Origin: Nitratireductor sp. XY-223 | GTDB lineage: Bacteria; Pseudomonadota; Alphaproteobacteria; Rhizobiales; Rhizobiaceae | Length of the DNA stretch: 64,000 bases | Reading direction: 5' to 3' | Assembly: GCF_004959855.1 (NCBI RefSeq) | Contig: NZ_SPNT01000007.1 | Location: 186,001-250,000, forward strand | Shown here: positions 1 to 64,000 of the stretch, in pieces | How the letters are laid out: each line of letters opens with the position of its first letter | How positions within the stretch are numbered: position 1 is the stretch's first letter | Position numbers and translations under genes: made by a program | The notes under the pieces: generated by a model | Databases searched by the model: none | What the model was told of the DNA's origin: nothing | The model's input: the letters and a program-made list of their open reading frames with translations, nothing else

Positions 1-968
1 CCGTGGAAGACGATGTCGACGCACTGGGCGAGCCCGCCGACTGGCTGGCGGAGCGCAAATGGGACGGCATCCGCGGACAGGTGATCGTGCGCAACGGCGA
101 GGTCTTCGTCTGGTCGCGCGGCGAGGAACTGGTGACGGACCGGTTCCCGGAGTTCCATGCGCTGGCGGAGCTGTTGCCCGACGGTACGGTCCTCGACGGC
201 GAAATCCTGCCGTGGCGCGACGGCCGACCCATGGATTTCCAGTCCCTGCAGACCCGCATCGGGCGCAAGACGGTCGGCAAGAAGCTGCTGAAGGACGCGC
301 CGGTCATCCTCATGGCCTATGACGTCATGGAGGACCGGGGCGTCGATATCAGGGAAATCCCTTTTGAGACACGCCGGGCGCGCCTGGAGGAGATCGTCGC
401 AGACGCGGCCGCGCCGGTGCTGCACCTGTCTCCGATGCTGGAATTCGATGACTGGCAGTCCCTGTCGGCCGAACGCGAACAGTCGCGCGCCCATGCCAGC
501 GAAGGCCTGATGCTGAAACGCAGGAGCAGCGTCTACCATACAGGACGGCGCAAGGGCGACTGGTTCAAGTGGAAGGTCGATCCGATGACCGTGGATGCGG
601 TGATGATCTATGCCCAGCGCGGGCATGGCCGGCGTGCCAACCTCTACACCGATTTCACCTTCGCCGTGTGGAAGGACGGCGAGCTGGTGCCCTTCACAAA
701 GGCCTATTCGGGTCTGACCGATGCGGAATTCAACGAGATCACCAACTGGGTGCGGCGCAACACGCTGGAGCGGTTCGGGCCGGTGCGGCGCGTCACACCG
801 GTCCTGGTGTTCGAGATCGCCTTTGAAGGCATTCAGAACAGCAAGCGCCACAAGTCAGGCATTGCGCTGCGCTTTCCGCGCATGCGGCGATGGCGCCGCG
901 ACAAGCCCGCCGACGAGGCCGGCACCATCGAAGAGCTGTTCGGGTTTCTTGAGGCAAATGCCGGCTGA
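1..968 (+). CDS. ATP-dependent DNA ligase, C-terminal part (5' end outside window)
   Basis: The visible part carries the nucleotidyltransferase signature of ATP-dependent DNA ligases. The adenylation motif is ERKWDGIR (Lys near residue 19 of the visible part), followed by DGEIL, then SEGLMLKR (motif IV) and WFKWKVD (motif V), and an OB-fold region to the stop. The whole adenylation domain is present, but an N-terminal domain of roughly 200 residues expected for the rhizobial (cisplatin-response type) ligases of about 540 aa must lie upstream. The GTG at base 3 in the ORF track is therefore not the true start. It ends 11 bp before the convergent dehydrogenase gene. Family assignment is firm; the subfamily is inferred. 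Confidence 0.9.
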   Translation, partial: VEDDVDALGEPADWLAERKWDGIRGQVIVRNGEVFVWSRGEELVTDRFPEFHALAELLPDGTVLDGEILPWRDGRPMDFQSLQTRIGRKTVGKKLLKDAPVILMAYDVMEDRGVDIREIPFETRRARLEEIVADAAAPVLHLSPMLEFDDWQSLSAEREQSRAHASEGLMLKRRSSVYHTGRRKGDWFKWKVDPMTVDAVMIYAQRGHGRRANLYTDFTFAVWKDGELVPFTKAYSGLTDAEFNEITNWVRRNTLERFGPVRRVTPVLVFEIAFEGIQNSKRHKSGIALRFPRMRRWRRDKPADEAGTIEELFGFLEANAG

Positions 969-979
969 TGGCATCCGGC

Positions 980-2095
980 TCAATCCGGCAACCGCCGCAC
1001 CGACCCGATATCCGTTTCCCGTCCCGTGCGCGCGGATTCGATGGCGCTGAACGCGAGGGCCAGGCTCCGGAGGTTTCCCGAAGCCGCGTTCAGCGGCTCC
1101 CGATCCTCCTCGATGGCACAGAGCAACTCGCCCATGGCGCCCCGGAATCCGTCGTTGAACCACTGCCCAACCAGTTCGGGAGCGGCCCAGCCTGCTTCCG
1201 TCGTCAGTGTGACCCGTTGCTGGCCGAGGTCGGGGCCGGTGCTCATCAGGCTGCCCTCGGTTCCGGCGATGTAGGTCGTGTCCTGCGGCCCGAAACGCGT
1301 TGCGGCATCGAAAACCAGCGAGGCCTGGCCGTCGTCCAGCCGTACCAGGCACTCGGCCAGCAAAGGCGGCGCCGCCTGCTGGTCCGGCGCGCGCGCATTC
1401 ATCGCGAACACGGAACGCGCGCGCTCGCCCGCAATGCTCACAAGGAAATCGAACCAGTGGATGGCGAAATCATAGAAGACCAGGTCGTCGATCGCCTCGA
1501 ATGCCGTGCCCTTGATCCAGCTGTGATCCCAGTGAATGCCGATATGACAGCTTATCAGGTCGCCGATGATACCGGTCCTCACGGCCTCGCGCATATAGGA
1601 AAGATGGGGCGCCCAGCGGCCGTTCTGGTTGACCGCCAACCTGACACCGTTTTCGCCGGCAAGGCGCACAAGCCGCTCTCCGGTATCGAGATCAAGCACG
1701 AAAGGTTTCTGCGAAAGCACGTTCTTGCCGGCCGCCAGTGCGCTTTCGACGAGCGCCACGCGTTCGGCCGGATGGGGGGTGATATCGACCACCTCGATGG
1801 CGGGATCGGTCAGCACGTCATCGTAACTGTCGGAGGCGATGGCTTCGGGAAAGAACTCGTCGCGCCGGGCAACGGCATGGGCAAGGGTGCGGCTGCAGAT
1901 GATGGCGACATCGAAACCGGCCGTCCGGTAAGCGTCCAGATGCGAGGCGGAAATCCCGCCCGCACCGACAAGGGCGATGCGCGGGCGATAGTCCGACGGG
2001 CGCGGCGGGCGGTAGGCGAGCTCCGGCGCCGCCACCTGCTCCGCCTTCGCTGCGGTCAGGGCATAGGTATCTGTATCGGTCATGTTGTCGGTCAC
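980..2095 (-). CDS. Gfo/Idh/MocA family NAD(P)-dependent oxidoreductase
   Basis: This 371-aa protein has an N-terminal Rossmann fold (VGAGGISASH near residue 47) and the C-terminal alpha/beta domain of the Gfo/Idh/MocA family. That family oxidises or reduces sugars, inositols and amino-inositols. The usual EKP motif reads QKP (VLSQKPF), keeping the Lys. It is the last gene of the 6670-980 operon. The GTG start at 2095 overlaps the preceding stop by 4 bp (GTGA); an in-frame ATG at 2083 is the alternative start. Pairing with a second Gfo/Idh gene and a MocDEF-like oxygenase suggests a cyclitol or methylated sugar substrate, which is inference. Confidence 0.9.
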   Translation of the reverse strand: MTDNMTDTDTYALTAAKAEQVAAPELAYRPPRPSDYRPRIALVGAGGISASHLDAYRTAGFDVAIICSRTLAHAVARRDEFFPEAIASDSYDDVLTDPAIEVVDITPHPAERVALVESALAAGKNVLSQKPFVLDLDTGERLVRLAGENGVRLAVNQNGRWAPHLSYMREAVRTGIIGDLISCHIGIHWDHSWIKGTAFEAIDDLVFYDFAIHWFDFLVSIAGERARSVFAMNARAPDQQAAPPLLAECLVRLDDGQASLVFDAATRFGPQDTTYIAGTEGSLMSTGPDLGQQRVTLTTEAGWAAPELVGQWFNDGFRGAMGELLCAIEEDREPLNAASGNLRSLALAFSAIESARTGRETDIGSVRRLPD

Positions 2096-3168
2096 GGCAC
2101 CAGCCCCAGCGTGCGTTTTTGCTCAGCCGACAGCGCGGCGGTATCGACGATGCGCTGCGCATCGAGGCACAGGGCCGGATCGAGCGGACCGCCGACCGGC
2201 TCGTCGCGCTCGAGGCAGCCGAGCACATATTCGATCGGCCCGCGCCGGCCGGGCGGCAGCGCGTCGACCGGAACGGGCGTCGGCTCCGGCTTGTCCCGGG
2301 TCTGCACGGTGACATGGTCCTCGTAGTCGTAGCTGGCGATCGTGCCTTCCGATCCGACCACGACGAAACCGCATTTCGGCTGCGGCTGTATGGTCCAGGG
2401 ATCGGTGAAAGTGCCCCAGCGCGTCTCCATCTTCGAAAGGCCGTGCGGATAGCGGCAGACGGTGACCGAGTGCTGGTCGACCTCGATGCCGGGCGTCTCG
2501 TCGACGACCGAGGTGACCTCGATCGGAATCCGGCCGTTCTGGAACCAGGTGCCGAGCGTCGCCCCGTAGCCGAGATAGTCCAGCAGGCTGCCGCCGCCGG
2601 AAGCGCGCTTGTACCACCACGATTCCGGCTTCAGCCGCTCCACCTCCTCGGCACTGACCTCCACCTTGTCGGCCAGGTGATAGAGCGGCCCGCGGTTGCC
2701 GTCGTAAAAATGCACCTCGACGAGATCGCCGATGACGCCCTCGTCGATCAGCCGCTTGCATGTGACATGGCTCTCGACCCAGGCAAGCGGCCAGTTGATC
2801 GCCATCTTCATGCCCGTGCCTTCCATGGCGGCGAGCATACGGCGGGCATCGGCAACGGACGCCGCGAAGGGTTTCTCGACCAGGATGTGAACCCGGTGCC
2901 TTGCCAGTTGCTCGACATGGTCGGCGTGCTCGGCGGTTGCGGCGCAAAGGATCGCGAGATCAGGCTTCGTTTGCTCCACACAGGTATCGAGATCGGTGAA
3001 GACCCGCTCCTCTGGGATCGAGAAATCGGCGATCGCCTGGGCCATCCGCTCGCGCGACTTGTCGTAAACGCCGACAATTTCCGCATCCGGATGGTCAAAG
3101 ACCTGGCGCAGCAGATCGCCCATGTGCATGTGATCGAAATTGATGCCCGCAACCCGCCATTTGGTCAT
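2092..3168 (-). CDS. Gfo/Idh/MocA family oxidoreductase
   Basis: This 358-aa protein has a Gfo/Idh/MocA fold with the EKP motif intact (ILVEKPF). Its N terminus is unusual: the first beta strand leads into GINFDHMHMG instead of a canonical GxGxxG loop, a His-containing variant I associate with a subset of the family. The ATG has a strong GGGGAGGA ribosome-binding site. It is the fifth gene of the operon, 33 bp after the PanB-fold gene, and is translationally coupled to the next dehydrogenase. It probably oxidises a ring hydroxyl or reduces a keto sugar; the exact substrate cannot be read from sequence. Confidence 0.88.
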   Translation of the reverse strand: MTKWRVAGINFDHMHMGDLLRQVFDHPDAEIVGVYDKSRERMAQAIADFSIPEERVFTDLDTCVEQTKPDLAILCAATAEHADHVEQLARHRVHILVEKPFAASVADARRMLAAMEGTGMKMAINWPLAWVESHVTCKRLIDEGVIGDLVEVHFYDGNRGPLYHLADKVEVSAEEVERLKPESWWYKRASGGGSLLDYLGYGATLGTWFQNGRIPIEVTSVVDETPGIEVDQHSVTVCRYPHGLSKMETRWGTFTDPWTIQPQPKCGFVVVGSEGTIASYDYEDHVTVQTRDKPEPTPVPVDALPPGRRGPIEYVLGCLERDEPVGGPLDPALCLDAQRIVDTAALSAEQKRTLGLVP

Positions 3169-3201
3169 TGTTCCTCCCCGGTGACCGGAGCCACCTCAGT
3201 A

Positions 3202-4008
3202 TTATGGTGTCGAAGCGTCGATCGTCTCCAGAAACCGTGAAAGTTCCTGTTCGTCCATTTCAACCAGATGGTTCTTTTCGGGAAATGTCCGGTCGGCGAC
3301 GTCCCGCGCATAGTCGCGAAACGCGGCGATGCGCTCGTTCTGAAGTCGCTTCTGCTGTGCAAAGAAATCCCGGTAAACTTTTGAATGCTTTGGATAATGT
3401 CCGTCGTGGCTGCCGAGGACATCGCAGGCAAAGAGATACTGGGCGTCGCACCCGGCGCCCGCACCCATGGAGATCATCAGCATGGATGTGCGTTTCGAGA
3501 TCGCTTCGGCGACGGCCGGCGGCACCACCTCGATTTCTGCCGCGAATGCGCCCGCCTCTTCCAGCGCCCTTGTCTGCCCCATGACCATCAAGGCGCTGTC
3601 GCAGGTCTTGCCGACGGCCTTGAATCCGCCGGTCCAGGTGCGGCGCGACGGGATGAGGCCGACATGGCCGACCACGGGTATCCCCTCGTCGCGCAGGCGC
3701 CTGACGATTGGCAGGCTGGCGCCGCAGTAAACGGCATTGGCTCCAGCGCTGAGCAGCCTGAAGGAAATGCGAAGATAGTCTTCCTCGGTGACGAAGAGGC
3801 CCGGCTCGAGCCCGCCGACGACAAAGGGCGACGGACAAACCTCGCGAAAGCCGGCCTGGGTGATCAGTTCCGGCGGAACCGACAGCATGTCGATCCTGGC
3901 CTCGTGCGCGGCAGCGGCCTCGTCGAGGCTCTCCACCCGCAGTTTGGTGAGCTGCCGCCGGCCCTTGAGGGCCAGGATATCGGCGACTGTCGGTGCGGCG
4001 TCGTGCAT
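3202..4008 (-). CDS. PanB-fold (ketopantoate hydroxymethyltransferase-like) protein, degenerate active site
   Basis: This 268-aa protein aligns by eye along the whole PanB family: GHVGLIP (114-120), EEAGAF, the general-base Glu region EIEVVP (E160), GAGAGCDAQ (182-190) and PKHSKVY. However, the metal-binding GDS loop reads SVPPE (43-47), the second Asp region reads GLEPG, and the VKLEGG Lys/Glu segment reads VYCGAS (93-98). The Mg-binding Asp residues and substrate Lys of true ketopantoate hydroxymethyltransferase are therefore absent. It sits between the ferredoxin reductase and two dehydrogenases, so a role in oxygenase-linked catabolism is more likely than pantothenate synthesis. The RBS is GGGGAG. 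Confidence 0.78.
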   Translation of the reverse strand: MHDAAPTVADILALKGRRQLTKLRVESLDEAAAAHEARIDMLSVPPELITQAGFREVCPSPFVVGGLEPGLFVTEEDYLRISFRLLSAGANAVYCGASLPIVRRLRDEGIPVVGHVGLIPSRRTWTGGFKAVGKTCDSALMVMGQTRALEEAGAFAAEIEVVPPAVAEAISKRTSMLMISMGAGAGCDAQYLFACDVLGSHDGHYPKHSKVYRDFFAQQKRLQNERIAAFRDYARDVADRTFPEKNHLVEMDEQELSRFLETIDASTP

Positions 4009-4018
4009 CGCGGCTCCC

Positions 4019-5239
4019 CTATGCGGCCAGCAGCGTCTTGAGGCGCCGCCCGGTGGCGGCGAGTGCGGCAGGATCCGGCGTCGCGTTCCTTGCGATCAGC
4101 ATCTGCGCGACCCGCATGTCGCGCGCAAGATCCGACAGTTTCCCGAGGGCCGCGGCGCCGACGAGCCGGCCGCCGTGGTCAAGGTGGAACTGCAGCTGCG
4201 TCTCGTCGGTCAAGATGCGCTCGACCATCGTTTCGCCGAGATCGGGCAGCCCGGCAATCTGCAGATGAAGGTCATACTGCTCCGACCAGAACCACGGGAC
4301 GATGCTTTGCCGCTCATCGGCACCCGCCATGTTGCGCCCGGCCAGCGCGCCCTGCTCGCGGGCGACCTGCCAGCTTTCGAAACGCATCGGCTTGTCGCTG
4401 AATTGCGGATGGATGCTCGCGGCGCAGTCGCCGCAGGCATAGATCGAGGGATCCGAGGTGCGCAGCCTGTCATCGGTGACGATGCCGTTGTCGATCCGCA
4501 ATCCGGCCTTTCGGGCAAGCGCGGTTTCGGGTTCCGCGCCGACACCGCAAACGACGACGTCACCGGAAATGCGCTCGCCATTGTCGAGGATGACGGCCCT
4601 TCTCTCGATACGGCTGAGTGCCGTCCCGAAATGGAAGAGGACGCCGCGACGGGCGTGTTCCAGGCGGATCCGTTCGGCAAGGGCGGACGGCACCGCGCGG
4701 GCGAGCAGCCGTTCCCGGCTTTCCAGAAGCGTAACCCGCCCGCCGAGCTTCACGGCGCTGGCTGCGAGTTCCAGGCCGATGAAACCGCCGCCAACAATGA
4801 TCGCGTGGCCGCCGGCGCCAAGCAGGTGCCGCAACGCCCAGGCATCCTCGAACGAACGCAATGTCAGGGCATATTCGCTGCCCGGCACCTTGAGCAGCCG
4901 TGCCCGCGCCCCGGTCGCCAGCAACAGATTCTCATAAGGTACCGATCCCCCGGACTGGAGCCGGATCAGCTTTCGCTCGGGGCTGATTTCGGCGACCCGG
5001 GTGTTCGGTCTCAGGATAACTCCGAGTTCGGCGAAGCGCTTTGCCTCCGCGCTTGTCCTGGTTCTGGGCGGTTCGGTGTCCGTCAGCAGTTCCTTGGACA
5101 ATGGCGGCCGCTCATAGGGTCCGTGCCGCTCTTCGCCGAACAGCGTGATCGGGCCGGCCCAGCCGGCCTCGCGCAGCGCGACCGCCGCGCAGCCGCCCGC
5201 CTCCCCCGATCCGATGATGATCATTGCCGGTTGTTCCAT
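4019..5239 (-). CDS. FAD-dependent ferredoxin reductase (MocF-like)
   Basis: This 406-aa protein is a pyridine nucleotide-disulphide oxidoreductase of the rubredoxin/ferredoxin reductase type. It has an N-terminal FAD loop (IIGSGEAGG), a second NAD(P)H-binding GGGFIGLELAA near residue 150, and ACGDCA near 268 closing the flavin site. It would pass electrons from NAD(P)H to the Rieske ferredoxin encoded 3 bp upstream, which in turn feeds the membrane oxygenase encoded before it. This matches the reductase component of the rhizopine MocDEF arrangement. It starts at ATG 5239 in a near-overlap with the ferredoxin stop. Confidence 0.9.
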   Translation of the reverse strand: MEQPAMIIIGSGEAGGCAAVALREAGWAGPITLFGEERHGPYERPPLSKELLTDTEPPRTRTSAEAKRFAELGVILRPNTRVAEISPERKLIRLQSGGSVPYENLLLATGARARLLKVPGSEYALTLRSFEDAWALRHLLGAGGHAIIVGGGFIGLELAASAVKLGGRVTLLESRERLLARAVPSALAERIRLEHARRGVLFHFGTALSRIERRAVILDNGERISGDVVVCGVGAEPETALARKAGLRIDNGIVTDDRLRTSDPSIYACGDCAASIHPQFSDKPMRFESWQVAREQGALAGRNMAGADERQSIVPWFWSEQYDLHLQIAGLPDLGETMVERILTDETQLQFHLDHGGRLVGAAALGKLSDLARDMRVAQMLIARNATPDPAALAATGRRLKTLLAA

Positions 5240-5242
5240 CGT

Positions 5243-5560
5243 TCAGTCCGCTTTGATGAACACGCGACCGTCGCGTATCTCGGTCTCGTAGGTTTTCAGG
5301 TCAATGCAGGCCGGCGCGCCCTTTGCCTTGCCGCTGGTGAAATCGAACCGGCCATTGTGCTTCGGACACTCGATGATGGTGTCCATGACCAGCCCGTCGC
5401 ACAGATGCACCTTTTCGTGCGTGCACAGGCCGTCCGTGCAGAAATACCGGTCGTCCAGCGTGCGGTAGAGCGCGTAGGCCTGGCCGCCATGCTCAAATCC
5501 GATAACGTCTTCTTCCTCGATGTCGTCGAGCGCACAGGCGTCGATCCAACGCTCCTCCAA
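5243..5560 (-). CDS. Rieske-type [2Fe-2S] ferredoxin (MocE-like)
   Basis: This 105-aa soluble Rieske ferredoxin has both cluster-binding motifs: C46-T-H48 (LCTHEK) and C65-P-K-H68 (ECPKHNG). Length and motifs fit the MocE/bacterial small Rieske ferredoxins that shuttle electrons to oxygenases. The start is a TTG at 5560 preceded by GGGAGG at good spacing; there is no ATG nearby that would retain the fold. It lies between the oxygenase and reductase genes and should bridge them electronically. Confidence 0.92.
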   Translation of the reverse strand: MEERWIDACALDDIEEEDVIGFEHGGQAYALYRTLDDRYFCTDGLCTHEKVHLCDGLVMDTIIECPKHNGRFDFTSGKAKGAPACIDLKTYETEIRDGRVFIKAD

Positions 5561-5590
5561 GCCAGCCTCCCTCTTTGTTTCCGGCCCTTC

Positions 5591-6670
5591 TTATTCGGCC
5601 GGTTTGAATTGCGTGCCGTGATTGTACGGCACGGCCTTGGCGCCTTCCGGCAGGACCCTTTCGACAAAATAGGACGGATCGCGCACCTGCCTCAGAAGCG
5701 TCGGGATGATTTCCCGATAGGCGGCGATGGTGCTCGGATAGGGCTCCGGGCAATCGTCCTTGATGAGCTCATGGAGCCGCGGCAGCGCGTGATAGGGCAC
5801 CATCGGAAACATGTGATGCTCGATGTGGTAGTTCATGTTCCAGTAGAGGAACCGGAAGACCGGATTCATATAGATGGTGCGCGAATTCAGCCGGTGATCG
5901 AGCACGTCCTCGGCAAGCCCGGCGTGCTGGGTAACGCCGAAGAACACGGTCAGGAATCCGCCATAGATCGTCGGCAGGCCGATCAGCATCGCCGGGAGGA
6001 TCGATTGCATGACGAGGCAAGCAAGGGCGACGGCCGCCAGGATCGCCAGATAGATGCGGGCGATCAGATAGACCTTCCAGCGCTCCATTTCGGGCACGAA
6101 GGCCTTTTCCTGGTCGCTCATCCGCCCGCCTGCGTGCATGAGGAGCGCCCGCACCGTGTTGAAGCTGCTGCGGATGGCGAGAAGGTTGAGCAGCAGTGTT
6201 TTGATATCGGGCGGCCGCGGCGCGATGATCTCCGGGTCGCGCCCGACAATAATCGTGTCGGTATGATGGCGCGTGTGGCTCCAGCGCCAGATGGTCGGCT
6301 CCCGGAAGATCATGAAGCTCGCGACATAATAGAGCGCGTCGTTCATCCAGCGGGTGCGGAAGGCGGTGCCGTGACCCGTCTCGTGCCAGCGGCTGTCGGA
6401 GGACGAGCCATAAAGGACGCCGTAGACCAGGAAGAACGGCACGCACCACCAGGTGCCCCAGAAGTAGACGCCGCCCGCGCCCGACAGCACCAGGGCGGCG
6501 ATCCAGATCGCCGTGTCGCGCAGCGCCGGACCGTCCGAGCGGCGCATCAGGCCCTTCATCGTCTTGCGGTCGATGGAGCAAGAGTACCACTCCGCAGAGG
6601 CCAGGCCGTTTTTCTCGGCCAGCTCGCTGTCGCGTCCCACAAGGCTGTAATCGCGCGGCGTCGGTTCCAT
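5591..6670 (-). CDS. Membrane di-iron oxygenase, fatty-acid desaturase fold (MocD-like)
   Basis: This 359-aa membrane protein has the three His boxes of the desaturase/hydroxylase superfamily: HETGH (96-100), HTRHH (132-136) and HIEHH (282-286). Hydrophobic stretches lie around residues 55-85 and 155-230. Rhizopine MocD belongs to this fold and works with MocE and MocF in removing an O-methyl group; the following two genes encode exactly those partner types. By analogy it hydroxylates a small substrate, perhaps an O-methyl cyclitol, rather than a lipid. It is the first gene of the operon, read from the regulatory region shared with the LacI gene. Confidence 0.88.
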   Translation of the reverse strand: MEPTPRDYSLVGRDSELAEKNGLASAEWYSCSIDRKTMKGLMRRSDGPALRDTAIWIAALVLSGAGGVYFWGTWWCVPFFLVYGVLYGSSSDSRWHETGHGTAFRTRWMNDALYYVASFMIFREPTIWRWSHTRHHTDTIIVGRDPEIIAPRPPDIKTLLLNLLAIRSSFNTVRALLMHAGGRMSDQEKAFVPEMERWKVYLIARIYLAILAAVALACLVMQSILPAMLIGLPTIYGGFLTVFFGVTQHAGLAEDVLDHRLNSRTIYMNPVFRFLYWNMNYHIEHHMFPMVPYHALPRLHELIKDDCPEPYPSTIAAYREIIPTLLRQVRDPSYFVERVLPEGAKAVPYNHGTQFKPAE

Positions 6671-6685
6671 CGGTGCCTATCGTCG

Positions 6686-6697
6686 CCTCAATTTGAT
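6686..6697. promoter_or_regulatory. Putative operator copy 1 (CCTCAATTTGAT)
   Basis: This is a 12-bp element with near-palindromic core TCAATTTGA. It is repeated exactly at 6759-6770 and approximately at 6810-6822. It falls in the predicted leader of the oxygenase operon mRNA, where a bound repressor would block transcription. Confidence 0.4.
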
Positions 6698-6758
6698 GCC
6701 AACTGCGTTAGCTAAGGACCGATTTTGAAGCGTGTCAAGAATAATTGATGCAACTAGT

Positions 6759-6770
6759 CCTCAATTTGAT
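6759..6770. promoter_or_regulatory. Putative operator copy 2 (CCTCAATTTGAT)
   Basis: This is an exact repeat of the 6686 element, 73 bp away (about seven helical turns). It lies just upstream of the minus-strand TTGACA box, so the pair flanks the likely promoter and could support looping. Confidence 0.4.
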
Positions 6771-6809
6771 CTGGAATTCGCAACAATAGTGATGATTCTC
6801 CAATAATTA

Positions 6810-6822
6810 CCTCATTTTGAGG
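6810..6822. promoter_or_regulatory. Putative operator copy 3, palindrome CCTCATTTTGAGG
   Basis: CCTCA and TGAGG form a perfect 5-bp inverted repeat around TTT, related to the two CCTCAATTTGAT copies. It lies about 60 bp before the LacI gene start and could mediate autoregulation. Confidence 0.4.
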
Positions 6823-6883
6823 TTATCAAGCGTAGAGAAATGCGCTAATACGGTTTGCAGCAAGGAACTGCGGAGGTTTTCGT

Positions 6884-7900
6884 TTGGCAGCGCGACGCCC
6901 GAGACTGAGGGAGATTTCGGAGAAGGCCGGCGTCTCAAAGGCGACCGTCGACCGGGTCATCAACAACCGGGCCGGCGTGCAGGAGCATACACGGCGGCAT
7001 GTGCTGTCCGTCGCGGCGGAACTGGCGGGCGAGAGTCCCGATGCGCGGGCCGACGCAATCACCCTGGACTTCGTCATTCCAGACAGCCGCAACGCGTTCA
7101 TGTCGCAGTTGATCGACGAGCTGGAGGCCCATGCGCGCCGCCGCAAGGATGTGCGGGTTGCCATTCATCACCTGGCGAATATCGATGCCGAGGACGTTGC
7201 CGCCACCCTGGACCGCCTTGCCGAAACCAGCACCGCCATCGGACTGATCGCGCTCGACCATCACAGGGTGCGCGCGACCGTGCGCCGGCTGTGCGAGCGC
7301 GGCATTGCTATCGCGACGATCGCATCCGACATCAGAAACGTTCCGCGGACCTTTTATGCCGGCGTCGACAACCGGGCGGCCGGGCGGCTGGCCGGCCACC
7401 TGACCGGGCGACTGCTGTGCAAGGAGACGGCAAATGTGGCGCTGATCCTCGGCGCGCGCGCCTATCACGGCCACGAGGAACGGGAGATGGGATTTCGCAG
7501 CGTGCTGCGCGAACGTTTCAGCGGCCTGACAATCGTTGCGGAACGCGAGATCCACGAGAATGTGGATATCGCTTACCGGGAAACCGCCGCCATCCTCAAA
7601 GCGCAGCCGGACCTTGACGCCATCTACTGTATCGGAGCCGGCCAGCCCGGCGTCGCACGGGCATTGATTGACAATGGCCGCGCCGGTTCGGTCGTTTTCG
7701 TTGCCCATGGCCTGTCGGCCGACACGCGCGGCTATCTGATGGACGGCGTCATGGACGCCGTCATCGACGAGGATACTTCGGTTATCGCCGAACAGGTGAT
7801 CGAGAGGCTTGTCGCCGGGCAGAACGGCCTCGCGCCGGAACGGATGCCGGCCATTCGCATCCAGGCGATCTTTCCCGAGAACATTCCGGTGGAGCCATGA
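6884..7900 (+). CDS. LacI family transcriptional regulator
   Basis: This 338-aa protein has an N-terminal LacI helix-turn-helix (LREISEKAGVSKATVDRVIN, residues 6-25) with hinge, then a periplasmic-binding-protein-like effector domain typical of sugar-sensing repressors. The start is TTG at 6884, preceded by GGAGG with a 7-nt spacer; no ATG fits better. It overlaps the next gene by 4 bp (ATGA). Divergent placement makes it the likely repressor of the oxygenase operon and possibly the ribose-type importer. The effector domain is most like ribose/cyclitol-binding folds, so a sugar or cyclitol inducer is plausible. Confidence 0.9.
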   Translation: MAARRPRLREISEKAGVSKATVDRVINNRAGVQEHTRRHVLSVAAELAGESPDARADAITLDFVIPDSRNAFMSQLIDELEAHARRRKDVRVAIHHLANIDAEDVAATLDRLAETSTAIGLIALDHHRVRATVRRLCERGIAIATIASDIRNVPRTFYAGVDNRAAGRLAGHLTGRLLCKETANVALILGARAYHGHEEREMGFRSVLRERFSGLTIVAEREIHENVDIAYRETAAILKAQPDLDAIYCIGAGQPGVARALIDNGRAGSVVFVAHGLSADTRGYLMDGVMDAVIDEDTSVIAEQVIERLVAGQNGLAPERMPAIRIQAIFPENIPVEP

Positions 7901-8994
7901 GACCCGGCCTGGAACGGATTGCGGTCAGCGGGATGGCGATCCAGTTCGATCCGCAGGGCGGCCGCATTGACGAGATGGTCATTGAACCGTCTCCGGGCGC
8001 GGCGGCGCTGCGACCGCTTCACAAGGCACCCTGGGCGGCAACGGATGAAGGCCTGCCGGACATAGTCGACCTGGTCGAGCGGCGGCTGGCCGGCGACTTT
8101 TTCTGCGCGCCGTTCGGCAAGCAGCCCGGAACGCCGATCCACGGCTGGACGGCCAACGGTCGCTGGCTGGCGACGGGCAAGGAAATCCGAACCGACGGCT
8201 GTCTCACCGCAAGTTACCGCCTTCAGGAAGAGGTTCAGGGCGCCGAGGTCATCAAGGAGCTGTCGCTTCGCCCCGGCCACCCCTTCCTCTACCAGCGTCA
8301 CCGGTTCCGCGGCGGACAGGGTCATCTGCCCGTCGGTCACCACGCCATGATCCGGGTCCCCGGCGGCGCCCGCCTGAGCTTCTCGGAAAAACGCTTCTGC
8401 GTGACGCCGAACGACGCGCCCGAACCCGATCCGCAGCGTGGCCGGTCCTTGCTTGCCTATCCGCAGCGCTCCGGATCACTGGCGCAGATCAAGATGGCGG
8501 ACGGCACTATCCGCGATGCCGCCACATACCCGTTCGAAAGCGGCCACGAGGATACGGTCGTCCTGGCCGAGGCGGATGCGGCGATCGGCTGGTCGGCAGC
8601 GCTCGCCAAAAAGGACGGCTTTCTGTTCTTTGCGCTCAAGGATGCGCGGCGCCTGCCGGAAACCGTCTTGTGGATGAGCAATGGCGGACGCAGTTACGCA
8701 CCCTGGCTCGGCCGGCACACATGCGTGCTCGGCATCGAGGAGACGGCCACGGGCTGTCACGCCAGCGGGCGTTTCGAAAGCACCGGCGCGTTGTCGCCGC
8801 AGGGTCTGGCGACGGGCCTCGTTCTTGATGAGGCCAGGGAAACCGACATCCGCTACGGGTTCGGTGCCCTACCCGCGCCGCAAGGCTGGAGCGAGGTCGC
8901 CGACATAAAAGCGGGACATTCGGACCTTACGATCGTCGATGCGGGCGGGGACAGCATTACCCTGCCCTTCGACTGCGCGTTCTTCGGCTTGTGA
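7897..8994 (+). CDS. Galactose-mutarotase-fold protein (aldose 1-epimerase-like)
   Basis: This 365-aa protein is coupled to the LacI gene by an ATGA overlap. The sequence has the beta-rich, Trp/His-containing character of the galactose mutarotase-like carbohydrate-binding superfamily (for example PIHGWTANGRW and VGHHAMIRVP), but I cannot place catalytic residues with certainty. It could interconvert anomers of the sugar imported by the neighbouring ABC system or act as a related sugar-binding enzyme. It is convergent with the permease gene, 3 bp apart. Confidence 0.65.
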   Translation: MRPGLERIAVSGMAIQFDPQGGRIDEMVIEPSPGAAALRPLHKAPWAATDEGLPDIVDLVERRLAGDFFCAPFGKQPGTPIHGWTANGRWLATGKEIRTDGCLTASYRLQEEVQGAEVIKELSLRPGHPFLYQRHRFRGGQGHLPVGHHAMIRVPGGARLSFSEKRFCVTPNDAPEPDPQRGRSLLAYPQRSGSLAQIKMADGTIRDAATYPFESGHEDTVVLAEADAAIGWSAALAKKDGFLFFALKDARRLPETVLWMSNGGRSYAPWLGRHTCVLGIEETATGCHASGRFESTGALSPQGLATGLVLDEARETDIRYGFGALPAPQGWSEVADIKAGHSDLTIVDAGGDSITLPFDCAFFGL

Positions 8995-8997
8995 CGG

Positions 8998-9978
8998 TCA
9001 GGAATCCTCGGTGATGCGCACATAAACCGCCGTCACCACCAGGATGATGAGACCGAACATGATGCGCCGTGAGCCCTCCGGCATCTGCAGCACCGTCAGC
9101 ATCGTCGTGAGCACGGTGAGGATCAGCGCGCCGACGATGGTGCCGGAATAGGTGCCGCGGCCGCCGAAAATGGAGGTGCCGCCGATGACCGCGGCGGCGA
9201 CCGACGGCAGGAGCAGCGGCACGGCCAGCGACAGCGACGGGGCCTTGATGAGGCCGACATAGATGAGCCCGGTGATACCGGCAATCAGGCCGGACAGCGC
9301 ATAGAGCGCCAGGATGACCTGCCAGGACCGCACGCCGGCGAGGCGCGCGGCATCCTCGTTCTCGCCGATCGCATAGAGCAGCCGGCCGAAACCGGTGCGG
9401 CGCAGCGCATAGATGATCAGCGCCGCCAGCGGCAGGAAGACGAGGAGCGAATTGGGCGCGCCATAGGTCCGCCCGGTCCCCAGCCAGGCAAGGATCTCCG
9501 GCACGCTGGAGCCGGTGGCGATCACCGTGCGCTGATAGACCTGCAGGCAACCGGTGCCGATCAGTCCGGTCCCGAGGGTCATGATCAGCGGGTGGACGCG
9601 GAAAAGCCCGACGCCGATGCCGTTGGCGATGCCGATCATGACGGCCGGAATCAGCGAAACCGCGATGGCGCCGGGCGTTCCCAGGATCGCCACCTGTGTC
9701 GCCACGACGAAGGCGCTGATGGTCGCGGCAATGCCGACGGAAAGATCGATGCCGCCGGTCAGCATGGTGAGCGTCTGACACGCGGCGAGCATCGCCAGCG
9801 GAATGGCGAACTTGATGGTGTTGCCGATCCAGCGTTCGTTGAAGATGCCCGGACGCATGATCTCGAGGACGACGACAAGCCCGATCAGCAGCACCACGAG
9901 CGGCACCAGCGGATGGTCCCGCAGGAACCGCCGGACGCGCTTGGCAATGCTGAGGTCGTCCTGCGCCGGCATGGTCAT
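8998..9978 (-). CDS. Ribose-type sugar ABC transporter permease (second copy)
   Basis: This protein of about 326 aa is a multi-spanning permease of the RbsC/branched-chain-like family, with GGIDLSVG near residue 70 and GGTSIFGGRGTYSGT near residue 260, hallmarks of these permeases. The ORF track begins far upstream in a shadow frame. The real start is ATG at 9978, overlapping the previous permease stop by 4 bp. With the adjacent RbsC-like permease it should form the heterodimeric membrane channel of the importer whose ATPase and binding protein are encoded upstream. Confidence 0.9.
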   Translation of the reverse strand: MTMPAQDDLSIAKRVRRFLRDHPLVPLVVLLIGLVVVLEIMRPGIFNERWIGNTIKFAIPLAMLAACQTLTMLTGGIDLSVGIAATISAFVVATQVAILGTPGAIAVSLIPAVMIGIANGIGVGLFRVHPLIMTLGTGLIGTGCLQVYQRTVIATGSSVPEILAWLGTGRTYGAPNSLLVFLPLAALIIYALRRTGFGRLLYAIGENEDAARLAGVRSWQVILALYALSGLIAGITGLIYVGLIKAPSLSLAVPLLLPSVAAAVIGGTSIFGGRGTYSGTIVGALILTVLTTMLTVLQMPEGSRRIMFGLIILVVTAVYVRITEDS

Positions 9979-10949
9979 GATCGTCGCCCCCTCACGGCAA
10001 GCAGGCCGCCGATCATCACGACGACGACCATGATGGTGCCCTCCACGATCGTGGTGATGTTCGGATCGACGGCAAGGAATGTCAGGTCGGTGCGCACCAG
10101 GCGCAGGATGAAGACGGCGACGATGGGGCCAAGCAATCCGCCGCGCCCGCCGCCGAGCACCACGCCGCCCAGGACGACCGCGGCGACGCTGGCCAGCAGG
10201 TAGGGTCCGGGTATCGGCGCGCCGATGCCGGTGCTCATCGTCAGCACGAGGCCGCCCATCGCCGCGAACAGGCCGGCCATCGCATAGGCGCCGACCTTGA
10301 CCCGGTTGACGGCAACACCGGTCCGGAACGCCGCGAGGCTGTTGCTGCCGATTGCATAGACCGACAAGCCGAAGCGCGAACGGCGGAACGGTATCCAGAC
10401 CACCATCAGGCAAACGGCGAGCAGAATCAGGGATTTGGGAAACCAGACCGTGACGCTCGCCGGAATGCCCGGAATCGACAGCGGCCCGACCAGCAGCCCC
10501 TTGAGCCATTCGGCAGCGGCGCCACCGGGCGCCTTGAGGATCATCAGCGCCACGCCTTCCCAGACGAAGAGCATCGCCAGCGTGACGACGATGTCGGGCA
10601 CCCGCGTCAGCACGATCAAAAGCCCGTTGATGGTGCCCATCAAGGCACCCAGGCACAGGACGAAGACAACCACGAATATGGCGTATTGCTCGCTGGAACC
10701 GTCCATCATCACGGCCGCCGTGACACTGGTGACCGCCATCATGGACGCAATCGAGAGGTCGATGCCCCCGGCGATCACGACGACGGTCTGCGCGGCGGCG
10801 GCGAAGGCGAAGGGCAACGCCGCGCGGGCCAGTGAATCCAGGCCCGAAGCGCCGTATTCCGGCTGTATGATCTTGGTCAGGACCAGCAGCAGCGCGAGGA
10901 TCGCGAAAAGGCCGGTCAACCAGTAGTGGCTGCGCAGAAAACGGATCAC
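9975..10949 (-). CDS. Ribose-type sugar ABC transporter permease (first copy)
   Basis: This 324-aa RbsC-family inner-membrane permease has GGIDLSIASMMAVTS near residue 60 and GGVVLGGGRGGLLGP near 270. The GTG start overlaps the ATPase stop (GTGA), showing translational coupling. It pairs with the downstream permease. Substrate specificity comes from the binding protein at 12566-13591. Confidence 0.9.
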   Translation of the reverse strand: MIRFLRSHYWLTGLFAILALLLVLTKIIQPEYGASGLDSLARAALPFAFAAAAQTVVVIAGGIDLSIASMMAVTSVTAAVMMDGSSEQYAIFVVVFVLCLGALMGTINGLLIVLTRVPDIVVTLAMLFVWEGVALMILKAPGGAAAEWLKGLLVGPLSIPGIPASVTVWFPKSLILLAVCLMVVWIPFRRSRFGLSVYAIGSNSLAAFRTGVAVNRVKVGAYAMAGLFAAMGGLVLTMSTGIGAPIPGPYLLASVAAVVLGGVVLGGGRGGLLGPIVAVFILRLVRTDLTFLAVDPNITTIVEGTIMVVVVMIGGLLAVRGRRS

Positions 10950-12475
10950 GGCCGCGGTTCCTCCGCGTTGTCGCCCGCCCGCTCACCTGCGCTGCCATTG
11001 GTGAGACCGTAGGCGGCGCGCATGAGGGTCGGCTCATCGGCATCCTGCGCATCGATAATGTCAACCACGCGCCCGTTGAAGATCACCACGGCGCGGTCGC
11101 AGGCGAGCTGCACCTCCTCGAGCTCCGATGTGTATAGGAGGACGGACGATCCCTGTGCCGCCAGTTCCCGCAGCAGCGGATAAATCTCGCGCTTGGTACG
11201 GATATCGATGCCGCGCGTAGGATCGAAACACAGGAGCGTGCGCACGCCGGCGGCGATCCACCGGGCGATGGTCACTTTCTGCTGGTTGCCGCCGGACAGG
11301 CGCTGAACCTCGCCTTGCGCCCGGGTGTCAATCTGCAGCCGGTCGATGGCGCCGTCGACGCGCGTCTTTTCCGCGCCCATGTTGATGTTCCCCCACCGGG
11401 CGGGCCGCGCGTAGAACGGCAGCGCGATGTTTTCCCGCACCGAGCGCTGCATCAAAAGCGCGTCCGCGCGGTCGCCCGGCACGTAGACATGGCCGGCGGC
11501 GATGGCATCGGCGGGGTGATGGAAGCGCACGTCCCTGCCGTCGATCTCGATATGGCCGCCGGTGGGGCGCTCGAACCCGGCCAACACCTCAAAGAGTTCG
11601 TCCTGCCCCTGCCCCTCCAGGGCGACGACACCGAGAACCTCCCCGCTCCGCATTTCGAAGGAGACGTCGGAGAGTTTCGTTCCGGATGAAAGGTTGCGAA
11701 CCCGGAGGCGTGGCGTCTCCTGTGTCTGGACCGGCAGGGACTGACCGGTTGCGCGAACGATTTCTTCCGTCGATTTCACCGGTGCGCCGAGCATCATCTC
11801 GACGATGCGCTCCTCGGAACCAGGACCGACATCGACCGTGCCGACGGTCAGGCCGTCGCGCAGCACCGTCGCGCGATCGCAGAGGCTCGAGATCTCTGAA
11901 AAACGGTGGGAGATGTAGATCACCGACCGGTCCAGCTCACATTGCCTGCGGACGACCTTGAGAACCCGCTCGACGAGGTCGGTCGGCAGGGCAGCCGTCA
12001 TCTCGTCGAGCAGCAGCACGTCCGGTTCGCTGGCGAGCGCGCGCGCCAGGTCGAGGATGCGCAGGGTCGCAAGCGGCAGGCGGTGGACCGGCTCGTCCAG
12101 GCGAAGTCCGCTGATGCCGAGTTCCTCCACCCATTTCAGAAAGGGCTCGACGGGGGTTTCGCTGAGACGCAGGTTGGCGGCGACATCAAGGTCCGGTATC
12201 AGCGAGGGCTCCTGATAGACCGGGACCAGCCCGGTCTGCCGCGCCTCCGCCGGCGAATGGACCCGGTGGTCCCTTCCCCTGATCCTGATCTGCCCCGCAT
12301 CCGGCCGGATCGCGCCGGTCAGGATCTTGACGAGCGTCGACTTGCCCGCACCGTTCGCCCCCATCAGCGCGACGATTTCGCCGGCCGCAACCTGCATGGA
12401 CGCGTCCCGCAAAGCCAGCACGGCGCCGAAGCTCTTGACGACACCGGAGGCCTCTAGGAGCGGCTCATTCGCCAT
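10946..12475 (-). CDS. Sugar ABC transporter ATP-binding protein, RbsA type (two fused NBDs)
   Basis: This protein of about 509 aa contains two ATP-binding domains. NBD1 has GANGAGKSTL and LLLDEMT but a weak signature (RLPLATLRILDLARAL). NBD2 has a good signature (RLSGGNQQKV) but a Walker B reading LLCFDPTRGID, where DEPT is expected. The track start at 12511 lacks a ribosome site; ATG 12475 (MANEPLL) matches the family N terminus and is preferred. It energises the two permeases that follow. A 90-bp gap with hairpins separates it from the binding-protein gene. Confidence 0.9.
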   Translation of the reverse strand: MANEPLLEASGVVKSFGAVLALRDASMQVAAGEIVALMGANGAGKSTLVKILTGAIRPDAGQIRIRGRDHRVHSPAEARQTGLVPVYQEPSLIPDLDVAANLRLSETPVEPFLKWVEELGISGLRLDEPVHRLPLATLRILDLARALASEPDVLLLDEMTAALPTDLVERVLKVVRRQCELDRSVIYISHRFSEISSLCDRATVLRDGLTVGTVDVGPGSEERIVEMMLGAPVKSTEEIVRATGQSLPVQTQETPRLRVRNLSSGTKLSDVSFEMRSGEVLGVVALEGQGQDELFEVLAGFERPTGGHIEIDGRDVRFHHPADAIAAGHVYVPGDRADALLMQRSVRENIALPFYARPARWGNINMGAEKTRVDGAIDRLQIDTRAQGEVQRLSGGNQQKVTIARWIAAGVRTLLCFDPTRGIDIRTKREIYPLLRELAAQGSSVLLYTSELEEVQLACDRAVVIFNGRVVDIIDAQDADEPTLMRAAYGLTNGSAGERAGDNAEEPRP

Positions 12476-12556
12476 GCTGCGGATATCCCCCTTGAGGATG
12501 GTTGGAACCATGCGGCGGCGCCCGGGAGGTCCGAAGGCACCGCCGCCGGTGGAGGT

Positions 12557-12578
12557 GCCGGGTGATTATTCACCCGGC
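12557..12578 (-). repeat. Perfect stem-loop at 3' end of ribose-type binding-protein gene
   Basis: GCCGGGTGA/TCACCCGGC forms a 9-bp perfect stem with a 4-nt loop. The stop codon of the binding-protein gene lies in the loop side of the hairpin. No T-tract follows, so it is more likely an mRNA 3'-end stabiliser or processing element than a full terminator. A second GC-rich potential stem (GGCGGCG/CGCCGCC) lies downstream before the ATPase start. Confidence 0.6.
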
Positions 12579-13591
12579 CCTTTGCAAGCAATAATGTCGT
12601 CCTTGCTGTATGTCGTCCAGCCGGGGATCATGATGCTCACCGGCCACTCGGGATCGAGCGACGGGTCGGCTGCGGCAGCCAGTTGTGCCTTGCCTTCGTC
12701 GGTCTTGTTTTCCCAGAGCTGCGGATCGACCAAGACAGTCTGTGCGTCCGGCTTGTCGCCGTCGAGAAGCTGGATGGCGAGGGTCACGCCGGCACCGCCG
12801 ACGGATCCCGGGTTGGTCACCGCCGCGCCGACGAGGCCGTCCACGGAGTTGAGCTGTCCGACAAAGCCGGCATTGTCGGCGCCGACGATCGGCACCAGCG
12901 GCACGTCGGATTCAACAAACGCATCGACGATCACGTTGTCGATCCCGGAGGTCCATACGCCATCGAAGGGTATGCCTGTGGCGATGTAGTCCAGGATCTG
13001 CTGCTTTCCCTGGTCCTGCTGCCAGCCGGTGAACACCTCGTGCGCCACCTTGACGTCCGGATACTCGGCAAGCGCCCGCTTGAAGCCCTTGTCGCGGTCG
13101 TCGTCGGCCGCGGCGCCGGCGGCGCCGCGCATATAGACCACGCTGCCCTTGCCGCCGATTTCCTCGAACAGCCACTTGGCGCCGAGATAGGCGTATTCTT
13201 CCTGGTTGTTGGACAGCACATAGGCCGACGGTTCGGTCACCGCCTGGTCGACCGCCACCACGACGATGCCCTTGTCGGTGGCTTCCTTGATCGCGGCATT
13301 GATGCCTTCCGGGTTCGCCGGATTGACCACGATCGCATCGACGCCGGCCTCGATCAGGTTGCGGATGTCCTCAAGCTGACCGGCCGCATCCGTGTTGCGG
13401 TGGGCGATGTTGAGCGACTTCACCTTGCCGGAAGCCTTGGCCTGGGCCTTCATGGCGCAGACCATTTCCTCGCGCCAGCCGTTGCCCTGAACGGTATTCG
13501 AGACACCGATCGTATAGTCGCTGGCCAGGGCCGTCGTGGACATGCCCGCCACAAAAGCACCGAGCAGTACACCGGATAGCAGTCGTTTCAT
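12566..13591 (-). CDS. Ribose/cyclitol-type periplasmic substrate-binding protein
   Basis: This 341-aa protein has a Sec signal peptide (basic KR, hydrophobic LLSGVLLGAFVAGM, cleavage near ALA-SD). A type I periplasmic binding domain follows, with IGVSNTVQGNGWREEM, ARNLIEAGVDAIVVNP-like and VVVAVDQAV segments. It delivers a sugar or cyclitol to the RbsA/RbsC-type importer encoded downstream. The ATG has an AAGGAGG ribosome site. A 53-bp gap separates it from the isomerase gene. Rhizopine MocB is of the same binding-protein class, but specificity is not visible. Confidence 0.92.
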   Translation of the reverse strand: MKRLLSGVLLGAFVAGMSTTALASDYTIGVSNTVQGNGWREEMVCAMKAQAKASGKVKSLNIAHRNTDAAGQLEDIRNLIEAGVDAIVVNPANPEGINAAIKEATDKGIVVVAVDQAVTEPSAYVLSNNQEEYAYLGAKWLFEEIGGKGSVVYMRGAAGAAADDDRDKGFKRALAEYPDVKVAHEVFTGWQQDQGKQQILDYIATGIPFDGVWTSGIDNVIVDAFVESDVPLVPIVGADNAGFVGQLNSVDGLVGAAVTNPGSVGGAGVTLAIQLLDGDKPDAQTVLVDPQLWENKTDEGKAQLAAAADPSLDPEWPVSIMIPGWTTYSKDDIIACKGPGE

Positions 13592-13644
13592 GTTGTTTCC
13601 TCCTTGATTAAGCCGCCGAAGCGCATTTGCTCACGCCATTCTTG

Positions 13645-14559
13645 TTATTTGACGTAGGGGCGCAGGACGTCGCGCGCGAGCAGAAATCCCCTTTTGACCA
13701 GTTCATCCGTTCCTTCGAAATTGCGGTCCTCGTGTTCGATGATCATCGGCCCGTCATAGCCGGCGCGATAGAGGCCGGAGAATATCTCGCCCCAATCGAC
13801 GTCGCCGAGGCCGGGAAGGCGCGGAACCTGCCAGCCCATGCCGGCCGACATGATGCCGCGCTCGTAAAGCCCGTCACGGTCGATCATCAGGTCCTTGGCG
13901 TGGGCGTGCAGCATGTGCGGGCCGAATTCGCCGATGAAGCGTGTCTGGTCGATCATCTGCCAGACCAGGTGGCTAGGATCGTAGTTCATGCCGACGTCGT
14001 CGCCCCAGGCCTCCAGGATGCGGCGCCAGATATAGGGCGAATAGGCGATGTTGTGCCCACCCGGCCACTCGTCGTAGCTGAAGATCATCGGGCAGTTCTC
14101 GAACGCGATCTTGACGCCGTTGTCGCGGGCGTGGGCGATGATGTCCGGCCAGACGCTGAGCGCGTCGTCCCAGTTGTCGTCCAGGTGCTTCGAAGCATCG
14201 CCGCCGCAAAAGGTATTGACCACCGGCAGCCCCATCCATCCGGCCGCGACGATCACCTGCTTGAGATGGGCGATGACCGTGTCGCGGTGATCTTGGTCGG
14301 GATGCAGCGGGTTCGGGTAGTAGCCGAGTGCGGAAACCGACAGGCCCTTGCATTCCAGTTCGGCCCTGATGTCCTGGGCCTGTGCCTTGTCGATTGCCGC
14401 GACATCGATATGGGTGGTGCCCGCATAGCGCCGTGTCGGGCCCTTCGAGACCGGCCAGCAGGCGATTTCGAGCATCTCGAATCCGTTGGAAACAGACCAG
14501 TCCGCCACCTCCATCAGCGGCGTATCGGGGAACGGTGCCGTCAAAAGCCCCAGTTTCAT
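13645..14559 (-). CDS. Sugar phosphate isomerase/epimerase (AP-endonuclease-2 TIM barrel)
   Basis: This 304-aa protein belongs to the xylose-isomerase-like TIM-barrel family (IolE/IolI/tagatose-epimerase type). FENCP and HAKD segments supply the usual metal-binding Glu, His and Asp positions, and IEHED lies near the C terminus. It has no signal peptide, so it is cytosolic. The RBS is GGGAGAGG. With the flanking Gfo/Idh and SDR genes it would epimerise, isomerise or dehydrate the imported sugar or keto-cyclitol. Confidence 0.85.
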   Translation of the reverse strand: MKLGLLTAPFPDTPLMEVADWSVSNGFEMLEIACWPVSKGPTRRYAGTTHIDVAAIDKAQAQDIRAELECKGLSVSALGYYPNPLHPDQDHRDTVIAHLKQVIVAAGWMGLPVVNTFCGGDASKHLDDNWDDALSVWPDIIAHARDNGVKIAFENCPMIFSYDEWPGGHNIAYSPYIWRRILEAWGDDVGMNYDPSHLVWQMIDQTRFIGEFGPHMLHAHAKDLMIDRDGLYERGIMSAGMGWQVPRLPGLGDVDWGEIFSGLYRAGYDGPMIIEHEDRNFEGTDELVKRGFLLARDVLRPYVK

Positions 14560-14587
14560 GCAGCCTCTCCCTGTTGCCGATCCGCCA

Positions 14588-15757
14588 TCATGATCCGATG
14601 TCGACCCAGCGGCCTTCCCTTGCGCTGCGCAGGACCGCGTCGCAGATCAGCATTTCCTCGTGTCCGTCCTCAAAGGTCGCATAGAGCGGATCCGCCGGCG
14701 CACGGCCCGCGGCCACGGCGCTGTAGACATTGCGGAACAGCGCATAGAACGTATCGGCAAAACCCTCCACATGCCCGCCGGGCAGAGCCGCAGCCGCGGC
14801 GCCCGAGGGATTCATCAGCGATGCGTCCCGCTGCAGGATCTCGTTCGGCTTCCCGCGGTGGCCGACCCACAGGTGATCGGGTGTCTCCGAATGCCAGCTC
14901 GCAGCCGATTGCGAGCCGTCGATTTCCCACTGCAGGCTGTTCTTGCGGCCGGCGCTGACCTGGCTCACCGTGAGCGAACCCCGCGCGCCGTTTTCATAGC
15001 GCAGCAGGATGAGCGCCGTGTCGTCGGTCTCGATCTGCCGCTCGACGGTCTCGCCAGCGCCGCCTTGCGAGAAAGTCTCAACGGGACCAACGGGTTGCTG
15101 GCGTGTCTTGAGGAACGTCGTGAGCTCCGCGAAGACCGAGGTCACCTTCTGGCCGGATATGAAACCGGTCAGGTCGATCCAGTGGGTGCCGATATCGCCG
15201 ACGGCGCGCAGCGCGCCGCCCTCCTTCGGATCGAGTCGCCAGTTCCAGTCCGTATCCAGGAGCAGCCAGTCCTGCAGGTAGTGGCCGGTGATCAGCCTGA
15301 TCTCGCCGAGACCGCCGTCACGCACCATCTGATGCGCATGCTGGTTCAGCGGATAGAAACGGATGTTGTAGTTGACGGCAGCGATCAGGCCGCTGTCGGC
15401 GGCCAGTTGAACCAGTTCGGCCGATTCCTGCGACGAGATCGCGAGCGGCTTTTCGCAGATCACATGCCGGCCGGCCGCCAGGATCTGCTTGACCTGTTCA
15501 AAGTGAAAACGGTTGGGCGACGTCACGTGAACGACATTGACCGCCGGGTCTTCGAGGAGCTGCTCGAGGCTGTCATAGGCCTTTGCGATGCCGATCTGCC
15601 GCGCCCGTTCCCCCGCCCGCTCGGGACTGCTGCCCAGCAGACCGGTTACCCTGACGCCGAGCCGCCGCAGGGCCTCGGCATGAACCGTGCCGATGAAACC
15701 CGTGCCAATGACCGCAGCGCCGTAGTCGCCCGGATTGAATGGCTGCGACGTGCTCAT
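14588..15757 (-). CDS. Gfo/Idh/MocA family oxidoreductase
   Basis: This 389-aa protein has a Rossmann loop VIGTGFIGTVHAEAL at the N terminus and the family EKP motif (VICEKPLA). It is longer than the other Gfo/Idh members in the window because of an extended C-terminal domain. It lies between an SDR and the isomerase gene in the 16522-8998 transcription unit and probably oxidises the imported sugar at one carbon. Confidence 0.9.
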   Translation of the reverse strand: MSTSQPFNPGDYGAAVIGTGFIGTVHAEALRRLGVRVTGLLGSSPERAGERARQIGIAKAYDSLEQLLEDPAVNVVHVTSPNRFHFEQVKQILAAGRHVICEKPLAISSQESAELVQLAADSGLIAAVNYNIRFYPLNQHAHQMVRDGGLGEIRLITGHYLQDWLLLDTDWNWRLDPKEGGALRAVGDIGTHWIDLTGFISGQKVTSVFAELTTFLKTRQQPVGPVETFSQGGAGETVERQIETDDTALILLRYENGARGSLTVSQVSAGRKNSLQWEIDGSQSAASWHSETPDHLWVGHRGKPNEILQRDASLMNPSGAAAAALPGGHVEGFADTFYALFRNVYSAVAAGRAPADPLYATFEDGHEEMLICDAVLRSAREGRWVDIGS

Positions 15758-15793
15758 AAGACGTTAAGCCCCCTAACGCTTTTACATCGAGTT

Positions 15794-16522
15794 TCACGCA
15801 ACGGAATATCCGCCGTCAACATTTATCGACGCTCCCGTGATGAATGCGGCCGCCGGCGAGGCCAGGAACAGGACCGGTCCGGCGATGTCCTCGGGCTGGC
15901 CCCAGCGCCCCATCGGCGTGCGCGCATTGACGGCGGCGACATGGTCCGGATCGGTGCGGCTGCGTGCCGACTGTTCCGTGACCACAAAGCCGGGCGACAC
16001 GGAGTTGACCCGGATTCCGTGTTCGGCCCAGGCGATGGCGAGGGACCGGGTCAACTGCCGCACCGCCGCCTTGCTGGCGCCGTAGGCCGGGTTTTTCGGA
16101 CTTCCGAAGGAACTGTACATCGACGCGATGTTGATGACGCAGCCCTTGCTCTGCTTCAGCCTCTGCAGGAAGGCCGAAGTGACGCGAAACGTGCCGTGCA
16201 GATTGACCTTGACGACCTCCTCGAAGAATTCAGGGCGCATCTCCTCGCCGCGGGCGGTGATGGCTGCGCAGTTCACCAGGATATCGAGGCGCGGCGTGGC
16301 ATCGGTCAGGGCATCGATGGCGTCCTGATCGGTCACATCCAGCTGAACATAGGGGTGGCGGCCGCGGTCTTCCTCGACCGGCTCCGGCTCGACGCCGGTG
16401 ATCCTGACATGCGCGTCGGCGGCCTTGAAGGCCGAGGCGATGGCCGAGCCTATTCCGCCACGGCTGGCGCCCACGACCAGGACTTCCCTGCCCGAAAAAT
16501 CGAAAGTGCGATGCGGATCCAC
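15794..16522 (-). CDS. SDR family oxidoreductase
   Basis: This short-chain dehydrogenase has the cofactor loop VVGASRGGIGSA, the NCAA segment and the catalytic Ser with YGASK (INIASMYSS...AYGASK). The track start at 16543 is a GTG that itself precedes a GGGAGGA ribosome site; the GTG at 16522 (or 16528) is therefore the better start, giving about 242 aa. It is the first gene of the unit that continues into the ribose-type importer, directly behind a probable RpiR operator. The substrate is probably a sugar, but that is not provable from sequence. Confidence 0.88.
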   Translation of the reverse strand: MDPHRTFDFSGREVLVVGASRGGIGSAIASAFKAADAHVRITGVEPEPVEEDRGRHPYVQLDVTDQDAIDALTDATPRLDILVNCAAITARGEEMRPEFFEEVVKVNLHGTFRVTSAFLQRLKQSKGCVINIASMYSSFGSPKNPAYGASKAAVRQLTRSLAIAWAEHGIRVNSVSPGFVVTEQSARSRTDPDHVAAVNARTPMGRWGQPEDIAGPVLFLASPAAAFITGASINVDGGYSVA

Positions 16523-16576
16523 CGGCACTGTCCTCCCGGGCACACTGTCCCACGGCCTTTTTTCGAATGCAAGATT

Positions 16577-16602
16577 ATTTTCAAAAACGAGATTATGAAA
16601 AT
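16577..16602. promoter_or_regulatory. Putative RpiR operator (ATTTTCA...TGAAAAT)
   Basis: A perfect 7-bp inverted repeat, ATTTTCA and TGAAAAT, with a 12-nt spacer sits in the AT-rich 117-bp gap between the RpiR gene and the SDR-importer operon. RpiR/MurR operators are often AT-rich palindromes with GAAA/TTTC arms, so regulation of the downstream operon by the neighbouring RpiR protein is a reasonable inference. Confidence 0.45.
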
Positions 16603-16660
16603 CTGCAACTAGAATCCCGGCGCTTTCCCGGTATGGCGCAATGCAAATGCTGCGGCCGGC

Positions 16661-17536
16661 TCACTTGCGACGGTCTATCCGGCGGCCGAGGCTGACGATG
16701 ATCGACTGGCACAGGACAAGCGCCGGCACCTGCGAACGGAAATGCCCGAGGCGGGCTTCCTTGACGTAGAGCACCCGTTCGGCCAGCGGCACAACCGGGC
16801 TCAGCTCGTTGTCGGTGATGGCCAGCACCCGCCTGCCGCTCGCGGCCGCGGATCTTGCGATTTCGACGGTTTCGGGCGTGTAGTCGTCGAAGGTGATCGC
16901 CAGGAGGATGTCGTTGTCGGCGATCGACGCGATCTGCTCATTGCGCATCGCACCCAGATTGTCGATCAGGTGCACGCGCTTTCCGACGTTGGAAAAGCCG
17001 TAGAACGAGTAGGCGCCGATGCCGTAGGCGCCCCGCGCCGCGGCGATATGGACCGCGTCGGAGCGGATCAGCGCGTCGACGAATGCCTCGAGCTCGGTAT
17101 TGTCGATATCGTCGCGAAGGCGCAGCAGCGACTCGACCGCCGTCTGCACAAAAGTACCGAAGACGATGCGCGGCTGCTCAAGGTCGAGACCGCCATCCTC
17201 GTCCAGATTGCCGTATTCGCCGAGTGCCTTGATGCGGTCCGCGTAGGTCATGCGCGGTCCGACAAGCCTTTGCCGGAAAACATCCTGCAACTCGGCGAAA
17301 CCGGAAAACCCCAGTTCCTTGGCGAAGCGGGTGATGTTCGCCGGCGGCACCCCGGCCATCTTCGACAGGCCGACAATGTTGTAGATGGCGACATCCTCTG
17401 GATTGTTGAGAAAGAACTGGGCGACCTGGTTGAGCCGCTTGCTCAGGCTCCCCTGCCGTTCGACCAGCGCCTCGACGAGGCTTGCATAGTCCTCGATCCG
17501 CGCAACCGCCTGTTCCCCGTTCTTCTTCTTCGGCAT
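16661..17536 (-). CDS. RpiR/MurR family transcriptional regulator (HTH plus SIS domain)
   Basis: This protein of about 291 aa has an N-terminal RpiR helix-turn-helix (IVGLSKMAGVPPANITRFAKELG near residues 45-68). A SIS sugar-phosphate-binding domain follows (residues about 120-260), containing GYSFYGFSN-like and ITDNELSP segments. The track start at 17596 includes out-of-family residues; ATG 17536 has GGGGAA upstream and starts MPKKKNG. It is 16 bp after the SDR gene, so they are co-transcribed. It likely senses a sugar phosphate or acid and controls the operon starting at 16522. Confidence 0.9.
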   Translation of the reverse strand: MPKKKNGEQAVARIEDYASLVEALVERQGSLSKRLNQVAQFFLNNPEDVAIYNIVGLSKMAGVPPANITRFAKELGFSGFAELQDVFRQRLVGPRMTYADRIKALGEYGNLDEDGGLDLEQPRIVFGTFVQTAVESLLRLRDDIDNTELEAFVDALIRSDAVHIAAARGAYGIGAYSFYGFSNVGKRVHLIDNLGAMRNEQIASIADNDILLAITFDDYTPETVEIARSAAASGRRVLAITDNELSPVVPLAERVLYVKEARLGHFRSQVPALVLCQSIIVSLGRRIDRRK

Positions 17537-17552
17537 CGCGTTCCCCAAGGAT

Positions 17553-18341
17553 CTAAGACTGGGCCGGAGCCCCGACCACCGCCTGTTCCATGTCAACCAG
17601 CGCGCCGGTCGTCAGTCCGGCGCTGTCGCTCAACAGGAAAACGGCCAGGCGCGCCACCTCGTCCGATTGCAGGAGACGCCCGAGAGGCAGGTTTCGCGCC
17701 GCGGCGGCCAGCCATTCGTCGCCCTTGCCGAGGATGCTCGCCTGCATTTCGCGCTCGGCGGGCGTCTCGCACCAACCCACATTGATGCCGTTCACGCGTA
17801 TGCGGTCTGACAGATGCGCATTGGCCGCGTTGCGCGTCAGCGTGGCCAGCGCGCCCTTCGTGGACGCGTAAATGGCAAGGTCGGGTGCGCCGCAATGGGC
17901 GTTCATCGACAGGATATTGAGGATCGCCCCGGCGGATTTCCGCCGCAGCATGTCGTTGATCGCACCCTGCATGAGGAAAAACGGGGCCCGCGCATTGACC
18001 GCATAGAGGCGGTCCCAGGTCTCGACATTTCCGTCGGTGAGCGCCGCGCGGTCGGTGAGGCCCGCGGCATTGACCAGGCAATCAACCCGCCCGAAGCGCG
18101 CAAGCGCTGCGTCAATGACCCCAGCCGGTGCATCGGGTTCGCCGAGATCCGAAACATGAAATTCAACCTGATGCCCCCGCGCCGCCAGTTCACGGGCGAT
18201 GTCCCGGCCGGCGGATTCGTTTCGGTCGGTCAGAAACAGGGCTTGCGCACCGCACATGGCGGCCGCGTTCGCCACCTCTGCCCCAAGGCCCTGCGCGGCG
18301 CCGGTGATGACAACAGTCTTGCCGTCCAGATCGATCTTCAC
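17553..18341 (-). CDS. SDR family oxidoreductase
   Basis: This protein of about 262 aa has VVITGAAQGLG, VNAAG, catalytic Ser (LNILSMNAH) and YASTK, all classical SDR features. The chosen start is GTG 18341 behind an excellent GGGAGGAG ribosome site; the track start 12 codons upstream lacks this support. It heads a two-gene unit with the RpiR regulator and is divergent from the second LacI gene. The product probably oxidises a sugar or hydroxy acid. Confidence 0.88.
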   Translation of the reverse strand: MKIDLDGKTVVITGAAQGLGAEVANAAAMCGAQALFLTDRNESAGRDIARELAARGHQVEFHVSDLGEPDAPAGVIDAALARFGRVDCLVNAAGLTDRAALTDGNVETWDRLYAVNARAPFFLMQGAINDMLRRKSAGAILNILSMNAHCGAPDLAIYASTKGALATLTRNAANAHLSDRIRVNGINVGWCETPAEREMQASILGKGDEWLAAAARNLPLGRLLQSDEVARLAVFLLSDSAGLTTGALVDMEQAVVGAPAQS

Positions 18342-18555
18342 ACGCTCCTCCCATGCCGGCAGGACGCCGACATGCATCGGGTGAGCGGGACACGAAAGCC
18401 CCGGTCACGAGATACAAAAGGCTAGTCGCGGGCGGCGGCAAAAGCAAACCGGCGGCTGTGCCGGGAACCGGAGCCGAACGCATCCGTTGCGAAAAACGCC
18501 CGGTTTGATCTATCGTCTGACAACGGAATCAGGACCACCGCACGGACATTCGAAG
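18342..18555. other. Divergent intergenic region, SDR / LacI genes
   Basis: This 214-bp gap must hold the promoters for the divergent SDR-RpiR unit and the LacI gene. I see no convincing -35/-10 pair, operator palindrome, RNA gene or ORF here, apart from the SDR ribosome site GGGAGGAG next to the GTG. Confidence 0.4.
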
Positions 18556-19587
18556 ATGCCGAAACCCGAGCAGGAAAAACACAATCCGACCGTTCAGGAT
18601 GTCGCGCGGGCGGCCAATGTGTCGACCGCAACGGTGAGCCGCGCCCTTTCGGCGCCGGAGCGCGTTTCGGAAAAGGCCCGCGAGCGAGTCGCCGAGGCGG
18701 TCCGGCAGACCGGCTACGTCATCAACCACGCCGCGCGAAACCTGCGGCGCCAGGAGACCGGCACCATTGTCGCACTGGTCCCGGATATCGGAAACTCCCA
18801 TTTCTCGAACATCCTGAAGGGGATCGAAACGGTCTGCGCCGATCAGGACATCAAGGTGCTGATCGCCGATACCCGCAAGCCATCCATGTCGCGGTCCAAG
18901 CTGCAGGGCTATTTCAGCCAGAACAATTTCGACGGCATCGTCATCCTTGACGGGGACATCTCCATCTCGGAGATGCGCGCGGCGAACCTTGCCCTGCCGC
19001 CGGTCGTCACCGCCGGCGAGTGGAGCGACGACCCGACTGTTCCGATCTCCATCGTCGACAACCTGATGGGCGCCGGCCTCGCCGTTTCGCACCTGCTTGA
19101 ACTCGGGCACCGCGAGATCGGCCACGTGACCGGCCTGCTGACCCACAAGCCCGGCCGCGACCGGCTGGAAGGGTTTCAGAACGTGCTGGCGCGGGCCGAT
19201 ATCGATCCGGCAGGGGCCTGGGTGTTCACCGGCGACTATTCGCTGGAAACGGGCAAGAACGCCGCAGAGGCGTGGCTGAAACTGCGCGACCGGCCGAGCG
19301 CGGTGTTCTGCGCCAGCGACCGCAGCGCTTTCGGCTTCATTTCGACGTTGCACGAAGCCGGGGTGACGGTGCCCGACGACGTTTCGGTGGTCGGCTTCGA
19401 CGACATCGACATTGCCGCGCATTTCGTGCCGGCCCTCACCACGGTGCACCAGCCGCGCCGCGCGGTCGGCTCCTGCGCCGCGCGCCACCTTCTCGAGCTG
19501 ATCGAAGGCAACCAGCCGGACCTGGACATTGCGCCGCTCGATCCCTGGCTGGAGGTCCGTAAAAGCACCGCGCCGCCCGCCGGTTAG
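18556..19587 (+). CDS. LacI family transcriptional regulator
   Basis: This protein of about 343 aa has the LacI HTH (VQDVARAANVSTATVSRALS, residues 13-32) and hinge (VSEKARERV). A type I periplasmic-binding-like effector domain follows, ending with FDDIDIAAHFVPALTTVHQPR, a typical LacI/PurR C-terminal pattern. ATG 18556 gives the correct family N terminus; the track start 23 codons earlier does not. It stands alone, convergent with the deoxy-sugar operon. It likely represses a sugar operon in this window, perhaps the 34099-19627 unit or its divergent SDR neighbour. Confidence 0.9.
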   Translation: MPKPEQEKHNPTVQDVARAANVSTATVSRALSAPERVSEKARERVAEAVRQTGYVINHAARNLRRQETGTIVALVPDIGNSHFSNILKGIETVCADQDIKVLIADTRKPSMSRSKLQGYFSQNNFDGIVILDGDISISEMRAANLALPPVVTAGEWSDDPTVPISIVDNLMGAGLAVSHLLELGHREIGHVTGLLTHKPGRDRLEGFQNVLARADIDPAGAWVFTGDYSLETGKNAAEAWLKLRDRPSAVFCASDRSAFGFISTLHEAGVTVPDDVSVVGFDDIDIAAHFVPALTTVHQPRRAVGSCAARHLLELIEGNQPDLDIAPLDPWLEVRKSTAPPAG

Positions 19588-19626
19588 AGCGGGCAGACCG
19601 GCAGGTCACCAATTCTTCCGGCCGGG

Positions 19627-20472
19627 CTAGGCGACCTTGTAGACCCGCCTGGCGTTTTCCCCGGCAATGCGGGCGGCCTCGTCCTCGGACAGGCCATCCA
19701 GGATCTTGCGGGTGACCGTGAGCCAGTCAGGCAACCCGTTGGCCAGGTTCACGACCGGCCAGTCGCTGCCCCACACGATGCGGTCTGCGCCAAAGGTCGC
19801 GAGGACATGATCCACATAGGGCCTGATCGTGTCGAGCGAGGCTTCGCCCGGCGCGCAATAGGCAAGGATCCCGGAAAGCTTGCAGGTCACGTTGGGCAGC
19901 GCGCCGAGCTTGGAGATGTGGGCGCGCCACGGATCGAGCCCCGCGCCGGCAATATCCGGCACGCCGCAATGGTTGAGCACGAGGCTCGTGTTGTCGCAGG
20001 CTTTTGCCAGCTCAAGGGCGATGGGCAACTGGGAGGCCAGAAAGCACATATCGAATACAAGATCGCGCCTGCCGATTTCACGGACGTTGCGACGGAAGCT
20101 CTCCGACTGAGACAATTCATCGGGCATCACGTGAAGAATGCGGCGAAAGCCGACGACATTGAGGTCACCGCACTCATCGAGCCAGGCTTCGTAGCCCTCG
20201 TCGGTCTCCGGCCGGCAGGAAGCGATCAGTCCGACGATGCGGCTTGACGGCTGCTTGGCACGCTCGGCGACAAATCGGGCTTCCGCCTGATAGTCCGCAT
20301 CATCGACACCGGTTTCCATGAAGATGGTCGCGCCGACACTCCCTTCGGCAAGTTCCTGATAGACTTCGAGCGGAAATGCATTGTCCGCTAGAGCAGGAAT
20401 GCCTGCGGTCCAGCCGTAACCGGCCACATCCGGATAAACGAGATGCTGATGTGTGTCGACAAGCGGTGTCAT
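19627..20472 (-). CDS. Amidohydrolase family protein, probable sugar lactonase (L-fuconolactonase-like)
   Basis: This protein of about 281 aa belongs to the amidohydrolase-2 TIM-barrel family. It has the metal-binding N-terminal HQH (VDTHQHLVYP), a central LNHCG with His, and GSDWPV near the C terminus supplying the catalytic Asp. L-fuconolactonases and 2-pyrone-dicarboxylate hydrolases are of this family. Next to a keto-deoxy-fuconate-type hydrolase and a mutarotase, a 1,4- or 1,5-lactone of a deoxy-aldonic acid is the likely substrate. ATG 20472 has GGGAGGA; the track start is 7 codons too long. It is the last gene of the operon. Confidence 0.85.
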   Translation of the reverse strand: MTPLVDTHQHLVYPDVAGYGWTAGIPALADNAFPLEVYQELAEGSVGATIFMETGVDDADYQAEARFVAERAKQPSSRIVGLIASCRPETDEGYEAWLDECGDLNVVGFRRILHVMPDELSQSESFRRNVREIGRRDLVFDMCFLASQLPIALELAKACDNTSLVLNHCGVPDIAGAGLDPWRAHISKLGALPNVTCKLSGILAYCAPGEASLDTIRPYVDHVLATFGADRIVWGSDWPVVNLANGLPDWLTVTRKILDGLSEDEAARIAGENARRVYKVA

Positions 20473-20499
20473 TGCGTTCCTCCCTAGAGCCAAAAGCGC

Positions 20500-21345
20500 C
20501 TATTTGTCGTTGACGCACTCCTGCCTTTGCGTGCCAAGCCCTTCAATGCCGAGTTCGACGACGTCGCCGGCTTTCAGATAGGTTGGTGGCTTGAGGCCCA
20601 TTCCGACACCGGGCGGCGTTCCGGTGGAAATCACATCGCCGGGATGAAGGCTCATGAACCGGCTAAGGTAAGACACGACATGGGCAACGCCGTAGACCAT
20701 CGTGCGGGTCGACCCGTTCTGCCTGGTATCGCCGTTGACGGTCAGCCACATGGCGAGATCCTGCGGGTCGGCAATTTCGTCGCGGGTCACGAGCCACGGG
20801 CCGATCGGCCCGAAATTGTCGCAGGACTTGCCCTTGGTCCACTGGCCGGCGCGCTCGATCTGATAGGCCCGCTCCGACACGTCGTTGGTCAGGCAATAGC
20901 CGGCTACATAATCGAGTGCATCGACCTCGGAGACATGTTTTGCATGGCTGCCGATGACGACGGCGAGCTCCACCTCCCAGTCGGTCTTTTCGGAGCCGCG
21001 CGGGATGTGGATCGGATCGTTCGGTCCGCAGATCGCGCTCGTCGCCTTCATGAAGATCACCGGTTCGGGCGGCACGTCCATGCCGGCCTCCTCGGCATGG
21101 TCCGCATAGTTGAGCCCGATGCAGATGAACTTGCCGGTTCCCGCGACGCAGGGTCCGAGCCGACCCGGCGCGTCGACGGCCGGCAACGTCGCCGTATCGA
21201 GCCCGCGCAAGCGCGCCAGGCCGGTATCGGAAAGCGTCTCGCCGGCGATATCGTCCACGGCCGAGGACAGATCACGCACAACACCGTGAGCGTCCAGCAG
21301 GCCGGGTTTTTCCCGGCCGGTTTCTCCAAATCTCAAAAGCTTCAC
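20500..21345 (-). CDS. Fumarylacetoacetate hydrolase family protein, probable 2,4-diketo-3-deoxy-L-fuconate hydrolase
   Basis: This 281-aa FAH-family protein has IGLNYADHAEE, the metal-binding DWEVELAVVIG and MSLHPGDVISTGTPPGVG, closely resembling the diketo-deoxy-fuconate hydrolases of non-phosphorylative L-fucose/L-rhamnose pathways. Those cleave the diketo acid to pyruvate and lactate. The start is GTG at 21345 behind AGGAGA. It is directly downstream of the SDR that would form the diketo acid, which supports the assignment. Ureidoglycolate lyase-type annotation is an alternative but fits the context less well. Confidence 0.85.
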   Translation of the reverse strand: MKLLRFGETGREKPGLLDAHGVVRDLSSAVDDIAGETLSDTGLARLRGLDTATLPAVDAPGRLGPCVAGTGKFICIGLNYADHAEEAGMDVPPEPVIFMKATSAICGPNDPIHIPRGSEKTDWEVELAVVIGSHAKHVSEVDALDYVAGYCLTNDVSERAYQIERAGQWTKGKSCDNFGPIGPWLVTRDEIADPQDLAMWLTVNGDTRQNGSTRTMVYGVAHVVSYLSRFMSLHPGDVISTGTPPGVGMGLKPPTYLKAGDVVELGIEGLGTQRQECVNDK

Positions 21346-21357
21346 TTTGTTCTCCTG

Positions 21358-22095
21358 TCAGACATTCGCCCAGCCACCGTCAATGACATGTGCCACGCCG
21401 GAGGTATAGGCGGATTCGTCAGAAGCAAGATAGACCGCCAGCGCGGCAATCTCCTCGGCCAACCCGATTCGGCCCATGGGCTGGCGCGCCACGAAGTCTG
21501 ACCTTGCCTTGTCATAGTCGCCGGTGTCGCGAAGGCGCTGCTCCAGCGACGGGGATTCCACCGTTCCCGGGCAGATCGCGTTGCAGCGGATATTGCTGCC
21601 GATGAAGTCGGCGGCGACCGACTTGGTCAGGCCGATGACCGCCGCCTTCGAGGCGCCATAGACGAAGCGATTGGGAGCGGCGATAACCGACGAGGCCACC
21701 GACGACATGTTGATGATGGAGCCGCCGCCATTTTCCAGCATGTCCGGCAGGAAACGCCGGATCATGCGGTACATGGCCTTGACGTTCAGATCGAACGAGA
21801 AGTCCCAATCATCCTCGTCGCAGTCGAGGATGGTTCCGTTGGCGACATAGCCGGCGCAGTTGAAAAGAACGTCCGGCGGGCCGGTTTTTTCGGCCGCCTG
21901 GTTGATGGATTGGGGATCGCGTACATCGAGCCGAAAGGCCTCGAGACCTTCGGCCTTCAATGCGGACAGGGCCTCTTCGTTGATGTCGGTGGCAAAAACA
22001 CGCGCGCCTTCGGTCTGCATAGCCAGCGCGGAGGCCCGTCCGATCCCCTGCCCCGCGGCCGTAACCAGTGCGGTCTTTCCGTCAAGTCTTCCCAT
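21358..22095 (-). CDS. SDR family oxidoreductase, probable 2-keto-3-deoxy-L-fuconate dehydrogenase
   Basis: This 245-aa SDR has TAAGQGIGRA, NCAGY, MSSVAS and YGASK. The TAAGQGIG loop and overall pattern resemble the DHRS6/2-keto-3-deoxy-L-fuconate dehydrogenase group. It would oxidise C4 of the keto-deoxy acid to a 2,4-diketo acid using NAD, for cleavage by the FAH-family hydrolase encoded 12 bp downstream. Context and sequence agree; the sugar stereochemistry is not proven. Confidence 0.85.
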   Translation of the reverse strand: MGRLDGKTALVTAAGQGIGRASALAMQTEGARVFATDINEEALSALKAEGLEAFRLDVRDPQSINQAAEKTGPPDVLFNCAGYVANGTILDCDEDDWDFSFDLNVKAMYRMIRRFLPDMLENGGGSIINMSSVASSVIAAPNRFVYGASKAAVIGLTKSVAADFIGSNIRCNAICPGTVESPSLEQRLRDTGDYDKARSDFVARQPMGRIGLAEEIAALAVYLASDESAYTSGVAHVIDGGWANV

Positions 22096-22104
22096 AAGCC
22101 CTCG

Positions 22105-23295
22105 CTAAACCGGTAAACAGGCCGGACCAATCGGCTCAAAACTCTTGTAGGTCAGAATGAATTCCGTGTGGCCGAGTGCCTCGGATTTCGTCTTTTCTCC
22201 CGAAGCGACGCCCAGGACAAGGTCGAATATGAGCGAACCCACGTCGTCGAGGCTCGCCTCGCCGGTCAGGATCCTGCCGGCATTCACGTCCATGTCCTCG
22301 CTCAGCCGCTCGTACATGGCCGGATTCGCGGCAATCTTGATAACCGGGGCAAGCGCCGATCCGACGACGGAGCCGCGTCCGGTCACGAACAGCGTGAGAT
22401 GCGCGCCGGAGGCCATCATCTCGACGATCTCGGCATTGTCGGAAATATTGGGGAAACCGAAGCGCACGTCGCCGTCCGGAACGATATCCATCAGATAGAG
22501 CCCGCCCCGGGGTGGCAGGTCGCCCGGTTTTATCAGACCCGATATCGGCGAACTGCCGGACTTGGCGTAGGCGCCCATCGATTTTTCCTCGATCGTCGAC
22601 AGGCCGCCGTCCGCATTGCCGGCGGCAAAGCTGCCATAGCCGAGCTCGGCGTAGTAGCGTGCCGCCTTGTGCACCGACCGGCGCAGTTCGTCCGCGAGTT
22701 CCGGGGTCGCGGCCCGGTCGGCCATGATCTCCTCGCAGCCGATCAGTTCGCCGGTTTCCTCGAATATACAGGTCGCGCCCTCGTGAACGAGCCGGTCGAA
22801 AGCACGCCCGACGGCCGGATTGCCCGATATGCCGCTGGTTCCGTCCGAACCGCCGCAGACGGTGGCGACGACAAGATCGCCGATGTCCATCGGCACGCGC
22901 TCTGCGCCTTCCAGGTCTTCAAGGGCCTGCGCGACCCATTCCCGGCCCTTTTCGATGGTTGCGCGCGTGCCGCCCTCGCGCTGGATGACCAGCGTGGACA
23001 CCGGCCGGCCGCTTTGCGAAATCGTCTTTTCAAGCTGGTAGCGATTGAAGCTCTCGCAGCCGAGCGACACGAGCAGAACCGCGCCCACATTGGGATGGGT
23101 GCACAGCCGTTCCATCATGTTCTGTGCGTATTCGTTGGGAAAACAGCCAGGAAAACCGATCAGATGCGCCTGTTCGAGGTGGGGATAGGCGATTTCCCGG
23201 GCGACATGGTGGGCGCATTCCACAAGATATGCGACCGCCACGACATTGCGGATCCCCTTGCGGCCATCGGCACGTTGAAAACCTGAAAACGTCAT
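22105..23295 (-). CDS. UxaA-type sugar-acid dehydratase, large (C-terminal) subunit
   Basis: This 396-aa protein matches the catalytic domain of the altronate/galactarate dehydratase family: GFQRADGRKGIRN at the start, the Cys-containing SLGCESFNR, TVCGGSDGTSG, and EETGELIGCEE. In the fused enzymes this domain follows a SAF domain. Here the SAF part is a separate gene upstream, joined by a 4-bp ATGA overlap. The likely reaction is iron-dependent dehydration of an aldonic or aldaric acid to a 2-keto-3-deoxy acid. Confidence 0.9.
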   Translation of the reverse strand: MTFSGFQRADGRKGIRNVVAVAYLVECAHHVAREIAYPHLEQAHLIGFPGCFPNEYAQNMMERLCTHPNVGAVLLVSLGCESFNRYQLEKTISQSGRPVSTLVIQREGGTRATIEKGREWVAQALEDLEGAERVPMDIGDLVVATVCGGSDGTSGISGNPAVGRAFDRLVHEGATCIFEETGELIGCEEIMADRAATPELADELRRSVHKAARYYAELGYGSFAAGNADGGLSTIEEKSMGAYAKSGSSPISGLIKPGDLPPRGGLYLMDIVPDGDVRFGFPNISDNAEIVEMMASGAHLTLFVTGRGSVVGSALAPVIKIAANPAMYERLSEDMDVNAGRILTGEASLDDVGSLIFDLVLGVASGEKTKSEALGHTEFILTYKSFEPIGPACLPV

Positions 23296-23654
23296 CGGTC
23301 TTCTCCATTGCTTTCCCGCTCATTGTCCGCGCGCGCCGCGTCAAGGGAATGGGTGGGCGTGTAATCGCTCCTGATATTGTGCAGGTGAACATGGTCGCCG
23401 ACGGCGATATCGGCCGTCGCGGAGCCGATCGGAACACCGTATTTCAGGACCTTTTCGCCCGCTCCGATGGGGAGGAGTGCGATCTTGTGGCCCATGCCGA
23501 TGCGTATGTCGGTGACAATCGCATGGCCGCTGACCAGGAGCGTCTCACCGGCCGATATCGCCTCCCTGGCTACGGCCACATTGTCGCGCGGAGACAGGAT
23601 GAGCAGCCTGCTATCCGTTTTCAGCCGATCCGTAACCGTTTCAATCCTGCCCAT
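23292..23654 (-). CDS. UxaA-type dehydratase, small SAF-domain subunit
   Basis: This protein of about 120 aa corresponds to the N-terminal SAF domain of altronate/galactarate dehydratases (LSPRDNVAVAREAISAGETL and GHKIALLPI). The track start at 23714 overlaps the upstream gene extensively; ATG 23654, 4 bp after the enolase-family stop, gives the normal domain start. It has no clear ribosome site, as expected for a coupled gene. It forms a complex with the large subunit encoded next. Confidence 0.88.
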   Translation of the reverse strand: MGRIETVTDRLKTDSRLLILSPRDNVAVAREAISAGETLLVSGHAIVTDIRIGMGHKIALLPIGAGEKVLKYGVPIGSATADIAVGDHVHLHNIRSDYTPTHSLDAARADNERESNGEDR

Positions 23655-23658
23655 TCGT

Positions 23659-24771
23659 CTACAGCCGTGCAATCGTGCAATTGTCGATAAAGTCCCAGTC
23701 AAGCGCAACGCCAAGGCCGGGTTCCGTCGGCATGCGCGCCATTCCGTCCTCGACCGGCAGCGGCTCGGCCAACCCGAATTCGAACTGCGGGATCGGCCAC
23801 AGCAACTCGAAATAGCTGTTGTTGCGCACCGCGCCGCACAGATGCAGATTGACCATTTCCAGCGGGTGGAAAATCGTCGTGTGCAGTTCGCAGTTCATGT
23901 GAAAGGCCTCGGCGAGGCGCGCCGTTTTCAGGGCGCCGGTGATACCGCCGGTCCAGGACACGTCGGCGCGCACCGCGTCGACCACGCGCGAGGAGATGCA
24001 CTCGGCCACGGAATAAGGATGCTTGGCGATGACTTCCGTTCCCACCACCGGCAGGTCGAGACGACGCGTCAGTTCCCGCAGGGCACTGAAATTCTCGTCC
24101 GGCAGGGGTTCTTCGAGCCAGAGATAGCCGAGCGCTTCCAGCTCGCGGCCGAACCGGACTGCCTCCTCGAGCGTATAAGCCGCCACCGGATCGGACATCA
24201 GCGCGAATCCGGGTCCGACCGCCTCCCGGACCGCCCGGTGTATCTCGATGTCCTCCTCGAGCGAACGTCCGGGCGGATGGATCTTGTAGGCACGCAAGCC
24301 GGCATCGCGAACGGTGCGCGCCTCTTCCTGATAGGCGGCGGCATCGGCAAGCACCAGGGACGAGGCATAGACCGGGATTTCGCCGCGCGCGCCGCCGATA
24401 TAGCGCCACAGCGGCTGCTCGGCCGCCATCGATCCCAGCAGCCAGAGGCAGCAGTCGAGGGGACCGTAAAGGTAGATCGGCAGATGGTGCCACCAGCGGT
24501 CGGCCGTGCGCCAGTCATGCCACATGGCCTCGCGATCCAGGGCGTTTCGCCCGGTCACGAACGGCCGCAGGGACGCGGCGGCCAGATGACCGGAACCCAG
24601 CGCCGAGCGCCCGGCAAAGCCGAACATGGACGCGGAAGGCCCTTCATCCGTTTTCACGGTGAATACCAGGAATTCCAGCCCCTCATGGGCAATGCCGTCA
24701 CGCGTGGCCTCACGCGCGATGACTGCCTGCTCGAAACGACAACAGCGGAGGTCGAGGCCGGTGATCCTCAT
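23659..24771 (-). CDS. Enolase-superfamily acid-sugar dehydratase (K-x-H type)
   Basis: This protein of about 370 aa belongs to the mandelate racemase/muconate lactonizing enzyme family. It has the second-strand motif YKIH (Lys-x-His), metal ligands in SDPV, EEPL and GTEV, and Asp/His in ADVSWTGG and CELHTT. The track ORF extends 150 residues too far upstream; ATG 24771, 2 bp after the RraA stop, begins MRITGLDLR, a normal capping-domain start. Replacement of the second Lys by His is typical of dehydratases rather than racemases. Substrate unknown; an aldonate is likely. Confidence 0.87.
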   Translation of the reverse strand: MRITGLDLRCCRFEQAVIAREATRDGIAHEGLEFLVFTVKTDEGPSASMFGFAGRSALGSGHLAAASLRPFVTGRNALDREAMWHDWRTADRWWHHLPIYLYGPLDCCLWLLGSMAAEQPLWRYIGGARGEIPVYASSLVLADAAAYQEEARTVRDAGLRAYKIHPPGRSLEEDIEIHRAVREAVGPGFALMSDPVAAYTLEEAVRFGRELEALGYLWLEEPLPDENFSALRELTRRLDLPVVGTEVIAKHPYSVAECISSRVVDAVRADVSWTGGITGALKTARLAEAFHMNCELHTTIFHPLEMVNLHLCGAVRNNSYFELLWPIPQFEFGLAEPLPVEDGMARMPTEPGLGVALDWDFIDNCTIARL

Positions 24772-24773
24772 GG

Positions 24774-25424
24774 TCAGAACTTCCCGTGGCGCAGATAGGC
24801 CTGCTGGGGATCGACACCGTCGAGGATTGCCTTCCTGACGAGGTTTTCCGTCTGCATCGCTTCGACGGACTGTTCGAGGACTTCGTCCAGATGCTCGACC
24901 GGTATGCGCACCATGCCGTCCCGGTCGCCATGCAGCCAGTCGCCGGGGCGGATGAGCACATCGTCGAACATGATCTCCACATCGATGGCCTTCGGCAGCC
25001 AGGTGCCGACGATGTCGCGCGGCGTGTGGTGCGTGCGCCAACAGGGGAAGCCGAGCTTCAGAATGAAATTGGCGTCGCGCTGCGCACCGTCCAGGACGCA
25101 GCCGAGAACGCCCTTCCCGTGCAGGGTTTCGGCCGACAATTCGCCCATTTGCGCGACCAGATGGGTGTTCGGCTGTGCCGTCCAGATGTGACCGGTTCTG
25201 CATTTCGACAGCAAACCGGTCCACGCCAGCAGGGTTTCATGCGGGTCCGCGGTGTCGTCCATCCTTCCTTCGATGGTGAAGGCGGGACCGCACAGCGTCA
25301 TCTCGGGCTGCAGCGGCGCAATGCGCGGCGGCAGCGTGAAATTGCGCAGCCCGTTCGCCCGCATCACGTCATGGATGACGCCGGTATAGCACTGCCTGTA
25401 TTTTTCGATGCGCGGGTCAGTCAT
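24774..25424 (-). CDS. RraA family protein (probable 4-hydroxy-2-oxo-acid aldolase)
   Basis: This 216-aa protein of the RraA/HMG-aldolase fold has GKGVLGCVLDGAQRDANF, containing the Arg-Asp of the active site, and MFDDVLIRPGDWLHGDRDG. Catalytic members cleave 4-hydroxy-4-methyl-2-oxoglutarate or decarboxylate oxaloacetate; others bind RNase E. Within a sugar-acid operon, retro-aldol cleavage of a keto-deoxy acid is the likely role. It overlaps the mutarotase stop by 8 bp. Confidence 0.85.
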   Translation of the reverse strand: MTDPRIEKYRQCYTGVIHDVMRANGLRNFTLPPRIAPLQPEMTLCGPAFTIEGRMDDTADPHETLLAWTGLLSKCRTGHIWTAQPNTHLVAQMGELSAETLHGKGVLGCVLDGAQRDANFILKLGFPCWRTHHTPRDIVGTWLPKAIDVEIMFDDVLIRPGDWLHGDRDGMVRIPVEHLDEVLEQSVEAMQTENLVRKAILDGVDPQQAYLRHGKF

Positions 25425-25746
25425 GATGGAACACTTCCTCCATCATCGCCCACCATTCACCGTCCTTGCGCGTCTCCAGCGGCACCTGGCACGGCATGCA
25501 CACGTCCCACCATTCCTGGGTCTTCGGATCGGCTGCCATGCGCGCGGCATCGGCCTCGAAATCGCTTCCGGTATATTCCCAGTAGCCGAACAGCAGGTTT
25601 TCCGGCTCCTTCAGGAATATCGAATAGTTGGTGATGTTGCATTCGCTGATCTTTGCGAGGATTTCCGGCCAGACGGCAGCATGAAGGCGCTTGTACTCGT
25701 CGATCCGGTCGGCGTTCAATCCGATGACCATTCCCATTCTCTGCAT
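25417..25746 (-). CDS. L-rhamnose mutarotase family protein
   Basis: This 109-aa protein has the family length and motifs: RIDEYKRLHAAVWPEI with the catalytic His near residue 21, and the aromatic segment FGYWEYTG. It interconverts alpha and beta anomers of L-rhamnose or L-fucose before oxidation. The ATG is preceded by GGAGG. It supports assignment of the operon to a 6-deoxy sugar. It lies 3 bp from the enolase-family gene upstream. Confidence 0.9.
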   Translation of the reverse strand: MQRMGMVIGLNADRIDEYKRLHAAVWPEILAKISECNITNYSIFLKEPENLLFGYWEYTGSDFEADAARMAADPKTQEWWDVCMPCQVPLETRKDGEWWAMMEEVFHHD

Positions 25747-25749
25747 CGT

Positions 25750-26862
25750 CTATCCTCCGGTGTAAACGCGCTTCTCGCCCGCGGCCATCGCCGCAATCGC
25801 CGGCCAGTCCCAGTCGATCCCGATCCCCGGGGCCGAAGGCGGGCTTGCCCGTCCGCCCTTGATCTCGATGCGGGAAACGGTGATCTCGTCGAGCTGGGGG
25901 ATATATTCCAGGATCGGTGCATTGGGCACGGCGCAGACCAGGCTGACATGCAGTTCCATCAGGAAATGCGGGCAGACCGACACGTTGTATGCCTCCGCCA
26001 GGTGGGCCACCTTCAACCAGGGCGTTATGCCGCCGACCCGTGCGACATCGACCTGGACGATCGAGCAGGCGCCCTGTTGCAGATAGTCCTTGAACTGGCT
26101 GACCGAGTAGAGGCTCTCGCCGACGGCGATCGGCACGCGCGAGCGGCCCGCAAGGGCGGCGTGGGCGCCGATATCGTCGGCCGGCAACGGCTCCTCGAAC
26201 CAGCCGATATCGAGTTCGGCCAGCATGTCGGCGCGGCGCATCGCCTCCGACAACGAGAAGCACTGGTTGGCATCCGTCAGTATCCGGTACTCCTCGCCCA
26301 CCGCCTCGCGCACCGCCGTCAGGCGCGCGCGATCTTGTGCGGCCGACGGTTTGCCGACCTTGAACTTGGAGCCACTGAAACCCTGCTCGCGCATGGCGAT
26401 GGCGTCCTCCACCAGCGCTTCGGTCGCCAGTTGGAGCCAGCCGCCCTCGGTCGAATAAAGCGGCACCGAATGCTGTGCACCGCCGGCCATCCGCCATAGC
26501 GGTTGCGATGCCCGTTTGCAGCGCAGGTCCCACAGCGCCGTGTCGATGGCTGCGAGAGCGAGCGACGTGACGGCGCCGACCGCGGTCGCATGTGTCAGGA
26601 ACAGAAGATCGCGCCAGATCGCCTCGATCTCCTCCGCCTCGCGCCCGATCAGCGCGGGCAGCAGGGTTTCGCCGAGCAGGCTCATTACCGCGCCGCCGCC
26701 GGTGCCGATCGTGTAGCAATAGCCCGTCCCAGTGGCCCCGTCGGCATCGGTGATGGTCAGGATCGGCGTTTCCTGGCTGACAAAGGTCTGGATCGCATCC
26801 TTGCGAACCACCTTCGGCGCCAGGTCGACCATGACTAGTTCTGCCCTTTCGATCCGCGCCAT
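25750..26862 (-). CDS. Enolase-superfamily dehydratase/racemase (mandelate racemase subgroup)
   Basis: This 370-aa protein has all mandelate-racemase-type positions: KFK (Lys-x-Lys), TDANQ, EEPLP and GESL metal ligands, CPHF with the catalytic His, and LEYIP with the following Glu. Together these fit acid-sugar dehydratases such as L-fuconate or L-rhamnonate dehydratase. It overlaps the ATPase stop by one base (TGATG). It is one of two enolase-superfamily members in this operon, so the two probably act on different epimers. Confidence 0.88.
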   Translation of the reverse strand: MARIERAELVMVDLAPKVVRKDAIQTFVSQETPILTITDADGATGTGYCYTIGTGGGAVMSLLGETLLPALIGREAEEIEAIWRDLLFLTHATAVGAVTSLALAAIDTALWDLRCKRASQPLWRMAGGAQHSVPLYSTEGGWLQLATEALVEDAIAMREQGFSGSKFKVGKPSAAQDRARLTAVREAVGEEYRILTDANQCFSLSEAMRRADMLAELDIGWFEEPLPADDIGAHAALAGRSRVPIAVGESLYSVSQFKDYLQQGACSIVQVDVARVGGITPWLKVAHLAEAYNVSVCPHFLMELHVSLVCAVPNAPILEYIPQLDEITVSRIEIKGGRASPPSAPGIGIDWDWPAIAAMAAGEKRVYTGG

Positions 26863-27956
26863 CAGCCGAGCCTCACGGATTTCTGCGTCTGCGCGTCGAA
26901 GAGATGGACCTTGTCGAGGGAGATGTTGAACGTCATCCGCTCACCCGGCGAAACGTCGCGCGGATCGAACATCTTGCCGAGCACCTCGCTGCCGTTGATG
27001 CGGGTGTAGAGGATCGTTTCCGTTCCGAGCAGTTCGGCAAGTTCGACGGTTAGCTCCACAGACGCCCTGTGGCCGTTTTCCGCGATGCCGTGCCCCTGGG
27101 GCGTCAGATCGTCGGGGCGCAGGCCGAAAACGACCTCCTGTCCTTCGCGCACATGGTTTTCCAGCCGCTCGGGGACCGGCAGGTGCGTGCCGTCGGACAG
27201 CCTGATTTTGTCGCCCGTGATCTGCGCGTCGATGAGGTTCATCGGCGGCGATCCGATGAAGCTGGCGACGAACGTGTTGAGCGGATGGTTGAACACCTCC
27301 ATGGGGGTTCCGACCTGTTCGATCCAGCCGTCCTTCATGACGACGATACGATCGGCAAGGGTCATCGCCTCGACCTGGTCGTGGGTGACGTAAACCACCG
27401 TCGTCTTGACCCTCTGGTGCAGCTTCTTGATCTCGGTGCGCATCTGCACCCGCAGTTTCGCGTCGAGATTGGAAAGCGGTTCGTCGAACAGGAAGGCCTC
27501 GGGGTGGCGGACGATGGCGCGGCCCATGGCAACGCGCTGGCGCTGTCCGCCGGAGAGTTCCGCCGGCGTGCGTTCGAGCAGTTCCTCCAGGCCGAGAATC
27601 TCGGCGGCTTCGCGGACCCGGTCGGCGACCACCGCTTCCGGCTGCTTGGCGATTTTAAGGCCGAAACCGAGATTCTCCCGTACGCTCATATGCGGGTAGA
27701 GCGCGTAGTTCTGGAACACCATCGAGATGTTGCGCTTGCGCGGCGGCAGCTCGTTGACCACCTGCGGGCCGATGGAGATCGTTCCGTCGGAAATCTCCTC
27801 AAGGCCCGCGATCATCCGCAACGTGGTCGACTTTCCGCAACCGGACGGGCCGACGAGCACGACGAATTCGTTGTGCGCAATGTCGAGGCCGATGCCGTGC
27901 ACGACCTCGAGCTGGCCGTATTTCTTGACAACGTTCTGTAGCTTGATTTCAGCCAT
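26862..27956 (-). CDS. Sugar ABC transporter ATP-binding protein, MalK/UgpC type
   Basis: This protein of about 364 aa has GPSGCGKSTT (Walker A), LSGGQRQRV (signature), FLFDEPLSNLDAKLR (Walker B and D loop), VTHDQVEA and a C-terminal TOBE/MalK regulatory domain. ATG 27956 follows AAGGGA and lies 3 bp after the permease stop. It energises the MalF/MalG-type permeases encoded upstream. The family is versatile, so specificity rests with the binding protein. Confidence 0.93.
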   Translation of the reverse strand: MAEIKLQNVVKKYGQLEVVHGIGLDIAHNEFVVLVGPSGCGKSTTLRMIAGLEEISDGTISIGPQVVNELPPRKRNISMVFQNYALYPHMSVRENLGFGLKIAKQPEAVVADRVREAAEILGLEELLERTPAELSGGQRQRVAMGRAIVRHPEAFLFDEPLSNLDAKLRVQMRTEIKKLHQRVKTTVVYVTHDQVEAMTLADRIVVMKDGWIEQVGTPMEVFNHPLNTFVASFIGSPPMNLIDAQITGDKIRLSDGTHLPVPERLENHVREGQEVVFGLRPDDLTPQGHGIAENGHRASVELTVELAELLGTETILYTRINGSEVLGKMFDPRDVSPGERMTFNISLDKVHLFDAQTQKSVRLG

Positions 27957-27959
27957 CAA

Positions 27960-28817
27960 TTATCCCTTCACGCCGCCGAATGTCAGGCCGCTTATGAGAT
28001 GCTTCTGCACAATGAAAGTCAGGATCAGCGCCGGTACGATGATGATCACGGCCATTGCCGACATGCCGGCCCAGTCGATCGTGAACTGCGCGGTGAAATC
28101 CATCAGGCCGACCGGCAGCGTCTTGCTGTCCGTCGAACGGGTCAGCTGACTTGCAAGTGCATATTCGTTCCACGAGGTGAGGAATGCGAAGATCGCGGCG
28201 GAGGCGATGCCGGAGCGCGCCAGGGGGAATTCGATCTTCCAGAAAGCCTGCCAGCGCGTGCAGCCGTCGACCTGTGCGGCCTCCGACATTTCCTTGGGGA
28301 TCTGGCGGAAAAAGCCGTCGATCAGCCAGATCGTGAACGGGATGTTGAGCGCTACATAGACGATGATCAGCCCCGGCTTGGTGTCGATGAGCCCGATCCG
28401 GCTCCAGATCATGAAGACCGGCAGCGACAGGGCGATGCCCGGCACCGTGCGCGACAGCATCAGGCCGAGGAAAATGCCGTCCTTGAAGCGGAAGCGGAAG
28501 CGGGCGAAGGCGTAGCCGCCGGACATGCCGATCAGAATGGCGATGGCCGTGCTGGTCAGCGCGATGATCAGGGAATTGGTGAAATAGGCCGGCACCGGTA
28601 TCGCCACCTGCTCGGCGCCGAAACCGAATATCTGGGCGAAATTGTTGAGGCTGAGCTCCTCCGGGATCCAGACTGCCGGCTTGGCGAGAACCTCGCGGTT
28701 CGGACGGAAGCCGGTCAGCACGACCCACAGGCCGGGCATGCAGATGATCAGCATGAGCAGGAACGTCAGCGCCCATGTAACGGCCTTGCCGATCCTTTTC
28801 TTGAGGGCGGAACTCAT
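27960..28817 (-). CDS. Sugar ABC transporter permease, MalG type
   Basis: This protein of about 285 aa has six predicted membrane spans and the cytoplasmic EAA loop (EAAQVDGCTRWQAFWKIEFPL). The track ORF includes 51 spurious N-terminal residues; ATG 28817 overlaps the preceding permease stop (TGATG). It forms the channel with the MalF-type permease. Confidence 0.92.
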   Translation of the reverse strand: MSSALKKRIGKAVTWALTFLLMLIICMPGLWVVLTGFRPNREVLAKPAVWIPEELSLNNFAQIFGFGAEQVAIPVPAYFTNSLIIALTSTAIAILIGMSGGYAFARFRFRFKDGIFLGLMLSRTVPGIALSLPVFMIWSRIGLIDTKPGLIIVYVALNIPFTIWLIDGFFRQIPKEMSEAAQVDGCTRWQAFWKIEFPLARSGIASAAIFAFLTSWNEYALASQLTRSTDSKTLPVGLMDFTAQFTIDWAGMSAMAVIIIVPALILTFIVQKHLISGLTFGGVKG

Positions 28818-29740
28818 CAGTTGGCTCCCCCCATGTAGCGGCGCGCGGCGATCAGCTTCCTGAAGAAATAGTAGGTGAATGCGATCGACAGCAGGATCGA
28901 CACGTAGGCCATGGCATTGGCCTGTCCCATGCGCGAGTTGTCGTAGCCGACGCGGGCGATCAGCGTCCACAAGAGTTCGGTGCGCCCCGCCGGCCCGCCC
29001 CCGGTCATGACATCGACGATGTCATAGGCGCGCGCCACGTCGAGCGAGCGGATCGTCATGGCGATGAAGGCGAACGGCATCAGGAAGGGCAGCGTTATAT
29101 GGCGGAACACCTGCCACGGGTTGCAGCCGTCGACCTTGGCCGCCTCGAGCGGGTCGCGCGGCATGGCGAAGAGCCCGGCGAGCAGAAGAATGGCGAAGAT
29201 CGACGTGCTCATCCACACCTCGGCGACGATGATCGACCCCATGGCCAGGTGCTTGTCGACCAGCCAGGGAATGGCGCCGTCGCTCAGTCCGAGCGACTGC
29301 AGCGCGTTGTTCAAGACGCCGATATTGTCGTTGAAGATGAACTTGAACTGGTAGCCGACGAGGATCGGCGAAAACATCATCGGGAACATCATGATCGTGC
29401 GCAGGGTGCGCTGTCCCCAGGTGATCCTGTTGATCAGCAGCGCAATGCCGAGGCCGAACAGGAATTCAAGGTTCAGGGCAATGGTCAGGAACAGGACCGT
29501 TCGGCCGAAAGCGACCCAGAAGTCCCAATCGGTGAAAATGCGCTCGTAATTCCGGAAACCGACAAAGTTATAGAGGCTGTCCGGTCGGATCAGCCGGTAG
29601 CCGGTAAAGCTTGTGTAGAGTGAAAAGAGCAGCGGCAGCAAAACGACCAGCACAAGCGTGAGGATGGCCGGAAAGAGCAGAACGAACGGCGTGAAACTCT
29701 CGCGCTGCCAGAAGGGAAGTCGTTTTTCTATCTTTGCCAT
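28817..29740 (-). CDS. Sugar ABC transporter permease, MalF type
   Basis: This protein of about 307 aa is a membrane permease with an EAA loop (EAAKVDGCNPWQVFRHITLPFL) and a first span at FTPFVLLFPAILTLVLVVLL. ATG 29740 is preceded by GGGAAGGA; the track start 50 codons upstream reads through the intergenic hairpin and is not credible. It pairs with the MalG-type permease. Confidence 0.92.
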   Translation of the reverse strand: MAKIEKRLPFWQRESFTPFVLLFPAILTLVLVVLLPLLFSLYTSFTGYRLIRPDSLYNFVGFRNYERIFTDWDFWVAFGRTVLFLTIALNLEFLFGLGIALLINRITWGQRTLRTIMMFPMMFSPILVGYQFKFIFNDNIGVLNNALQSLGLSDGAIPWLVDKHLAMGSIIVAEVWMSTSIFAILLLAGLFAMPRDPLEAAKVDGCNPWQVFRHITLPFLMPFAFIAMTIRSLDVARAYDIVDVMTGGGPAGRTELLWTLIARVGYDNSRMGQANAMAYVSILLSIAFTYYFFRKLIAARRYMGGAN

Positions 29741-29773
29741 CGTCCTTCCCGTCGGCTCGGAGGTTGGTGCCGA

Positions 29774-29795
29774 ATGGCGGCCGAGAGGCCGCCAT
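29774..29795 (-). repeat. Perfect stem-loop after MalE-type binding-protein gene
   Basis: ATGGCGGCC/GGCCGCCAT forms a 9-bp perfect stem with a 4-nt loop, 15 bp after the binding-protein stop and before the permease start. There is no T-tract. It is the same architecture as after the other binding-protein genes of the window. Confidence 0.6.
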
Positions 29796-29810
29796 CCGAC
29801 TGGGAGGACA

Positions 29811-31142
29811 TTAAAGATAGCCCGCATCTTCCATAATCTCACGCGCCGATTCAGCGGCTTCGTCGAGTGCTTCCTGCGGTGACATCTCACCGAGGATGGC
29901 GGCCTGCAGGCGCGGCCAGACTTCGTTCGACACTTCGATCCACTGGGGAATGAGCGGCGGTGTGAAGGCGTCTTCCGACATCGATTGCGAGTAGGTCTCG
30001 AAGACCGTCACCATGAAGTCGTTGCCGGCTCCGTCGAACTCAGCAATGGCCTCCTCCCAGACCTTCCCGCGGGTCGGCAGCAGGCCCTTGCGGGCTTCGA
30101 TCATCTGCCGCTCATGCGAGGTCAGGAAAGAAACGAATGAGGCCGCGGCTTCCTTGTTGTCGCAGGTCTCGGTGATCGAGAACGTGTGGCTGCCGGACCA
30201 TCCGCTGCGCTTGCCTCCGGATCCGACCGGCGCCCGCACCAGGCCGATATCCCCGGCGACCTTGGAATTCGCCGGATCGTTGAAGAAGGAGGCCCAGCCC
30301 GCCCAATCGAGATTGAGCGCGACGGTGCCCGATGCAAAACCCAGCCCCGTGTCGTCCCAGAGATAGTTGAGGACACCGGCCGGCACGGCCTTTGCGTCAT
30401 AAAGGTCCTTGAACCACTGGACCGCGCGCACGCCCGCTTCGGAGTTGAAGGTCGGGTTCCAGTTCTCGTCGAAGAGCTGGCCGCCTTCCGCGATCAGCAA
30501 CTCATAGAAGCGGCCGGTGATCGCCTCGTCCTTGCCGACATATTGCGTGCCGAAGAATTCCGGCGCGTTGGCGAAGAAAATGGCCTGGTCCTTGAACTGT
30601 TCCCAGGTCTCGGGCGGCGCGAGATCGTAGCCGTGTTTCTCCTTGAAGCGGTCCTTGTTGCCCTGGTCCGCATAGAGAGACTTCTTGTAGTAGAGATTGG
30701 AGATGTCCGAATGCCGCGGCAGTTGCACGAGGCGCCCGTCGACGGTCGAGTTTGCCAGCGCAAGCTCCTGGAACTCGGAAAGCGTCTCCTTCGGAATAAC
30801 ACCGTTGAGGTCGATATAGATGGTTCCGTATTGCGGCGCGAAGCTGGGGTGATTGGAGCCGACGCACCAGTCGAGCGTTCCGGCGGCTATGTCCTGCTTG
30901 ATCTCGCGGTCGAGTTCGAAGTGGTTCTTGCGCGACAGGACATCGACCTTGGCACCGGTCATTTCCTCCCACTTCTCGATCTCGGCGTAGAGCGGCTCGT
31001 ACTGGGCGCCGCCGATCAGCTTGACGCGCAGCGTGTAGCCGTCGAAATTGCCGTAATCGATATCCTCGGCGTTGACGGCGCCGGCCATCAGCAACGGTAG
31101 AGCCGTGGCCGCGGCCAGTAGTTTCAATCCTGCCTTTGTCAT
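29811..31142 (-). CDS. Sugar ABC transporter extracellular substrate-binding protein (MalE/UgpB type)
   Basis: This 443-aa protein has a Sec signal peptide (MTKAGLKLLAAATALPLLMAGAVNA, cleavage before EDI). The mature domain is a type II extracellular solute-binding fold of family 1, with a typical C-terminal region. It delivers sugar or sugar derivative to the MalFGK-type importer encoded downstream. It lies 32 bp after the CoA-transferase gene in the long operon. Confidence 0.92.
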   Translation of the reverse strand: MTKAGLKLLAAATALPLLMAGAVNAEDIDYGNFDGYTLRVKLIGGAQYEPLYAEIEKWEEMTGAKVDVLSRKNHFELDREIKQDIAAGTLDWCVGSNHPSFAPQYGTIYIDLNGVIPKETLSEFQELALANSTVDGRLVQLPRHSDISNLYYKKSLYADQGNKDRFKEKHGYDLAPPETWEQFKDQAIFFANAPEFFGTQYVGKDEAITGRFYELLIAEGGQLFDENWNPTFNSEAGVRAVQWFKDLYDAKAVPAGVLNYLWDDTGLGFASGTVALNLDWAGWASFFNDPANSKVAGDIGLVRAPVGSGGKRSGWSGSHTFSITETCDNKEAAASFVSFLTSHERQMIEARKGLLPTRGKVWEEAIAEFDGAGNDFMVTVFETYSQSMSEDAFTPPLIPQWIEVSNEVWPRLQAAILGEMSPQEALDEAAESAREIMEDAGYL

Positions 31143-31174
31143 CGTTTCCTCCTTGGTACGATCGTTTGAACCCG

Positions 31175-32395
31175 TCAGTTTTGTTTTCCGGCGGACGTTC
31201 TGCCGCCGCCGGTTTCGCTGTCCGCCAGGACCGGTCCCGCCTCGAAGACCGTGTCGTTGTGCTGCCCGAGAACCGGTGCGGCCACAGGCGATTTCAGGGT
31301 GGCGGCGTTGATGCGTATCGGTGAGCGCACCGCAGTCAGCTCCAGACTCGCGTTGCGCCGGATGGTCTGTTCCAGATCGAGCGTGCGGTAGGCCTCGCTC
31401 TCAAGCATGTCCCGCCAGTCGAGAACCTCCGAACACCAGATGTCCGCCGGCTGCAGGACGGCCAGCCAGTCGGCCGTCGTCTTGAGCTTCAGGCGCTCTG
31501 CGATGGACCTCTTGATCTCGTCGCGATGGGTCAGGAGCGCATTCTTGTCGTCGAAGTGGTGCTCGAGGCCGTCGACACCGATGAGCTCTGCCAGGGCTTT
31601 CAGCGACGGGGTCATGGCTAGGGCGAGATAACCGTCGGCCGTTTCGTAGACTCCGTAGGGTGCGCCGAGATAGGCGTGCGCCCCGTTGAAGCCGCTGCGT
31701 TCGGGCGGCCTGTTGCCGTCGTTGAGATGGGTGGTGAGCACCTCGAACTGGAAATCGATCATCGCCTCGAAGAGGCTGGTTTCCACCTTGGCGCCCTTGC
31801 CGGTTATTCCGCGCCCGACCAGGGCCGCCAGCACACCTTGGGCGAGAGCATTGCCCGCCATCATGTCGGCGACCGCAAGCCCCATGGGCATCGGCGGATC
31901 GTCGCGGCTGCCGGTCAGCCACAAGAGCCCGGACCGCGCCTGGGCCAAGAGGTCCTGACCGGGCAGGTCCTTCCAGGGGCCGTCTTCGCCGTAGCCGGAG
32001 ATCGATCCGTAGATTATGGCGGGATTGATCTTGCGTACATCCTCGTAGCCGAAACCCTGCCGCTCGATCACACCTGGCCGGAAATTCTGGATCATCACGT
32101 CCGCCGATTTCAATAGGTCAACCAGCTTTTGCCGGTCGTCCTCGTTGCGCAGGTCCGCCGTCACGCTCTCCTTGTTCCGGTTGATCGCGTGAAAGAGCGT
32201 GTTGTCCCCGTCGATGTCGGTATCCGTGAGATAGAGGTAGCGGCACAGGTCGCCGACACCCGGCCGCTCCACCTTGATGACACGGGCACCCAGGTCCGCC
32301 AGTTTCAGGGAACACACCGGCCCGGAAAGGAACTGGCTGAAATCGACCACGGTCAATCCGTTGAGCGGCCGGTCGGCCTGCGGCAGGTCTCTCAT
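31175..32395 (-). CDS. CaiB/BaiF (class III) CoA-transferase
   Basis: This protein of about 406 aa starts with LNGLTVVDFSQFLSGP, has IKVERPGVGD and NFRPGVIE, and the catalytic Asp region PGQDLLAQ (Asp148). These are hallmarks of the formyl-CoA/carnitine CoA-transferase family. It would move CoA between carboxylic acids. ATG 32395 overlaps the upstream stop by 4 bp; the track start is 24 codons too long. Grouping with MaoC hydratases suggests activation of an unsaturated or hydroxy acid, which is inference. Confidence 0.9.
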   Translation of the reverse strand: MRDLPQADRPLNGLTVVDFSQFLSGPVCSLKLADLGARVIKVERPGVGDLCRYLYLTDTDIDGDNTLFHAINRNKESVTADLRNEDDRQKLVDLLKSADVMIQNFRPGVIERQGFGYEDVRKINPAIIYGSISGYGEDGPWKDLPGQDLLAQARSGLLWLTGSRDDPPMPMGLAVADMMAGNALAQGVLAALVGRGITGKGAKVETSLFEAMIDFQFEVLTTHLNDGNRPPERSGFNGAHAYLGAPYGVYETADGYLALAMTPSLKALAELIGVDGLEHHFDDKNALLTHRDEIKRSIAERLKLKTTADWLAVLQPADIWCSEVLDWRDMLESEAYRTLDLEQTIRRNASLELTAVRSPIRINAATLKSPVAAPVLGQHNDTVFEAGPVLADSETGGGRTSAGKQN

Positions 32396-33531
32396 GACCG
32401 GCTCTCCAGATAGGCTGCCTGCAGGCGGTCGAGCGCGGTGCGGACGTCGATATCGCCGCGCAGGCATTCATGAACGATGTCCCCGGCATGATCCTGCAGG
32501 CGCATATAGCCGTCATAACGCGGGCGCAGCCACGCTGCCTCAAGGGTCTTGCGGGTGTTGCGGAAGAAATCGCGGGCGGCTGCATTGCAGCCGTCATCCT
32601 CCCAGGCAGCCGCGTTGGCCGGTTGCCCGCCGGAGGCGAAGTAAAGGCCGGTCTGGCACTGTGCGCCGGCGATCCAGAACGCGTAGTCGGCAGCGGTTTC
32701 TCCGTTGGCGGACACGGAGGAAACGGCGATGCCCGTACCGCCGATCACCGTGCCGCGCGGGCCGTTGTCGCCGATACCGGGGGCATCCGTGAATGTGATG
32801 GGAAAGCGGCAGTAGCCGCGGCGGCTGTAATTGGTGTAGCCGTAGCCGAAAGGCGCGTAGATCGGCCCGTCCGAGGTGCGGCCCATCCATTCGAGTATGC
32901 CGATGGGATCGAGCGACAGGCAGCGCGGGTCCATCAGGCCGACGATTTCTCGCATCAGTTCGAGTACCTGCTCGCCGTGTTCCCGTTCGATGAGAACATC
33001 GGGGTCCTCCGCGACGGCAAAGTCCATATTCCGGGCAAGGCCGAAGAAGGTCATCAACGCGTTGATCGGAATGAGCGCGAAGGCGACCCGGCCGCCATGG
33101 GCGAGTTCCACAACCTCGTTCCATCGCGTCGGCGCCGTGCCCAGCTGGTCCGATCGATAGGCGGCGACCGGCGTGGCGGCGTCGATCGCCAGCGCCCACT
33201 GGTGCCCGTCGAACGCGTAGGAACGGTGCGAGGCGCCGACCGAGCGGGCCGCCAGGGCTTCGAGTTCCCCTGCCCTGCCGAGCGTGTCGAGCGCCAGCAG
33301 ATTTCCGCCACGGGCGACCTCGCCCACATGCGGATGATCGATGACCATCAAGTCGTATTCGCCGGCCATCGCTTCGATCGGACGGTCCGCAAATGCCTGA
33401 AGCGAGCGCTTTTCCCAGGTTATCGAGACGCCAGGATGCATCGCCGCAAATTCCCGCGACGTCGCAACCATCGGATCGTATCCGCGGCTGTGGTCCCAGG
33501 TCATGCCGCGAAGCTGGATTGCCTCACCCAT
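32392..33531 (-). CDS. Solute-binding-protein-fold protein without signal peptide
   Basis: This protein of about 379 aa looks like a family-1 extracellular solute-binding protein ([14 protein letters not shown] at the start, then [18 protein letters not shown], a typical first lobe). No hydrophobic or Tat signal precedes the domain, even if the track start at 33582 is used. The chosen ATG 33531 overlaps the MaoC stop by 8 bp and leads straight into the fold. It overlaps the CoA-transferase start by 4 bp, so it is made together with cytosolic enzymes. A cytoplasmic ligand-binding or enzymatic role is inferred. Confidence 0.75.
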
Positions 33532-34099
33532 TGGCGGTGACCTGTTTCTTCTTCTCTGCAAGGCTGGCGGCTTCGTCGGCAAAGGCCGCCGGATCGCGGT
33601 AGAGCGCGGTCATGAGATGTTCGCAGTAAAGCACGATCTCGCCATCGCCCTTGAAGACCGAGTAGCTGACGCGCACCTTGCCCATCTCCTCGTTCTTGAC
33701 CTCTTTCGAGAGGTTCTCGCGGATCGTGTAGATGGTGTCACCGATGAAGACCGGGGCGATGAAGCGGAGCCGGTCGTAGCCGTAGGAAAACGAGTTCAGG
33801 CAATTGGTCGCGGCCAGGCCCAGCCCGTAGGAGAAAACCTGCGCGCCGGCCACCAGCCGTTTCCCGAAAACGCCCTCCTTCTCGGCAAAGCCCTGGTCGC
33901 CGACATAGGGATGCATGTCGAGCACCAGCGAATTGAAAAGCATCGCCTCGCCTTCGGAGATCGTGCGCCGGATCGAGCGGATCTTGTCGCCGACCTCGAA
34001 GTCCTCGAAGTACCAGTTCTCGGCATTCCAGACCGGGATATCGCAGTGGTCCTTGGGAAGTCCTGGCAGGGCCCGCGCATGAATACCAATCTCAGCCAT
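33524..34099 (-). CDS. MaoC-like hotdog protein with altered catalytic motif
   Basis: This 191-aa single-hotdog protein is of the MaoC dehydratase family ([11 protein letters not shown] at the start of the domain, [17 protein letters not shown] after it). The hydratase motif D-x-x-P-x-H reads DMHPYV (Asp61, Val66), so the catalytic His is missing. It is the first gene of the 14.5-kb operon, with RBS GGGGAGG. A divergent MaoC gene with an intact motif lies 131 bp away, so the two may form a heteromer with one catalytic site. Confidence 0.85.
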
Positions 34100-34152
34100 T
34101 TCCCCTCCCCGGTCTTTCGTTGTGTCTCTTTATGATCCACGATAAATTTTAT

Positions 34153-34180
34153 TTGTCAAACTCTTTTCTATATATAAAAT
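34153..34180 (+). promoter_or_regulatory. Sigma70-like promoter for MaoC-Gfo/Idh unit
   Basis: TTGTCA (34153-34158) and TAAAAT (34175-34180), spaced 16 bp, each match five of six consensus bases. The leader would be about 45 nt with GGAGG before ATG 34231. On the opposite strand the same bases give a perfect TTGACA (plus 34155-34160) for the long minus operon, so the two -35 boxes overlap. Confidence 0.5.
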
Positions 34181-34230
34181 ACCCATTCACAAGCGATCCC
34201 GCTTCCCTGTTGCTGCCGACCGGAGGAAAA

Positions 34231-34683
34231 ATGGAAAAGGAACAGTACTTTGAAGACTACGCCGTCGGTGACTCAAGGACGACGTTTGCGCGGACGATCA
34301 CCGAGGCCGATATCGTCTTCCATGCCGGACACAGCGGCGATTTCTTTCCGCATCACATGGATGCCGAATTCTGCAAGACACAACCCTTCGGCCAGCGCGT
34401 GGCGCACGGGACAATGACCTTCGCCATCGGCATCGGCCTGACGGCAACGCAGATCAATCCGCGTGCCTTCACCTACGGGTACGAGCGCCTGCGCTTTCCA
34501 ACGCCTGTCTATGCCGGCGATACGATCCGGACCACGGTGTCGATCGGCTCCAAAACCGACGATCCGAAACGTCCGGGATATGGCAAAGTGGTGGAAGTCT
34601 GCGAAACCAGAAAGCAGGATGGAACGACGGTAATGTACTGCGAGCATGTTTTGCTCGTGGAAAAGCGGGAGGATGACAAATGA
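34231..34683 (+). CDS. MaoC family dehydratase
   Basis: This 150-aa hotdog protein has the hydratase motif intact: GDFFPHH, with Asp37 and His42. It then has FGQRVAHGTM and YGYERLRFPTPVYAGDTI. It would hydrate or dehydrate an enoyl/3-hydroxyacyl-CoA. The correct start is ATG 34231 with GGAGG upstream; the track start 37 codons earlier runs through the promoter. It is coupled by a 4-bp overlap to the Gfo/Idh gene. See the divergent paralog at 33524 for a possible partner. Confidence 0.9.
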   Translation: MEKEQYFEDYAVGDSRTTFARTITEADIVFHAGHSGDFFPHHMDAEFCKTQPFGQRVAHGTMTFAIGIGLTATQINPRAFTYGYERLRFPTPVYAGDTIRTTVSIGSKTDDPKRPGYGKVVEVCETRKQDGTTVMYCEHVLLVEKREDDK

Positions 34684-35744
34684 TCGCCGAGTTGAACCAG
34701 TCCTGGCCGGCCCCGTCGGCGCCGAAGCCGATCGTCATCATCGGCGCAGGCGGCATCATCCGCGATGCCCACCTGCCCGCCTACGCCAAGGCCGGACTGT
34801 CGGTCAGCGGCGTTACGGATGTCGATCCGGCCCGGGCCGAAGCGCTCGCAAGCGACTACGCCATTCCGGCCGTTTACGCCACCTTGTCGGACGCCGTGGC
34901 GGCCAACGGCACGAATGCGGTCTACGACATCGCAACGCCGCCCCACGTGATCGCCGACATCCTGCCCGGGCTTCCCGACGGCGCGGCGGTGCTCATCCAA
35001 AAGCCCATGGGCGCCGATCAGGACCAGGCGCGCGCTATCCGGCAGATCTGCCGCGACAGGCAACTCAAGGCCGCGATCAATTTCCAATTGCGCTTTTCGC
35101 CGATGATGATGGCCGCGAGGGATGCGATCCGCAAAGGGCTGATCGGCGACCTGCTGGAGATCGAGGTCCATCTGAACATCTTCACGCCGTGGACACTGTT
35201 CCCGTTTCTCATTCCGATGGAACGGGTGGAAATCGCCGTGCATTCCATCCACTATCTCGACACGATCCGCGCCCTGGCCGGCAATCCACAGGGCGTCTTT
35301 GCCCGCAGCATCGGCGATCCGCGGGCCGAGGATTTTGCCCAGACCCGAACCTCCGTCATCCTCGATTACGGCGACAGGCTGCGCGGCCTGATGTCGATCA
35401 ACCATAACCACCAGGGCGGCCGCAAGTTCCAGTCGGCCTGGTTCCGCATCGAGGGAACCGAGGGGACCCTGATGGTCAAGCTCGGCGTCTGTTTCGACTA
35501 TCCGAACGGCGAGGAGGACGAGTTCTGGTACTGCCCCAACGGCGGCGACTGGCAGCAGGTGCCGCTCGAGGGAAGCTGGTTCATCGATGCGTTCATGGGC
35601 ACCATGCGCAACGTGCAGCGCTTCGACGCGGGTGAAGACAGCGCGCTGTTCGCTTCGGTCGAGGACGCCTACGAGACAATGGCGCTTGTCGAGGCCTGTT
35701 TCCAGGCCACGCAGGCGGCGCCGACACCGCTGCTGCTCGATTGA
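34680..35744 (+). CDS. Gfo/Idh/MocA family oxidoreductase
   Basis: This 354-aa protein has the Rossmann loop VIIGAGGIIRDAHLPAYAKAG and the second-domain signature with QKP in place of EKP (VLIQKPM). It overlaps the MaoC stop by 4 bp. It ends 3 bp from the convergent IclR gene. Substrate not visible; being divergent from the deoxy-sugar operon, it may feed that pathway. Confidence 0.9.
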   Translation: MIAELNQSWPAPSAPKPIVIIGAGGIIRDAHLPAYAKAGLSVSGVTDVDPARAEALASDYAIPAVYATLSDAVAANGTNAVYDIATPPHVIADILPGLPDGAAVLIQKPMGADQDQARAIRQICRDRQLKAAINFQLRFSPMMMAARDAIRKGLIGDLLEIEVHLNIFTPWTLFPFLIPMERVEIAVHSIHYLDTIRALAGNPQGVFARSIGDPRAEDFAQTRTSVILDYGDRLRGLMSINHNHQGGRKFQSAWFRIEGTEGTLMVKLGVCFDYPNGEEDEFWYCPNGGDWQQVPLEGSWFIDAFMGTMRNVQRFDAGEDSALFASVEDAYETMALVEACFQATQAAPTPLLLD

Positions 35745-35747
35745 CCA

Positions 35748-36551
35748 CTATTCGGGAACGAACGCCCCGCCGCCGAGGCTCTTCGTGAGTTCCGCCGCCG
35801 TGCGGACCAGTTCCTGGCGGCAGTCCTCGAAAGTCAGCGTGTCGTGGTATTTCTCGATATGCGGGATCGTCAGCGCCGCAACGGCACGGCCGGAATGGTC
35901 GATCACCGGCGCCGAAACGTTGACGACACCGCGCACGACGAAGCTGTCGCGCACCTCGTGTCCCTGCTCGTTTATCTTCTTCAGATCCCCGCGCACCACT
36001 TTTTCGCTCATGCCGGCCGGCAGCGGAACGGCGCTGAAATACTCGTCCACCTCCTCCGCGGGAAGATAGGCCAGGATGACCCGCCCGGACGATGCCGACC
36101 AGAGATCGATCTTGGCACCGAGGCGCACGGTCATATTGTTGTTGCCGGGCGAATCCACCTGGCCGACGACCAGCACGCTGTCGGACGTCAGAATCGCCAG
36201 ATGGGAAGACTGCTTGACGGTATTGACCATCGCCCGCATCAACGGGCCCGCAAAGGCCGTAAGGCGCCGGATTTTCGGGATGCGGTGGGAGATCTCAAAC
36301 AGGAATGTCGTCAGCACGTAGCGGTCGCTGAGCGGCTCCTGCGCAACGTAGCCTCGCTCCATCAGGACGACCAGCATGCGGAAGATCTCGCTCACCGAAC
36401 GGCCGAGCGCACGGGCGATTTCCGATTGGCTGAGCCCCGTCTCCTGGTCCGACAAAAGCTCGATGATATCGAGCCCCTTCTCCAGTGCCGGAGCCGAATA
36501 GTTCTGTTTTTTGACGGCCTTATCCATTGCTGCGTCCGTGCCGGCATGCAT
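35748..36551 (-). CDS. IclR family transcriptional regulator
   Basis: This 267-aa protein has an N-terminal winged helix (LEKGLDIIELLSDQETGLSQSEIARALGRSVSEIFRML) and a C-terminal IclR effector domain with SSSGR-like and DEYF segments. Family members control aromatic, acetate and sugar-acid catabolism. The start may be 36551 or the ATG at 36527; neither has a strong ribosome site. It lies 122 bp after the aldehyde dehydrogenase gene in the same direction and is convergent with the Gfo/Idh gene. Its target may be the divergent 34.1-kb promoter region. Confidence 0.9.
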   Translation of the reverse strand: MHAGTDAAMDKAVKKQNYSAPALEKGLDIIELLSDQETGLSQSEIARALGRSVSEIFRMLVVLMERGYVAQEPLSDRYVLTTFLFEISHRIPKIRRLTAFAGPLMRAMVNTVKQSSHLAILTSDSVLVVGQVDSPGNNNMTVRLGAKIDLWSASSGRVILAYLPAEEVDEYFSAVPLPAGMSEKVVRGDLKKINEQGHEVRDSFVVRGVVNVSAPVIDHSGRAVAALTIPHIEKYHDTLTFEDCRQELVRTAAELTKSLGGGAFVPE

Positions 36552-36673
36552 ACCCGTTTGTCTGAGTCGCTATTGTCTAGGCTAACTCCGGCAGGATCAA
36601 GGGATACGCATCGCGAAACAGCCAATCCGGCGCGACGGCGAAGATGGTGGCCCTGTCACACGTTCAGCGGCCG

Positions 36674-38119
36674 TCAGGCACGCCGCACGCGCATCTTGAC
36701 GAGTTTCGGCTCGAGATAGGCGTCCAGTCCCTCGGGGCCGAGTTCACGGCCGATGCCGCTCATCTTCCAGCCGCCGAACGGCGCCTGCAGCTCGCTGACA
36801 TCGTTGACATTTATGCCGACGCCGCCGAACTCCAGCCGGTCGGCAACGCCCCAGAGCCGTTCAAGGTCCGCGCCGTAGAGATAGGCCGCCAGCCCGTATT
36901 CGAGGCTGTTGGCCATGGCGATCATCTGCGCATCCGTGTCGAACGCGGCAACGGCGGCCAGCGGGCCGTAGGTCTCGCTCGTCATCGGCAGGCTGTCGGC
37001 CGGCGCATCGTCGATGACCGTGGGCCTATAGAAGAAACCGCTGTCATAGGTCTCGCCGGCCGGGCGCTTGCCTCCAGCAGCAAGCCGCGCGCCCTTGTCG
37101 ACGGCGTCGCGCTGATGCGCTTCCACACGGGCGATGACGGACTGGTTGAGGACCGGCCCGTATTCGACCCCCGCATCGACACCGTGGCCGAGCTGCGTGC
37201 CCTCGGCGAGATCCGCAAGGATCGCGACGAATTCATTGTGCACGCGCCGGTCCACCAGGATGCGGTTCACGGTGATGCAGATCTGTCCCATGTTGGAGAA
37301 GGCGCGCCGGTGCGCGGCCCGGGCCGCCGCCTCGAGATCGGCGTCCGCCATGACGACGAGCGGCGCGTTGCCACCCAGTTCCAGGCACAGTTTCTTCAGG
37401 TTCCCGGCTGCATTGCGCATGATGTCCTGGCCGGCGGGTATCGACGCGGTCGCAGAGATGACGCGAACCCTTGGATGGCGGGCAAGGGCCGCGCCGGCGA
37501 CCGGTCCGTGCCCGGGCAGATCGGCGAGCGCACCGTCCGGCACCCCGGCCTCGTTGAGACAGTCGACCAGCATGCCGATCGCCAGCGGCGTCTCGGGCGG
37601 CGACTTGACGATAAGCGGACAACCGGCAGCGATGGCGGGACCCGCCTTCCAGCAATAGAGGTCGACCGGGTAGTTCCACGGAACGATCGCCGCGGCCACG
37701 CCGACGGGGTGATACGAGACGATGTTCTTGATCTCCGCTGCCATGGCCGGCCGCAGCGAACCGCCGATGCGCAGCGCCTCGGCCGCATAGTAGCGAAGCA
37801 CCTTCGCGCCGAACAGAATTTCCTTGCGGTTGTCCGCAACCGGCTTGCCCTGCTCGCGGGTCAGGAGCACCGCCATATCCTCGACACGCGTTTCGATGAG
37901 GTCTGCGGCCCTTTCAAGAATGGCGGCCCGTTCCTCGGCCCGTAGTCCTGCCATGACAGGAGCCGCCGTCTCGGCCGCGGCGACGGCGTAGTCGACGGTT
38001 TCCGCATCGGCTAGAAGCGTCGAGCCAACCGGTTCCCCTGAGGCCGGATCGGTTATGTCGAAACGCTCCAGGGCCTCGGGAAAGCGCCATGCGCCGTCGA
38101 TGAACAAACCACGATCCAT
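36674..38119 (-). CDS. NAD(P)-dependent aldehyde dehydrogenase
   Basis: This 481-aa ALDH superfamily member has the catalytic Glu in LELGGNAPLVV and the nucleophile Cys in NMGQICITVNRI, plus PWNYPVDLYCWK and a normal full length. It oxidises a small aldehyde to an acid. Last gene of the nucleoside-type operon, 12 bp after the SIS gene. Substrate not readable; succinate-semialdehyde-type and glycolaldehyde-type enzymes look similar. Confidence 0.92.
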   Translation of the reverse strand: MDRGLFIDGAWRFPEALERFDITDPASGEPVGSTLLADAETVDYAVAAAETAAPVMAGLRAEERAAILERAADLIETRVEDMAVLLTREQGKPVADNRKEILFGAKVLRYYAAEALRIGGSLRPAMAAEIKNIVSYHPVGVAAAIVPWNYPVDLYCWKAGPAIAAGCPLIVKSPPETPLAIGMLVDCLNEAGVPDGALADLPGHGPVAGAALARHPRVRVISATASIPAGQDIMRNAAGNLKKLCLELGGNAPLVVMADADLEAAARAAHRRAFSNMGQICITVNRILVDRRVHNEFVAILADLAEGTQLGHGVDAGVEYGPVLNQSVIARVEAHQRDAVDKGARLAAGGKRPAGETYDSGFFYRPTVIDDAPADSLPMTSETYGPLAAVAAFDTDAQMIAMANSLEYGLAAYLYGADLERLWGVADRLEFGGVGINVNDVSELQAPFGGWKMSGIGRELGPEGLDAYLEPKLVKMRVRRA

Positions 38120-38131
38120 GATGAAAGCGTC

Positions 38132-38899
38132 CTAGCGCATTTTCAGGCGTCGCCAGAGCTCCGCGTAATTGCGGTCGTTCTGTTGGTCCGCCTCGGCCTT
38201 CTCGGCCGTGTTGGGACTGACCATGACGAAAGGCTCGCAGCCCCGTTTGACCATGATCTCGGCGGTTGCGGCATTGATCGCCTGTCCGACGGCGATGGCG
38301 ATCGAGGTGGACGTCGCGCCGACCCGGTATTTCAGGCCATCGATGGAAATGCCGGCGTCACCCATCGGCACGCCGGTGTCGATCACGACATCCGCCAGCT
38401 CGAACAGCCGCTTGCCGCAGGAGTGGCGCGACGGCGTCGACGAGGAATGCGGCACGGAGGTCACGCCGATGAGCTTCATGCCGTGCGCCTTGGCCCCGAC
38501 CGCGATGTCGAGCGTCACCGCATTGAGGCCGGAATGGGAGAAGATCAGCATGGCATCGCCGGGATCGAGCTGATGCGAGGACAGGATCGCATCGCCATAG
38601 CCCTCGCGCCCGTGGATGAACCTGTACTGCCGTGCCCCGCCATCGCCCAGCACGCGGTGGAACGAGATCATCGTGCTTTCGACGATCGGCCGGAAACCGG
38701 TGACCGTTCCGGTGCGCGGGAACATCTCCATCGCCGCAAAGGAGCCGTGGCCGGTGCCGAAGGTAAAGACCAGCTTGTCGTTCATGATCGCCTCGGCGCA
38801 GATTTCGGCAGCGGCCTCGATGGCCGGGCCTTGCGTATCCGCGACCTTCTGCAGCCGTTCAATCACGGTGCCGAAATAGTCAGATGAAATGCTGCCCAT
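38132..38899 (-). CDS. SIS domain sugar isomerase-like protein (UPF0309 type)
   Basis: This protein of about 255 aa contains a phosphosugar-binding SIS domain: FTFGTGHGSF near residue 44 and IFSHSGLNAVTLDIA near 118, followed by IGVTSVPHSS. The ATG at 38899 has GGAGG at the best spacing; the track start is longer. Located after nucleoside phosphorylase and PfkB kinase genes, it may isomerise a pentose phosphate released from a nucleoside. No direct evidence for the reaction. Confidence 0.8.
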   Translation of the reverse strand: MGSISSDYFGTVIERLQKVADTQGPAIEAAAEICAEAIMNDKLVFTFGTGHGSFAAMEMFPRTGTVTGFRPIVESTMISFHRVLGDGGARQYRFIHGREGYGDAILSSHQLDPGDAMLIFSHSGLNAVTLDIAVGAKAHGMKLIGVTSVPHSSSTPSRHSCGKRLFELADVVIDTGVPMGDAGISIDGLKYRVGATSTSIAIAVGQAINAATAEIMVKRGCEPFVMVSPNTAEKAEADQQNDRNYAELWRRLKMR

Positions 38900-38929
38900 C
38901 ATCGTCCTCCATGCCAAGCCGGCACACAT

Positions 38930-39667
38930 TTATTCAAGCGCGCACAGCCCGTTCAGCGCGATTTCAAACAATTGCCCTTCGCCGCGTGCGAGCGCCTCGG
39001 GATCCAGTTTTTCCTGCGTCAGCGCGTCCACCGTTCCGAGGCACAGCGTGGCGCAGGCGACATCGAGCGCGGCGGCGGCGGCCAGCAGTCCCGACGTTTC
39101 CATGTCGACCGCCAGGACACCCCTTTTCTTGAGCAGTTCCTTGTTGGCGGCGGCGCGTTCACGGCCGGCCGCGTCTATGCCGAACATGTCGCGGTAAAAC
39201 GCGTCGTAGGTGGCATAAATGCCGTCCCGCACATTTTGCCCGGCTGCCTTCGCGGCCCCGTGAAGGGCATCGATCAGGCCGGCGTCCGCCGGATAGGGTG
39301 CATCGCCTGCAAGATAGGACGGGGATGTGCCGTCGAAGCCGAGGGCGGCGCTGCTGATGACGAAATCGCCGCCACGCGCCGGCGGAAAATACATGGCCGT
39401 TCCGATCCTCAGGAACCGCCTGATACCGAGATCGGCAAGTTCGTGCAGCACGATCGTGGCGATCGGTGCGCCCATGCCGAAGGCGGCAACCGTCAGGGCC
39501 CTGCCCCGGAAACTTCCGGTGACGGATTTGAGCCCGCGCGACACGGGCAGGAACCGCGGCGCCTCCAGCAGTTTCGCGATGCGGTCCACCCGGTCCGGGT
39601 CGCCGATCAGCACGGCGCGGTCGCCTACATCATCGGCCGAATATCCGAGGTACCAGGCCTTCTTCAT
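38930..39667 (-). CDS. Nucleoside phosphorylase (uridine phosphorylase family)
   Basis: This protein of about 245 aa belongs to the PNP/UDP phosphorylase family. It has LIGDPDRVDRIA (phosphate loop), FGMGAPIATIVLHELADLGIRRFLRIGTAM and AVDMETSGLLAAAAAL, which provides the ribose-binding Met-Glu. It converts a nucleoside plus phosphate to base and ribose 1-phosphate. ATG 39667 overlaps the PfkB stop by 4 bp; the track start 144 codons upstream is a shadow of that gene. Base specificity unknown. Confidence 0.9.
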   Translation of the reverse strand: MKKAWYLGYSADDVGDRAVLIGDPDRVDRIAKLLEAPRFLPVSRGLKSVTGSFRGRALTVAAFGMGAPIATIVLHELADLGIRRFLRIGTAMYFPPARGGDFVISSAALGFDGTSPSYLAGDAPYPADAGLIDALHGAAKAAGQNVRDGIYATYDAFYRDMFGIDAAGRERAAANKELLKKRGVLAVDMETSGLLAAAAALDVACATLCLGTVDALTQEKLDPEALARGEGQLFEIALNGLCALE

Positions 39668-40509
39668 GGGATTTGCCTTTCCAGCCGCCGTTTCAGCATC
39701 TTTCGCGCCATATCGAGGCCGATCTGCACCGCTGCGCGCGGATCCGTTGTCCCCGCCATTTCGGCGGCCACGAACCCGCCGGCCAGCGTGTCGCCCGCGC
39801 CGGTCGTGTCGCGGACGGGCAGCGGCACCACCTTCAGCGATTGCACCTGGCCGTTGCGTTCGACGGTAATCCCGTCCGGCCCGCGCGTCTCGACGATGAG
39901 TGTGTCGCGCCCTACGTCCCAGACGAGGCCGCGCTCCGAACTGTTGCAGAATATGACGTCGGCGATGTCCGAGATCTGCGCGCAGATATCGGGGGTGAAG
40001 CAGCGCGCATCGTTCTTGACCACCCAGTAAAGCCGGGCATCCCTGTTCCGGCACGCGAGTATCTCCCGCGTCAGGTGCGGCGGCCCGACCGAGATGCACA
40101 GATGGGTCGCCGACCCGATGAGACCGCGCTGGGCCTCGGTCAGTTCCTCGTCGCCGGCAAACACCGGATCGAACAGGCAGGCGCAGGTGCCGTCATCCTG
40201 ATAGGCAAGGATCGCCGTCGGCGCACGTGGCGACGGCAGTCGGGCGATCCCGCGTGTGTCCGCGCCGGCATTGTCCAGCGTCTCGACATAATGCTCGCTC
40301 TCGGCACCGGTGCCGACCCAGGTGACGGGCAAAACGGGCCCGCTTCTTCCGGCCACCGCCAGCGCCATATAGGCGGGACATCCGCCGATGCGCGGCCAGG
40401 CAGCCGGGTCGCGGTGGTCGATCAGCGTCGTCTGATCGCCGCCGATCTGTCCGGCAAGGCCGACCGGGTAGTCGAGGCTGGCATAGCCGGTGACCGCCAG
40501 CATGGTCAT
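39664..40509 (-). CDS. PfkB family carbohydrate kinase
   Basis: This 281-aa ribokinase-fold kinase has the C-terminal signature DTTGAGDTLAGGF with the catalytic Asp and anion hole, and an N-terminal GGDQTTL-like loop. It phosphorylates a sugar or sugar phosphate using ATP. It lies between the hydrolase and phosphorylase genes with 4-bp overlaps on both sides. It might act on ribose released by the neighbouring enzymes, or on ribose 1-phosphate as some archaeal PfkB kinases do. Confidence 0.9.
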   Translation of the reverse strand: MTMLAVTGYASLDYPVGLAGQIGGDQTTLIDHRDPAAWPRIGGCPAYMALAVAGRSGPVLPVTWVGTGAESEHYVETLDNAGADTRGIARLPSPRAPTAILAYQDDGTCACLFDPVFAGDEELTEAQRGLIGSATHLCISVGPPHLTREILACRNRDARLYWVVKNDARCFTPDICAQISDIADVIFCNSSERGLVWDVGRDTLIVETRGPDGITVERNGQVQSLKVVPLPVRDTTGAGDTLAGGFVAAEMAGTTDPRAAVQIGLDMARKMLKRRLERQIP

Positions 40510-41060
40510 GACAGCATCTCCACCGCCTCGTCCGTTGAGACCAGACGGCCCATATAGCGCTCCATGTCCTCCAACGACGCTTTCGCAAGGTGGTCCCGGT
40601 TCGAATTTGTCGCGTCCTTGACGACGCAGACCTCAAAACCGTTGGCAAAGGCATCCTGCGCGGTCGCCCGGACGCAGACATTGGTCTTCACCCCGCACAG
40701 CACCACCTGCTCCACCGCCTGCTCATTGAGAAACAGCGCCAGCTCGGTTGCGAAGAAGGCACTGAAGCGCCGTTTGACGATCTCGATTTCATGGCGCTTT
40801 CCGGTCGGGCCGAATCCGTCGAAATACGCGGCGTTGAAACCGCCGCTCACGCAGTGGCGCGGCAGCCGCTTCTGCTCGAAATCCTCAAAACCGTCGCGGT
40901 GCCGGTCGGCAACATGCACGACCGGTGTGCGCGAGGCTCCGGCAGCGGCGATGAGACGCTTGACGTTGCCTGTCACATCGGCGGCCGCCGGATAATAATT
41001 CTCGCCGTCCGGGTGCAGGAAGGAGTTCTGCATGTCGATTACGATGAGTGCCGACTTCAT
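40506..41060 (-). CDS. Isochorismatase-family cysteine hydrolase (nicotinamidase-like)
   Basis: This protein of about 184 aa has the triad positions of the family: Asp in IVIDMQNSF, Lys in EIVKRRFSAF and Cys in CGVKTNVCVRAT. Members include nicotinamidases, N-carbamoylsarcosine and ureidoacrylate amidohydrolases. ATG 41060 overlaps the permease stop by 4 bp; the track start is far too long. In this operon it could remove an amide or carbamoyl group from the base released by the phosphorylase. Confidence 0.88.
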   Translation of the reverse strand: MKSALIVIDMQNSFLHPDGENYYPAAADVTGNVKRLIAAAGASRTPVVHVADRHRDGFEDFEQKRLPRHCVSGGFNAAYFDGFGPTGKRHEIEIVKRRFSAFFATELALFLNEQAVEQVVLCGVKTNVCVRATAQDAFANGFEVCVVKDATNSNRDHLAKASLEDMERYMGRLVSTDEAVEMLS

Positions 41061-41956
41061 GGGGCCACAGCCTTTCTGCGATGATTGCGCCATCCTGCGA
41101 TACACAGTGCGACGAGTACCATGAGATAGGGTATCGTGCCGATGAGCTTCGGCGGCAGACCCGCCGTCTGCATGCGGATCTGGGTGGCGTCGAGGAAACC
41201 GAACAGCAGGCACACCAAGGCGGTCGCGATCGGCCGGTCGCGGCCGAAATAGAATGCTGCCAGCGCGATAAAGCCGCGGCCCGCCGTCAGCCCCTCATTG
41301 AACAGGCCGATGGAGGCCAACGCCAGGTGGGCGCCGCCGAGTCCGGAGAAGAAACCGGCGAACGCGGTTGAAAAATCCTGCACATTGCGGCCCGATATGC
41401 CCATCGCACGGGCCACTTGCGGCGCGTTGCCGGTGGCGCGCACCCAAAGGCCGATGCGCGTGTTCGCCAGCAAAAACGGCAGCGCGAAGACGGTCAGCCA
41501 GGCAAAAACGGTCAGCGGCTCCAGCTCCGACAGCGCAAGTCCGAACAGCGGAATCGACGACACGGAATCAGGCAGGAATTTCGGCAGCAGCTGCACGTCG
41601 GGAAGCCGCAGCGTGCCGCTGGAATCGTAGACCCAGTTGAGCACGAAACCGATCAGGCCGGCGACCAGAACATTCAGGCCGAGCCCGGCGACGATCATGT
41701 TGGCGTTGGCCCGGGTGATCACCAGGGAGAACAGATAGCCGATGACGGCGCCCGCGACAGCGGCCGCGACGACGGCAAAGAACCAGCCGCCGGTCATCGA
41801 AGAGACGATGACCGCGACGAAGGCGCCGGCGAGCATCTTGGCATCGAGCGCGATATTGACGATGCCGCCCTGGCGATTGACCAGGCCGCCCATCGCCGCG
41901 AGCAGGATGGGTGTCGTCAGCGTCAGCGACGCGGCAATGACCTGGTCGATGATCAT
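41057..41956 (-). CDS. BMP-type (nucleoside) ABC transporter permease, second subunit
   Basis: This protein of about 299 aa is a hydrophobic permease of the branched-chain/RbsC superfamily as found in nucleoside importers (GGLVNRQGGIVNIALDAKMLAGAF near the N terminus). ATG 41956 overlaps the previous permease stop by 4 bp. It pairs with the 41953-43017 product. Confidence 0.9.
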   Translation of the reverse strand: MIIDQVIAASLTLTTPILLAAMGGLVNRQGGIVNIALDAKMLAGAFVAVIVSSMTGGWFFAVVAAAVAGAVIGYLFSLVITRANANMIVAGLGLNVLVAGLIGFVLNWVYDSSGTLRLPDVQLLPKFLPDSVSSIPLFGLALSELEPLTVFAWLTVFALPFLLANTRIGLWVRATGNAPQVARAMGISGRNVQDFSTAFAGFFSGLGGAHLALASIGLFNEGLTAGRGFIALAAFYFGRDRPIATALVCLLFGFLDATQIRMQTAGLPPKLIGTIPYLMVLVALCIAGWRNHRRKAVAP

Positions 41957-43017
41957 CGGCGCGCCCTCCACCGCGAGAGGCTGATCCGGCCGAGTTCGAC
42001 AACCGCGAAGATCATCACTGTGCCTTCGATGATGTTGACGATATCAAGGGGGATATCGGAGAAGAGCTGGACGGTGGTGCCGGCAGAGGCCAGCGCGCCG
42101 AACAGCACCGCGCCGAGGAAGATCCCGACGGCGTTGTTGCGGCCGAGCAGCGCGACCGCCATCCCGGTGAAGCCGTAACCGGGCGAAAAGCCGTCGGCAA
42201 ACCGGTGCAGCTGGCCAAGCGCGTGGGATCCGCCACCGAGGCCGGAAATGACGCCCGAAAGTACCATCACCAAGATGATGGTCGCCGGTATTGAAATGCC
42301 GACGGCACTCGAAAAACGCTTGCTCTGGCCGACCAGCGCGGCCTCGAAACCCGAAGGCGTCCGGCGTGCCCATATGCCGTAAAGGACAACGACCAAAATG
42401 CCGACCAGAAAGCCCGCGTGCAGGGTCGATGGCGGCAGCAGCCGCGGCAGCTGCGCCGCCTCGTGGACCAGCGGCGTGACGTTGTTTCCGGAGATCTCGG
42501 AAAGCAGCGGACCGTTAACGAGGTATCCCGTGATGCCGAAGGCGACGAAGTTCAGCATCAGCGTCGAGACGACCTCGTCGACCTCGTAGCGCGCCAGCAG
42601 GAAGCCCGGAACATAGAGCCAGATCGCCGAGACGATGGCGGCAAAGCCGAATGCGAGCGGTATGAGCGTGGGGCCCAGCGCAGCCGGAAGGGTGAAGCCG
42701 ATGAACGCGGCGCAAAGTCCGCCAACGACGAATGCGCCCTCAACACCCACATTGAAGACGCCGGAACGGAAACAGATCGCGGTGGCGACCCCGGTGAAGA
42801 GCAGCGGCGTGGCGGCGGACAGCGTCGCCGCGATGCGCCGCTGCGTGCCGAAGGATTCGGCGAACATCAGCGCGAAGACGTCGATCGGGTTCTCACCGAT
42901 GAGCAACAGCACGAACGCGGCCACCACAAGGGCCACGAGGAAGGGAAAGGCGAGGCCGACGCCCCTGTCGAGCCAGCCCTCGAAAAGCGGTCGCCGGATG
43001 CTTGCCTCTTCAGCCAT
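41953..43017 (-). CDS. BMP-type (nucleoside) ABC transporter permease, first subunit
   Basis: This 354-aa multi-spanning permease has the conserved GVFNVGVEGAFVVGG and GLGGGSHALGQLHRF regions of this family. It overlaps the ATPase stop by 8 bp. With the next permease it forms the membrane channel for the substrate captured by the BMP lipoprotein-type binding protein. Confidence 0.9.
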   Translation of the reverse strand: MAEEASIRRPLFEGWLDRGVGLAFPFLVALVVAAFVLLLIGENPIDVFALMFAESFGTQRRIAATLSAATPLLFTGVATAICFRSGVFNVGVEGAFVVGGLCAAFIGFTLPAALGPTLIPLAFGFAAIVSAIWLYVPGFLLARYEVDEVVSTLMLNFVAFGITGYLVNGPLLSEISGNNVTPLVHEAAQLPRLLPPSTLHAGFLVGILVVVLYGIWARRTPSGFEAALVGQSKRFSSAVGISIPATIILVMVLSGVISGLGGGSHALGQLHRFADGFSPGYGFTGMAVALLGRNNAVGIFLGAVLFGALASAGTTVQLFSDIPLDIVNIIEGTVMIFAVVELGRISLSRWRARR

Positions 43018-44596
43018 CGCCCGCTCCCTGCATCACCATCAGCCTTCCGATCCGGCCGATATCGGCATCCGCGGCACTTGTCTCGCCGACGATCGCCCCG
43101 TCCGCCATCACAAGAATGCGATCCGACAGGGACAGGATTTCATCGAGTTCTTCCGAAACCAGCAGCACCGATCCGCCGGAGGCGCGAAACTCGGACAGAA
43201 TGCCGTGGATGGCGGCAATGCCCACAAGATCGACGCCCCGGGTCGGCTGCGAGACAATCAGAAGGCCGGGCTTGGAAGCGATTTCCCGCGCAAAGACCAG
43301 CCGCTGCTGATTGCCGCCGGAAAGGTCGCCGGCGGCGTCGCCGAGCCCGCCGTAGCGCACGCCGATGAAGGCGAGGCGCTCCTCGGCAACGCGACGCATG
43401 GCGCCCCGGTCGAAGAAGCTGCCCTTGCGCACCGGCGGCTTGCGCTGGCTGCCGGCGATCACATTGGCTTCCACCGATGCTTCCAGCGCCAGGCCCTCGT
43501 GCCGCCGGTCGGCGCTCACATAGCCCATGCCGAGGGTGCGCCTTTGCCGGTTGGACAGATGCGTGATGTCCTGTCCGGCGAACGAAACCGTGCCGCCGTC
43601 AACCGCGCGCAGTCCGACAAGGCACTCGACCAGTTCGTTCTGCCCGTTGCCGCTGACGCCAGCGAGGCCGACGATCTCGCCGGCGCGGACGTTAAAGTCG
43701 ACACCGTGCAGCGGATGGGATTTTTCGACGACCGGCGTGGTCAGGCCCCTGACCTCCATCACGACGTCTCCCGAAACACCGTGCCGGGTTTCCGGCGTCG
43801 CGGCGGCTACCGGAAGGGCGCCCTGCCCGCCGACCATGTGGCCGGCGATCGTGCCGGCGTCGGTGTCGGCAACCAAGCTGCAATACTGCACCTCGCCGCG
43901 CCGGATGACGGTGACCCGGTCGGCCAGCGCCATCACTTCTCTCAGCTTGTGGCTGATGAACAGGATGGTGGTGCCGTTGTCGCGCAGGCTTTTTAAGAGT
44001 TCGAACAGGTCATCGACCTGTTGCGGCGCCAGGACGGCGGTCGGCTCATCAAGGATGAGAATGCGCGTGCCGCGTCTCAAAAGCCGGATGATCTCAACAA
44101 ATTGCTGGATATGGACGGGCGTGTTGCGGGCCGTGCGGCTCCAGTCGACATGGGCCGCTGTTTCCCGCGCCAGCCGCTCGCCGGATTCGAGCGCTGCGCG
44201 CCAGTCGATCGGCGACGCCGGACCGAGGGTGCGTGTGACGGGCTCGTCTCCAAGCACCAGGTTTTCAAGCAGCGTGAGATCGGGCGCCAGCATGAATTCC
44301 TGGTGCACCATGCCGATGCCGAGCGCGAACGCCCTTTGCGGGCCGGTCAGTTCGACCGGCCTGTCGTCAACGACGATGCGGCCGCTGTCGGGCTGCTCGA
44401 TGCCCTGCAGGATGCGCATGAGCGTCGACTTTCCGGCGCCGTTCTCACCGACAATGGCGTGGATTTCGCCGGGCGCGACGGCGATCGATACATCGCGGTT
44501 GGCCTCGACACTGCCGTAGCGCTTGCAAATCCCTTCGGCGCCAAGCCGCACGGAGACCTTTTTCGGATCTTCTGGCAGCGCGTTCTCAACGTTCAT
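43010..44596 (-). CDS. BMP-type ABC transporter ATP-binding protein (two fused NBDs)
   Basis: This protein of about 528 aa has NBD1 Walker A GENGAGKSTLM and Walker B LILDEPTAVLAP; NBD2 has the signature DLSGGNQQRL and VSQPTRGVDL, normal for this sub-family. ATG 44596 is preferred over the GTG six codons upstream. It powers nucleoside import. It lies 60 bp after the binding-protein stop, with a hairpin in the gap. Confidence 0.9.
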   Translation of the reverse strand: MNVENALPEDPKKVSVRLGAEGICKRYGSVEANRDVSIAVAPGEIHAIVGENGAGKSTLMRILQGIEQPDSGRIVVDDRPVELTGPQRAFALGIGMVHQEFMLAPDLTLLENLVLGDEPVTRTLGPASPIDWRAALESGERLARETAAHVDWSRTARNTPVHIQQFVEIIRLLRRGTRILILDEPTAVLAPQQVDDLFELLKSLRDNGTTILFISHKLREVMALADRVTVIRRGEVQYCSLVADTDAGTIAGHMVGGQGALPVAAATPETRHGVSGDVVMEVRGLTTPVVEKSHPLHGVDFNVRAGEIVGLAGVSGNGQNELVECLVGLRAVDGGTVSFAGQDITHLSNRQRRTLGMGYVSADRRHEGLALEASVEANVIAGSQRKPPVRKGSFFDRGAMRRVAEERLAFIGVRYGGLGDAAGDLSGGNQQRLVFAREIASKPGLLIVSQPTRGVDLVGIAAIHGILSEFRASGGSVLLVSEELDEILSLSDRILVMADGAIVGETSAADADIGRIGRLMVMQGAGDG

Positions 44597-44618
44597 CGAA
44601 CATCTTTCGGACACGGAC

Positions 44619-44638
44619 GGGGCGGCCGAGGCCGCCCC
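44619..44638 (-). repeat. Perfect stem-loop after BMP binding-protein gene
   Basis: GGGGCGGC/GCCGCCCC forms an 8-bp perfect stem with a 4-nt loop, 18 bp after the binding-protein stop. There is no T-tract, so read-through into the ATPase gene is expected. It matches the hairpins behind the other binding-protein genes. Confidence 0.6.
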
Positions 44639-44656
44639 GAACCGCGCTTGGGAGGC

Positions 44657-45691
44657 TTACTGGAAGAAGTCCGGATAGCCCTGGGTCGAAACATCCCAGA
44701 CTTCGATCTTGCCGTCGATGATTTCGGCCTTCATGGCCTCGACCTTTTCGACATAGGCGGCCGGGATCATGTCCTTGGTATGCTTCATGTCGGACAGCGC
44801 GACGCCGTTTTGCGCGAGTCCGAAATCCATCACTTCACCGCCAGGGAACTTGCCATCGGCGTAGTTGTTGATGATGTCTTCCACGGCGACATCCACCCGC
44901 TTGATCATGCTGGTCAGCACATTGCCGGGCGCCATGCCGTCCTGGTCGGTGTCGACGCCGATGGCATAGGCGCCGGCGGCCTTGGCGGCCTCGATGATGC
45001 CGATACCGGTGCCGCCCGCGACCTGATAGACGATGTCCGCGCCTTCATCGAACATGGCCTTGGCCATCTGCTGGCCCTTGGCCGGGTCGCCGAAGGAATC
45101 GGAATAGGCGACCTTGACCTCGATATCGGGATTGATGGCCTTGGCACCCTGGATATAGCCGACGATGAACTTGTCGATCCCCGGCGCCTTTACGCCGCCG
45201 ATGACGCCGATGATTGGCTTGCCGTTGATCCCCTTGATGGATTCGTCGGTCGTGACCTGGGCGGCCAAGGCGCCGGCCAGATACGAGCCCTCATGCTCGC
45301 CGAAGACCACCGATGCGACATTGTCGCCCTTGCGGGTCTGGTTCATGATGACCCAGTTGGCCTCCGGATAGTCGACGGCGAGTTTTTCCATCGGCTCGCC
45401 GTGGATCCATTCAAGGCTGATCACCAGCCCGAAACCGCCGTCGGCGGCGCGGCGCATGATCTCCTCGCCCTGGGCCGCGACATCCTTCGATTCGATCGGG
45501 CGTCCCTCGATGCCGGTGTTTTTCAATCCCGCCTGGAAGCCGGCATTGGCGGTGTCGTTCCACGAGCCGTCGCCGAGACCGCCCTGGGCTATGATCAGGG
45601 CGGCCGGCGCCACGTCGGCGGCCTGCGCCGATACCGACAGGCCCACTCCCATTGCGGCCAATCCGCAGGCGATCGCTGTTGCTTTCAACAT
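44657..45691 (-). CDS. BMP family ABC transporter substrate-binding protein
   Basis: This protein of about 344 aa has a Sec signal (LKATAIACGLAAMGVGLSVSAQA, cleavage before ADV). The mature BMP domain follows, with GGLGDGSWNDTANAGF near its start, as in nucleoside-binding PnrA/BmpA. ATG 45691 has AGGAGG upstream; the track start is 80 residues too early. It directly follows the GntR gene by 1 bp. Ligand likely a nucleoside or related glycoside. Confidence 0.92.
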   Translation of the reverse strand: MLKATAIACGLAAMGVGLSVSAQAADVAPAALIIAQGGLGDGSWNDTANAGFQAGLKNTGIEGRPIESKDVAAQGEEIMRRAADGGFGLVISLEWIHGEPMEKLAVDYPEANWVIMNQTRKGDNVASVVFGEHEGSYLAGALAAQVTTDESIKGINGKPIIGVIGGVKAPGIDKFIVGYIQGAKAINPDIEVKVAYSDSFGDPAKGQQMAKAMFDEGADIVYQVAGGTGIGIIEAAKAAGAYAIGVDTDQDGMAPGNVLTSMIKRVDVAVEDIINNYADGKFPGGEVMDFGLAQNGVALSDMKHTKDMIPAAYVEKVEAMKAEIIDGKIEVWDVSTQGYPDFFQ

Positions 45692-45692
45692 C

Positions 45693-46508
45693 TCATTTCC
45701 TCCTGTTAACTGGATTGGACACGCGTCCGCCGAGGCTGAGGATGTTCGGCCCATCATGGTCCGCAACCTCGCTCGGTGCCGATACCAGACGCATGTCGTA
45801 GGTGTAGTACTCCCCGTGATAGACGGCCTCCACGGCCTCGACCAGCCGCCCCGATCCGTCGTAGCTGCGGCGGAAAACGACCATGACCGCCGCCGGATCG
45901 TCGAGGCCGAGAAGCAGCGTTTCCTCCGCATTCGCGATCCGGGTCGTCACACGTTCGCGGGCCTCGCGGACCTTGAAACCGGCCTCGTCAAGCGCGTGGT
46001 AAAGGGAGAACCCGCTGTCGTTCAACGCCTCTTCGTTTCGGCCGTTGAGCGCGCCGACGCGGCGCGCGACGTGGGCCGGCACGATCGACCGGTGTATGGC
46101 GCAAGGCAATCCGTCCAGCGAACGCAGCCGGCACAGATAAAGTGCAGGACCGTCGCAATCGAATTCCCTGACCTGTTCCTCGGACGCCGCCTCCAGGGCG
46201 ATCAGCATTTGCTGGGACTGCTTGCCCTCGCCCGCCGCTGATTCCGTGAAGCTCAGCAGGTTTCCGGCACGGCGGTGCAGCGACGGACGTGCAACGAAAC
46301 TGCCGGCACCCTGACGACGGTGCACGATACCGTCGCTGACGAGTTGTTCGATGGCGCGCACGACCGTGCCCCGGCTGACGCCGTGATCGGCACAGAGCTG
46401 GGCTTCACTCGGCAGGCGGTCGCCGGGCTTGAAGGCGCCGTGCGCGATCCTGCTTCGCAGATCGTCGGCGAGCATGAGGTAGCGCGGCTGGGCAAGATGT
46501 CTCTGCAT
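45693..46508 (-). CDS. GntR family transcriptional regulator (HutC/UTRA type)
   Basis: This protein of about 271 aa has an N-terminal GntR winged helix (MLADDLRSRIAHGAFKPGDRLPSEAQLCADHGVSRGTVVRAIEQL). A UTRA effector domain follows, ending in VEAVYHGEYYTYDM. ATG 46508 lacks any ribosome site and the predicted -10 lies about 10 nt upstream, so the mRNA may be leaderless. It is the first gene of the nucleoside-type operon. A perfect TTGACTAGTCAA palindrome lies just upstream and is the likely autoregulatory operator. Confidence 0.9.
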   Translation of the reverse strand: MQRHLAQPRYLMLADDLRSRIAHGAFKPGDRLPSEAQLCADHGVSRGTVVRAIEQLVSDGIVHRRQGAGSFVARPSLHRRAGNLLSFTESAAGEGKQSQQMLIALEAASEEQVREFDCDGPALYLCRLRSLDGLPCAIHRSIVPAHVARRVGALNGRNEEALNDSGFSLYHALDEAGFKVREARERVTTRIANAEETLLLGLDDPAAVMVVFRRSYDGSGRLVEAVEAVYHGEYYTYDMRLVSAPSEVADHDGPNILSLGGRVSNPVNRRK

Positions 46509-46530
46509 GGACACAGACTAATATGTCCAG

Positions 46531-46542
46531 TTGACTAGTCAA
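46531..46542. promoter_or_regulatory. Palindromic GntR operator candidate TTGACTAGTCAA
   Basis: This 12-bp perfect palindrome with a CTAG core lies 22 bp before the GntR start codon, within the likely promoter. HutC-type GntR operators commonly have CTAG-centred dyads. Autoregulation of the whole operon is inferred. Confidence 0.5.
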
Positions 46543-46632
46543 GTTGAATCCCACTTTTCGGCACCGACGCTTTGCATGGACGGAACGCGGCGCTCCAAAC
46601 GATAGCAGAAAGGTCTCGTATCTAATTGATAT

Positions 46633-46656
46633 CAAAGAAAATTCGTCCATCGGACA
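46633..46656 (-). terminator. Weak possible terminator of the amidase operon
   Basis: On the minus strand TGTCC and GGACG (3-nt loop, terminal G-T pair) are followed by AATTTTCTTT, about 30-55 nt after the amidase stop. The stem is short, so this is a tentative call; it is the only T-tract-associated stem in this 179-bp gap. Confidence 0.3.
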
Positions 46657-46687
46657 CTGCGCATGCCGCAGCGCCCGTGCGGTGTTG

Positions 46688-48058
46688 TCAGGCGCGGCCC
46701 AGCAGGCGCTCCACCTCAAGCCCGTGGCTGAGCAGGCGTTCGTCCGCGCCGCCAACGGCGCACAGAAGCAGGCTCGTCGGCATCAGCGCCTTGTCCGTTC
46801 CGTTGGGCAGCGCCAGTCCCGGCATGTTCAGGAAATTGCCGATCGAGGTGTTGCGCAGGACCTTCAGATTGGTCTTGTGAAACAGTTCATCGTCGGCCTC
46901 CAGCGGCTCGATTTCGGGCGCCGTCATTGCCGTGGTCGGCATGGCGACCAACCCGCCATCGACGAATTCGGCCAGCTCTTCGGCGAGGCTCTCGCGCGCC
47001 CGCGAAAGCGTGATGACATCGGCCGCGGACATCGCCTTGCCGCCCATTATGCGGGACACGACACGGGCGTCGATCCGGCTGACCGAATTGCCGTCCACGA
47101 GATGGCGGTGCTCCGCGTAGGCGTCCGCAGCCGTGATGGTCCCGTGCTCGAGAGCCAGTTCCGCGGCCCTGGCGAAAATCTCGGAGGGCCCGCGGACAAT
47201 GCGCGCTCCCGCCGCCTCCAGCCGTCCGATGCTCTCACGGAAATTGGCCTCCACGTCGGGATCAAGATCGTCGAGGATGACGGCCTCTGGCACGCAGATC
47301 CTGAGCCCGGAGACCGATCTGCGCCGCACCCCCGTGGTAACGGCACCCAGAAGCACCGCATCCAGCAGCACGCAGTCCTCCACCGAGCGGGCGAGCGGCC
47401 CGACGGTGTCGAGCGTTCGGGAAAGCGGAAAGACACCTTTCTTGCTGATGCGTCGCTCACTCGGCTTGAAACCGACAATGCCGTTGAACGCGGCCGGGAT
47501 GCGGATGGAGCCGCCGGTGTCGGTGCCGATCGAGCAGGGAACGTAACCGGCAGCGACCGCGACGGCCGAGCCGGACGAGGAACCGCCCGGAACACGGGGC
47601 GTTCCGTTGCTGTGCGGATTGTGGGGCGTTCCGTAATGGGGATTGAGCCCGAGCCCGGAATAGGCGAACTCGGTCAGGTTGACCTTGCCGAGCGTGACCA
47701 TGCCCGCCGACGTGGCATTGGCGGCAACCGGCGCATCCATGTGGGCCGGATCGCTTCCCCTGAAGATGTTCGATGCCGCGGTGGTCCTGTGCCCGGCAAG
47801 GTCGACGAGATCCTTCCACGCGATGGGCACGCCATCCAGCGGCGAAAGCGGCTGGCCCGCCGACAGTCTTTTTTCCGATGCCCTCGCCTCGGCGAGGGCG
47901 CGCTCATGGGTGATCAGGATGAACACGTTGCCCGATTTATCGGCTTCGGCCTTCGCGAGAAGATGCCGGGTCAGGTCCACGGGGCTCGCCTCACCAGCCG
48001 CCAGCGCCCGGCCGACGGCCGATGCGGAACGGGATGACAGTTCGTCGAGATCAACCAT
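46688..48058 (-). CDS. Amidase signature family hydrolase
   Basis: This 456-aa protein has the amidase catalytic triad: Lys in VPIAWKDLVD, the Gly/Ser-rich PGGSSSGSAVAVAAG and the nucleophile Ser in GTDTGGSIRIPA. It hydrolyses a carboxamide, releasing ammonia. It overlaps the CobW stop by 8 bp and is the last gene of the 57.2-46.7 kb operon. It may act after the deacetylase-fold hydrolase on an amide intermediate; the substrate is not visible. Confidence 0.92.
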   Translation of the reverse strand: MVDLDELSSRSASAVGRALAAGEASPVDLTRHLLAKAEADKSGNVFILITHERALAEARASEKRLSAGQPLSPLDGVPIAWKDLVDLAGHRTTAASNIFRGSDPAHMDAPVAANATSAGMVTLGKVNLTEFAYSGLGLNPHYGTPHNPHSNGTPRVPGGSSSGSAVAVAAGYVPCSIGTDTGGSIRIPAAFNGIVGFKPSERRISKKGVFPLSRTLDTVGPLARSVEDCVLLDAVLLGAVTTGVRRRSVSGLRICVPEAVILDDLDPDVEANFRESIGRLEAAGARIVRGPSEIFARAAELALEHGTITAADAYAEHRHLVDGNSVSRIDARVVSRIMGGKAMSAADVITLSRARESLAEELAEFVDGGLVAMPTTAMTAPEIEPLEADDELFHKTNLKVLRNTSIGNFLNMPGLALPNGTDKALMPTSLLLCAVGGADERLLSHGLEVERLLGRA

Positions 48059-49106
48059 GGCATTCGGCTCCGTGCATGACCGGATGCTCGCGGTCGAAAG
48101 CGACCGGCTCCGCGATATTGAGAAAAGTGTCCAGCGAACGGCGGATGCGGCTTTCCTCGACGCCCCGCGTAATGAAGACCAGCCGCGATCTCCGGCTGCC
48201 GTCGGGCCAGCTCTTCAGATGGAGCGGCGGATGCACAACGTGCTGCACGCCGTGTATGACCACAGGCGTCTCGCTTTCGCGCACGTTCAATATGCCCTTG
48301 ACCCTGAGGATCTTCTCGCCGTGGGCGTGCAGGACGGCGGTCAGCCAGATCCCGAAGGCCGTCCAGTTGATACTTTCCGACAAATCGATCGTAAAAGCAT
48401 GGGCCGTGCCCGAGTGATGGCCGTGGTCGTGCTGGTGCGTCGCGCCGTGCGCCTCGTCTGCGAACCAGCCCGCGACCTCCTGTTCACGGGTGTCTTCCTC
48501 GGCAACGCTGCGCTCGAACAGAAAAGACGCGTCAAAAGCGCGGCCGCCGCTCCTGCGCAGCGGCGCGAACGGATTGCACCGCCTGACCTCGGCTTCCAGC
48601 GCAGCCATCCGACGCCTGTCGGCCAGGTCTGACTTGGTCAGCAAAAGGCGATCCGCCACGGCGACCTGCTTGAGCGCTTCGGGCTGGTTGCGCAAGGTGT
48701 TGAGGCCGGCAACCGCATCGATGGTGCAAACGACGTTTCCGATGCGAAAGTGGTTGCGGATGACCGGCTCGGCAAGGACCGTCGAGACGATCGGCGCCGG
48801 ATCGGCCAGTCCCGTGGTTTCAACAAAAACCCTGGAAAACGGTTCGATGGCGCCGGACGAAACCTTTGCCTGCAGGCCGCGGATCGTTTCCTGAAGGTCG
48901 GAGCGGATGGTGCAGCACACACATCCGTTCTCAAGCAGCAGAACGCCCTCGTCCACCTCCTCGAGCAGGATGTGATCGAGCCCGATCTCCCCGAATTCGT
49001 TGACGATCACCGCCGCGTCGGAAAACTCGGGACGCCGCAACACTTCGTTCAGAAGCGTTGTCTTTCCGGATCCGAGGAAGCCGGTGATCACGTTGACCGG
49101 AATCAT
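48051..49106 (-). CDS. CobW/COG0523 family GTPase (metallochaperone)
   Basis: This protein of about 351 aa has Walker A GFLGSGKTT (9-17), the metal-binding GCVCC motif (62-65), LTKSD for guanine recognition, and a His-rich stretch (HQHDHGHH) before the C-terminal CobW domain. Such G3E GTPases deliver zinc or another metal to partner enzymes. ATG 49106 overlaps the small-protein stop by 4 bp; the track start is far too long. It probably serves the metal-dependent hydrolase encoded nearby. Confidence 0.9.
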   Translation of the reverse strand: MIPVNVITGFLGSGKTTLLNEVLRRPEFSDAAVIVNEFGEIGLDHILLEEVDEGVLLLENGCVCCTIRSDLQETIRGLQAKVSSGAIEPFSRVFVETTGLADPAPIVSTVLAEPVIRNHFRIGNVVCTIDAVAGLNTLRNQPEALKQVAVADRLLLTKSDLADRRRMAALEAEVRRCNPFAPLRRSGGRAFDASFLFERSVAEEDTREQEVAGWFADEAHGATHQHDHGHHSGTAHAFTIDLSESINWTAFGIWLTAVLHAHGEKILRVKGILNVRESETPVVIHGVQHVVHPPLHLKSWPDGSRRSRLVFITRGVEESRIRRSLDTFLNIAEPVAFDREHPVMHGAECHG

Positions 49107-49426
49107 GCCGGCACCCTTGCAAGATCCCGAAGATAGCCTTCGTCCAGCGGGTCGATCGGCCTGCCGGAAAGACGCTCGACTGCCGACCAGACCGCCTGAA
49201 GGTCGTCGACCACCTCCTGCCGGCCGGTCGGCGACGAGACGACGTAGCTCGTCGCCTGGAAATCGCCGACCTTCATGCGGCGCGGCCGCAGCGCCGCGTT
49301 GACGAGCCTGGTTCGCTCGATGCGCTCGGAGCGCGGCGTCGGCGTTCCGTCGCCGCCGAACGCCTGCCGGTGCGCCGAGATTTCCGCCCAGTGAACAATG
49401 CCAAGCAATCCGCAAAGGCCGCACAT
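49103..49426 (-). CDS. Small protein of unknown function with N-terminal MCGLCGLLG
   Basis: This protein of about 107 aa starts MCGLCGLLG, so an invariant-looking Cys2 and a CxxC lie at the extreme N terminus; the rest is Arg-rich and without recognisable domain. ATG 49426 is supported by ACGGAG. The N terminus recalls class-II glutamine amidotransferases, but the protein is far too short for that fold. It sits 19 bp after the deacetylase gene and overlaps the CobW gene, so a role in metal transfer or as an enzyme subunit is plausible. I do not recognise its family. Confidence 0.7.
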   Translation of the reverse strand: MCGLCGLLGIVHWAEISAHRQAFGGDGTPTPRSERIERTRLVNAALRPRRMKVGDFQATSYVVSSPTGRQEVVDDLQAVWSAVERLSGRPIDPLDEGYLRDLARVPA

Positions 49427-49445
49427 TGGAAAACTCCGTCTGTCC

Positions 49446-50327
49446 CTAGCCCGCCCGCGGCGAGCGCCGGACGAAGTCGTCGGCAATCTCGTCGAAGGTG
49501 GTGAACTTGACCCCGGGATGGCTGATGATGTGGTTGTAGAGCCGCTCCAGCATCAACAGCACCTGCGGCTTGCCGGAAACGTCCGGATGCAGCGTGAAGG
49601 TGACGACGCCGTAGTCCATCTCGCGATAGACCCAGTCGAACTGGTCGCGCCACATTTCCTCAAGATGGCGCGGATTGACGAAACCGTGGCTGTTGGGCGC
49701 CGCCTTCATGAACATCATCGGCGGGAGATCGTCCAGGTACCAGGACGCGGGAATCTCGACGAGATCGGTTTCCCGGCCGCGCACCAGCGGTTTCATCCAT
49801 TCCTCGGGATGCTTGGTGTAGTCGATCTTCGTCCAGCTGTCGCCGACGCGGATGTAATAGGGCTCGAAATCCCGGTGCATCAGCGAATGGTCGTACTTGA
49901 TGCCCTTCTTCAGAAGCAGTTCGTTCGAGACCGGCGAGAACTCCCACCACGGTGCGACATAGCCGGTCGGCCGGCGCCCGCAGAGCTTCTCGATGAGGTG
50001 TATGGACTTGTCCATCACCGCTTCTTCCTGCTCCGGTGTCATGGCGATCGGGTTCTCATGGCTGTAGCCGTGCATGCCGATCTCGTGACCGGCTTCGACC
50101 ACCGCCCGCATCTGCTCGGGAAATGTCTCAATGGAATGGCCGGGAATGAACCAGGTCGTCTTGATTCCCCAGCGGTCGAAAAGCTTCAGAAGGCGCATGG
50201 AGCCGACTTCTCCGGAAAACAGTCCCCTCGAGATGTCGCACGGGCTGTCCTCGCCGCCATAGGATCCGAGCCAACCGCCGACGGCGTCGACATCCACTCC
50301 AAAGGCGCAAAAAATCTCCTTGGCCAT
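49446..50327 (-). CDS. Polysaccharide-deacetylase-fold hydrolase (allantoinase/cyclic-imide-hydrolase-like)
   Basis: This 293-aa cytosolic NodB-fold protein has no signal peptide. The metal-binding HGYSH (H86, H90) within [14 protein letters not shown] is intact. The first motif reads [10 protein letters not shown] instead of TFDDG, keeping Asp12/Asp14. Proteins of this subgroup include uricolytic allantoinases and cyclic imide hydrolases rather than polysaccharide deacetylases. The RBS GGAGG precedes ATG 50327. With a CobW chaperone and amidase downstream, hydrolysis of a cyclic amide or imide followed by amide cleavage is inferred. Confidence 0.85.
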
Positions 50328-50381
50328 AGTAAATTCCTCCAGTTTGCGGACCCGGGGAAGGCCCTTTGCTTGGGTTTCGGA

Positions 50382-51509
50382 TTACGCGGAAGGCTGCTGG
50401 TCGAGCACCACGGTTGCCCGCGCCGGTCTCCACCGCAGCGTCACTCTGCCGCCCGGTTCAACGCCGCGCCCGGCGATCTTGTCGGCATAGGTCTCAAGCC
50501 GCAGGCTGCGGCCGTCGTCCAGGGCGACAGTCGGATAGGCGAGCTGACCGACCCGGTCGATGCTGCCGACGACACCGTCAATCGTGTCGAACGACGTGTC
50601 GGCCGCCCGGCTGCCGGCGCCGTCGATTTCCACATATTCGGAAGGCACGACGACCATCGCGTCGCTGCCCGATTTCGCCTCGCTTGCCTGGAATGCCGGC
50701 GTTCCCTGTAGCGGGCCGAACGGTGTCTCGACGACTGCGCGGTCATTGCCGGCGCCTGCCAGCGTTCCCGAAAACAGGCTGTTGCGTCCGATGAACCGCG
50801 CGACAAACGGCGATTTCGGACGGGTGTAGAGTTCGAACGGCGCCGAGATCTGCTCGACGCGCCCGGCATTCATGACCACGACCCGGTCGCCCATCGAAAG
50901 CGCCTCCGACTGGGCGTGCGTGACGAACACGAAGGTGATGTTGAGCGAACGCTGCAGGAGCTTGAGCTCCTCCTGGATCGACTTGCGCAAATTCGCGTCA
51001 AGCGCGCCGAGCGGCTCGTCGAGCAGCAGCATGTCCGGTTCCGTCACAAGGCCGCGCGCCAGCGCCAGGCGCTGCTTCTGGCCGCCGGACAGCGAGGTCT
51101 CCTTGGCATCGGCAACGTCGCCGAGGTGCAGCTTGTCTATGATCGCGCCCACGCGGCGGCGCTTTTCCTCGGTGCCGATGCCGCGGACATCGAGGCCGAA
51201 GCCGATGTTCTCGCGCACGGTCATGTGCGGAAAAATCGCGTAGTTCTGAAAGATCGTCGCGGTCGGCCGGCGCTCGGCCGGAACGTGCGTGTAATCCTTG
51301 CCGCGGATCAGCAGCTTGCCGGAGGTGATGTCCTCAAGCCCGGCGATCATCCTCAGCGTCGTCGTCTTGCCGCATCCGGAGGGGCCGACAAAGGAGATGA
51401 ACTCGCCCGGCTCGACCTGCAGGTCGAAGGCTTCGACCGCAACGTTGCCGCCCGGATAGACCTTTCCGATTTTCAGCAGTTCGAGATCGTATTGCTTCAT
51501 TGTCGGCAT
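50382..51509 (-). CDS. Spermidine/putrescine-type ABC transporter ATP-binding protein (PotA-like)
   Basis: This 375-aa protein has GPSGCGKTTTLRMIAG, LSGGQKQRLALARG, LLLDEPLGALDANLR and VTHAQSEA, then a TOBE domain. ATG 51509 or 51500 could start it; neither has a strong ribosome site. It follows the binding-protein gene and is the second ATPase of this operon. Confidence 0.92.
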   Translation of the reverse strand: MPTMKQYDLELLKIGKVYPGGNVAVEAFDLQVEPGEFISFVGPSGCGKTTTLRMIAGLEDITSGKLLIRGKDYTHVPAERRPTATIFQNYAIFPHMTVRENIGFGLDVRGIGTEEKRRRVGAIIDKLHLGDVADAKETSLSGGQKQRLALARGLVTEPDMLLLDEPLGALDANLRKSIQEELKLLQRSLNITFVFVTHAQSEALSMGDRVVVMNAGRVEQISAPFELYTRPKSPFVARFIGRNSLFSGTLAGAGNDRAVVETPFGPLQGTPAFQASEAKSGSDAMVVVPSEYVEIDGAGSRAADTSFDTIDGVVGSIDRVGQLAYPTVALDDGRSLRLETYADKIAGRGVEPGGRVTLRWRPARATVVLDQQPSA

Positions 51510-51530
51510 CTTCTGCTTGCGGGGCTGGAA

Positions 51531-51552
51531 GGGAGGGGCCTATGCCCCTCCC
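51531..51552 (-). repeat. Perfect stem-loop after PotD-type binding-protein gene
   Basis: GGGAGGGGC/GCCCCTCCC forms a 9-bp perfect stem with a 4-nt loop, 11 bp after the binding-protein stop, before the PotA-like gene. There is no T-tract. It shares its architecture with the other post-binding-protein hairpins. Confidence 0.6.
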
Positions 51553-51563
51553 CGGTTTGCCGG

Positions 51564-52775
51564 TCAGGCGCTCAGGAATTCGTCCCAGCGCGCGATCAGG
51601 TGGTCGTAGCGGTCCGGCCACTGGTGCCAGTAGGACACGTGGCTGGCACGCTGCTCGAGCGAGCCGCCGTCGCGGACATCGCCTTCCTTGATGCCTCTCT
51701 CGCCGGCGCCGACCCAGGGTTTGCCCTCGTACCAGAAGCCGTATTTCTCCGGCGACATGACATCCTTGATGGTCGTCGTCGGCGAATAGTAGCCCTGCTC
51801 CGACACGGTGATTGCCGGCGGTCCTGACAGCCAATAGTCCGCATAGGCCTTGACGGCATCGGCATTGGGGGAGTTGCCAATGAGTGAAATGCCGATTGCC
51901 CACCCGCGGTAGCCTTCCTTGGGGACCGCATAGGAGCATTCGATCCCCTGGGCCTTGACTGCCATGACCGCCGGCTGCCAGGCGTCCGCGAGGATCATCT
52001 CGCCGGAGGCCAGCAGATTGACCAGTTCGCCGAAATCACCCCACAGCGCCCGGAACTGTCCGTCCTTCTTCTTGGAAATCAGGAATTTCGCGGCCTCGTC
52101 GATTTCCTCGGCGTTCGGGTTGCCGGGATTGGGAACCTCCAGGAGACCGAGCGAATTCATCGCCAGAATGGCCTGGCCGAAAGCGATCAGCGGATCGACG
52201 TTGAGACCGGTCTTGCCCTTGAACTTCGGATCGAACAGCGCGGTCCAGGTGTTCGCTTCCTCGGCACTGACAAGATCCGGGCGGTAACCGATCGAGTCGA
52301 AATTGTAGACCGTCGGAACCATCCAGAGCTCTGTCTTGCCTTCATCGGCCCAGATCTGTCCGGAGATCTGTGCACCCGGCGCGATGCGCGGATCGGTGTC
52401 GGTGAACGTCGCACGGATATTGCCCCAGTTCGACAGGTCCGACGTCGCGATCGGCTTGATCGTGTTGGTCGCCGTCATCGCCGGCAGGCGTTCGCCGATG
52501 GTCTCCCAGCAATCGTAGGCGCTTGAGCCCGACAGCAACTCGGTCTGGGTGTTCGGAAAGATGTCGGCCTTGCCGGATACGGCGCTGACACCCGACTTCG
52601 ACTTGAAGTCATTGAGAATGCGTTCCTGGACGGTGACCGACAGGCCCACGGTCCGCAGCTGCAGGCCGTTCAGGCTGCCGGCCGCACGGGCCAGGCCCGG
52701 ATTCAGCAAGGCGGCTGATCCGAGCGCTCCGGTCGTTGCCAGAAACTTGCGGCGGTTCATTGTGAAGTTGCTCAT
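51564..52775 (-). CDS. PotD/PotF-type extracellular solute-binding protein, Tat-exported
   Basis: This 403-aa protein has a twin-arginine signal (NRRKFLATTG, then a hydrophobic stretch to GLARA). The mature spermidine/putrescine-type binding domain contains VPTVYNFDSIGY, GQFRALW, YRGWAIGIS and FWYEGKPW. It captures substrate for the permeases encoded at 54340-56098. It has a clear paralog without signal at 58462. It lies 51 bp after an SDR gene. Confidence 0.92.
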   Translation of the reverse strand: MSNFTMNRRKFLATTGALGSAALLNPGLARAAGSLNGLQLRTVGLSVTVQERILNDFKSKSGVSAVSGKADIFPNTQTELLSGSSAYDCWETIGERLPAMTATNTIKPIATSDLSNWGNIRATFTDTDPRIAPGAQISGQIWADEGKTELWMVPTVYNFDSIGYRPDLVSAEEANTWTALFDPKFKGKTGLNVDPLIAFGQAILAMNSLGLLEVPNPGNPNAEEIDEAAKFLISKKKDGQFRALWGDFGELVNLLASGEMILADAWQPAVMAVKAQGIECSYAVPKEGYRGWAIGISLIGNSPNADAVKAYADYWLSGPPAITVSEQGYYSPTTTIKDVMSPEKYGFWYEGKPWVGAGERGIKEGDVRDGGSLEQRASHVSYWHQWPDRYDHLIARWDEFLSA

Positions 52776-52826
52776 TGTGTTCGTCCCTATTGAGTTGGTT
52801 AGCGGGCGGATTGTTCTTGTTGTTAT

Positions 52827-53585
52827 TCAGTAGCGGCCGACCAGCAGGCCCCCGTCGACCGTGATTGTCTGTCCGGTGAGGTATCGCGCGGCGTCCGACG
52901 CCAGGAACACGATGACATCGGCGATATCTTCGGGTTCGCCGACGCGGCCCATCGGAATGAAGGATGCCGCCGCCTCCAGGCCGGCGGGGCCCAGAGAGTG
53001 CTCCTCGGAGAGCGCCTGGGCGGTGCGGATATAGCCGGGCGCGACGCCGTTGACCCTGATGCCGCTGGAGGCGAGTTCCACGGCAAGACCGCGGACCAGC
53101 CCGACGACACCAGACTTGGCTGCGGAATAGTGCACGTGCTCGTCCCAGCCATAGGCGACACCCATGATCGACGAGAGGCAGACGATGGATCCGGAGCGTG
53201 CTGCTTTCATGCCCGGCGCGGCGGCGCGAACGAGCCGCATCATGCCCTTCAGATCGATATCGAACGTGCGGTCCCACTTCTCGTCGCTCAGTTCACCGAG
53301 CGGCACCTTGTGGGCGATGCCGGCATTGTTGACGATGCAGTCGATGCCGCCGAACCGGTGTTCGATGTCGCGAACCGCGGCGTCGCACGCGGCACTCGAT
53401 GTCACGTCGAGGTGGCGGAACTCGGCTGTTCCGCCCGAGGCACAGATCGCCTCGGCGACGGATCGGCCTTCGTCCTCAAGAATGTCGGTGACCATGACCC
53501 GGTATCCGGCGCGCCCGAAAGCCGTTGCCGTGGCCCTTCCGATGCCGATGCCGGCGCCTGTGATCAGAACTGTCCTGGAAGTCAT
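52827..53585 (-). CDS. SDR family oxidoreductase
   Basis: This protein of about 252 aa has LITGAGIGIGRAT, VNNAGIA, CLSSIMGVA and YSAAK. ATG 53585 with GAGGAG upstream is preferred over the GTG five codons earlier. It lies 11 bp after another SDR gene, so the two likely act in sequence on the imported compound. Confidence 0.9.
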   Translation of the reverse strand: MTSRTVLITGAGIGIGRATATAFGRAGYRVMVTDILEDEGRSVAEAICASGGTAEFRHLDVTSSAACDAAVRDIEHRFGGIDCIVNNAGIAHKVPLGELSDEKWDRTFDIDLKGMMRLVRAAAPGMKAARSGSIVCLSSIMGVAYGWDEHVHYSAAKSGVVGLVRGLAVELASSGIRVNGVAPGYIRTAQALSEEHSLGPAGLEAAASFIPMGRVGEPEDIADVIVFLASDAARYLTGQTITVDGGLLVGRY

Positions 53586-53596
53586 ATCCGCGCTCC

Positions 53597-54343
53597 TCAC
53601 AACATTACGTCGCCGCAGTTGGGGCCGAGGGTCTGGCCGACATAGGTCCGCGCATCGTCCGATGCCAGAAACGCCACGGTCGCGGCGACGTCCTGCGGCT
53701 CGCCGAATCGCCCGAGCGGCAGGTCGGCTGCCTTGGCCTCGCGCCAGTCAGGCGAAAGCGCCCTGACGAGTTCCGTGTTCACGGGCCCCGGGGCGACAGC
53801 ATTGACCCGCACGCCGGCGCCGCTGACCTCGCGGGCCAGAGCCTTGGTAAGGCCGATGATGCCGGCCTTTGCCGCCGAGTAATGAACCAGCTCGACGCCA
53901 CCGATCTGGCCGAGTTGCGAGGCGATGTTGACGATCACGCCCTCGCCGGCGGCAAGCATCGATGCGATTGCGCGCCGGCAGCCCAGGAAACAGCCGCGAA
54001 GGTGCACGGCGATCATCCGGTCCCAGTCCCCGGCATTCATTTCCCGGAACGGCACCTGCTGGACGATGCCGGCATTGTTGACGAGCAGGCCGCAATGGCC
54101 CCAGCTTTCCTCGCACAGGGCGAAGGCCCGCTCGATGCCCTGCGATGACGAGACGTCGCCCTCGATGGCCAGCGCCGTGCCGCCGGCGGCGCTGATCTGC
54201 GACGCCGTTTCATCCGCGGCCTTCGGCGACAGGTCGTTGACGACAACCCTTGCGCCCTCGGCGGCCAGCCGGACAGCAATCGCCCGGCCGATTCCCGCAC
54301 CGGCGCCGGTGACGATGGCATTGCGGTTCGAGAGCCGGCTCAC
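53597..54343 (-). CDS. SDR family oxidoreductase
   Basis: This 248-aa protein has IVTGAGAGIGRAI, VNNAGIV, NIASQLGQIG and YSAAK, a classical SDR. The GTG start overlaps the permease stop (GTGA). It may reduce or oxidise a keto or hydroxy intermediate of the imported compound. Confidence 0.9.
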   Translation of the reverse strand: MSRLSNRNAIVTGAGAGIGRAIAVRLAAEGARVVVNDLSPKAADETASQISAAGGTALAIEGDVSSSQGIERAFALCEESWGHCGLLVNNAGIVQQVPFREMNAGDWDRMIAVHLRGCFLGCRRAIASMLAAGEGVIVNIASQLGQIGGVELVHYSAAKAGIIGLTKALAREVSGAGVRVNAVAPGPVNTELVRALSPDWREAKAADLPLGRFGEPQDVAATVAFLASDDARTYVGQTLGPNCGDVML

Positions 54344-55197
54344 GCGATGTCCTCCTGCATGTCGGAGAACCGCGCACGCGCCCGGCGGGTCGAAAGGCCC
54401 ATCAGGATGCCGTAGACCGTCAGCACTGCGAAGGAAAACAGCGTGGTCAGGATGCCGAATGCGAAAAGGTTCGGATGGATCTCGACGGCAAAGGTGCCGT
54501 AGATCGCGATCGGCATGGTGACGTCGGAGCCGGCGGTAAAGAGCGTTCTCGGAAACTCGTCATAGCTCAGCGTCAGGGCAAACAGCATGGCGGAAAGAAC
54601 GCCCGGAAAGATCATCGGGAACGTCACCTTGCGGAAGGTCCTTGCCGGCGGCACGCCCAGCGACCAGGCAGCCTCCTCGACCGACCTGTCGAAGCGGTTG
54701 AAAATGGCGAGCATGACCAGGAAGGCGAACGGGTAGGTGTAGACCACGTGCAGCACGAACGCCGTGCCCCACCAGGACCGGTCTATGCCGAGTTGGTCGG
54801 CGACCAGCGCCATGCCGAGGCCGAGAAGGACGCCCGGCACCATCATGCCGAGCACGACCAGATAAAACACCACGCCGGAGCCCTTGAACCTGGTGCGGAA
54901 AGCCTGGGCCGTCAGCGTTCCGAGTACGGTCGAGACGACCATCGTCGCGAAGGCGAGACTGAGCGATCGTGTGAGCGCCTCGGCGATGGGCAGCGGCGCG
55001 ATGCGGGACGGCGGCGCCAGGCCCATCACGTGCTGGTACCAGAATGTCGACCACTCACGGATCGGGAATTGCGGCCCGCCCTCCGGTCCCTGCTGGAAGC
55101 TGAGGATGGCCATGACGGCGAACGGCCCGTAAAGGAAGGCGATGAAAAGCGCCGTGTAGAGACCGAGAAGCCAGCGAAGTCCGACGAGATGATGCAT
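54340..55197 (-). CDS. Spermidine/putrescine-type ABC permease, PotC-like
   Basis: This 285-aa permease has six predicted spans and an EAA loop (EEAAWSLGVPPARTFRKVTFPMI). It starts 4 bp after the PotB-like stop and is coupled to the SDR gene. It forms the channel with the PotB-like permease. Confidence 0.92.
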   Translation of the reverse strand: MHHLVGLRWLLGLYTALFIAFLYGPFAVMAILSFQQGPEGGPQFPIREWSTFWYQHVMGLAPPSRIAPLPIAEALTRSLSLAFATMVVSTVLGTLTAQAFRTRFKGSGVVFYLVVLGMMVPGVLLGLGMALVADQLGIDRSWWGTAFVLHVVYTYPFAFLVMLAIFNRFDRSVEEAAWSLGVPPARTFRKVTFPMIFPGVLSAMLFALTLSYDEFPRTLFTAGSDVTMPIAIYGTFAVEIHPNLFAFGILTTLFSFAVLTVYGILMGLSTRRARARFSDMQEDIA

Positions 55198-55201
55198 GGT
55201 C

Positions 55202-56098
55202 TCAAAGCTCCCGCTGCAGATTGACCAGCCGGAGCAGGCCGGTGATCACCACGGCCATCACGGCGGTCAGCACGACGCCGGCAACGGCGGCGAATGCCCA
55301 TTTCAGCGAACCGACCTGGGTGACGATGATGTTTCCAAGAAGATTGACCTTTCGCCCGGAAAGCGCTGAGGCGGTTGCAAATTCACCGAGAACCATCACC
55401 GACACGAAGATGGCCCCGACAACCACGCCCGGCAGGCTGAGCGGAAAGATGATCTTGCGGAAGATCGTGAGCGGCGTGGCGCCAAGGTCGCGCGCCGCCT
55501 CGATGAGGCTGTCGTCGATCCGCGCCAGCATGAAGGCGATCGGGCCGACCATGAAGACCACGTAGATCTGCACCATGCCGATGATCACGGAGAGCTCGGT
55601 GAATAGCAGAACCTCGATCGGTCCGGAGATCAAACCGAGCTTTTCGAGCACGATGTTGATCGCCCCTTCCTTGCCGAGCATCGGCCGCCAGGCCAAAACC
55701 CGGATGAGGAACGAGGTCCAGAACGGGATCACGCAGGTAACGAGAAGCACCGTCTGCAGGGTCTTGTTGCGCACGAACCGGCCGATGAAGAGCGCCGTCG
55801 GGTAGCCGGCCAGGAATGTCAGGACCAGGACCGTCAGCCACAGCCGCAGGGTGCGTATCAGCGCGCCGTAGTAGGTTTCGGAGCCAAAGAAGGCCGCCCA
55901 CGACTTCGTGGTCAGGGTCGAGTTGATCGCAAAGGTCGTCTGCGTCCAGAAGCTCACATAGACCATCATGACCAGCGGCACGATGAGGAACAGCACCATC
56001 CAGGCAACGCCCGGAGCCAGGAGGAAGAAGTGCAGATTCCGGCGCCAGAAGCTTTCCCTGCCCGCTTCCTCCGGGATGTCATGTGTCACGGCACTCAT
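55202..56098 (-). CDS. Spermidine/putrescine-type ABC permease, PotB-like
   Basis: This 298-aa permease has an EAA loop (EAARDLGATPLTIFRKIIFPL) and a first span (FFLLAPGVAWMVLFLIVPLVMM). The ATG overlaps the ATPase stop by 4 bp. It pairs with the PotC-like subunit. Confidence 0.92.
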   Translation of the reverse strand: MSAVTHDIPEEAGRESFWRRNLHFFLLAPGVAWMVLFLIVPLVMMVYVSFWTQTTFAINSTLTTKSWAAFFGSETYYGALIRTLRLWLTVLVLTFLAGYPTALFIGRFVRNKTLQTVLLVTCVIPFWTSFLIRVLAWRPMLGKEGAINIVLEKLGLISGPIEVLLFTELSVIIGMVQIYVVFMVGPIAFMLARIDDSLIEAARDLGATPLTIFRKIIFPLSLPGVVVGAIFVSVMVLGEFATASALSGRKVNLLGNIIVTQVGSLKWAFAAVAGVVLTAVMAVVITGLLRLVNLQREL

Positions 56099-57201
56099 TG
56101 GGCAACCTCCAGAACGGGCTCGTGCCGGAGCATGCCGCCGCCCTTGCCGTACAGCAGGACGTTCTCGACGGGCCAGCGCAAAATCCGCTTCTCACCCTGC
56201 CGCATGCCTCTCGGATCGACTGCGCTCAAATGTTTTTCGGCTTCAATCACGCCGCCGTCCGGACGCCGGAAAAAATAGACGACGCGGGAGCCGAGAAACT
56301 CGCTGGCTATGAATTCCGCCTCCATCTGCGCCGAGCCGGACTGGCCGCGCGAATCCGGATCGCAGATCGCGACATTGTCGAAACGGAAAACGTAATGGAC
56401 AGCTCCGGAGACGCCCGGCGGCATGGCAAGGCGCGCGCCGGCGGTCTCGAACGCGCCGCCCTGCCCGGACCCGGACAGGATGTTGTAGGCGTTGAGGAAC
56501 CGCGCGACCTGCACGTTCGCCGGCCGGCTGAAGATGTCGTGCGGGGTGTCGACCTGAATGGCCCTGCCCGCATCGAGCACGATCATCCGGTCGCCCATGG
56601 CAAGCGCCTCGGCCTCGTTGCCTGTGACATGCATGAACGTCACACCGAGCGCCGAACGGATCCTGCGCAGTTCGACCGTCATGCGCTCACGCAGATTGGC
56701 ATCGAGTGCGCCCAGCGGTTCATCGAGCAGACAGATGCGCGGCTCGCAAATCAGCGTCCGCGCAAGCGAGACGCGCTGACGCTGACCGCCGGAAATCTCG
56801 CCGACCATGCGATCGCCGAATTCCTCCAGCCCGACCAGTTCCAGCATCCGCTCGACCCGGTCGTTCACTGTCCGCTGATCCGATACGGGATCGATCTGCC
56901 GGTAGCGCAGGCCGAAGGCCACGTTGTCGAAAACGGACATATGCGGAAAAAGACCGTATTTCTGCTGGACGAAACCGAGGCCCCGCAGATGCGGCGGCGT
57001 TCCCGTCACGGTTTTTCCGTCGAGGACGATGGCGCCCGTATCGGGGCGCTCCAGGCCGGCGATCAGACGCAGAAGCGTCGATTTTCCCGAGCCGGACGGT
57101 CCCAACAGGGTCAGATACTCGTCATCTTCTATTTCAAGGCTGAAGTCCCGGACGGCGATATTGCCGCCAAACGACTTGTTCAGCCCTCGGATTTCCATCA
57201 T
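56095..57201 (-). CDS. Spermidine/putrescine-type ABC ATP-binding protein (PotA-like, first copy)
   Basis: This protein of about 368 aa has GPSGSGKSTLLRLIAG, ISGGQRQRVSLARTL and LLDEPLGALDANLR with a C-terminal TOBE-like region. The start is ATG 57201 or the adjacent ATG 57198, behind GGCGGAG; the track start 22 codons earlier is unlikely. It is the first gene of the operon, divergent from the GntR gene. A second PotA-like ATPase is encoded at 50382. Confidence 0.92.
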   Translation of the reverse strand: MMEIRGLNKSFGGNIAVRDFSLEIEDDEYLTLLGPSGSGKSTLLRLIAGLERPDTGAIVLDGKTVTGTPPHLRGLGFVQQKYGLFPHMSVFDNVAFGLRYRQIDPVSDQRTVNDRVERMLELVGLEEFGDRMVGEISGGQRQRVSLARTLICEPRICLLDEPLGALDANLRERMTVELRRIRSALGVTFMHVTGNEAEALAMGDRMIVLDAGRAIQVDTPHDIFSRPANVQVARFLNAYNILSGSGQGGAFETAGARLAMPPGVSGAVHYVFRFDNVAICDPDSRGQSGSAQMEAEFIASEFLGSRVVYFFRRPDGGVIEAEKHLSAVDPRGMRQGEKRILRWPVENVLLYGKGGGMLRHEPVLEVAQ

Positions 57202-57314
57202 CTCCGCCCCCGGCTTTCCTCTAAGCCCGCTCTTATTGATCGATGTAATAATGCTTTTTGTGTTCAAAAGTCAATTATTGATCTGGCGATTATTACTAGA
57301 TTTTAGGGATATCG

Positions 57315-57344
57315 TTGATTTCTCGGCATATTTTTCTGGATAAT
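57315..57344 (+). promoter_or_regulatory. Candidate promoter for GntR gene
   Basis: TTGATT (57315-57320) and GATAAT (57339-57344), spaced 18 bp, lie 54 bp before the start codon. The palindrome at 57357 falls just after the expected transcription start. Confidence 0.4.
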
Positions 57345-57356
57345 CATCGCCGTATC

Positions 57357-57371
57357 GTGTACAAAGTACAC
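57357..57371. promoter_or_regulatory. GntR operator candidate GTGTAC-AAA-GTACAC
   Basis: This is a perfect 6-bp inverted repeat with a 3-nt spacer, 26 bp before the GntR start codon. FadR-type GntR proteins bind short dyads with GTAC/TATAC cores, so autorepression is a reasonable inference. Confidence 0.5.
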
Positions 57372-57397
57372 AAAATTCATTCTTTGATGGGAAGCAG

Positions 57398-58399
57398 ATG
57401 AGCAGCAGCGAGGCCATTCCGATCGATCCGTCCGCACCGCGATACGCGGTCATCGAGAAGCTGGTGGAGGCCGCGATCGAGCGCGGGACACTGCCGGCAA
57501 GGACGGTCCTCATGGAAGGACCGATCGCCAAGCTCTTCGGAACCAGCCGCACGCCGGTGCGCGTAGCGCTGAACAGCCTGTGCGACCGCGGCCTGCTACT
57601 TCGGTTCGAGGGGCGCGGGTTTGTCGTTCCGGGGGACGGAGACCCGGTGCGCGCGCCGCTGACCGGGCCGATGCTGGGATTGCCCGAGGATGTCTCGCCC
57701 GACCCCGCGCCCGTCACGTCGCAGCGCATCGCCAGGGATTTCGAGACCGTCCTGGTTCACGCGCTCCCGTTCGGCAGGTTCGGCGTCAACGAACAGGCCA
57801 TGGCCGACCACTACAATGTCAGCCGCACGGTCGTCCGCGAGCTCCTTTCGCGGCTGCAGGATCGCGGCCTGATCAACAAGAACCGCCGCTCCCACTGGGT
57901 CATCGGGCCGCTCACGGCGCGGGAGGTCGCCCAGTATTTCGCCATTCGCAGCAAGCTGGAGCCGCTGGCGCTGGAAGATAGTGCGCCGCGCCTGCCGGCC
58001 AGGGACATCAAGGACATGTGGGGGCGGTTGCAGACTGCCCTCGACCAGGGCGACGACCTGTCGAGCGATACGCTCGAGGAACTTGAATCGGACATGCATG
58101 TGCGTTTGCTTGCCGGGTCCAACAACAGCCATTTGCTGCGCATGGTCCACCAGAGCCAGCTGGCGCTCGTCGTGAACCGGGTGTTCGCATCGTTTATCGG
58201 GACCGGACCGTTCAAAAACTCGCTGCGCGAGCATGCCATCGTCTTCGAGTTCATCATGCGCGGCGCCTATGAGATGGCGGCCCAGGCCCTGGAAGAGCAC
58301 CTGAACCTGGCCGCTCGCCGCACACGCCAGAGGCTGATGACCCTTTCGGTCTTTCCCGAGCCGGAATTTCCGAGATACCTGGTCAAGCGCGCATCCTGA
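57398..58399 (+). CDS. GntR/FadR-type regulator with two winged-helix domains and FCD domain
   Basis: This 333-aa protein is longer than usual FadR-type regulators (about 230-250 aa). Residues about 15-75 form one GntR wHTH (GPIAKLFGTSRTPVRVALNSLCDRG). Residues about 110-170 form a second (EQAMADHYNVSRTVVRELLSRLQDRG). The FCD effector domain follows with Asp-x3-His (ESDMHVRLL) and later His residues for metal or acid binding. It is divergent from the ABC operon it likely controls, and upstream of the signal-less binding protein. Confidence 0.9.
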   Translation: MSSSEAIPIDPSAPRYAVIEKLVEAAIERGTLPARTVLMEGPIAKLFGTSRTPVRVALNSLCDRGLLLRFEGRGFVVPGDGDPVRAPLTGPMLGLPEDVSPDPAPVTSQRIARDFETVLVHALPFGRFGVNEQAMADHYNVSRTVVRELLSRLQDRGLINKNRRSHWVIGPLTAREVAQYFAIRSKLEPLALEDSAPRLPARDIKDMWGRLQTALDQGDDLSSDTLEELESDMHVRLLAGSNNSHLLRMVHQSQLALVVNRVFASFIGTGPFKNSLREHAIVFEFIMRGAYEMAAQALEEHLNLAARRTRQRLMTLSVFPEPEFPRYLVKRAS

Positions 58400-58461
58400 C
58401 GCGTGTGGACCGCGTCGAGCGGATCAACTAGAACGACGAACGTTTTCGATCGGAGACTGAT

Positions 58462-59712
58462 GTGGCAACGAAAGCGGACAGGCAGGCGGACAGTAGGGAC
58501 AATCCGTCCAGGGCGCCCGGTGAGACTGCCAGCCATCCGGCACCGGCGGTGGGACGCGGGAAGCTGACGCTACGGGTCCTTGGCACGTCGGTCACGCAGA
58601 TTCCGCCGCTCAAGCACGCCGCCGAGCGCGACCTTGGCCTTACCCTCGAATTCATAACCCTGGACGGCACCGAAGCGCAGCGCCGCGGCGCGCTGGCGCC
58701 GCACAGTTTCGACGTGTACGACCAGTGGTTCCACGATCTCGACCTTATCTGGCCGACCGGTTCGATCCGCGGCATAGACATCGGCAGGATCACGCGCTGG
58801 GACCAGATCAACGACCTGCCGAAGACGGGAAGACTGTCGCCGTCCTCGACGTCCGCGTCGGGCGGCGACCCGAGCAAGAGGCTCTTCGTCCAGCTTGACG
58901 GATCGCTCGGCGGAACGCCATCGGACCGCATCAGCATGGTGCCGACCGTGCACAATGCCGACAGTTTCGCCGTGGTCGGGGACCAGGCCGGCAAGATCAA
59001 CAGCTGGGGCAGCCTGCTTGATCCGAAATGGTCCGGCAATGTCATCCTCCAGCGCGATGCCGCGATCGGCTGCCTCGACATGCTGCTCGCGCTGAAGGCC
59101 CGCGACGAACTGCATGTCGGCGACATGGGAGACCTCACGCTCGAGGAGATCGACGCCGTCACCGAGAAACTCGCCGGCTATTGCTCGATGGGGCAGTTTC
59201 GCCGGATCTGGGCCGACGAAGCCGAAGCCATCGCCGCGCTGCGCGGCGGCATCGACCTGATCGGCAGCCTGTGGTGGTCAGGGGCCGTGAAACTGCGGCG
59301 GTTGGGGGTTCCGGTTTCCATGGTCACCCCGGTCGAAGGCTTTCGCGGCTGGTTCGGCGGCATGGCCCTGTCGACGCATCTGCGCGGCCGCGAACTCGAC
59401 GCCGCATACGACTATCTCAACTGGTGGCTCGACGGGTATGCGGGCGCGGCGATGGCGCGCCAGGGATCCTACATGTCCAATCCGGAAGCCGTCCGACAAC
59501 ATCTGACAAAGGCAGAATGGGATTTCTGGTACGAGGGCAAACCGGCGGGCGGCCCGATTACGGACTGGGACGGCTACACCGTCTATGACGTCGGCGAAAG
59601 CCGCGGCGGCGGCAGCTACCAGCAGCGCATCGACAAGATCGTTGTCTGGGATGCGGTCATCGAAGAGCACAACTATCTCGTCCGGCGCTGGGAGAACGCT
59701 ATTTCAGGATGA
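58462..59712 (+). CDS. PotD-like solute-binding protein lacking an export signal
   Basis: This 416-aa protein starts at GTG 58462 behind CGGAG. The first 35 residues are polar (Arg, Asp, Ser, Pro-rich) with no hydrophobic core, lipobox or Tat motif, and the frame closes at a stop only 11 codons upstream. The fold is clearly related to the exported protein at 51564: VPTVHNADSF, GQFRRIW, FRGWFGGMAL and FWYEGKPA match it position by position. It is encoded 62 bp after the tandem-wHTH GntR gene, on the same strand. A cytoplasmic ligand sensor or buffer is inferred. Confidence 0.82.
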   Translation: MATKADRQADSRDNPSRAPGETASHPAPAVGRGKLTLRVLGTSVTQIPPLKHAAERDLGLTLEFITLDGTEAQRRGALAPHSFDVYDQWFHDLDLIWPTGSIRGIDIGRITRWDQINDLPKTGRLSPSSTSASGGDPSKRLFVQLDGSLGGTPSDRISMVPTVHNADSFAVVGDQAGKINSWGSLLDPKWSGNVILQRDAAIGCLDMLLALKARDELHVGDMGDLTLEEIDAVTEKLAGYCSMGQFRRIWADEAEAIAALRGGIDLIGSLWWSGAVKLRRLGVPVSMVTPVEGFRGWFGGMALSTHLRGRELDAAYDYLNWWLDGYAGAAMARQGSYMSNPEAVRQHLTKAEWDFWYEGKPAGGPITDWDGYTVYDVGESRGGGSYQQRIDKIVVWDAVIEEHNYLVRRWENAISG

Positions 59713-59734
59713 GCAATCCTGTCTTCCGGGCTTG

Positions 59735-60544
59735 CTACCAGCCAGGCTGATCGGGATCCGGCAACGGGATGGCATCCAGCAATTCGCGGGTGTATTGCGC
59801 CTCGGGCGCATCGAAAATCCGCTCCACTGGCGCGTATTCGACGATTGTTCCACGGTTCAGGACCAGAACCTGCGAACACAGCCGCCGTATGACCGACAGG
59901 TCGTGGCTGATGAAGGCCACCGTGAGACCGAGCTCGCGCACCAGGTTTTCCAGCAGATTGAGAACCTGCGCCTGCGACGACACATCAAGCCCGGAGACGA
60001 TCTCGTCGGCGAGGATGAAATCCGGACGCATGGCAATTGCGCGGGCAATTCCGACGCGCTGGCGCTGGCCGCCCGAAAGTTCGTGCGGATAGCGGGCCCG
60101 GAACGATCCCGGCAGTCCGACGTGGTCCAGCGCCTCGTCGACGCGGGCGTTGATCCGGTCAAGGCCGTGGATGCGCAGCGGGTCCGCGATGATCGCGCCG
60201 ACGCGGCGCCGCGGGTTGAGCGAGGACATCGGGTCCTGGAAGATCATCTGCAGCCGCCGCCGCAGCGGCCGCAGGGTTGCCTCGTCGAGATGGCCGATGT
60301 CCCTGCCCTCGAACGCGATGGATCCGGCCGTCGGTTCCAGCAGGCGGATGAGCGTTCGCCCGAGGGTCGACTTGCCGGATCCCGAACCGCCGACGATGCC
60401 GAGCACGGATCCGGCTTCGATATCGAAGTCCAGCCCCTTTAGTATGTCGACCATCGGCGCGCGGCCGAGGGGCGGCTTGTTAGCGAAATCGGGAAGCGAC
60501 AATTCAAGTCCGCGAACCCGGAACATCGGCGTGCCGCTACCCAT
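59735..60544 (-). CDS. Oligopeptide/nickel-type ABC ATP-binding protein, DppF-like
   Basis: This 269-aa protein has GGSGSGKSTLGR, LSGGQRQRVGIARAI and a Walker B reading ADEIVSGLD, as in DppF/OppF. It overlaps the DppD-like stop by 8 bp and is the last gene of the operon. It is convergent with the signal-less binding protein, 22 bp apart. Confidence 0.92.
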   Translation of the reverse strand: MGSGTPMFRVRGLELSLPDFANKPPLGRAPMVDILKGLDFDIEAGSVLGIVGGSGSGKSTLGRTLIRLLEPTAGSIAFEGRDIGHLDEATLRPLRRRLQMIFQDPMSSLNPRRRVGAIIADPLRIHGLDRINARVDEALDHVGLPGSFRARYPHELSGGQRQRVGIARAIAMRPDFILADEIVSGLDVSSQAQVLNLLENLVRELGLTVAFISHDLSVIRRLCSQVLVLNRGTIVEYAPVERIFDAPEAQYTRELLDAIPLPDPDQPGW

Positions 60545-61412
60545 GGTGCCAGGCTCCGTCGGCCGCCTCGATCTCCGCCGTCACCGCAGTGATCACGGCA
60601 CGATCCACCGGCATGAGCGAGGTAAAGGGTTCGGTGAATTTGGGTGTCGCCGCCAAAAGCGCCTTCGAATAGCCGTGGCGCGGCCCGGCGTAGAAGTCGG
60701 CGACATCGGCCTGCTCGATGACCTTGCCGGCAAACAGCACGGTCAGGCGCTGGCAGACCTTCGAGACCACGCCCAGATCGTGGGTGACAAACAGCATGGC
60801 CGTCCCGTGGCGCTCCTGCATCTCCCGGATCAGGCGCAGGATCTGCTTCTGCACCGTCACATCGAGCGCCGTCGTCGGCTCATCGGCGATGACCAGCTTC
60901 GGATTGGCGGCAAAGGCGGAGGCGATCAGGACACGCTGCCGCATTCCGCCCGACAGTTCGTGCGGGTAGCTGGCCAGCACGCGCTGCGGGTTGTCGATAT
61001 GGACCTCGTCCAGGAGCTCCGCGGCGCGGTTGGCCGCATCGCGCCGGGTCCAGCCCAGTATATCGATCAGCCGGTCGGTGATCTGCGGGCCGATCCGGCG
61101 CGAGGGGTTGAGCGCGGTCAGCGGATCCTGCGGGATGAGGGCCGCCTTGGCGCCGATCAGCCGGCGGCGGTCGGCCTGCGGCATCGCCAGCAAGTCCTCG
61201 TCGTCGAGCTGTACCTGCCCCTCGGCAATCTCCACGGCCGCCGGAAGAATGCCCAGAACGGCCTTGCCGATCATGCTCTTGCCGGCGCCGCTTTCCCCGA
61301 CCAGACCGCAGACCTCGCCGCTGTTCACCTCGAGCGAGACCGAGCGCAGGAGCCTGTCGGATGTGCCCCTGATCACGGCGCTGAGATTTTCGATCTGCAG
61401 AAACGGGGTCAT
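60537..61412 (-). CDS. Oligopeptide/nickel-type ABC ATP-binding protein, DppD-like
   Basis: This protein of about 291 aa has GESGAGKSMIGKAVLG, LSGGMRQRVLIASAF and IADEPTTALDVTVQ, plus the C-terminal substrate-recognition extension of DppD. ATG 61412 overlaps the permease stop by 4 bp; the track ORF includes 267 shadow residues upstream. Confidence 0.92.
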   Translation of the reverse strand: MTPFLQIENLSAVIRGTSDRLLRSVSLEVNSGEVCGLVGESGAGKSMIGKAVLGILPAAVEIAEGQVQLDDEDLLAMPQADRRRLIGAKAALIPQDPLTALNPSRRIGPQITDRLIDILGWTRRDAANRAAELLDEVHIDNPQRVLASYPHELSGGMRQRVLIASAFAANPKLVIADEPTTALDVTVQKQILRLIREMQERHGTAMLFVTHDLGVVSKVCQRLTVLFAGKVIEQADVADFYAGPRHGYSKALLAATPKFTEPFTSLMPVDRAVITAVTAEIEAADGAWHHG

Positions 61413-62260
61413 CGCAGCACCGGATCGAAACGGTCTTTCAAGCCTTCGCCGAACTGGCTGAAGGCGAGGACAGTCAGGAACAGCACGATCAGAGGGCAGA
61501 CCAGCACCCACCAGGCCTGATGAATTGAAATGCGGCCTTCGGCGATCATCCCGCCCCAGGTCGGCGCATCGGTGGAAATCGACAGATTGACGAACGAAAG
61601 GATCGCCTCGACGATCACCGCGATCCCCATCTCCAGGGTCAACAGGGCAACGATTGTCGGCAGCACGTTGGGGCCGATTTCCCGCCACAGGATGGCCGCT
61701 CGCACATGACCGGCGACGACGGCGCTGGAGACGTAGTCCATCTGCGACTGGTTCATCGCCTCGGCTCGCACCACCCGGCAGAAGCGGGTCCAGTCGATGA
61801 CGATGATGGCAATGACGATCGACCAGAGACCGGTGCCCAGCACCGCAATCAGCAAGATGGCGAACAGCACCGGCGGAAATGCCATCCAGATGTCGACCAG
61901 CCGCGATATCACCGCATCGGCCCAGCCTCGGTAGTAGCCAGCGATCAGGCCCAGCACCGAACCGATCACCGCCGTCGCCAGACCCGCGATCACGGCGACG
62001 GTGAGCGCGATCCGCCCGCCATAGATAATGCGCGAAAGAACGTCCCGCCCCAGGCTGTCGGTGCCGAGCAGGAAACCGGGTTCCGCGCCATCGACCCAGA
62101 ACGGCGGCAGCCGCGCGGCAAAGAGATCCTGGGCCAGCGGGTCGTGCGGGCTGATCCATCCGGCAAGCAGTGTCAAAAGGGCGACGATCGCCAGCCACCC
62201 CCCGGAGAGCCACAGCCTCAGTCCTGCTTTCCGCTTCACCGTGCCGCGCCCGTCACGCAT
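61409..62260 (-). CDS. Oligopeptide/nickel-type ABC permease, DppC-like
   Basis: This protein of about 283 aa has the N-terminal span followed by FLLGTDSLGRDVLSRIIYGGR, the DppC hallmark, and a typical EAA loop region (VRAEAMNQSQMDYVSSAVVAG). ATG 62260 gives an 8-bp overlap with the DppB stop; ATG 62287 is an alternative. Confidence 0.92.
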   Translation of the reverse strand: MRDGRGTVKRKAGLRLWLSGGWLAIVALLTLLAGWISPHDPLAQDLFAARLPPFWVDGAEPGFLLGTDSLGRDVLSRIIYGGRIALTVAVIAGLATAVIGSVLGLIAGYYRGWADAVISRLVDIWMAFPPVLFAILLIAVLGTGLWSIVIAIIVIDWTRFCRVVRAEAMNQSQMDYVSSAVVAGHVRAAILWREIGPNVLPTIVALLTLEMGIAVIVEAILSFVNLSISTDAPTWGGMIAEGRISIHQAWWVLVCPLIVLFLTVLAFSQFGEGLKDRFDPVLR

Positions 62261-63263
62261 GGCGCAATCTCGGATTGAGGAGGGCATAGGTCAGGTCGAC
62301 GACGAGATTGACCACCGTGAAGAGCAAGGCGAAGACGAGGACAATGCCCTGGATCAGCGGCAGATCCCGGTTGATCACCGCGTCGATCGCCATGTTCCCC
62401 AGCCCCTCATAGGAAAACAGCCGCTCGATGATCACCGTTCCGCCGATGAGAAAGGTGAACTGCACGCCGATCAGCGTCAGCGTCGGCAATACGGCGTTCC
62501 GCAGCGCCTCGAACAGGATGACGTGGTTCTCGCCGTAGCCCTTGGTCCGGGCGAGCACGACATAGTCGAGATGCATGGTTTCCTTCAGCGACTGTTTCAG
62601 CAATTGCCCGATGATGGCGGCGAGCGGGATCGCCAGCGCCAGCGCCGGCATGAACATGTGCTTCAAGAGGTCCCACCACAGGTCGAAGCGCAGTCGCAGG
62701 ATGCTTTCAAAGGCGTAGAACTGGGTGGTGAACGGCAGATCCAGCGACGGCGAAATGCGGCCCGAGATGTGAAATACGGGATAAAGCACGCCGAGCGTCA
62801 GGATCAGCACCAGCGCCCACAGGAAATCCGGGATGGAAAGGCCCGCACCGTTGGCGACATCGATGACGGCTTCGGTCCGCCCGCCGCGAAAGCGGGTGCC
62901 CGTCAACGCCATGGCGCCGCCGATGATGACCGCCAGAACCAGCGCGAATATCGACAGTTCCAGGGTTGCCGGCAGGCGTCCGAGGACAAGCGGCATGACC
63001 GGCTGCCGCAGCGAGATGGACGTGCCGAAATCGCCCTGCAGCACGCCGGTGAGCCAGACGACGAATTGTTCGGGTATCGATTTGTCGAGCCCGTAATGGG
63101 CGGTCAGCCGGGCGATGTCCTCGTCCGTCGCTCCCGGCGGCAGCATCATCGCGATCGGGTTGCCGGGCACGATGCGTATGACCACGAACACGATCACCGC
63201 CGCGCCGAACAGGGTGATCGCCATCATGGCCAGTCGCATCAACAGTAATTGCAGCAGCCTCAA
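62253..63263 (-). CDS. Oligopeptide/nickel-type ABC permease, DppB-like
   Basis: This 336-aa protein has the N-terminal span with IRIVPGNP and the internal loop SLKETMHLDYVVLARTKG, both typical of DppB. The track start at 63263 is TTG; the ATG at 63239 is an alternative start that keeps the first span. It forms the channel with DppC. Confidence 0.92.
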   Translation of the reverse strand: MRLLQLLLMRLAMMAITLFGAAVIVFVVIRIVPGNPIAMMLPPGATDEDIARLTAHYGLDKSIPEQFVVWLTGVLQGDFGTSISLRQPVMPLVLGRLPATLELSIFALVLAVIIGGAMALTGTRFRGGRTEAVIDVANGAGLSIPDFLWALVLILTLGVLYPVFHISGRISPSLDLPFTTQFYAFESILRLRFDLWWDLLKHMFMPALALAIPLAAIIGQLLKQSLKETMHLDYVVLARTKGYGENHVILFEALRNAVLPTLTLIGVQFTFLIGGTVIIERLFSYEGLGNMAIDAVINRDLPLIQGIVLVFALLFTVVNLVVDLTYALLNPRLRHA

Positions 63264-63284
63264 ATTCGACCCCCCGGCGCGCGA

Positions 63285-63308
63285 GAGCCGCCGCGCAGGC
63301 GGCGGCTC
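63285..63308 (-). repeat. Perfect stem-loop after DppA-type binding-protein gene
   Basis: GAGCCGCCGC/GCGGCGGCTC forms a 10-bp perfect stem with a 4-nt loop, 18 bp after the binding-protein stop and before DppB. There is no T-tract. It is the strongest of the five hairpins in the window. Confidence 0.6.
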
Positions 63309-63326
63309 CGGTGCAAGTCTCGTCCG

Positions 63327-64000
63327 TTACGAGCGTTTCATCAAGTGCGGCAGCAACGCGCCGGACGCATGCGGCGTCACCTTGACCGCGGACGAATGCA
63401 GGATCGGCTGAACATATTGCAGCAAGGGGATGACGAGCGCGTTCTCCGCAATGTAACGATCCACGTCCTTCCAGCCCTGGATACGCTTTTCCTCATCCGC
63501 TTCGCCCCAAAGGGGTCCGATCATGTCGACAAGGTCCTCGCCGTCCCACACGGAGTGCGGCGAAGGTCCGAACATGGCAAAGCCGGTGGACGTCGTCGGA
63601 TCGCCAACCGAGTTGCCCCAGTTGTAGAAGGCCGCCGGAGCCAGCGTATCGGCGGCCCGGAGCTCGAAGTGCTTGGCGATCTCGTAGACCTCGATTTCCG
63701 CCTCGATGCCGACCTTGCGCCACAGGCCGACGATCGCCTGGATGATCTCGTAGTCCTTCGGCTTGAAGCCCCGGGTGGTCTGGATCTTGAACTTGACCGG
63801 GTTGTCCGGCGAGAAGCCGGAGGCGGCCAGGAGTTCCTTGGCCTTTTCCGGATCGTAGCCGACCGTTATCGACGGATCGTAGGCGATGTAATCGGGCGTC
63901 TGGAGCGTGTCGATGGCAACGCCGTAGCCGGACAACAGCCGATCGATGATCAGCTTCTTGTCGATCGCCAGGGCGGCCGCCTTACGGACATTCTCGTCCA
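63327..64000 (-). CDS. Oligopeptide/nickel-type extracellular substrate-binding protein, DppA-like (5' end outside window)
   Basis: Only the C-terminal part is visible. The frame stays open to the window edge, with a typical VRKAAALAIDKK segment just inside it, so the TTG chosen by the track at 63935 is not the start. Further motifs (GYDPEKAKELLAASGF and a long family-5 C-terminal region) identify a family-5 extracellular solute-binding protein. The full protein should be about 500 aa with a signal peptide upstream. It is first in the Dpp operon. Confidence 0.9.
   Translation of the reverse strand, partial: DENVRKAAALAIDKKLIIDRLLSGYGVAIDTLQTPDYIAYDPSITVGYDPEKAKELLAASGFSPDNPVKFKIQTTRGFKPKDYEIIQAIVGLWRKVGIEAEIEVYEIAKHFELRAADTLAPAAFYNWGNSVGDPTTSTGFAMFGPSPHSVWDGEDLVDMIGPLWGEADEEKRIQGWKDVDRYIAENALVIPLLQYVQPILHSSAVKVTPHASGALLPHLMKRS

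What the first reader, a model, noticed from the sequence alone, without database searches (positions are those of the whole stretch)
3202..4008. PanB-fold protein without its metal-binding residues
The protein keeps the PanB scaffold (GHVGLIP, E160, GAGAGCDAQ) but the GDS loop is SVPPE and the VKLEGG segment is VYCGAS. The known Mg ligands and substrate Lys of ketopantoate hydroxymethyltransferase are missing, so it cannot catalyse the standard reaction by the usual mechanism.
Basis: partly seen in the sequence, partly recalled or inferred. Interest (0 to 1): 0.6.

Follow-up and report, generated by a model that had tools for sequence, protein, structure and literature searches.

The report
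PanB paralog tied to oxidative demethylases
A protein that databases call a vitamin B5 (pantothenate) enzyme is really a separate, well-conserved family that travels with oxygenase genes thought to strip methyl groups from plant-type compounds, so it probably deals with the toxic formaldehyde they release, a job for which no folate-linked enzyme is known.

Summary
It has the PanB fold (PF02548; best Foldseek hits are ketopantoate hydroxymethyltransferases). Both Mg-ligand Asps (Ec D45, D84), S46 and substrate K112 are replaced, and about 19 residues after the GDS loop are deleted. It is not degenerate: 57 homologs form one group apart from 30 PanBs (SH-aLRT 100), dN/dS is 0.03-0.17, and H136 and E181 are invariant together with E158, H208 and R226. 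It is not pantothenate PanB: the genome has a normal panBC pair, genomes lacking PanB and PanC keep this gene, and the 63%-identical R. etli protein RHE_PE00443 failed to complement a panB mutant (PMC3082293). The new point is context. The gene sits in a mocDEF-like oxygenase operon; of 36 strong homologs in 298 genomes, 32 lie within 6 kb of mocD. Distant homologs pair with FA_hydroxylase-type or Rieske oxygenases. purU (formyl-tetrahydrofolate deformylase) lies next to it in 20 of 137 loci, across several genera. Best explanation (about 0.5): it captures formaldehyde (or a hydroxymethyl product) from oxidative demethylation, probably onto tetrahydrofolate. This is inferred from context; no activity was tested, and some mocDEF operons lack the gene.

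The parts
3202..4008 (-). PanBL: PanB-fold protein without D45, S46, D84 and K112 of PanB; H115, E158, E160, H208 and R226 invariant in its family
5591..6670 (-). MocD-like membrane di-iron oxygenase (FA_desaturase family), 57% identical to MocD of a moc-type cluster in R. lentis
5243..5560 (-). MocE-family 2Fe-2S Rieske-type ferredoxin (TIGR02377 above cut-off)
4019..5239 (-). Ferredoxin reductase (MocF-like, FAD)
2092..3168 (-). Gfo/Idh/MocA dehydrogenase A, 33 bases downstream of PanBL
980..2095 (-). Gfo/Idh/MocA dehydrogenase B, overlapping A
6884..7900 (+). Divergent LacI-family regulator with sugar-binding domain
7897..8994 (+). Protein without Pfam or NCBIfam match, conserved beside the regulator in close relatives
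8998..13591 (-). Sugar ABC transporter: two permeases (8998-9978, 9975-10949), ATPase (10946-12511), binding protein (12566-13591)

Best explanation
PanBL is an auxiliary one-carbon enzyme of oxidative demethylation operons. The MocDEF-type oxygenase hydroxylates an O- or N-methyl group of a sugar- or inositol-like substrate, giving an unstable hydroxymethyl product that releases formaldehyde. PanBL, derived from the folate-using PanB scaffold but without its Mg/keto-acid site, takes this C1 unit and most likely condenses it with tetrahydrofolate to 5,10-methylene-THF, using the retained H115/E160 pair (Ec H136/E181) and E158 as acid/base groups. Where PurU is encoded alongside, it frees THF and formate after oxidation to 10-formyl-THF. 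Shown: the separate family, loss of PanB residues, non-PanB status, linkage to oxygenases and to purU. Inferred: demethylation as the oxygenase reaction here, formaldehyde as the shared product, THF as the acceptor, and all active-site roles.
For: 32 of 36 strong homologs within 6 kb of MocD; genome co-occurrence OR 79, p 7e-21, uncorrected for phylogeny. MocD and MocE homologs each found near PanBL in 97 of 132 loci. Distant PanBLs pair with other oxygenase types: FA_hydroxylase family (L117-L119, L139, L221), Rieske ring-hydroxylating alpha subunit (L124), so the shared feature is a small product rather than one scaffold. Clusters with the moc gene set in P. zundukense and R. lentis read mocDEF-panBL-purU. 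purU adjacent in 20 of 137 loci, at least 7 changes on the tree, alpha- and betaproteobacteria, once as a divergent pair without mocD nearby (L018). PanB is itself a folate C1 enzyme that handles methylene-THF (PMC7770189). Spontaneous HCHO + THF is far too slow in vivo (PMC7073904).
Against: No activity or folate binding was tested. Sixteen genomes have strong MocD and no PanBL, including one with the same operon as the window (L144), so it is dispensable. purU also occurs in a mocD operon without PanBL (L147) and only a minority of PanBL loci have it. The window's own genome shows no PurU above cut-off and has a glutathione-type formaldehyde dehydrogenase. A few PanBL loci show no oxygenase nearby (L126, L128, L129, L218). 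The folate site of PanB is not defined, so its retention could not be checked.
Confidence: 0.48

Rival explanations
1. PanBL handles formaldehyde without folate: an aldolase-like enzyme joining it to a keto-sugar or 2-oxo acid, or a hydrolase that splits the hydroxymethyl hemiacetal left by the oxygenase.
For: Same linkage to oxygenases. A title cited in PMC7770189 (Sugantino 2003) reports THF-independent hydroxymethylation by M. tuberculosis PanB, so the scaffold can use C1 without folate. Gfo/Idh dehydrogenases in the operon could supply keto-sugars.
Against: Adjacent purU points to folate. The keto-acid and metal residues are lost and no Lys found only in this family is invariant that could form a Schiff base.
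Confidence: 0.2
2. PanBL acts on the demethylated or oxidised carbon skeleton (isomerase, lyase or hydrolase of the main pathway), not on C1.
For: Operon holds sugar transport and dehydrogenase genes.
Against: Missing from otherwise identical operons (L144); found with different oxygenase types, regulators and transporters; linked to purU.
Confidence: 0.15
3. PanBL is a non-catalytic partner, such as a scaffold or stabiliser of the membrane oxygenase complex.
For: Tight gene linkage to MocD/MocE; loss of known catalytic residues.
Against: Barrel residues H115, E158, E160, D188, H208 and R226 are invariant over 57 diverse members, the pattern of an active site; many oxygenase operons work without it.
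Confidence: 0.12
4. It is a second or decaying ketopantoate hydroxymethyltransferase.
For: Database annotation as 3-methyl-2-oxobutanoate hydroxymethyltransferase.
Against: Ortholog does not complement panB (PMC3082293); kept in genomes without PanB and PanC; ligands lost family-wide; dN/dS 0.03-0.17; own genome has panBC.
Confidence: 0.02

Closest known systems
PanB / ketopantoate hydroxymethyltransferase (EC 2.1.2.11, PF02548)
   Same: Fold, C-terminal two thirds by sequence, H136 and E181, GxG and D209/D217 motifs
   Different: No D45, S46, D84, K112, E114; deletion of about 19 residues; E158, H208, R226; operon context; ortholog does not complement panB (PMC3082293)
RHE_PE00443 of R. etli CFN42 p42e (Villasenor 2011, PMC3082293)
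   Same: Ortholog, 63% identity, same mocDEF-like operon
   Different: That paper reports only the failure to act as PanB and gives no function or operon link
MocDEF of rhizopine catabolism (Bahar 1998, cited in PMC10107442)
   Same: MocD-, MocE- and MocF-like genes in the same order; PanBL and purU follow mocF in two clusters with the moc gene set
   Different: Window operon has a LacI regulator, no mocR; the substrate is unknown; in the passages read, PMC10107442 names mocDEF without a panB-like gene
Formaldehyde-activating enzyme Fae (PF08714)
   Same: Proposed kind of reaction: joining formaldehyde to a pterin C1 carrier
   Different: Different family; Fae uses tetrahydromethanopterin; no Fae in this genome

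Membership tests
PanB / KPHMT (EC 2.1.2.11) | PF02548 domain and PanB fold | tested here: met
   130 bits over a cut-off of 28.7; Foldseek best hits all KPHMT
PanB / KPHMT (EC 2.1.2.11) | Curated PanB model cut-offs (NF001452, TIGR00222) | tested here: not met
   117 of 272 and 98 of 207.55 bits
PanB / KPHMT (EC 2.1.2.11) | Mg ligands D45 and D84 | tested here: not met
   P46 and G66; same in the family
PanB / KPHMT (EC 2.1.2.11) | Substrate Lys K112 | tested here: not met
   Y94; 0 of 57 have K
PanB / KPHMT (EC 2.1.2.11) | H136 and E181 | tested here: met
   H115 and E160, 57 of 57
PanB / KPHMT (EC 2.1.2.11) | Supports pantothenate synthesis | not testable with these tools
   Published test on the 63% ortholog: no complementation (PMC3082293)
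PanB / KPHMT (EC 2.1.2.11) | Use of methylene-THF | not testable with these tools
   No folate site can be read from the sequence
MocDEF oxygenase operon (rhizopine type) | mocD, mocE and mocF homologs in order | tested here: met
MocDEF oxygenase operon (rhizopine type) | MocR-type (PLP aminotransferase-like) regulator beside it | tested here: not met
   LacI-type regulator instead; so not filed as a rhizopine operon
Fae (formaldehyde-activating enzyme) | PF08714 domain | tested here: not met
   PanBL matches only PF02548 in Pfam; no Fae in the genome

The most novel reading that the evidence does not exclude
PanBL is the first dedicated enzyme that condenses formaldehyde (or the hydroxymethyl product of an oxygenase) with tetrahydrofolate: a PanB-fold enzyme that lost its Mg/keto-acid half-site and kept C1 transfer chemistry. 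It would be a general folate outlet for membrane di-iron and some Rieske demethylases in proteobacteria.
Probability: 0.3. Interest if true: 0.82.

Novelty: new variant of a known kind. Interest (0 to 1): 0.6.

Why it matters
Formaldehyde entry into folate metabolism is treated as spontaneous, and He et al. 2020 (PMC7073904) found the spontaneous rate far too slow, suggesting only that a Fae variant for THF might exist. PanBL is a concrete, testable candidate, found on several hundred genome contigs, many of plant-associated bacteria, and annotated as a pantothenate enzyme, an error that can mislead metabolic models. It would also add a gene to the rhizopine pathway and to oxidative demethylation of methylated sugars or inositols.

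Tried and rejected
Second PanB: rejected. Pseudogene: rejected by dN/dS and invariant residues. Simple 'metal-less, therefore dead': not accepted, because Glu at the E158 column appears wherever D84 is lost, although on the tree this may be one event and not independent covariation. Looked for a replacement of PanBL in mocD operons that lack it: none was recognised; most of these operons are simply shorter. Looked for other C1 genes in PanBL operons: none but purU recurred among the proteins examined; not every neighbour was annotated. Paper searches for pinitol demethylation in rhizobia and for panB with mocD gave nothing relevant. First ORF calls by length were misled by antisense ORFs and were redone with a composition score.

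Full report
Observation. The gene is on the minus strand, 4008..3202, 268 aa. Pfam calls PF02548 with 130 bits, but both curated PanB models fail their cut-offs by a wide margin. The nearest solved structures by sequence are PanBs. An AlphaFold model (mean pLDDT 83.7, pTM 0.83) matches PanB structures first (Foldseek ranks 1-28, TM about 0.62-0.75). The loops at 123-129 and 200-212 are of low confidence.

Residues. In an alignment of 57 homologs (PanBL) with 30 PanBs, E. coli D45 is mostly P/A/G, D84 is G/A/S/C, S46 and E114 are gone and K112 is Tyr in 50 of 57. About 19 residues after the GDS loop are deleted. H136 and E181 are invariant. H208 and R226 are invariant and not seen in the PanBs; E158 is invariant and absent from canonical PanB; D188 and D196 are also invariant. 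That D45, D84 and K112 are Mg ligands and substrate Lys of E. coli PanB is established knowledge (structure 1M3U); it was not recomputed here. The two groups are separated by a branch with SH-aLRT 100. dN/dS between near pairs is 0.03-0.17, so the protein is under purifying selection.

Not pantothenate. The genome has a canonical panB directly followed by panC. Four genomes carry PanBL but neither canonical PanB nor PanC: G040, G080 and G115 of genus g44 and G042 of g46, all about complete. G147 (g46) has only a partial PanBL match and also lacks both. The R. etli ortholog RHE_PE00443, 63% identical (the p42e record's gene is taken to be this locus tag because it is the PanB-like gene of p42e), did not complement a panB mutant even when constitutively expressed, and those authors already noted the missing metal-binding domain (PMC3082293).

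Context. In the window the operon reads mocD-like oxygenase, MocE ferredoxin, ferredoxin reductase, PanBL, two Gfo/Idh/MocA dehydrogenases, with a divergent LacI regulator and a sugar ABC transporter nearby. The scan of genome contigs found 503 stretches encoding relatives, of which the best 80 were fetched; some of the 503 may be ordinary PanB. In 298 genomes of the order, 32 of 36 homologs of at least 250 bits lie within 6 kb of a MocD homolog, and genome co-occurrence has odds ratio 79, p 7e-21, not corrected for phylogeny. Distant homologs (33-45% identity) sit with FA_hydroxylase-family oxygenases, mostly with a Rieske ferredoxin, or with a Rieske ring-hydroxylating alpha subunit. A few have no recognised oxygenase within the fetched stretch (L126, L128, L129, L218).

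Link to folate. In two clusters with the moc gene set, P. zundukense and R. lentis, the order is mocDEF-panBL-purU. Over 137 loci, purU lies within 400 bases of panBL in 20, in Phyllobacterium, Devosia, Paramesorhizobium, Mesorhizobium, Leptothrix, Sphaerotilus and others; the tree needs 7 changes, at least 4 of them forced by supported branches. In L018 panBL and purU are a divergent pair without mocD nearby. Since genomes carry only a few purU genes, such adjacency is not expected by chance. PurU hydrolyses 10-formyl-THF and is useful when C1-loaded folate is in excess (established knowledge).

Limits. Sixteen genomes have a strong MocD homolog and no PanBL, including G145 with the same operon as the window; so PanBL is accessory. 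L147 has purU in a mocD operon without PanBL. The window's own genome has no PurU above cut-off and no Fae, but has a glutathione-type formaldehyde dehydrogenase. That MocDEF demethylates is carried over from rhizopine genetics (Bahar 1998, cited in PMC10107442; the demethylation step itself is my knowledge of that model); the substrate here is unknown.

Mechanism proposed. MocDEF hydroxylates the methyl group; the hydroxymethyl product gives formaldehyde; PanBL joins it to THF. Loss of the Mg/keto-acid half of the PanB site and retention of H136/E181 fit an enzyme that kept C1 handling and lost the keto-acid partner. This is inference. By the published estimate, a cell living on spontaneous condensation would double in over three weeks (PMC7073904), so an enzyme would be useful. 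A metal site rebuilt around E158/E160 is not excluded: Glu at the E158 column occurs in all 65 sequences without D84 and in none of the 22 with it, but this may be a single event on the tree.

Verdict. Observation confirmed; interpretation partly supported (not PanB: yes; no metal: not shown). A new functional branch of a known family, with a testable and possibly important role. Confidence in the C1 role with THF 0.48; interest 0.6.

Noticed in passing
L127:7307-8182 (+); L131:7526-8410 (+) and the equivalents in L132-L137: A second PanB-like group keeps D45, S46 and K112 but has D84 changed to C or S, E114 to Q and V179 to E. In L127 it lies between a DmdA/GcvT-like gene and a VanA_C (vanillate O-demethylase-type) oxygenase; in most of the others beside an FA_hydroxylase-like gene and a DUF6166 gene.
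   Followed up: partly
G040, G080, G115, G145 (genus g44); G042, G147 (genus g46): Near-complete genomes without canonical PanB and without PanC; several still carry PanBL, so they are likely pantothenate auxotrophs or use another route.
   Followed up: partly
L144 (G145:C1:1918000-1933500): The same operon as the window (mocD, mocE, gfoA, gfoB, ABC transporter) but without PanBL and without the ferredoxin reductase: a natural deletion to compare.
   Followed up: partly
L018:8023-9033 (-) and L021:11852-12829 (+): A protein of about 330 aa that looks alike in both and lies beside the panBL-purU pair in two betaproteobacteria; the L021 copy has no Pfam match.
   Followed up: no
window 7897-8994 (+): 365-aa protein with no Pfam or NCBIfam match, conserved beside the LacI regulator in close relatives (about 50-62% identity). 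Other PanBL clusters carry a DUF4432 gene in a similar place; whether the two are related was not tested.
   Followed up: no

Follow-up and report, generated by a model that had tools for sequence, protein, structure and literature searches.

A signal-less PotD-type binding protein, presumably cytoplasmic, and its association with a tandem-wHTH GntR regulator in Nitratireductor sp. XY-223 and other Proteobacteria

The window analysed here, a stretch of 64,000 nucleotides of the Nitratireductor sp. XY-223 genome (contig NZ_SPNT01000007.1), carries on its forward strand the gene sbpC (58462..59712), encoding a PotD-type (SBP_bac_8) binding protein of 416 aa that lacks an export signal. The GTG start codon has GGAGA upstream and lies 62 bp behind the stop of gntR (57398..58399, forward strand). 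An earlier note on this DNA had described the upstream gene as a tandem-wHTH GntR regulator, and the Pfam search agrees, with PF00392 at residues 16-77 of its product, a second HTH at 129-164 and a C-terminal FCD domain at 181-303. The other genes of the cluster are on the reverse strand. Divergent from gntR lies a PotA-like importer ATPase (ATPase 2, 56095..57267), next to the importer permeases A (55202..56098) and B (54340..55197), the SDR dehydrogenases 1 (53597..54343) and 2 (52827..53600), and sbpT (51564..52775), which encodes the Tat-exported PotD-like binding protein of the ABC importer (N-terminal sequence MNRRKFLATTGALGSAALL...). Beyond it are a second PotA-like ATPase with a TOBE domain (ATPase 1, 50382..51509), a PuuE/HP0310-type hydrolase of 293 aa from the cyclic imide hydrolase (imidase) family (49446..50327), a 107-aa protein without Pfam match (49103..49426) whose gene overlaps the start of cobW, a CobW-family GTPase of the metallochaperone type (48051..49106) and an amidase (46688..48058) that matches the PRK06102 equivalog above its cut-off.

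Both SbpC and SbpT match the Pfam family SBP_bac_8 (37.4 bits for SbpC, with a cut-off of 27), and the same search detected no HTH domain in SbpC. In the whole genome, the two proteins are the sole members of their family at E<=0.001. The AlphaFold2 model of SbpC (pLDDT 90.7) is two-lobed and PotD-like, with residues 1-28 predicted to be disordered and the fold starting at residue 36; its best solved structural matches are PotD, VcPotD1 and YdcS, PotD being the top one (TM 0.83 on the target). SbpC therefore shares fold and family with the PotD/PotF-type binding proteins, from which it differs by the missing signal peptide, the loss of the acidic amine contacts and the absence of a tie to an importer.

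Export signals were judged from reading frames and hydropathy. Upstream of the GTG codon just 10 codons are open in frame, and the region from gntR to the first beta-strand of SbpC encodes no twin-arginine or hydrophobic segment in any of its three frames. Since no frame offers such a segment, a signal hidden by a frameshift, a sequencing error or an earlier start is ruled out; the note's description of a polar N terminus without a possible upstream signal is borne out, and the sequencing error that it had considered is not the explanation. SbpC thus lacks the Sec, Tat or lipoprotein signal of PotD-type binding proteins of ABC importers. The same holds for the reading frames of about 117 relatives with at least 39% identity, which come from Alpha-, Beta- and Gammaproteobacteria: not one encodes an export signal, and most start with a short polar extension, some 6 to 50 residues long and often with an APAV-like end. 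The family has 44 invariant columns across the three classes. These sequences represent a conserved signal-less family of binding proteins that are presumably cytoplasmic. That SbpC is a decaying remnant of a once exported protein, as the lost signal peptide and one broken copy (genome G166) might suggest, is extremely improbable given the intact frames in over 100 genomes, the invariant columns and the confident fold, and is contradicted by the conservation across classes.

In contrast, a twin-arginine signal is present in 23 of the 24 next-nearest relatives (31-37% identity), and also in a 38% relative from the wider class. The lone exception (L166, G266:C42; 32% identity) begins MSQTPLRVF..., seems signal-less and stands inside the Tat-exported group, where it could be a second, independent signal loss. 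The signal-less sequences are monophyletic in the tree (support 0.946), and the 31-37% relatives make up a clade of their own (support 0.991). SbpC would then be a former Tat-exported PotD-type protein, its signal having been lost once, before the family radiated into three proteobacterial classes.

The relation of SbpC to SbpT is more distant. BLASTP aligns the two proteins over residues 159-415 of SbpC, the C-terminal two-thirds, with 31% identity (E 3e-37), and gives no alignment for the N-terminal lobe. All four landmark motifs that had been noticed in both proteins were recovered (VPTVHNADS/VPTVYNFDS, GQFRRIW/GQFRALW, FRGW/YRGW and FWYEGKP). In the tree, the window SbpC is at a distance of about 2.5-3.2 from the 31-37% group versus 3.99 from SbpT. 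Since SbpC is closer to this other family of Tat-exported binding proteins, a recent duplication of the importer's binding protein is not its origin: of the paralogy proposed earlier, the distant kinship stands, whereas the close one does not. The idea of a copy of the importer's binding protein re-used for the importer's ligand is not supported either, as another Tat-exported family is closer and sbpC is kept in clusters with MFS or NCS1 transporters. It is very improbable, too, that SbpC gets to the periplasm without a signal of its own, for example carried by SbpT, and serves the importer there; a Tat-exported homolog and an importer do adjoin sbpC in many Alphaproteobacteria, but sbpC is retained in clusters of Betaproteobacteria, Gammaproteobacteria and Leisingera that lack both an importer of this kind and a Tat partner, and its lobe-1 residues differ from those of SbpT.

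The residues common to SbpC, its Tat-exported kin and SbpT include N165, D167, W182, F246, W250, W271, R295, W297, Y337, R381, R389 and W396, and seven others are conserved in the SbpC clade only (Y86, Q88, F90, H91, D94, W97 and R109). In the alignment, the aromatic clamps of PotD are kept (W229 as W271, W255 as W297), whereas D257 is replaced by G299 and approximately E171 by I202; SbpC thus lacks, at the aligned positions, the acidic residues that contact the amines in the polyamine-binding PotD/PotF proteins. Since the clamps are kept while D257 corresponds to a glycine, a polyamine ligand appears unlikely. More plausible would be a small ring or half-amide that is neutral or anionic.

The neighbouring genes give a possible context for such a ligand. 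The hydrolase is homologous to the HP0310/HxnM-type enzymes (phmmer against 3qbu, E 5.5e-149). HxnM of A. nidulans is 64% identical to the cyclic imide hydrolase of P. putida (PMC9304392) and works with the amidase HxnN and the dehydrogenase HxnW (PMC9304392, PMC3084791), and HP0310 was inactive on the compounds tried (PMC3084791). Since the family contains imidases acting with an amidase and a dehydrogenase, the window cluster, which likewise holds an HxnM-type hydrolase, an amidase and SDRs, looks like one for the catabolism of a cyclic imide or a similar ring. It differs from the described pathway in that no binding protein is noted in the consulted passages of these two sources, and in that some sbpC clusters have 5-oxoprolinase genes instead of the hydrolase. 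CobW and the 107-aa protein follow the hydrolase. The latter, which begins MCGLCGLLG and is also found between the hydrolase and cobW in loci without sbpC (L116, L117, L119), is possibly a metal-handling partner of CobW.

To describe what accompanies sbpC, a family sample of 299 genomes was used, in which 37 carry the signal-less sbpC, 52 the hydrolase (E<=1e-80) and 35 both. In 36 of the 37 genomes with sbpC, the tandem-wHTH GntR gene lies no more than about 11 kb away on the contig that carries sbpC, and in the lone exception the cluster is split across contigs. None of the sample's 17 genomes with the hydrolase but no sbpC has this GntR gene; clusters with hydrolase and CobW that lack sbpC lack this regulator as well. 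In the GTDB collection, 78 of 80 sbpC loci come from genomes with this tandem-wHTH GntR. The pairing of such a regulator with a signal-less PotD-like protein, for which the earlier note had proposed a survey, is therefore conserved across classes.

All other components vary. The Alphaproteobacterial clusters similar to that of the window have the ABC importer with sbpT, two SDRs, the amidase, the HP0310/PuuE hydrolase, the 107-aa protein and the CobW GTPase. The transporter is of the MFS type in Paraburkholderia, Pantoea and Klebsiella plasmids and of the NCS1 type in Leisingera, with sbpC kept, so that cognate permeases and an ATPase, as expected for the binding protein of an ABC importer, are lacking in some clusters. 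One MFS-type cluster (L198) is on an IncFIA/IncFII-typed plasmid of a Klebsiella pneumoniae bloodstream isolate (NZ_CP147639.1), where the sbpC product is annotated 'signal peptide prediction'. The hydrolase is itself a variable companion, its ortholog being absent from ten sbpC genomes tested. Gene-by-gene reading of the flanks in two of these, Roseibium and Albimonas (L033, L044), showed 5-oxoprolinase genes (pxpA, accC-like, pxpB, pxpC) immediately upstream of sbpC, an apparent swap of ring-opening enzymes; R. johnstonii 3841 (L199) has both systems alongside sbpC. At another locus without the hydrolase (L131, in G166), sbpC is a decaying copy broken into two frames. Lonsdalea keeps only a GntR gene divergent from an SDR-sbpC pair. 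An accessory function of SbpC for the imidase and CobW was rejected as a general rule, as imidase and CobW without sbpC and sbpC without imidase both exist. Since importer, hydrolase, CobW, amidase and SDRs are each variable and GntR is nearly constant, the tandem-wHTH GntR is the sole near-constant companion of sbpC.

On these data, it seems improbable that SbpC passively buffers a reactive or toxic ring compound inside the cell, or binds it for protection, and neither catalyses nor signals. A binding fold without export would suit it, and related intermediates of the fungal nicotinate pathway are described as slightly inhibiting growth (PMC9304392). However, a buffer would not require one particular regulator, and the absence of the GntR from all imidase clusters without sbpC would be left unexplained.

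The arrangement of the two genes is diverse. Where they adjoin each other directly, five arrangements occur: gntR followed by sbpC (the window and L127), convergent (22 loci), sbpC followed by gntR (L125, L128, L129 and L132), cobW followed by sbpC and gntR (Caballeronia and Paraburkholderia) and divergent (L107). No gntR-sbpC fusion was found in the loci read. Partial distance correlations, not corrected for shared phylogeny, were 0.72/0.54 between sbpC and GntR, 0.65/0.55 between sbpC and the amidase and 0.12/0.03 between sbpC and the imidase-type hydrolase; the hydrolase groups with CobW (distance correlation 0.76, likewise uncorrected). The link of SbpC with the GntR thus gains support from the sequence data, and that with the importer loses it.

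We propose that SbpC would work in the cytoplasm and bind the ring compound that is imported, or an intermediate formed from it (a cyclic imide, a lactam or a half-amide), and that it would report this ligand to the tandem-wHTH GntR controlling the catabolic cluster, as a separate ligand-sensing subunit or as a presenter of the co-inducer. The class of the ligand, a contact between SbpC and GntR and the effect on regulation are the parts of this proposal that we infer, and we give a co-sensor of this kind slightly less than an even chance. The signal-less monophyletic clade with Tat-bearing nearest kin, the invariant columns, the near-obligate GntR and the repeated adjacency of the two genes argue for it. 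The note's suggestion of a binding protein re-used inside the cell survives in part: SbpC is, by its sequence, a cytoplasmic binding protein with a conserved GntR partner, whereas a ligand common to SbpC and the importer is not supported. On the other side, sbpC lies directly behind cobW in 43 loci versus abutting gntR in 33, the GntR gene is about 10 kb away in Rhizobiaceae, the amidase distances correlate with those of sbpC about as strongly as those of GntR, and any member of the GntR regulon would likewise be expected to co-occur with the regulator.

The main rival, which we consider less likely and rank second, is a cytoplasmic metabolic role of SbpC, as an enzyme with the PBP fold or a carrier that passes an intermediate on to the SDRs or the amidase. 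Enzymes with this fold exist (MqnA, NMT1/THI5, HisG), and sbpC is placed inside catabolic operons, not only after cobW but before the amidase gene in 14 loci and after pxpC in Roseibium and Albimonas. Its evolutionary distances track those of the amidase, Lonsdalea retains one SDR alone with it, and the seven clade-specific residues could be catalytic. Against this role, none of the cluster's enzymes is constant, as each of amidase, imidase, SDRs and 5-oxoprolinase is absent from some clusters whereas GntR almost never is, and many pocket-type residues are identical to those of exported binding proteins.

The FCD domain bears on the co-sensor proposal from both sides. The window GntR keeps the metal ligands E230, H234, H279 and H301, and the metal site is kept in 62 of 91 sbpC-linked GntRs and lost in 29; it is intact in all 20 tandem-wHTH GntRs with no PotD-like protein encoded in the vicinity. 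The losses, which are concentrated in related lineages, fit a sensing function handed over to SbpC in some lineages, not as a general rule, and a general replacement of FCD sensing is only partly supported, as most linked regulators keep the site. A stricter form of the proposal, in which SbpC would sense the ligand as a stand-alone subunit of the GntR and the regulator's own FCD sensing site would have been allowed to decay in some lineages, is put forward tentatively. The window GntR and the other linked regulators with an intact site could sense the ligand alone. Tandem-wHTH GntRs without a PotD-like protein nearby also exist, and a need of every such regulator for a binding protein was rejected, none being found within 10 kb in the 20 other loci.

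Binding-protein folds in cytoplasmic control are known. The LysR and LacI families have PBP-fold effector domains that sense ligands in the cytoplasm; these are fused and ancient, whereas SbpC is full-length, separate and seemingly derived from an exported protein. SgrR and DsvR, transcription factors composed of an HTH and an SBP_bac_5 domain, use a binding-protein fold inside the cell for transcriptional control, as proposed for SbpC (PMC13060122), but their domain is from another SBP family and fused to the DNA-binding domain, whereas SbpC has none in its polypeptide and stands beside a GntR with its own FCD. In the open-access literature, nothing relevant was found on a signal-less cytoplasmic binding protein paired with a GntR. 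The window encodes another SBP_bac_8 protein without signal (32392..33582, reverse strand), as the note had claimed; its gene overlaps that of a CaiB-type CoA-transferase, with an exported binding protein and an IclR-type regulator encoded nearby. Its 13 orthologs (36-83% identity) also begin directly at the mature fold, which points to a second conserved signal-less family.

Annotation pipelines label SbpC-type proteins 'extracellular solute-binding protein', by which a presumably cytoplasmic, conserved family and its function are misplaced. The sbpC clusters offer a handle on a ring-cleavage pathway that is poorly described and occurs in rhizobia, marine bacteria and some Enterobacterales plasmids. 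If the pairing with GntR is functional, an exported binding protein would have come to serve a transcriptional regulator as a separate subunit, and these loci would provide a genetic system for how binding-protein folds become intracellular sensors.
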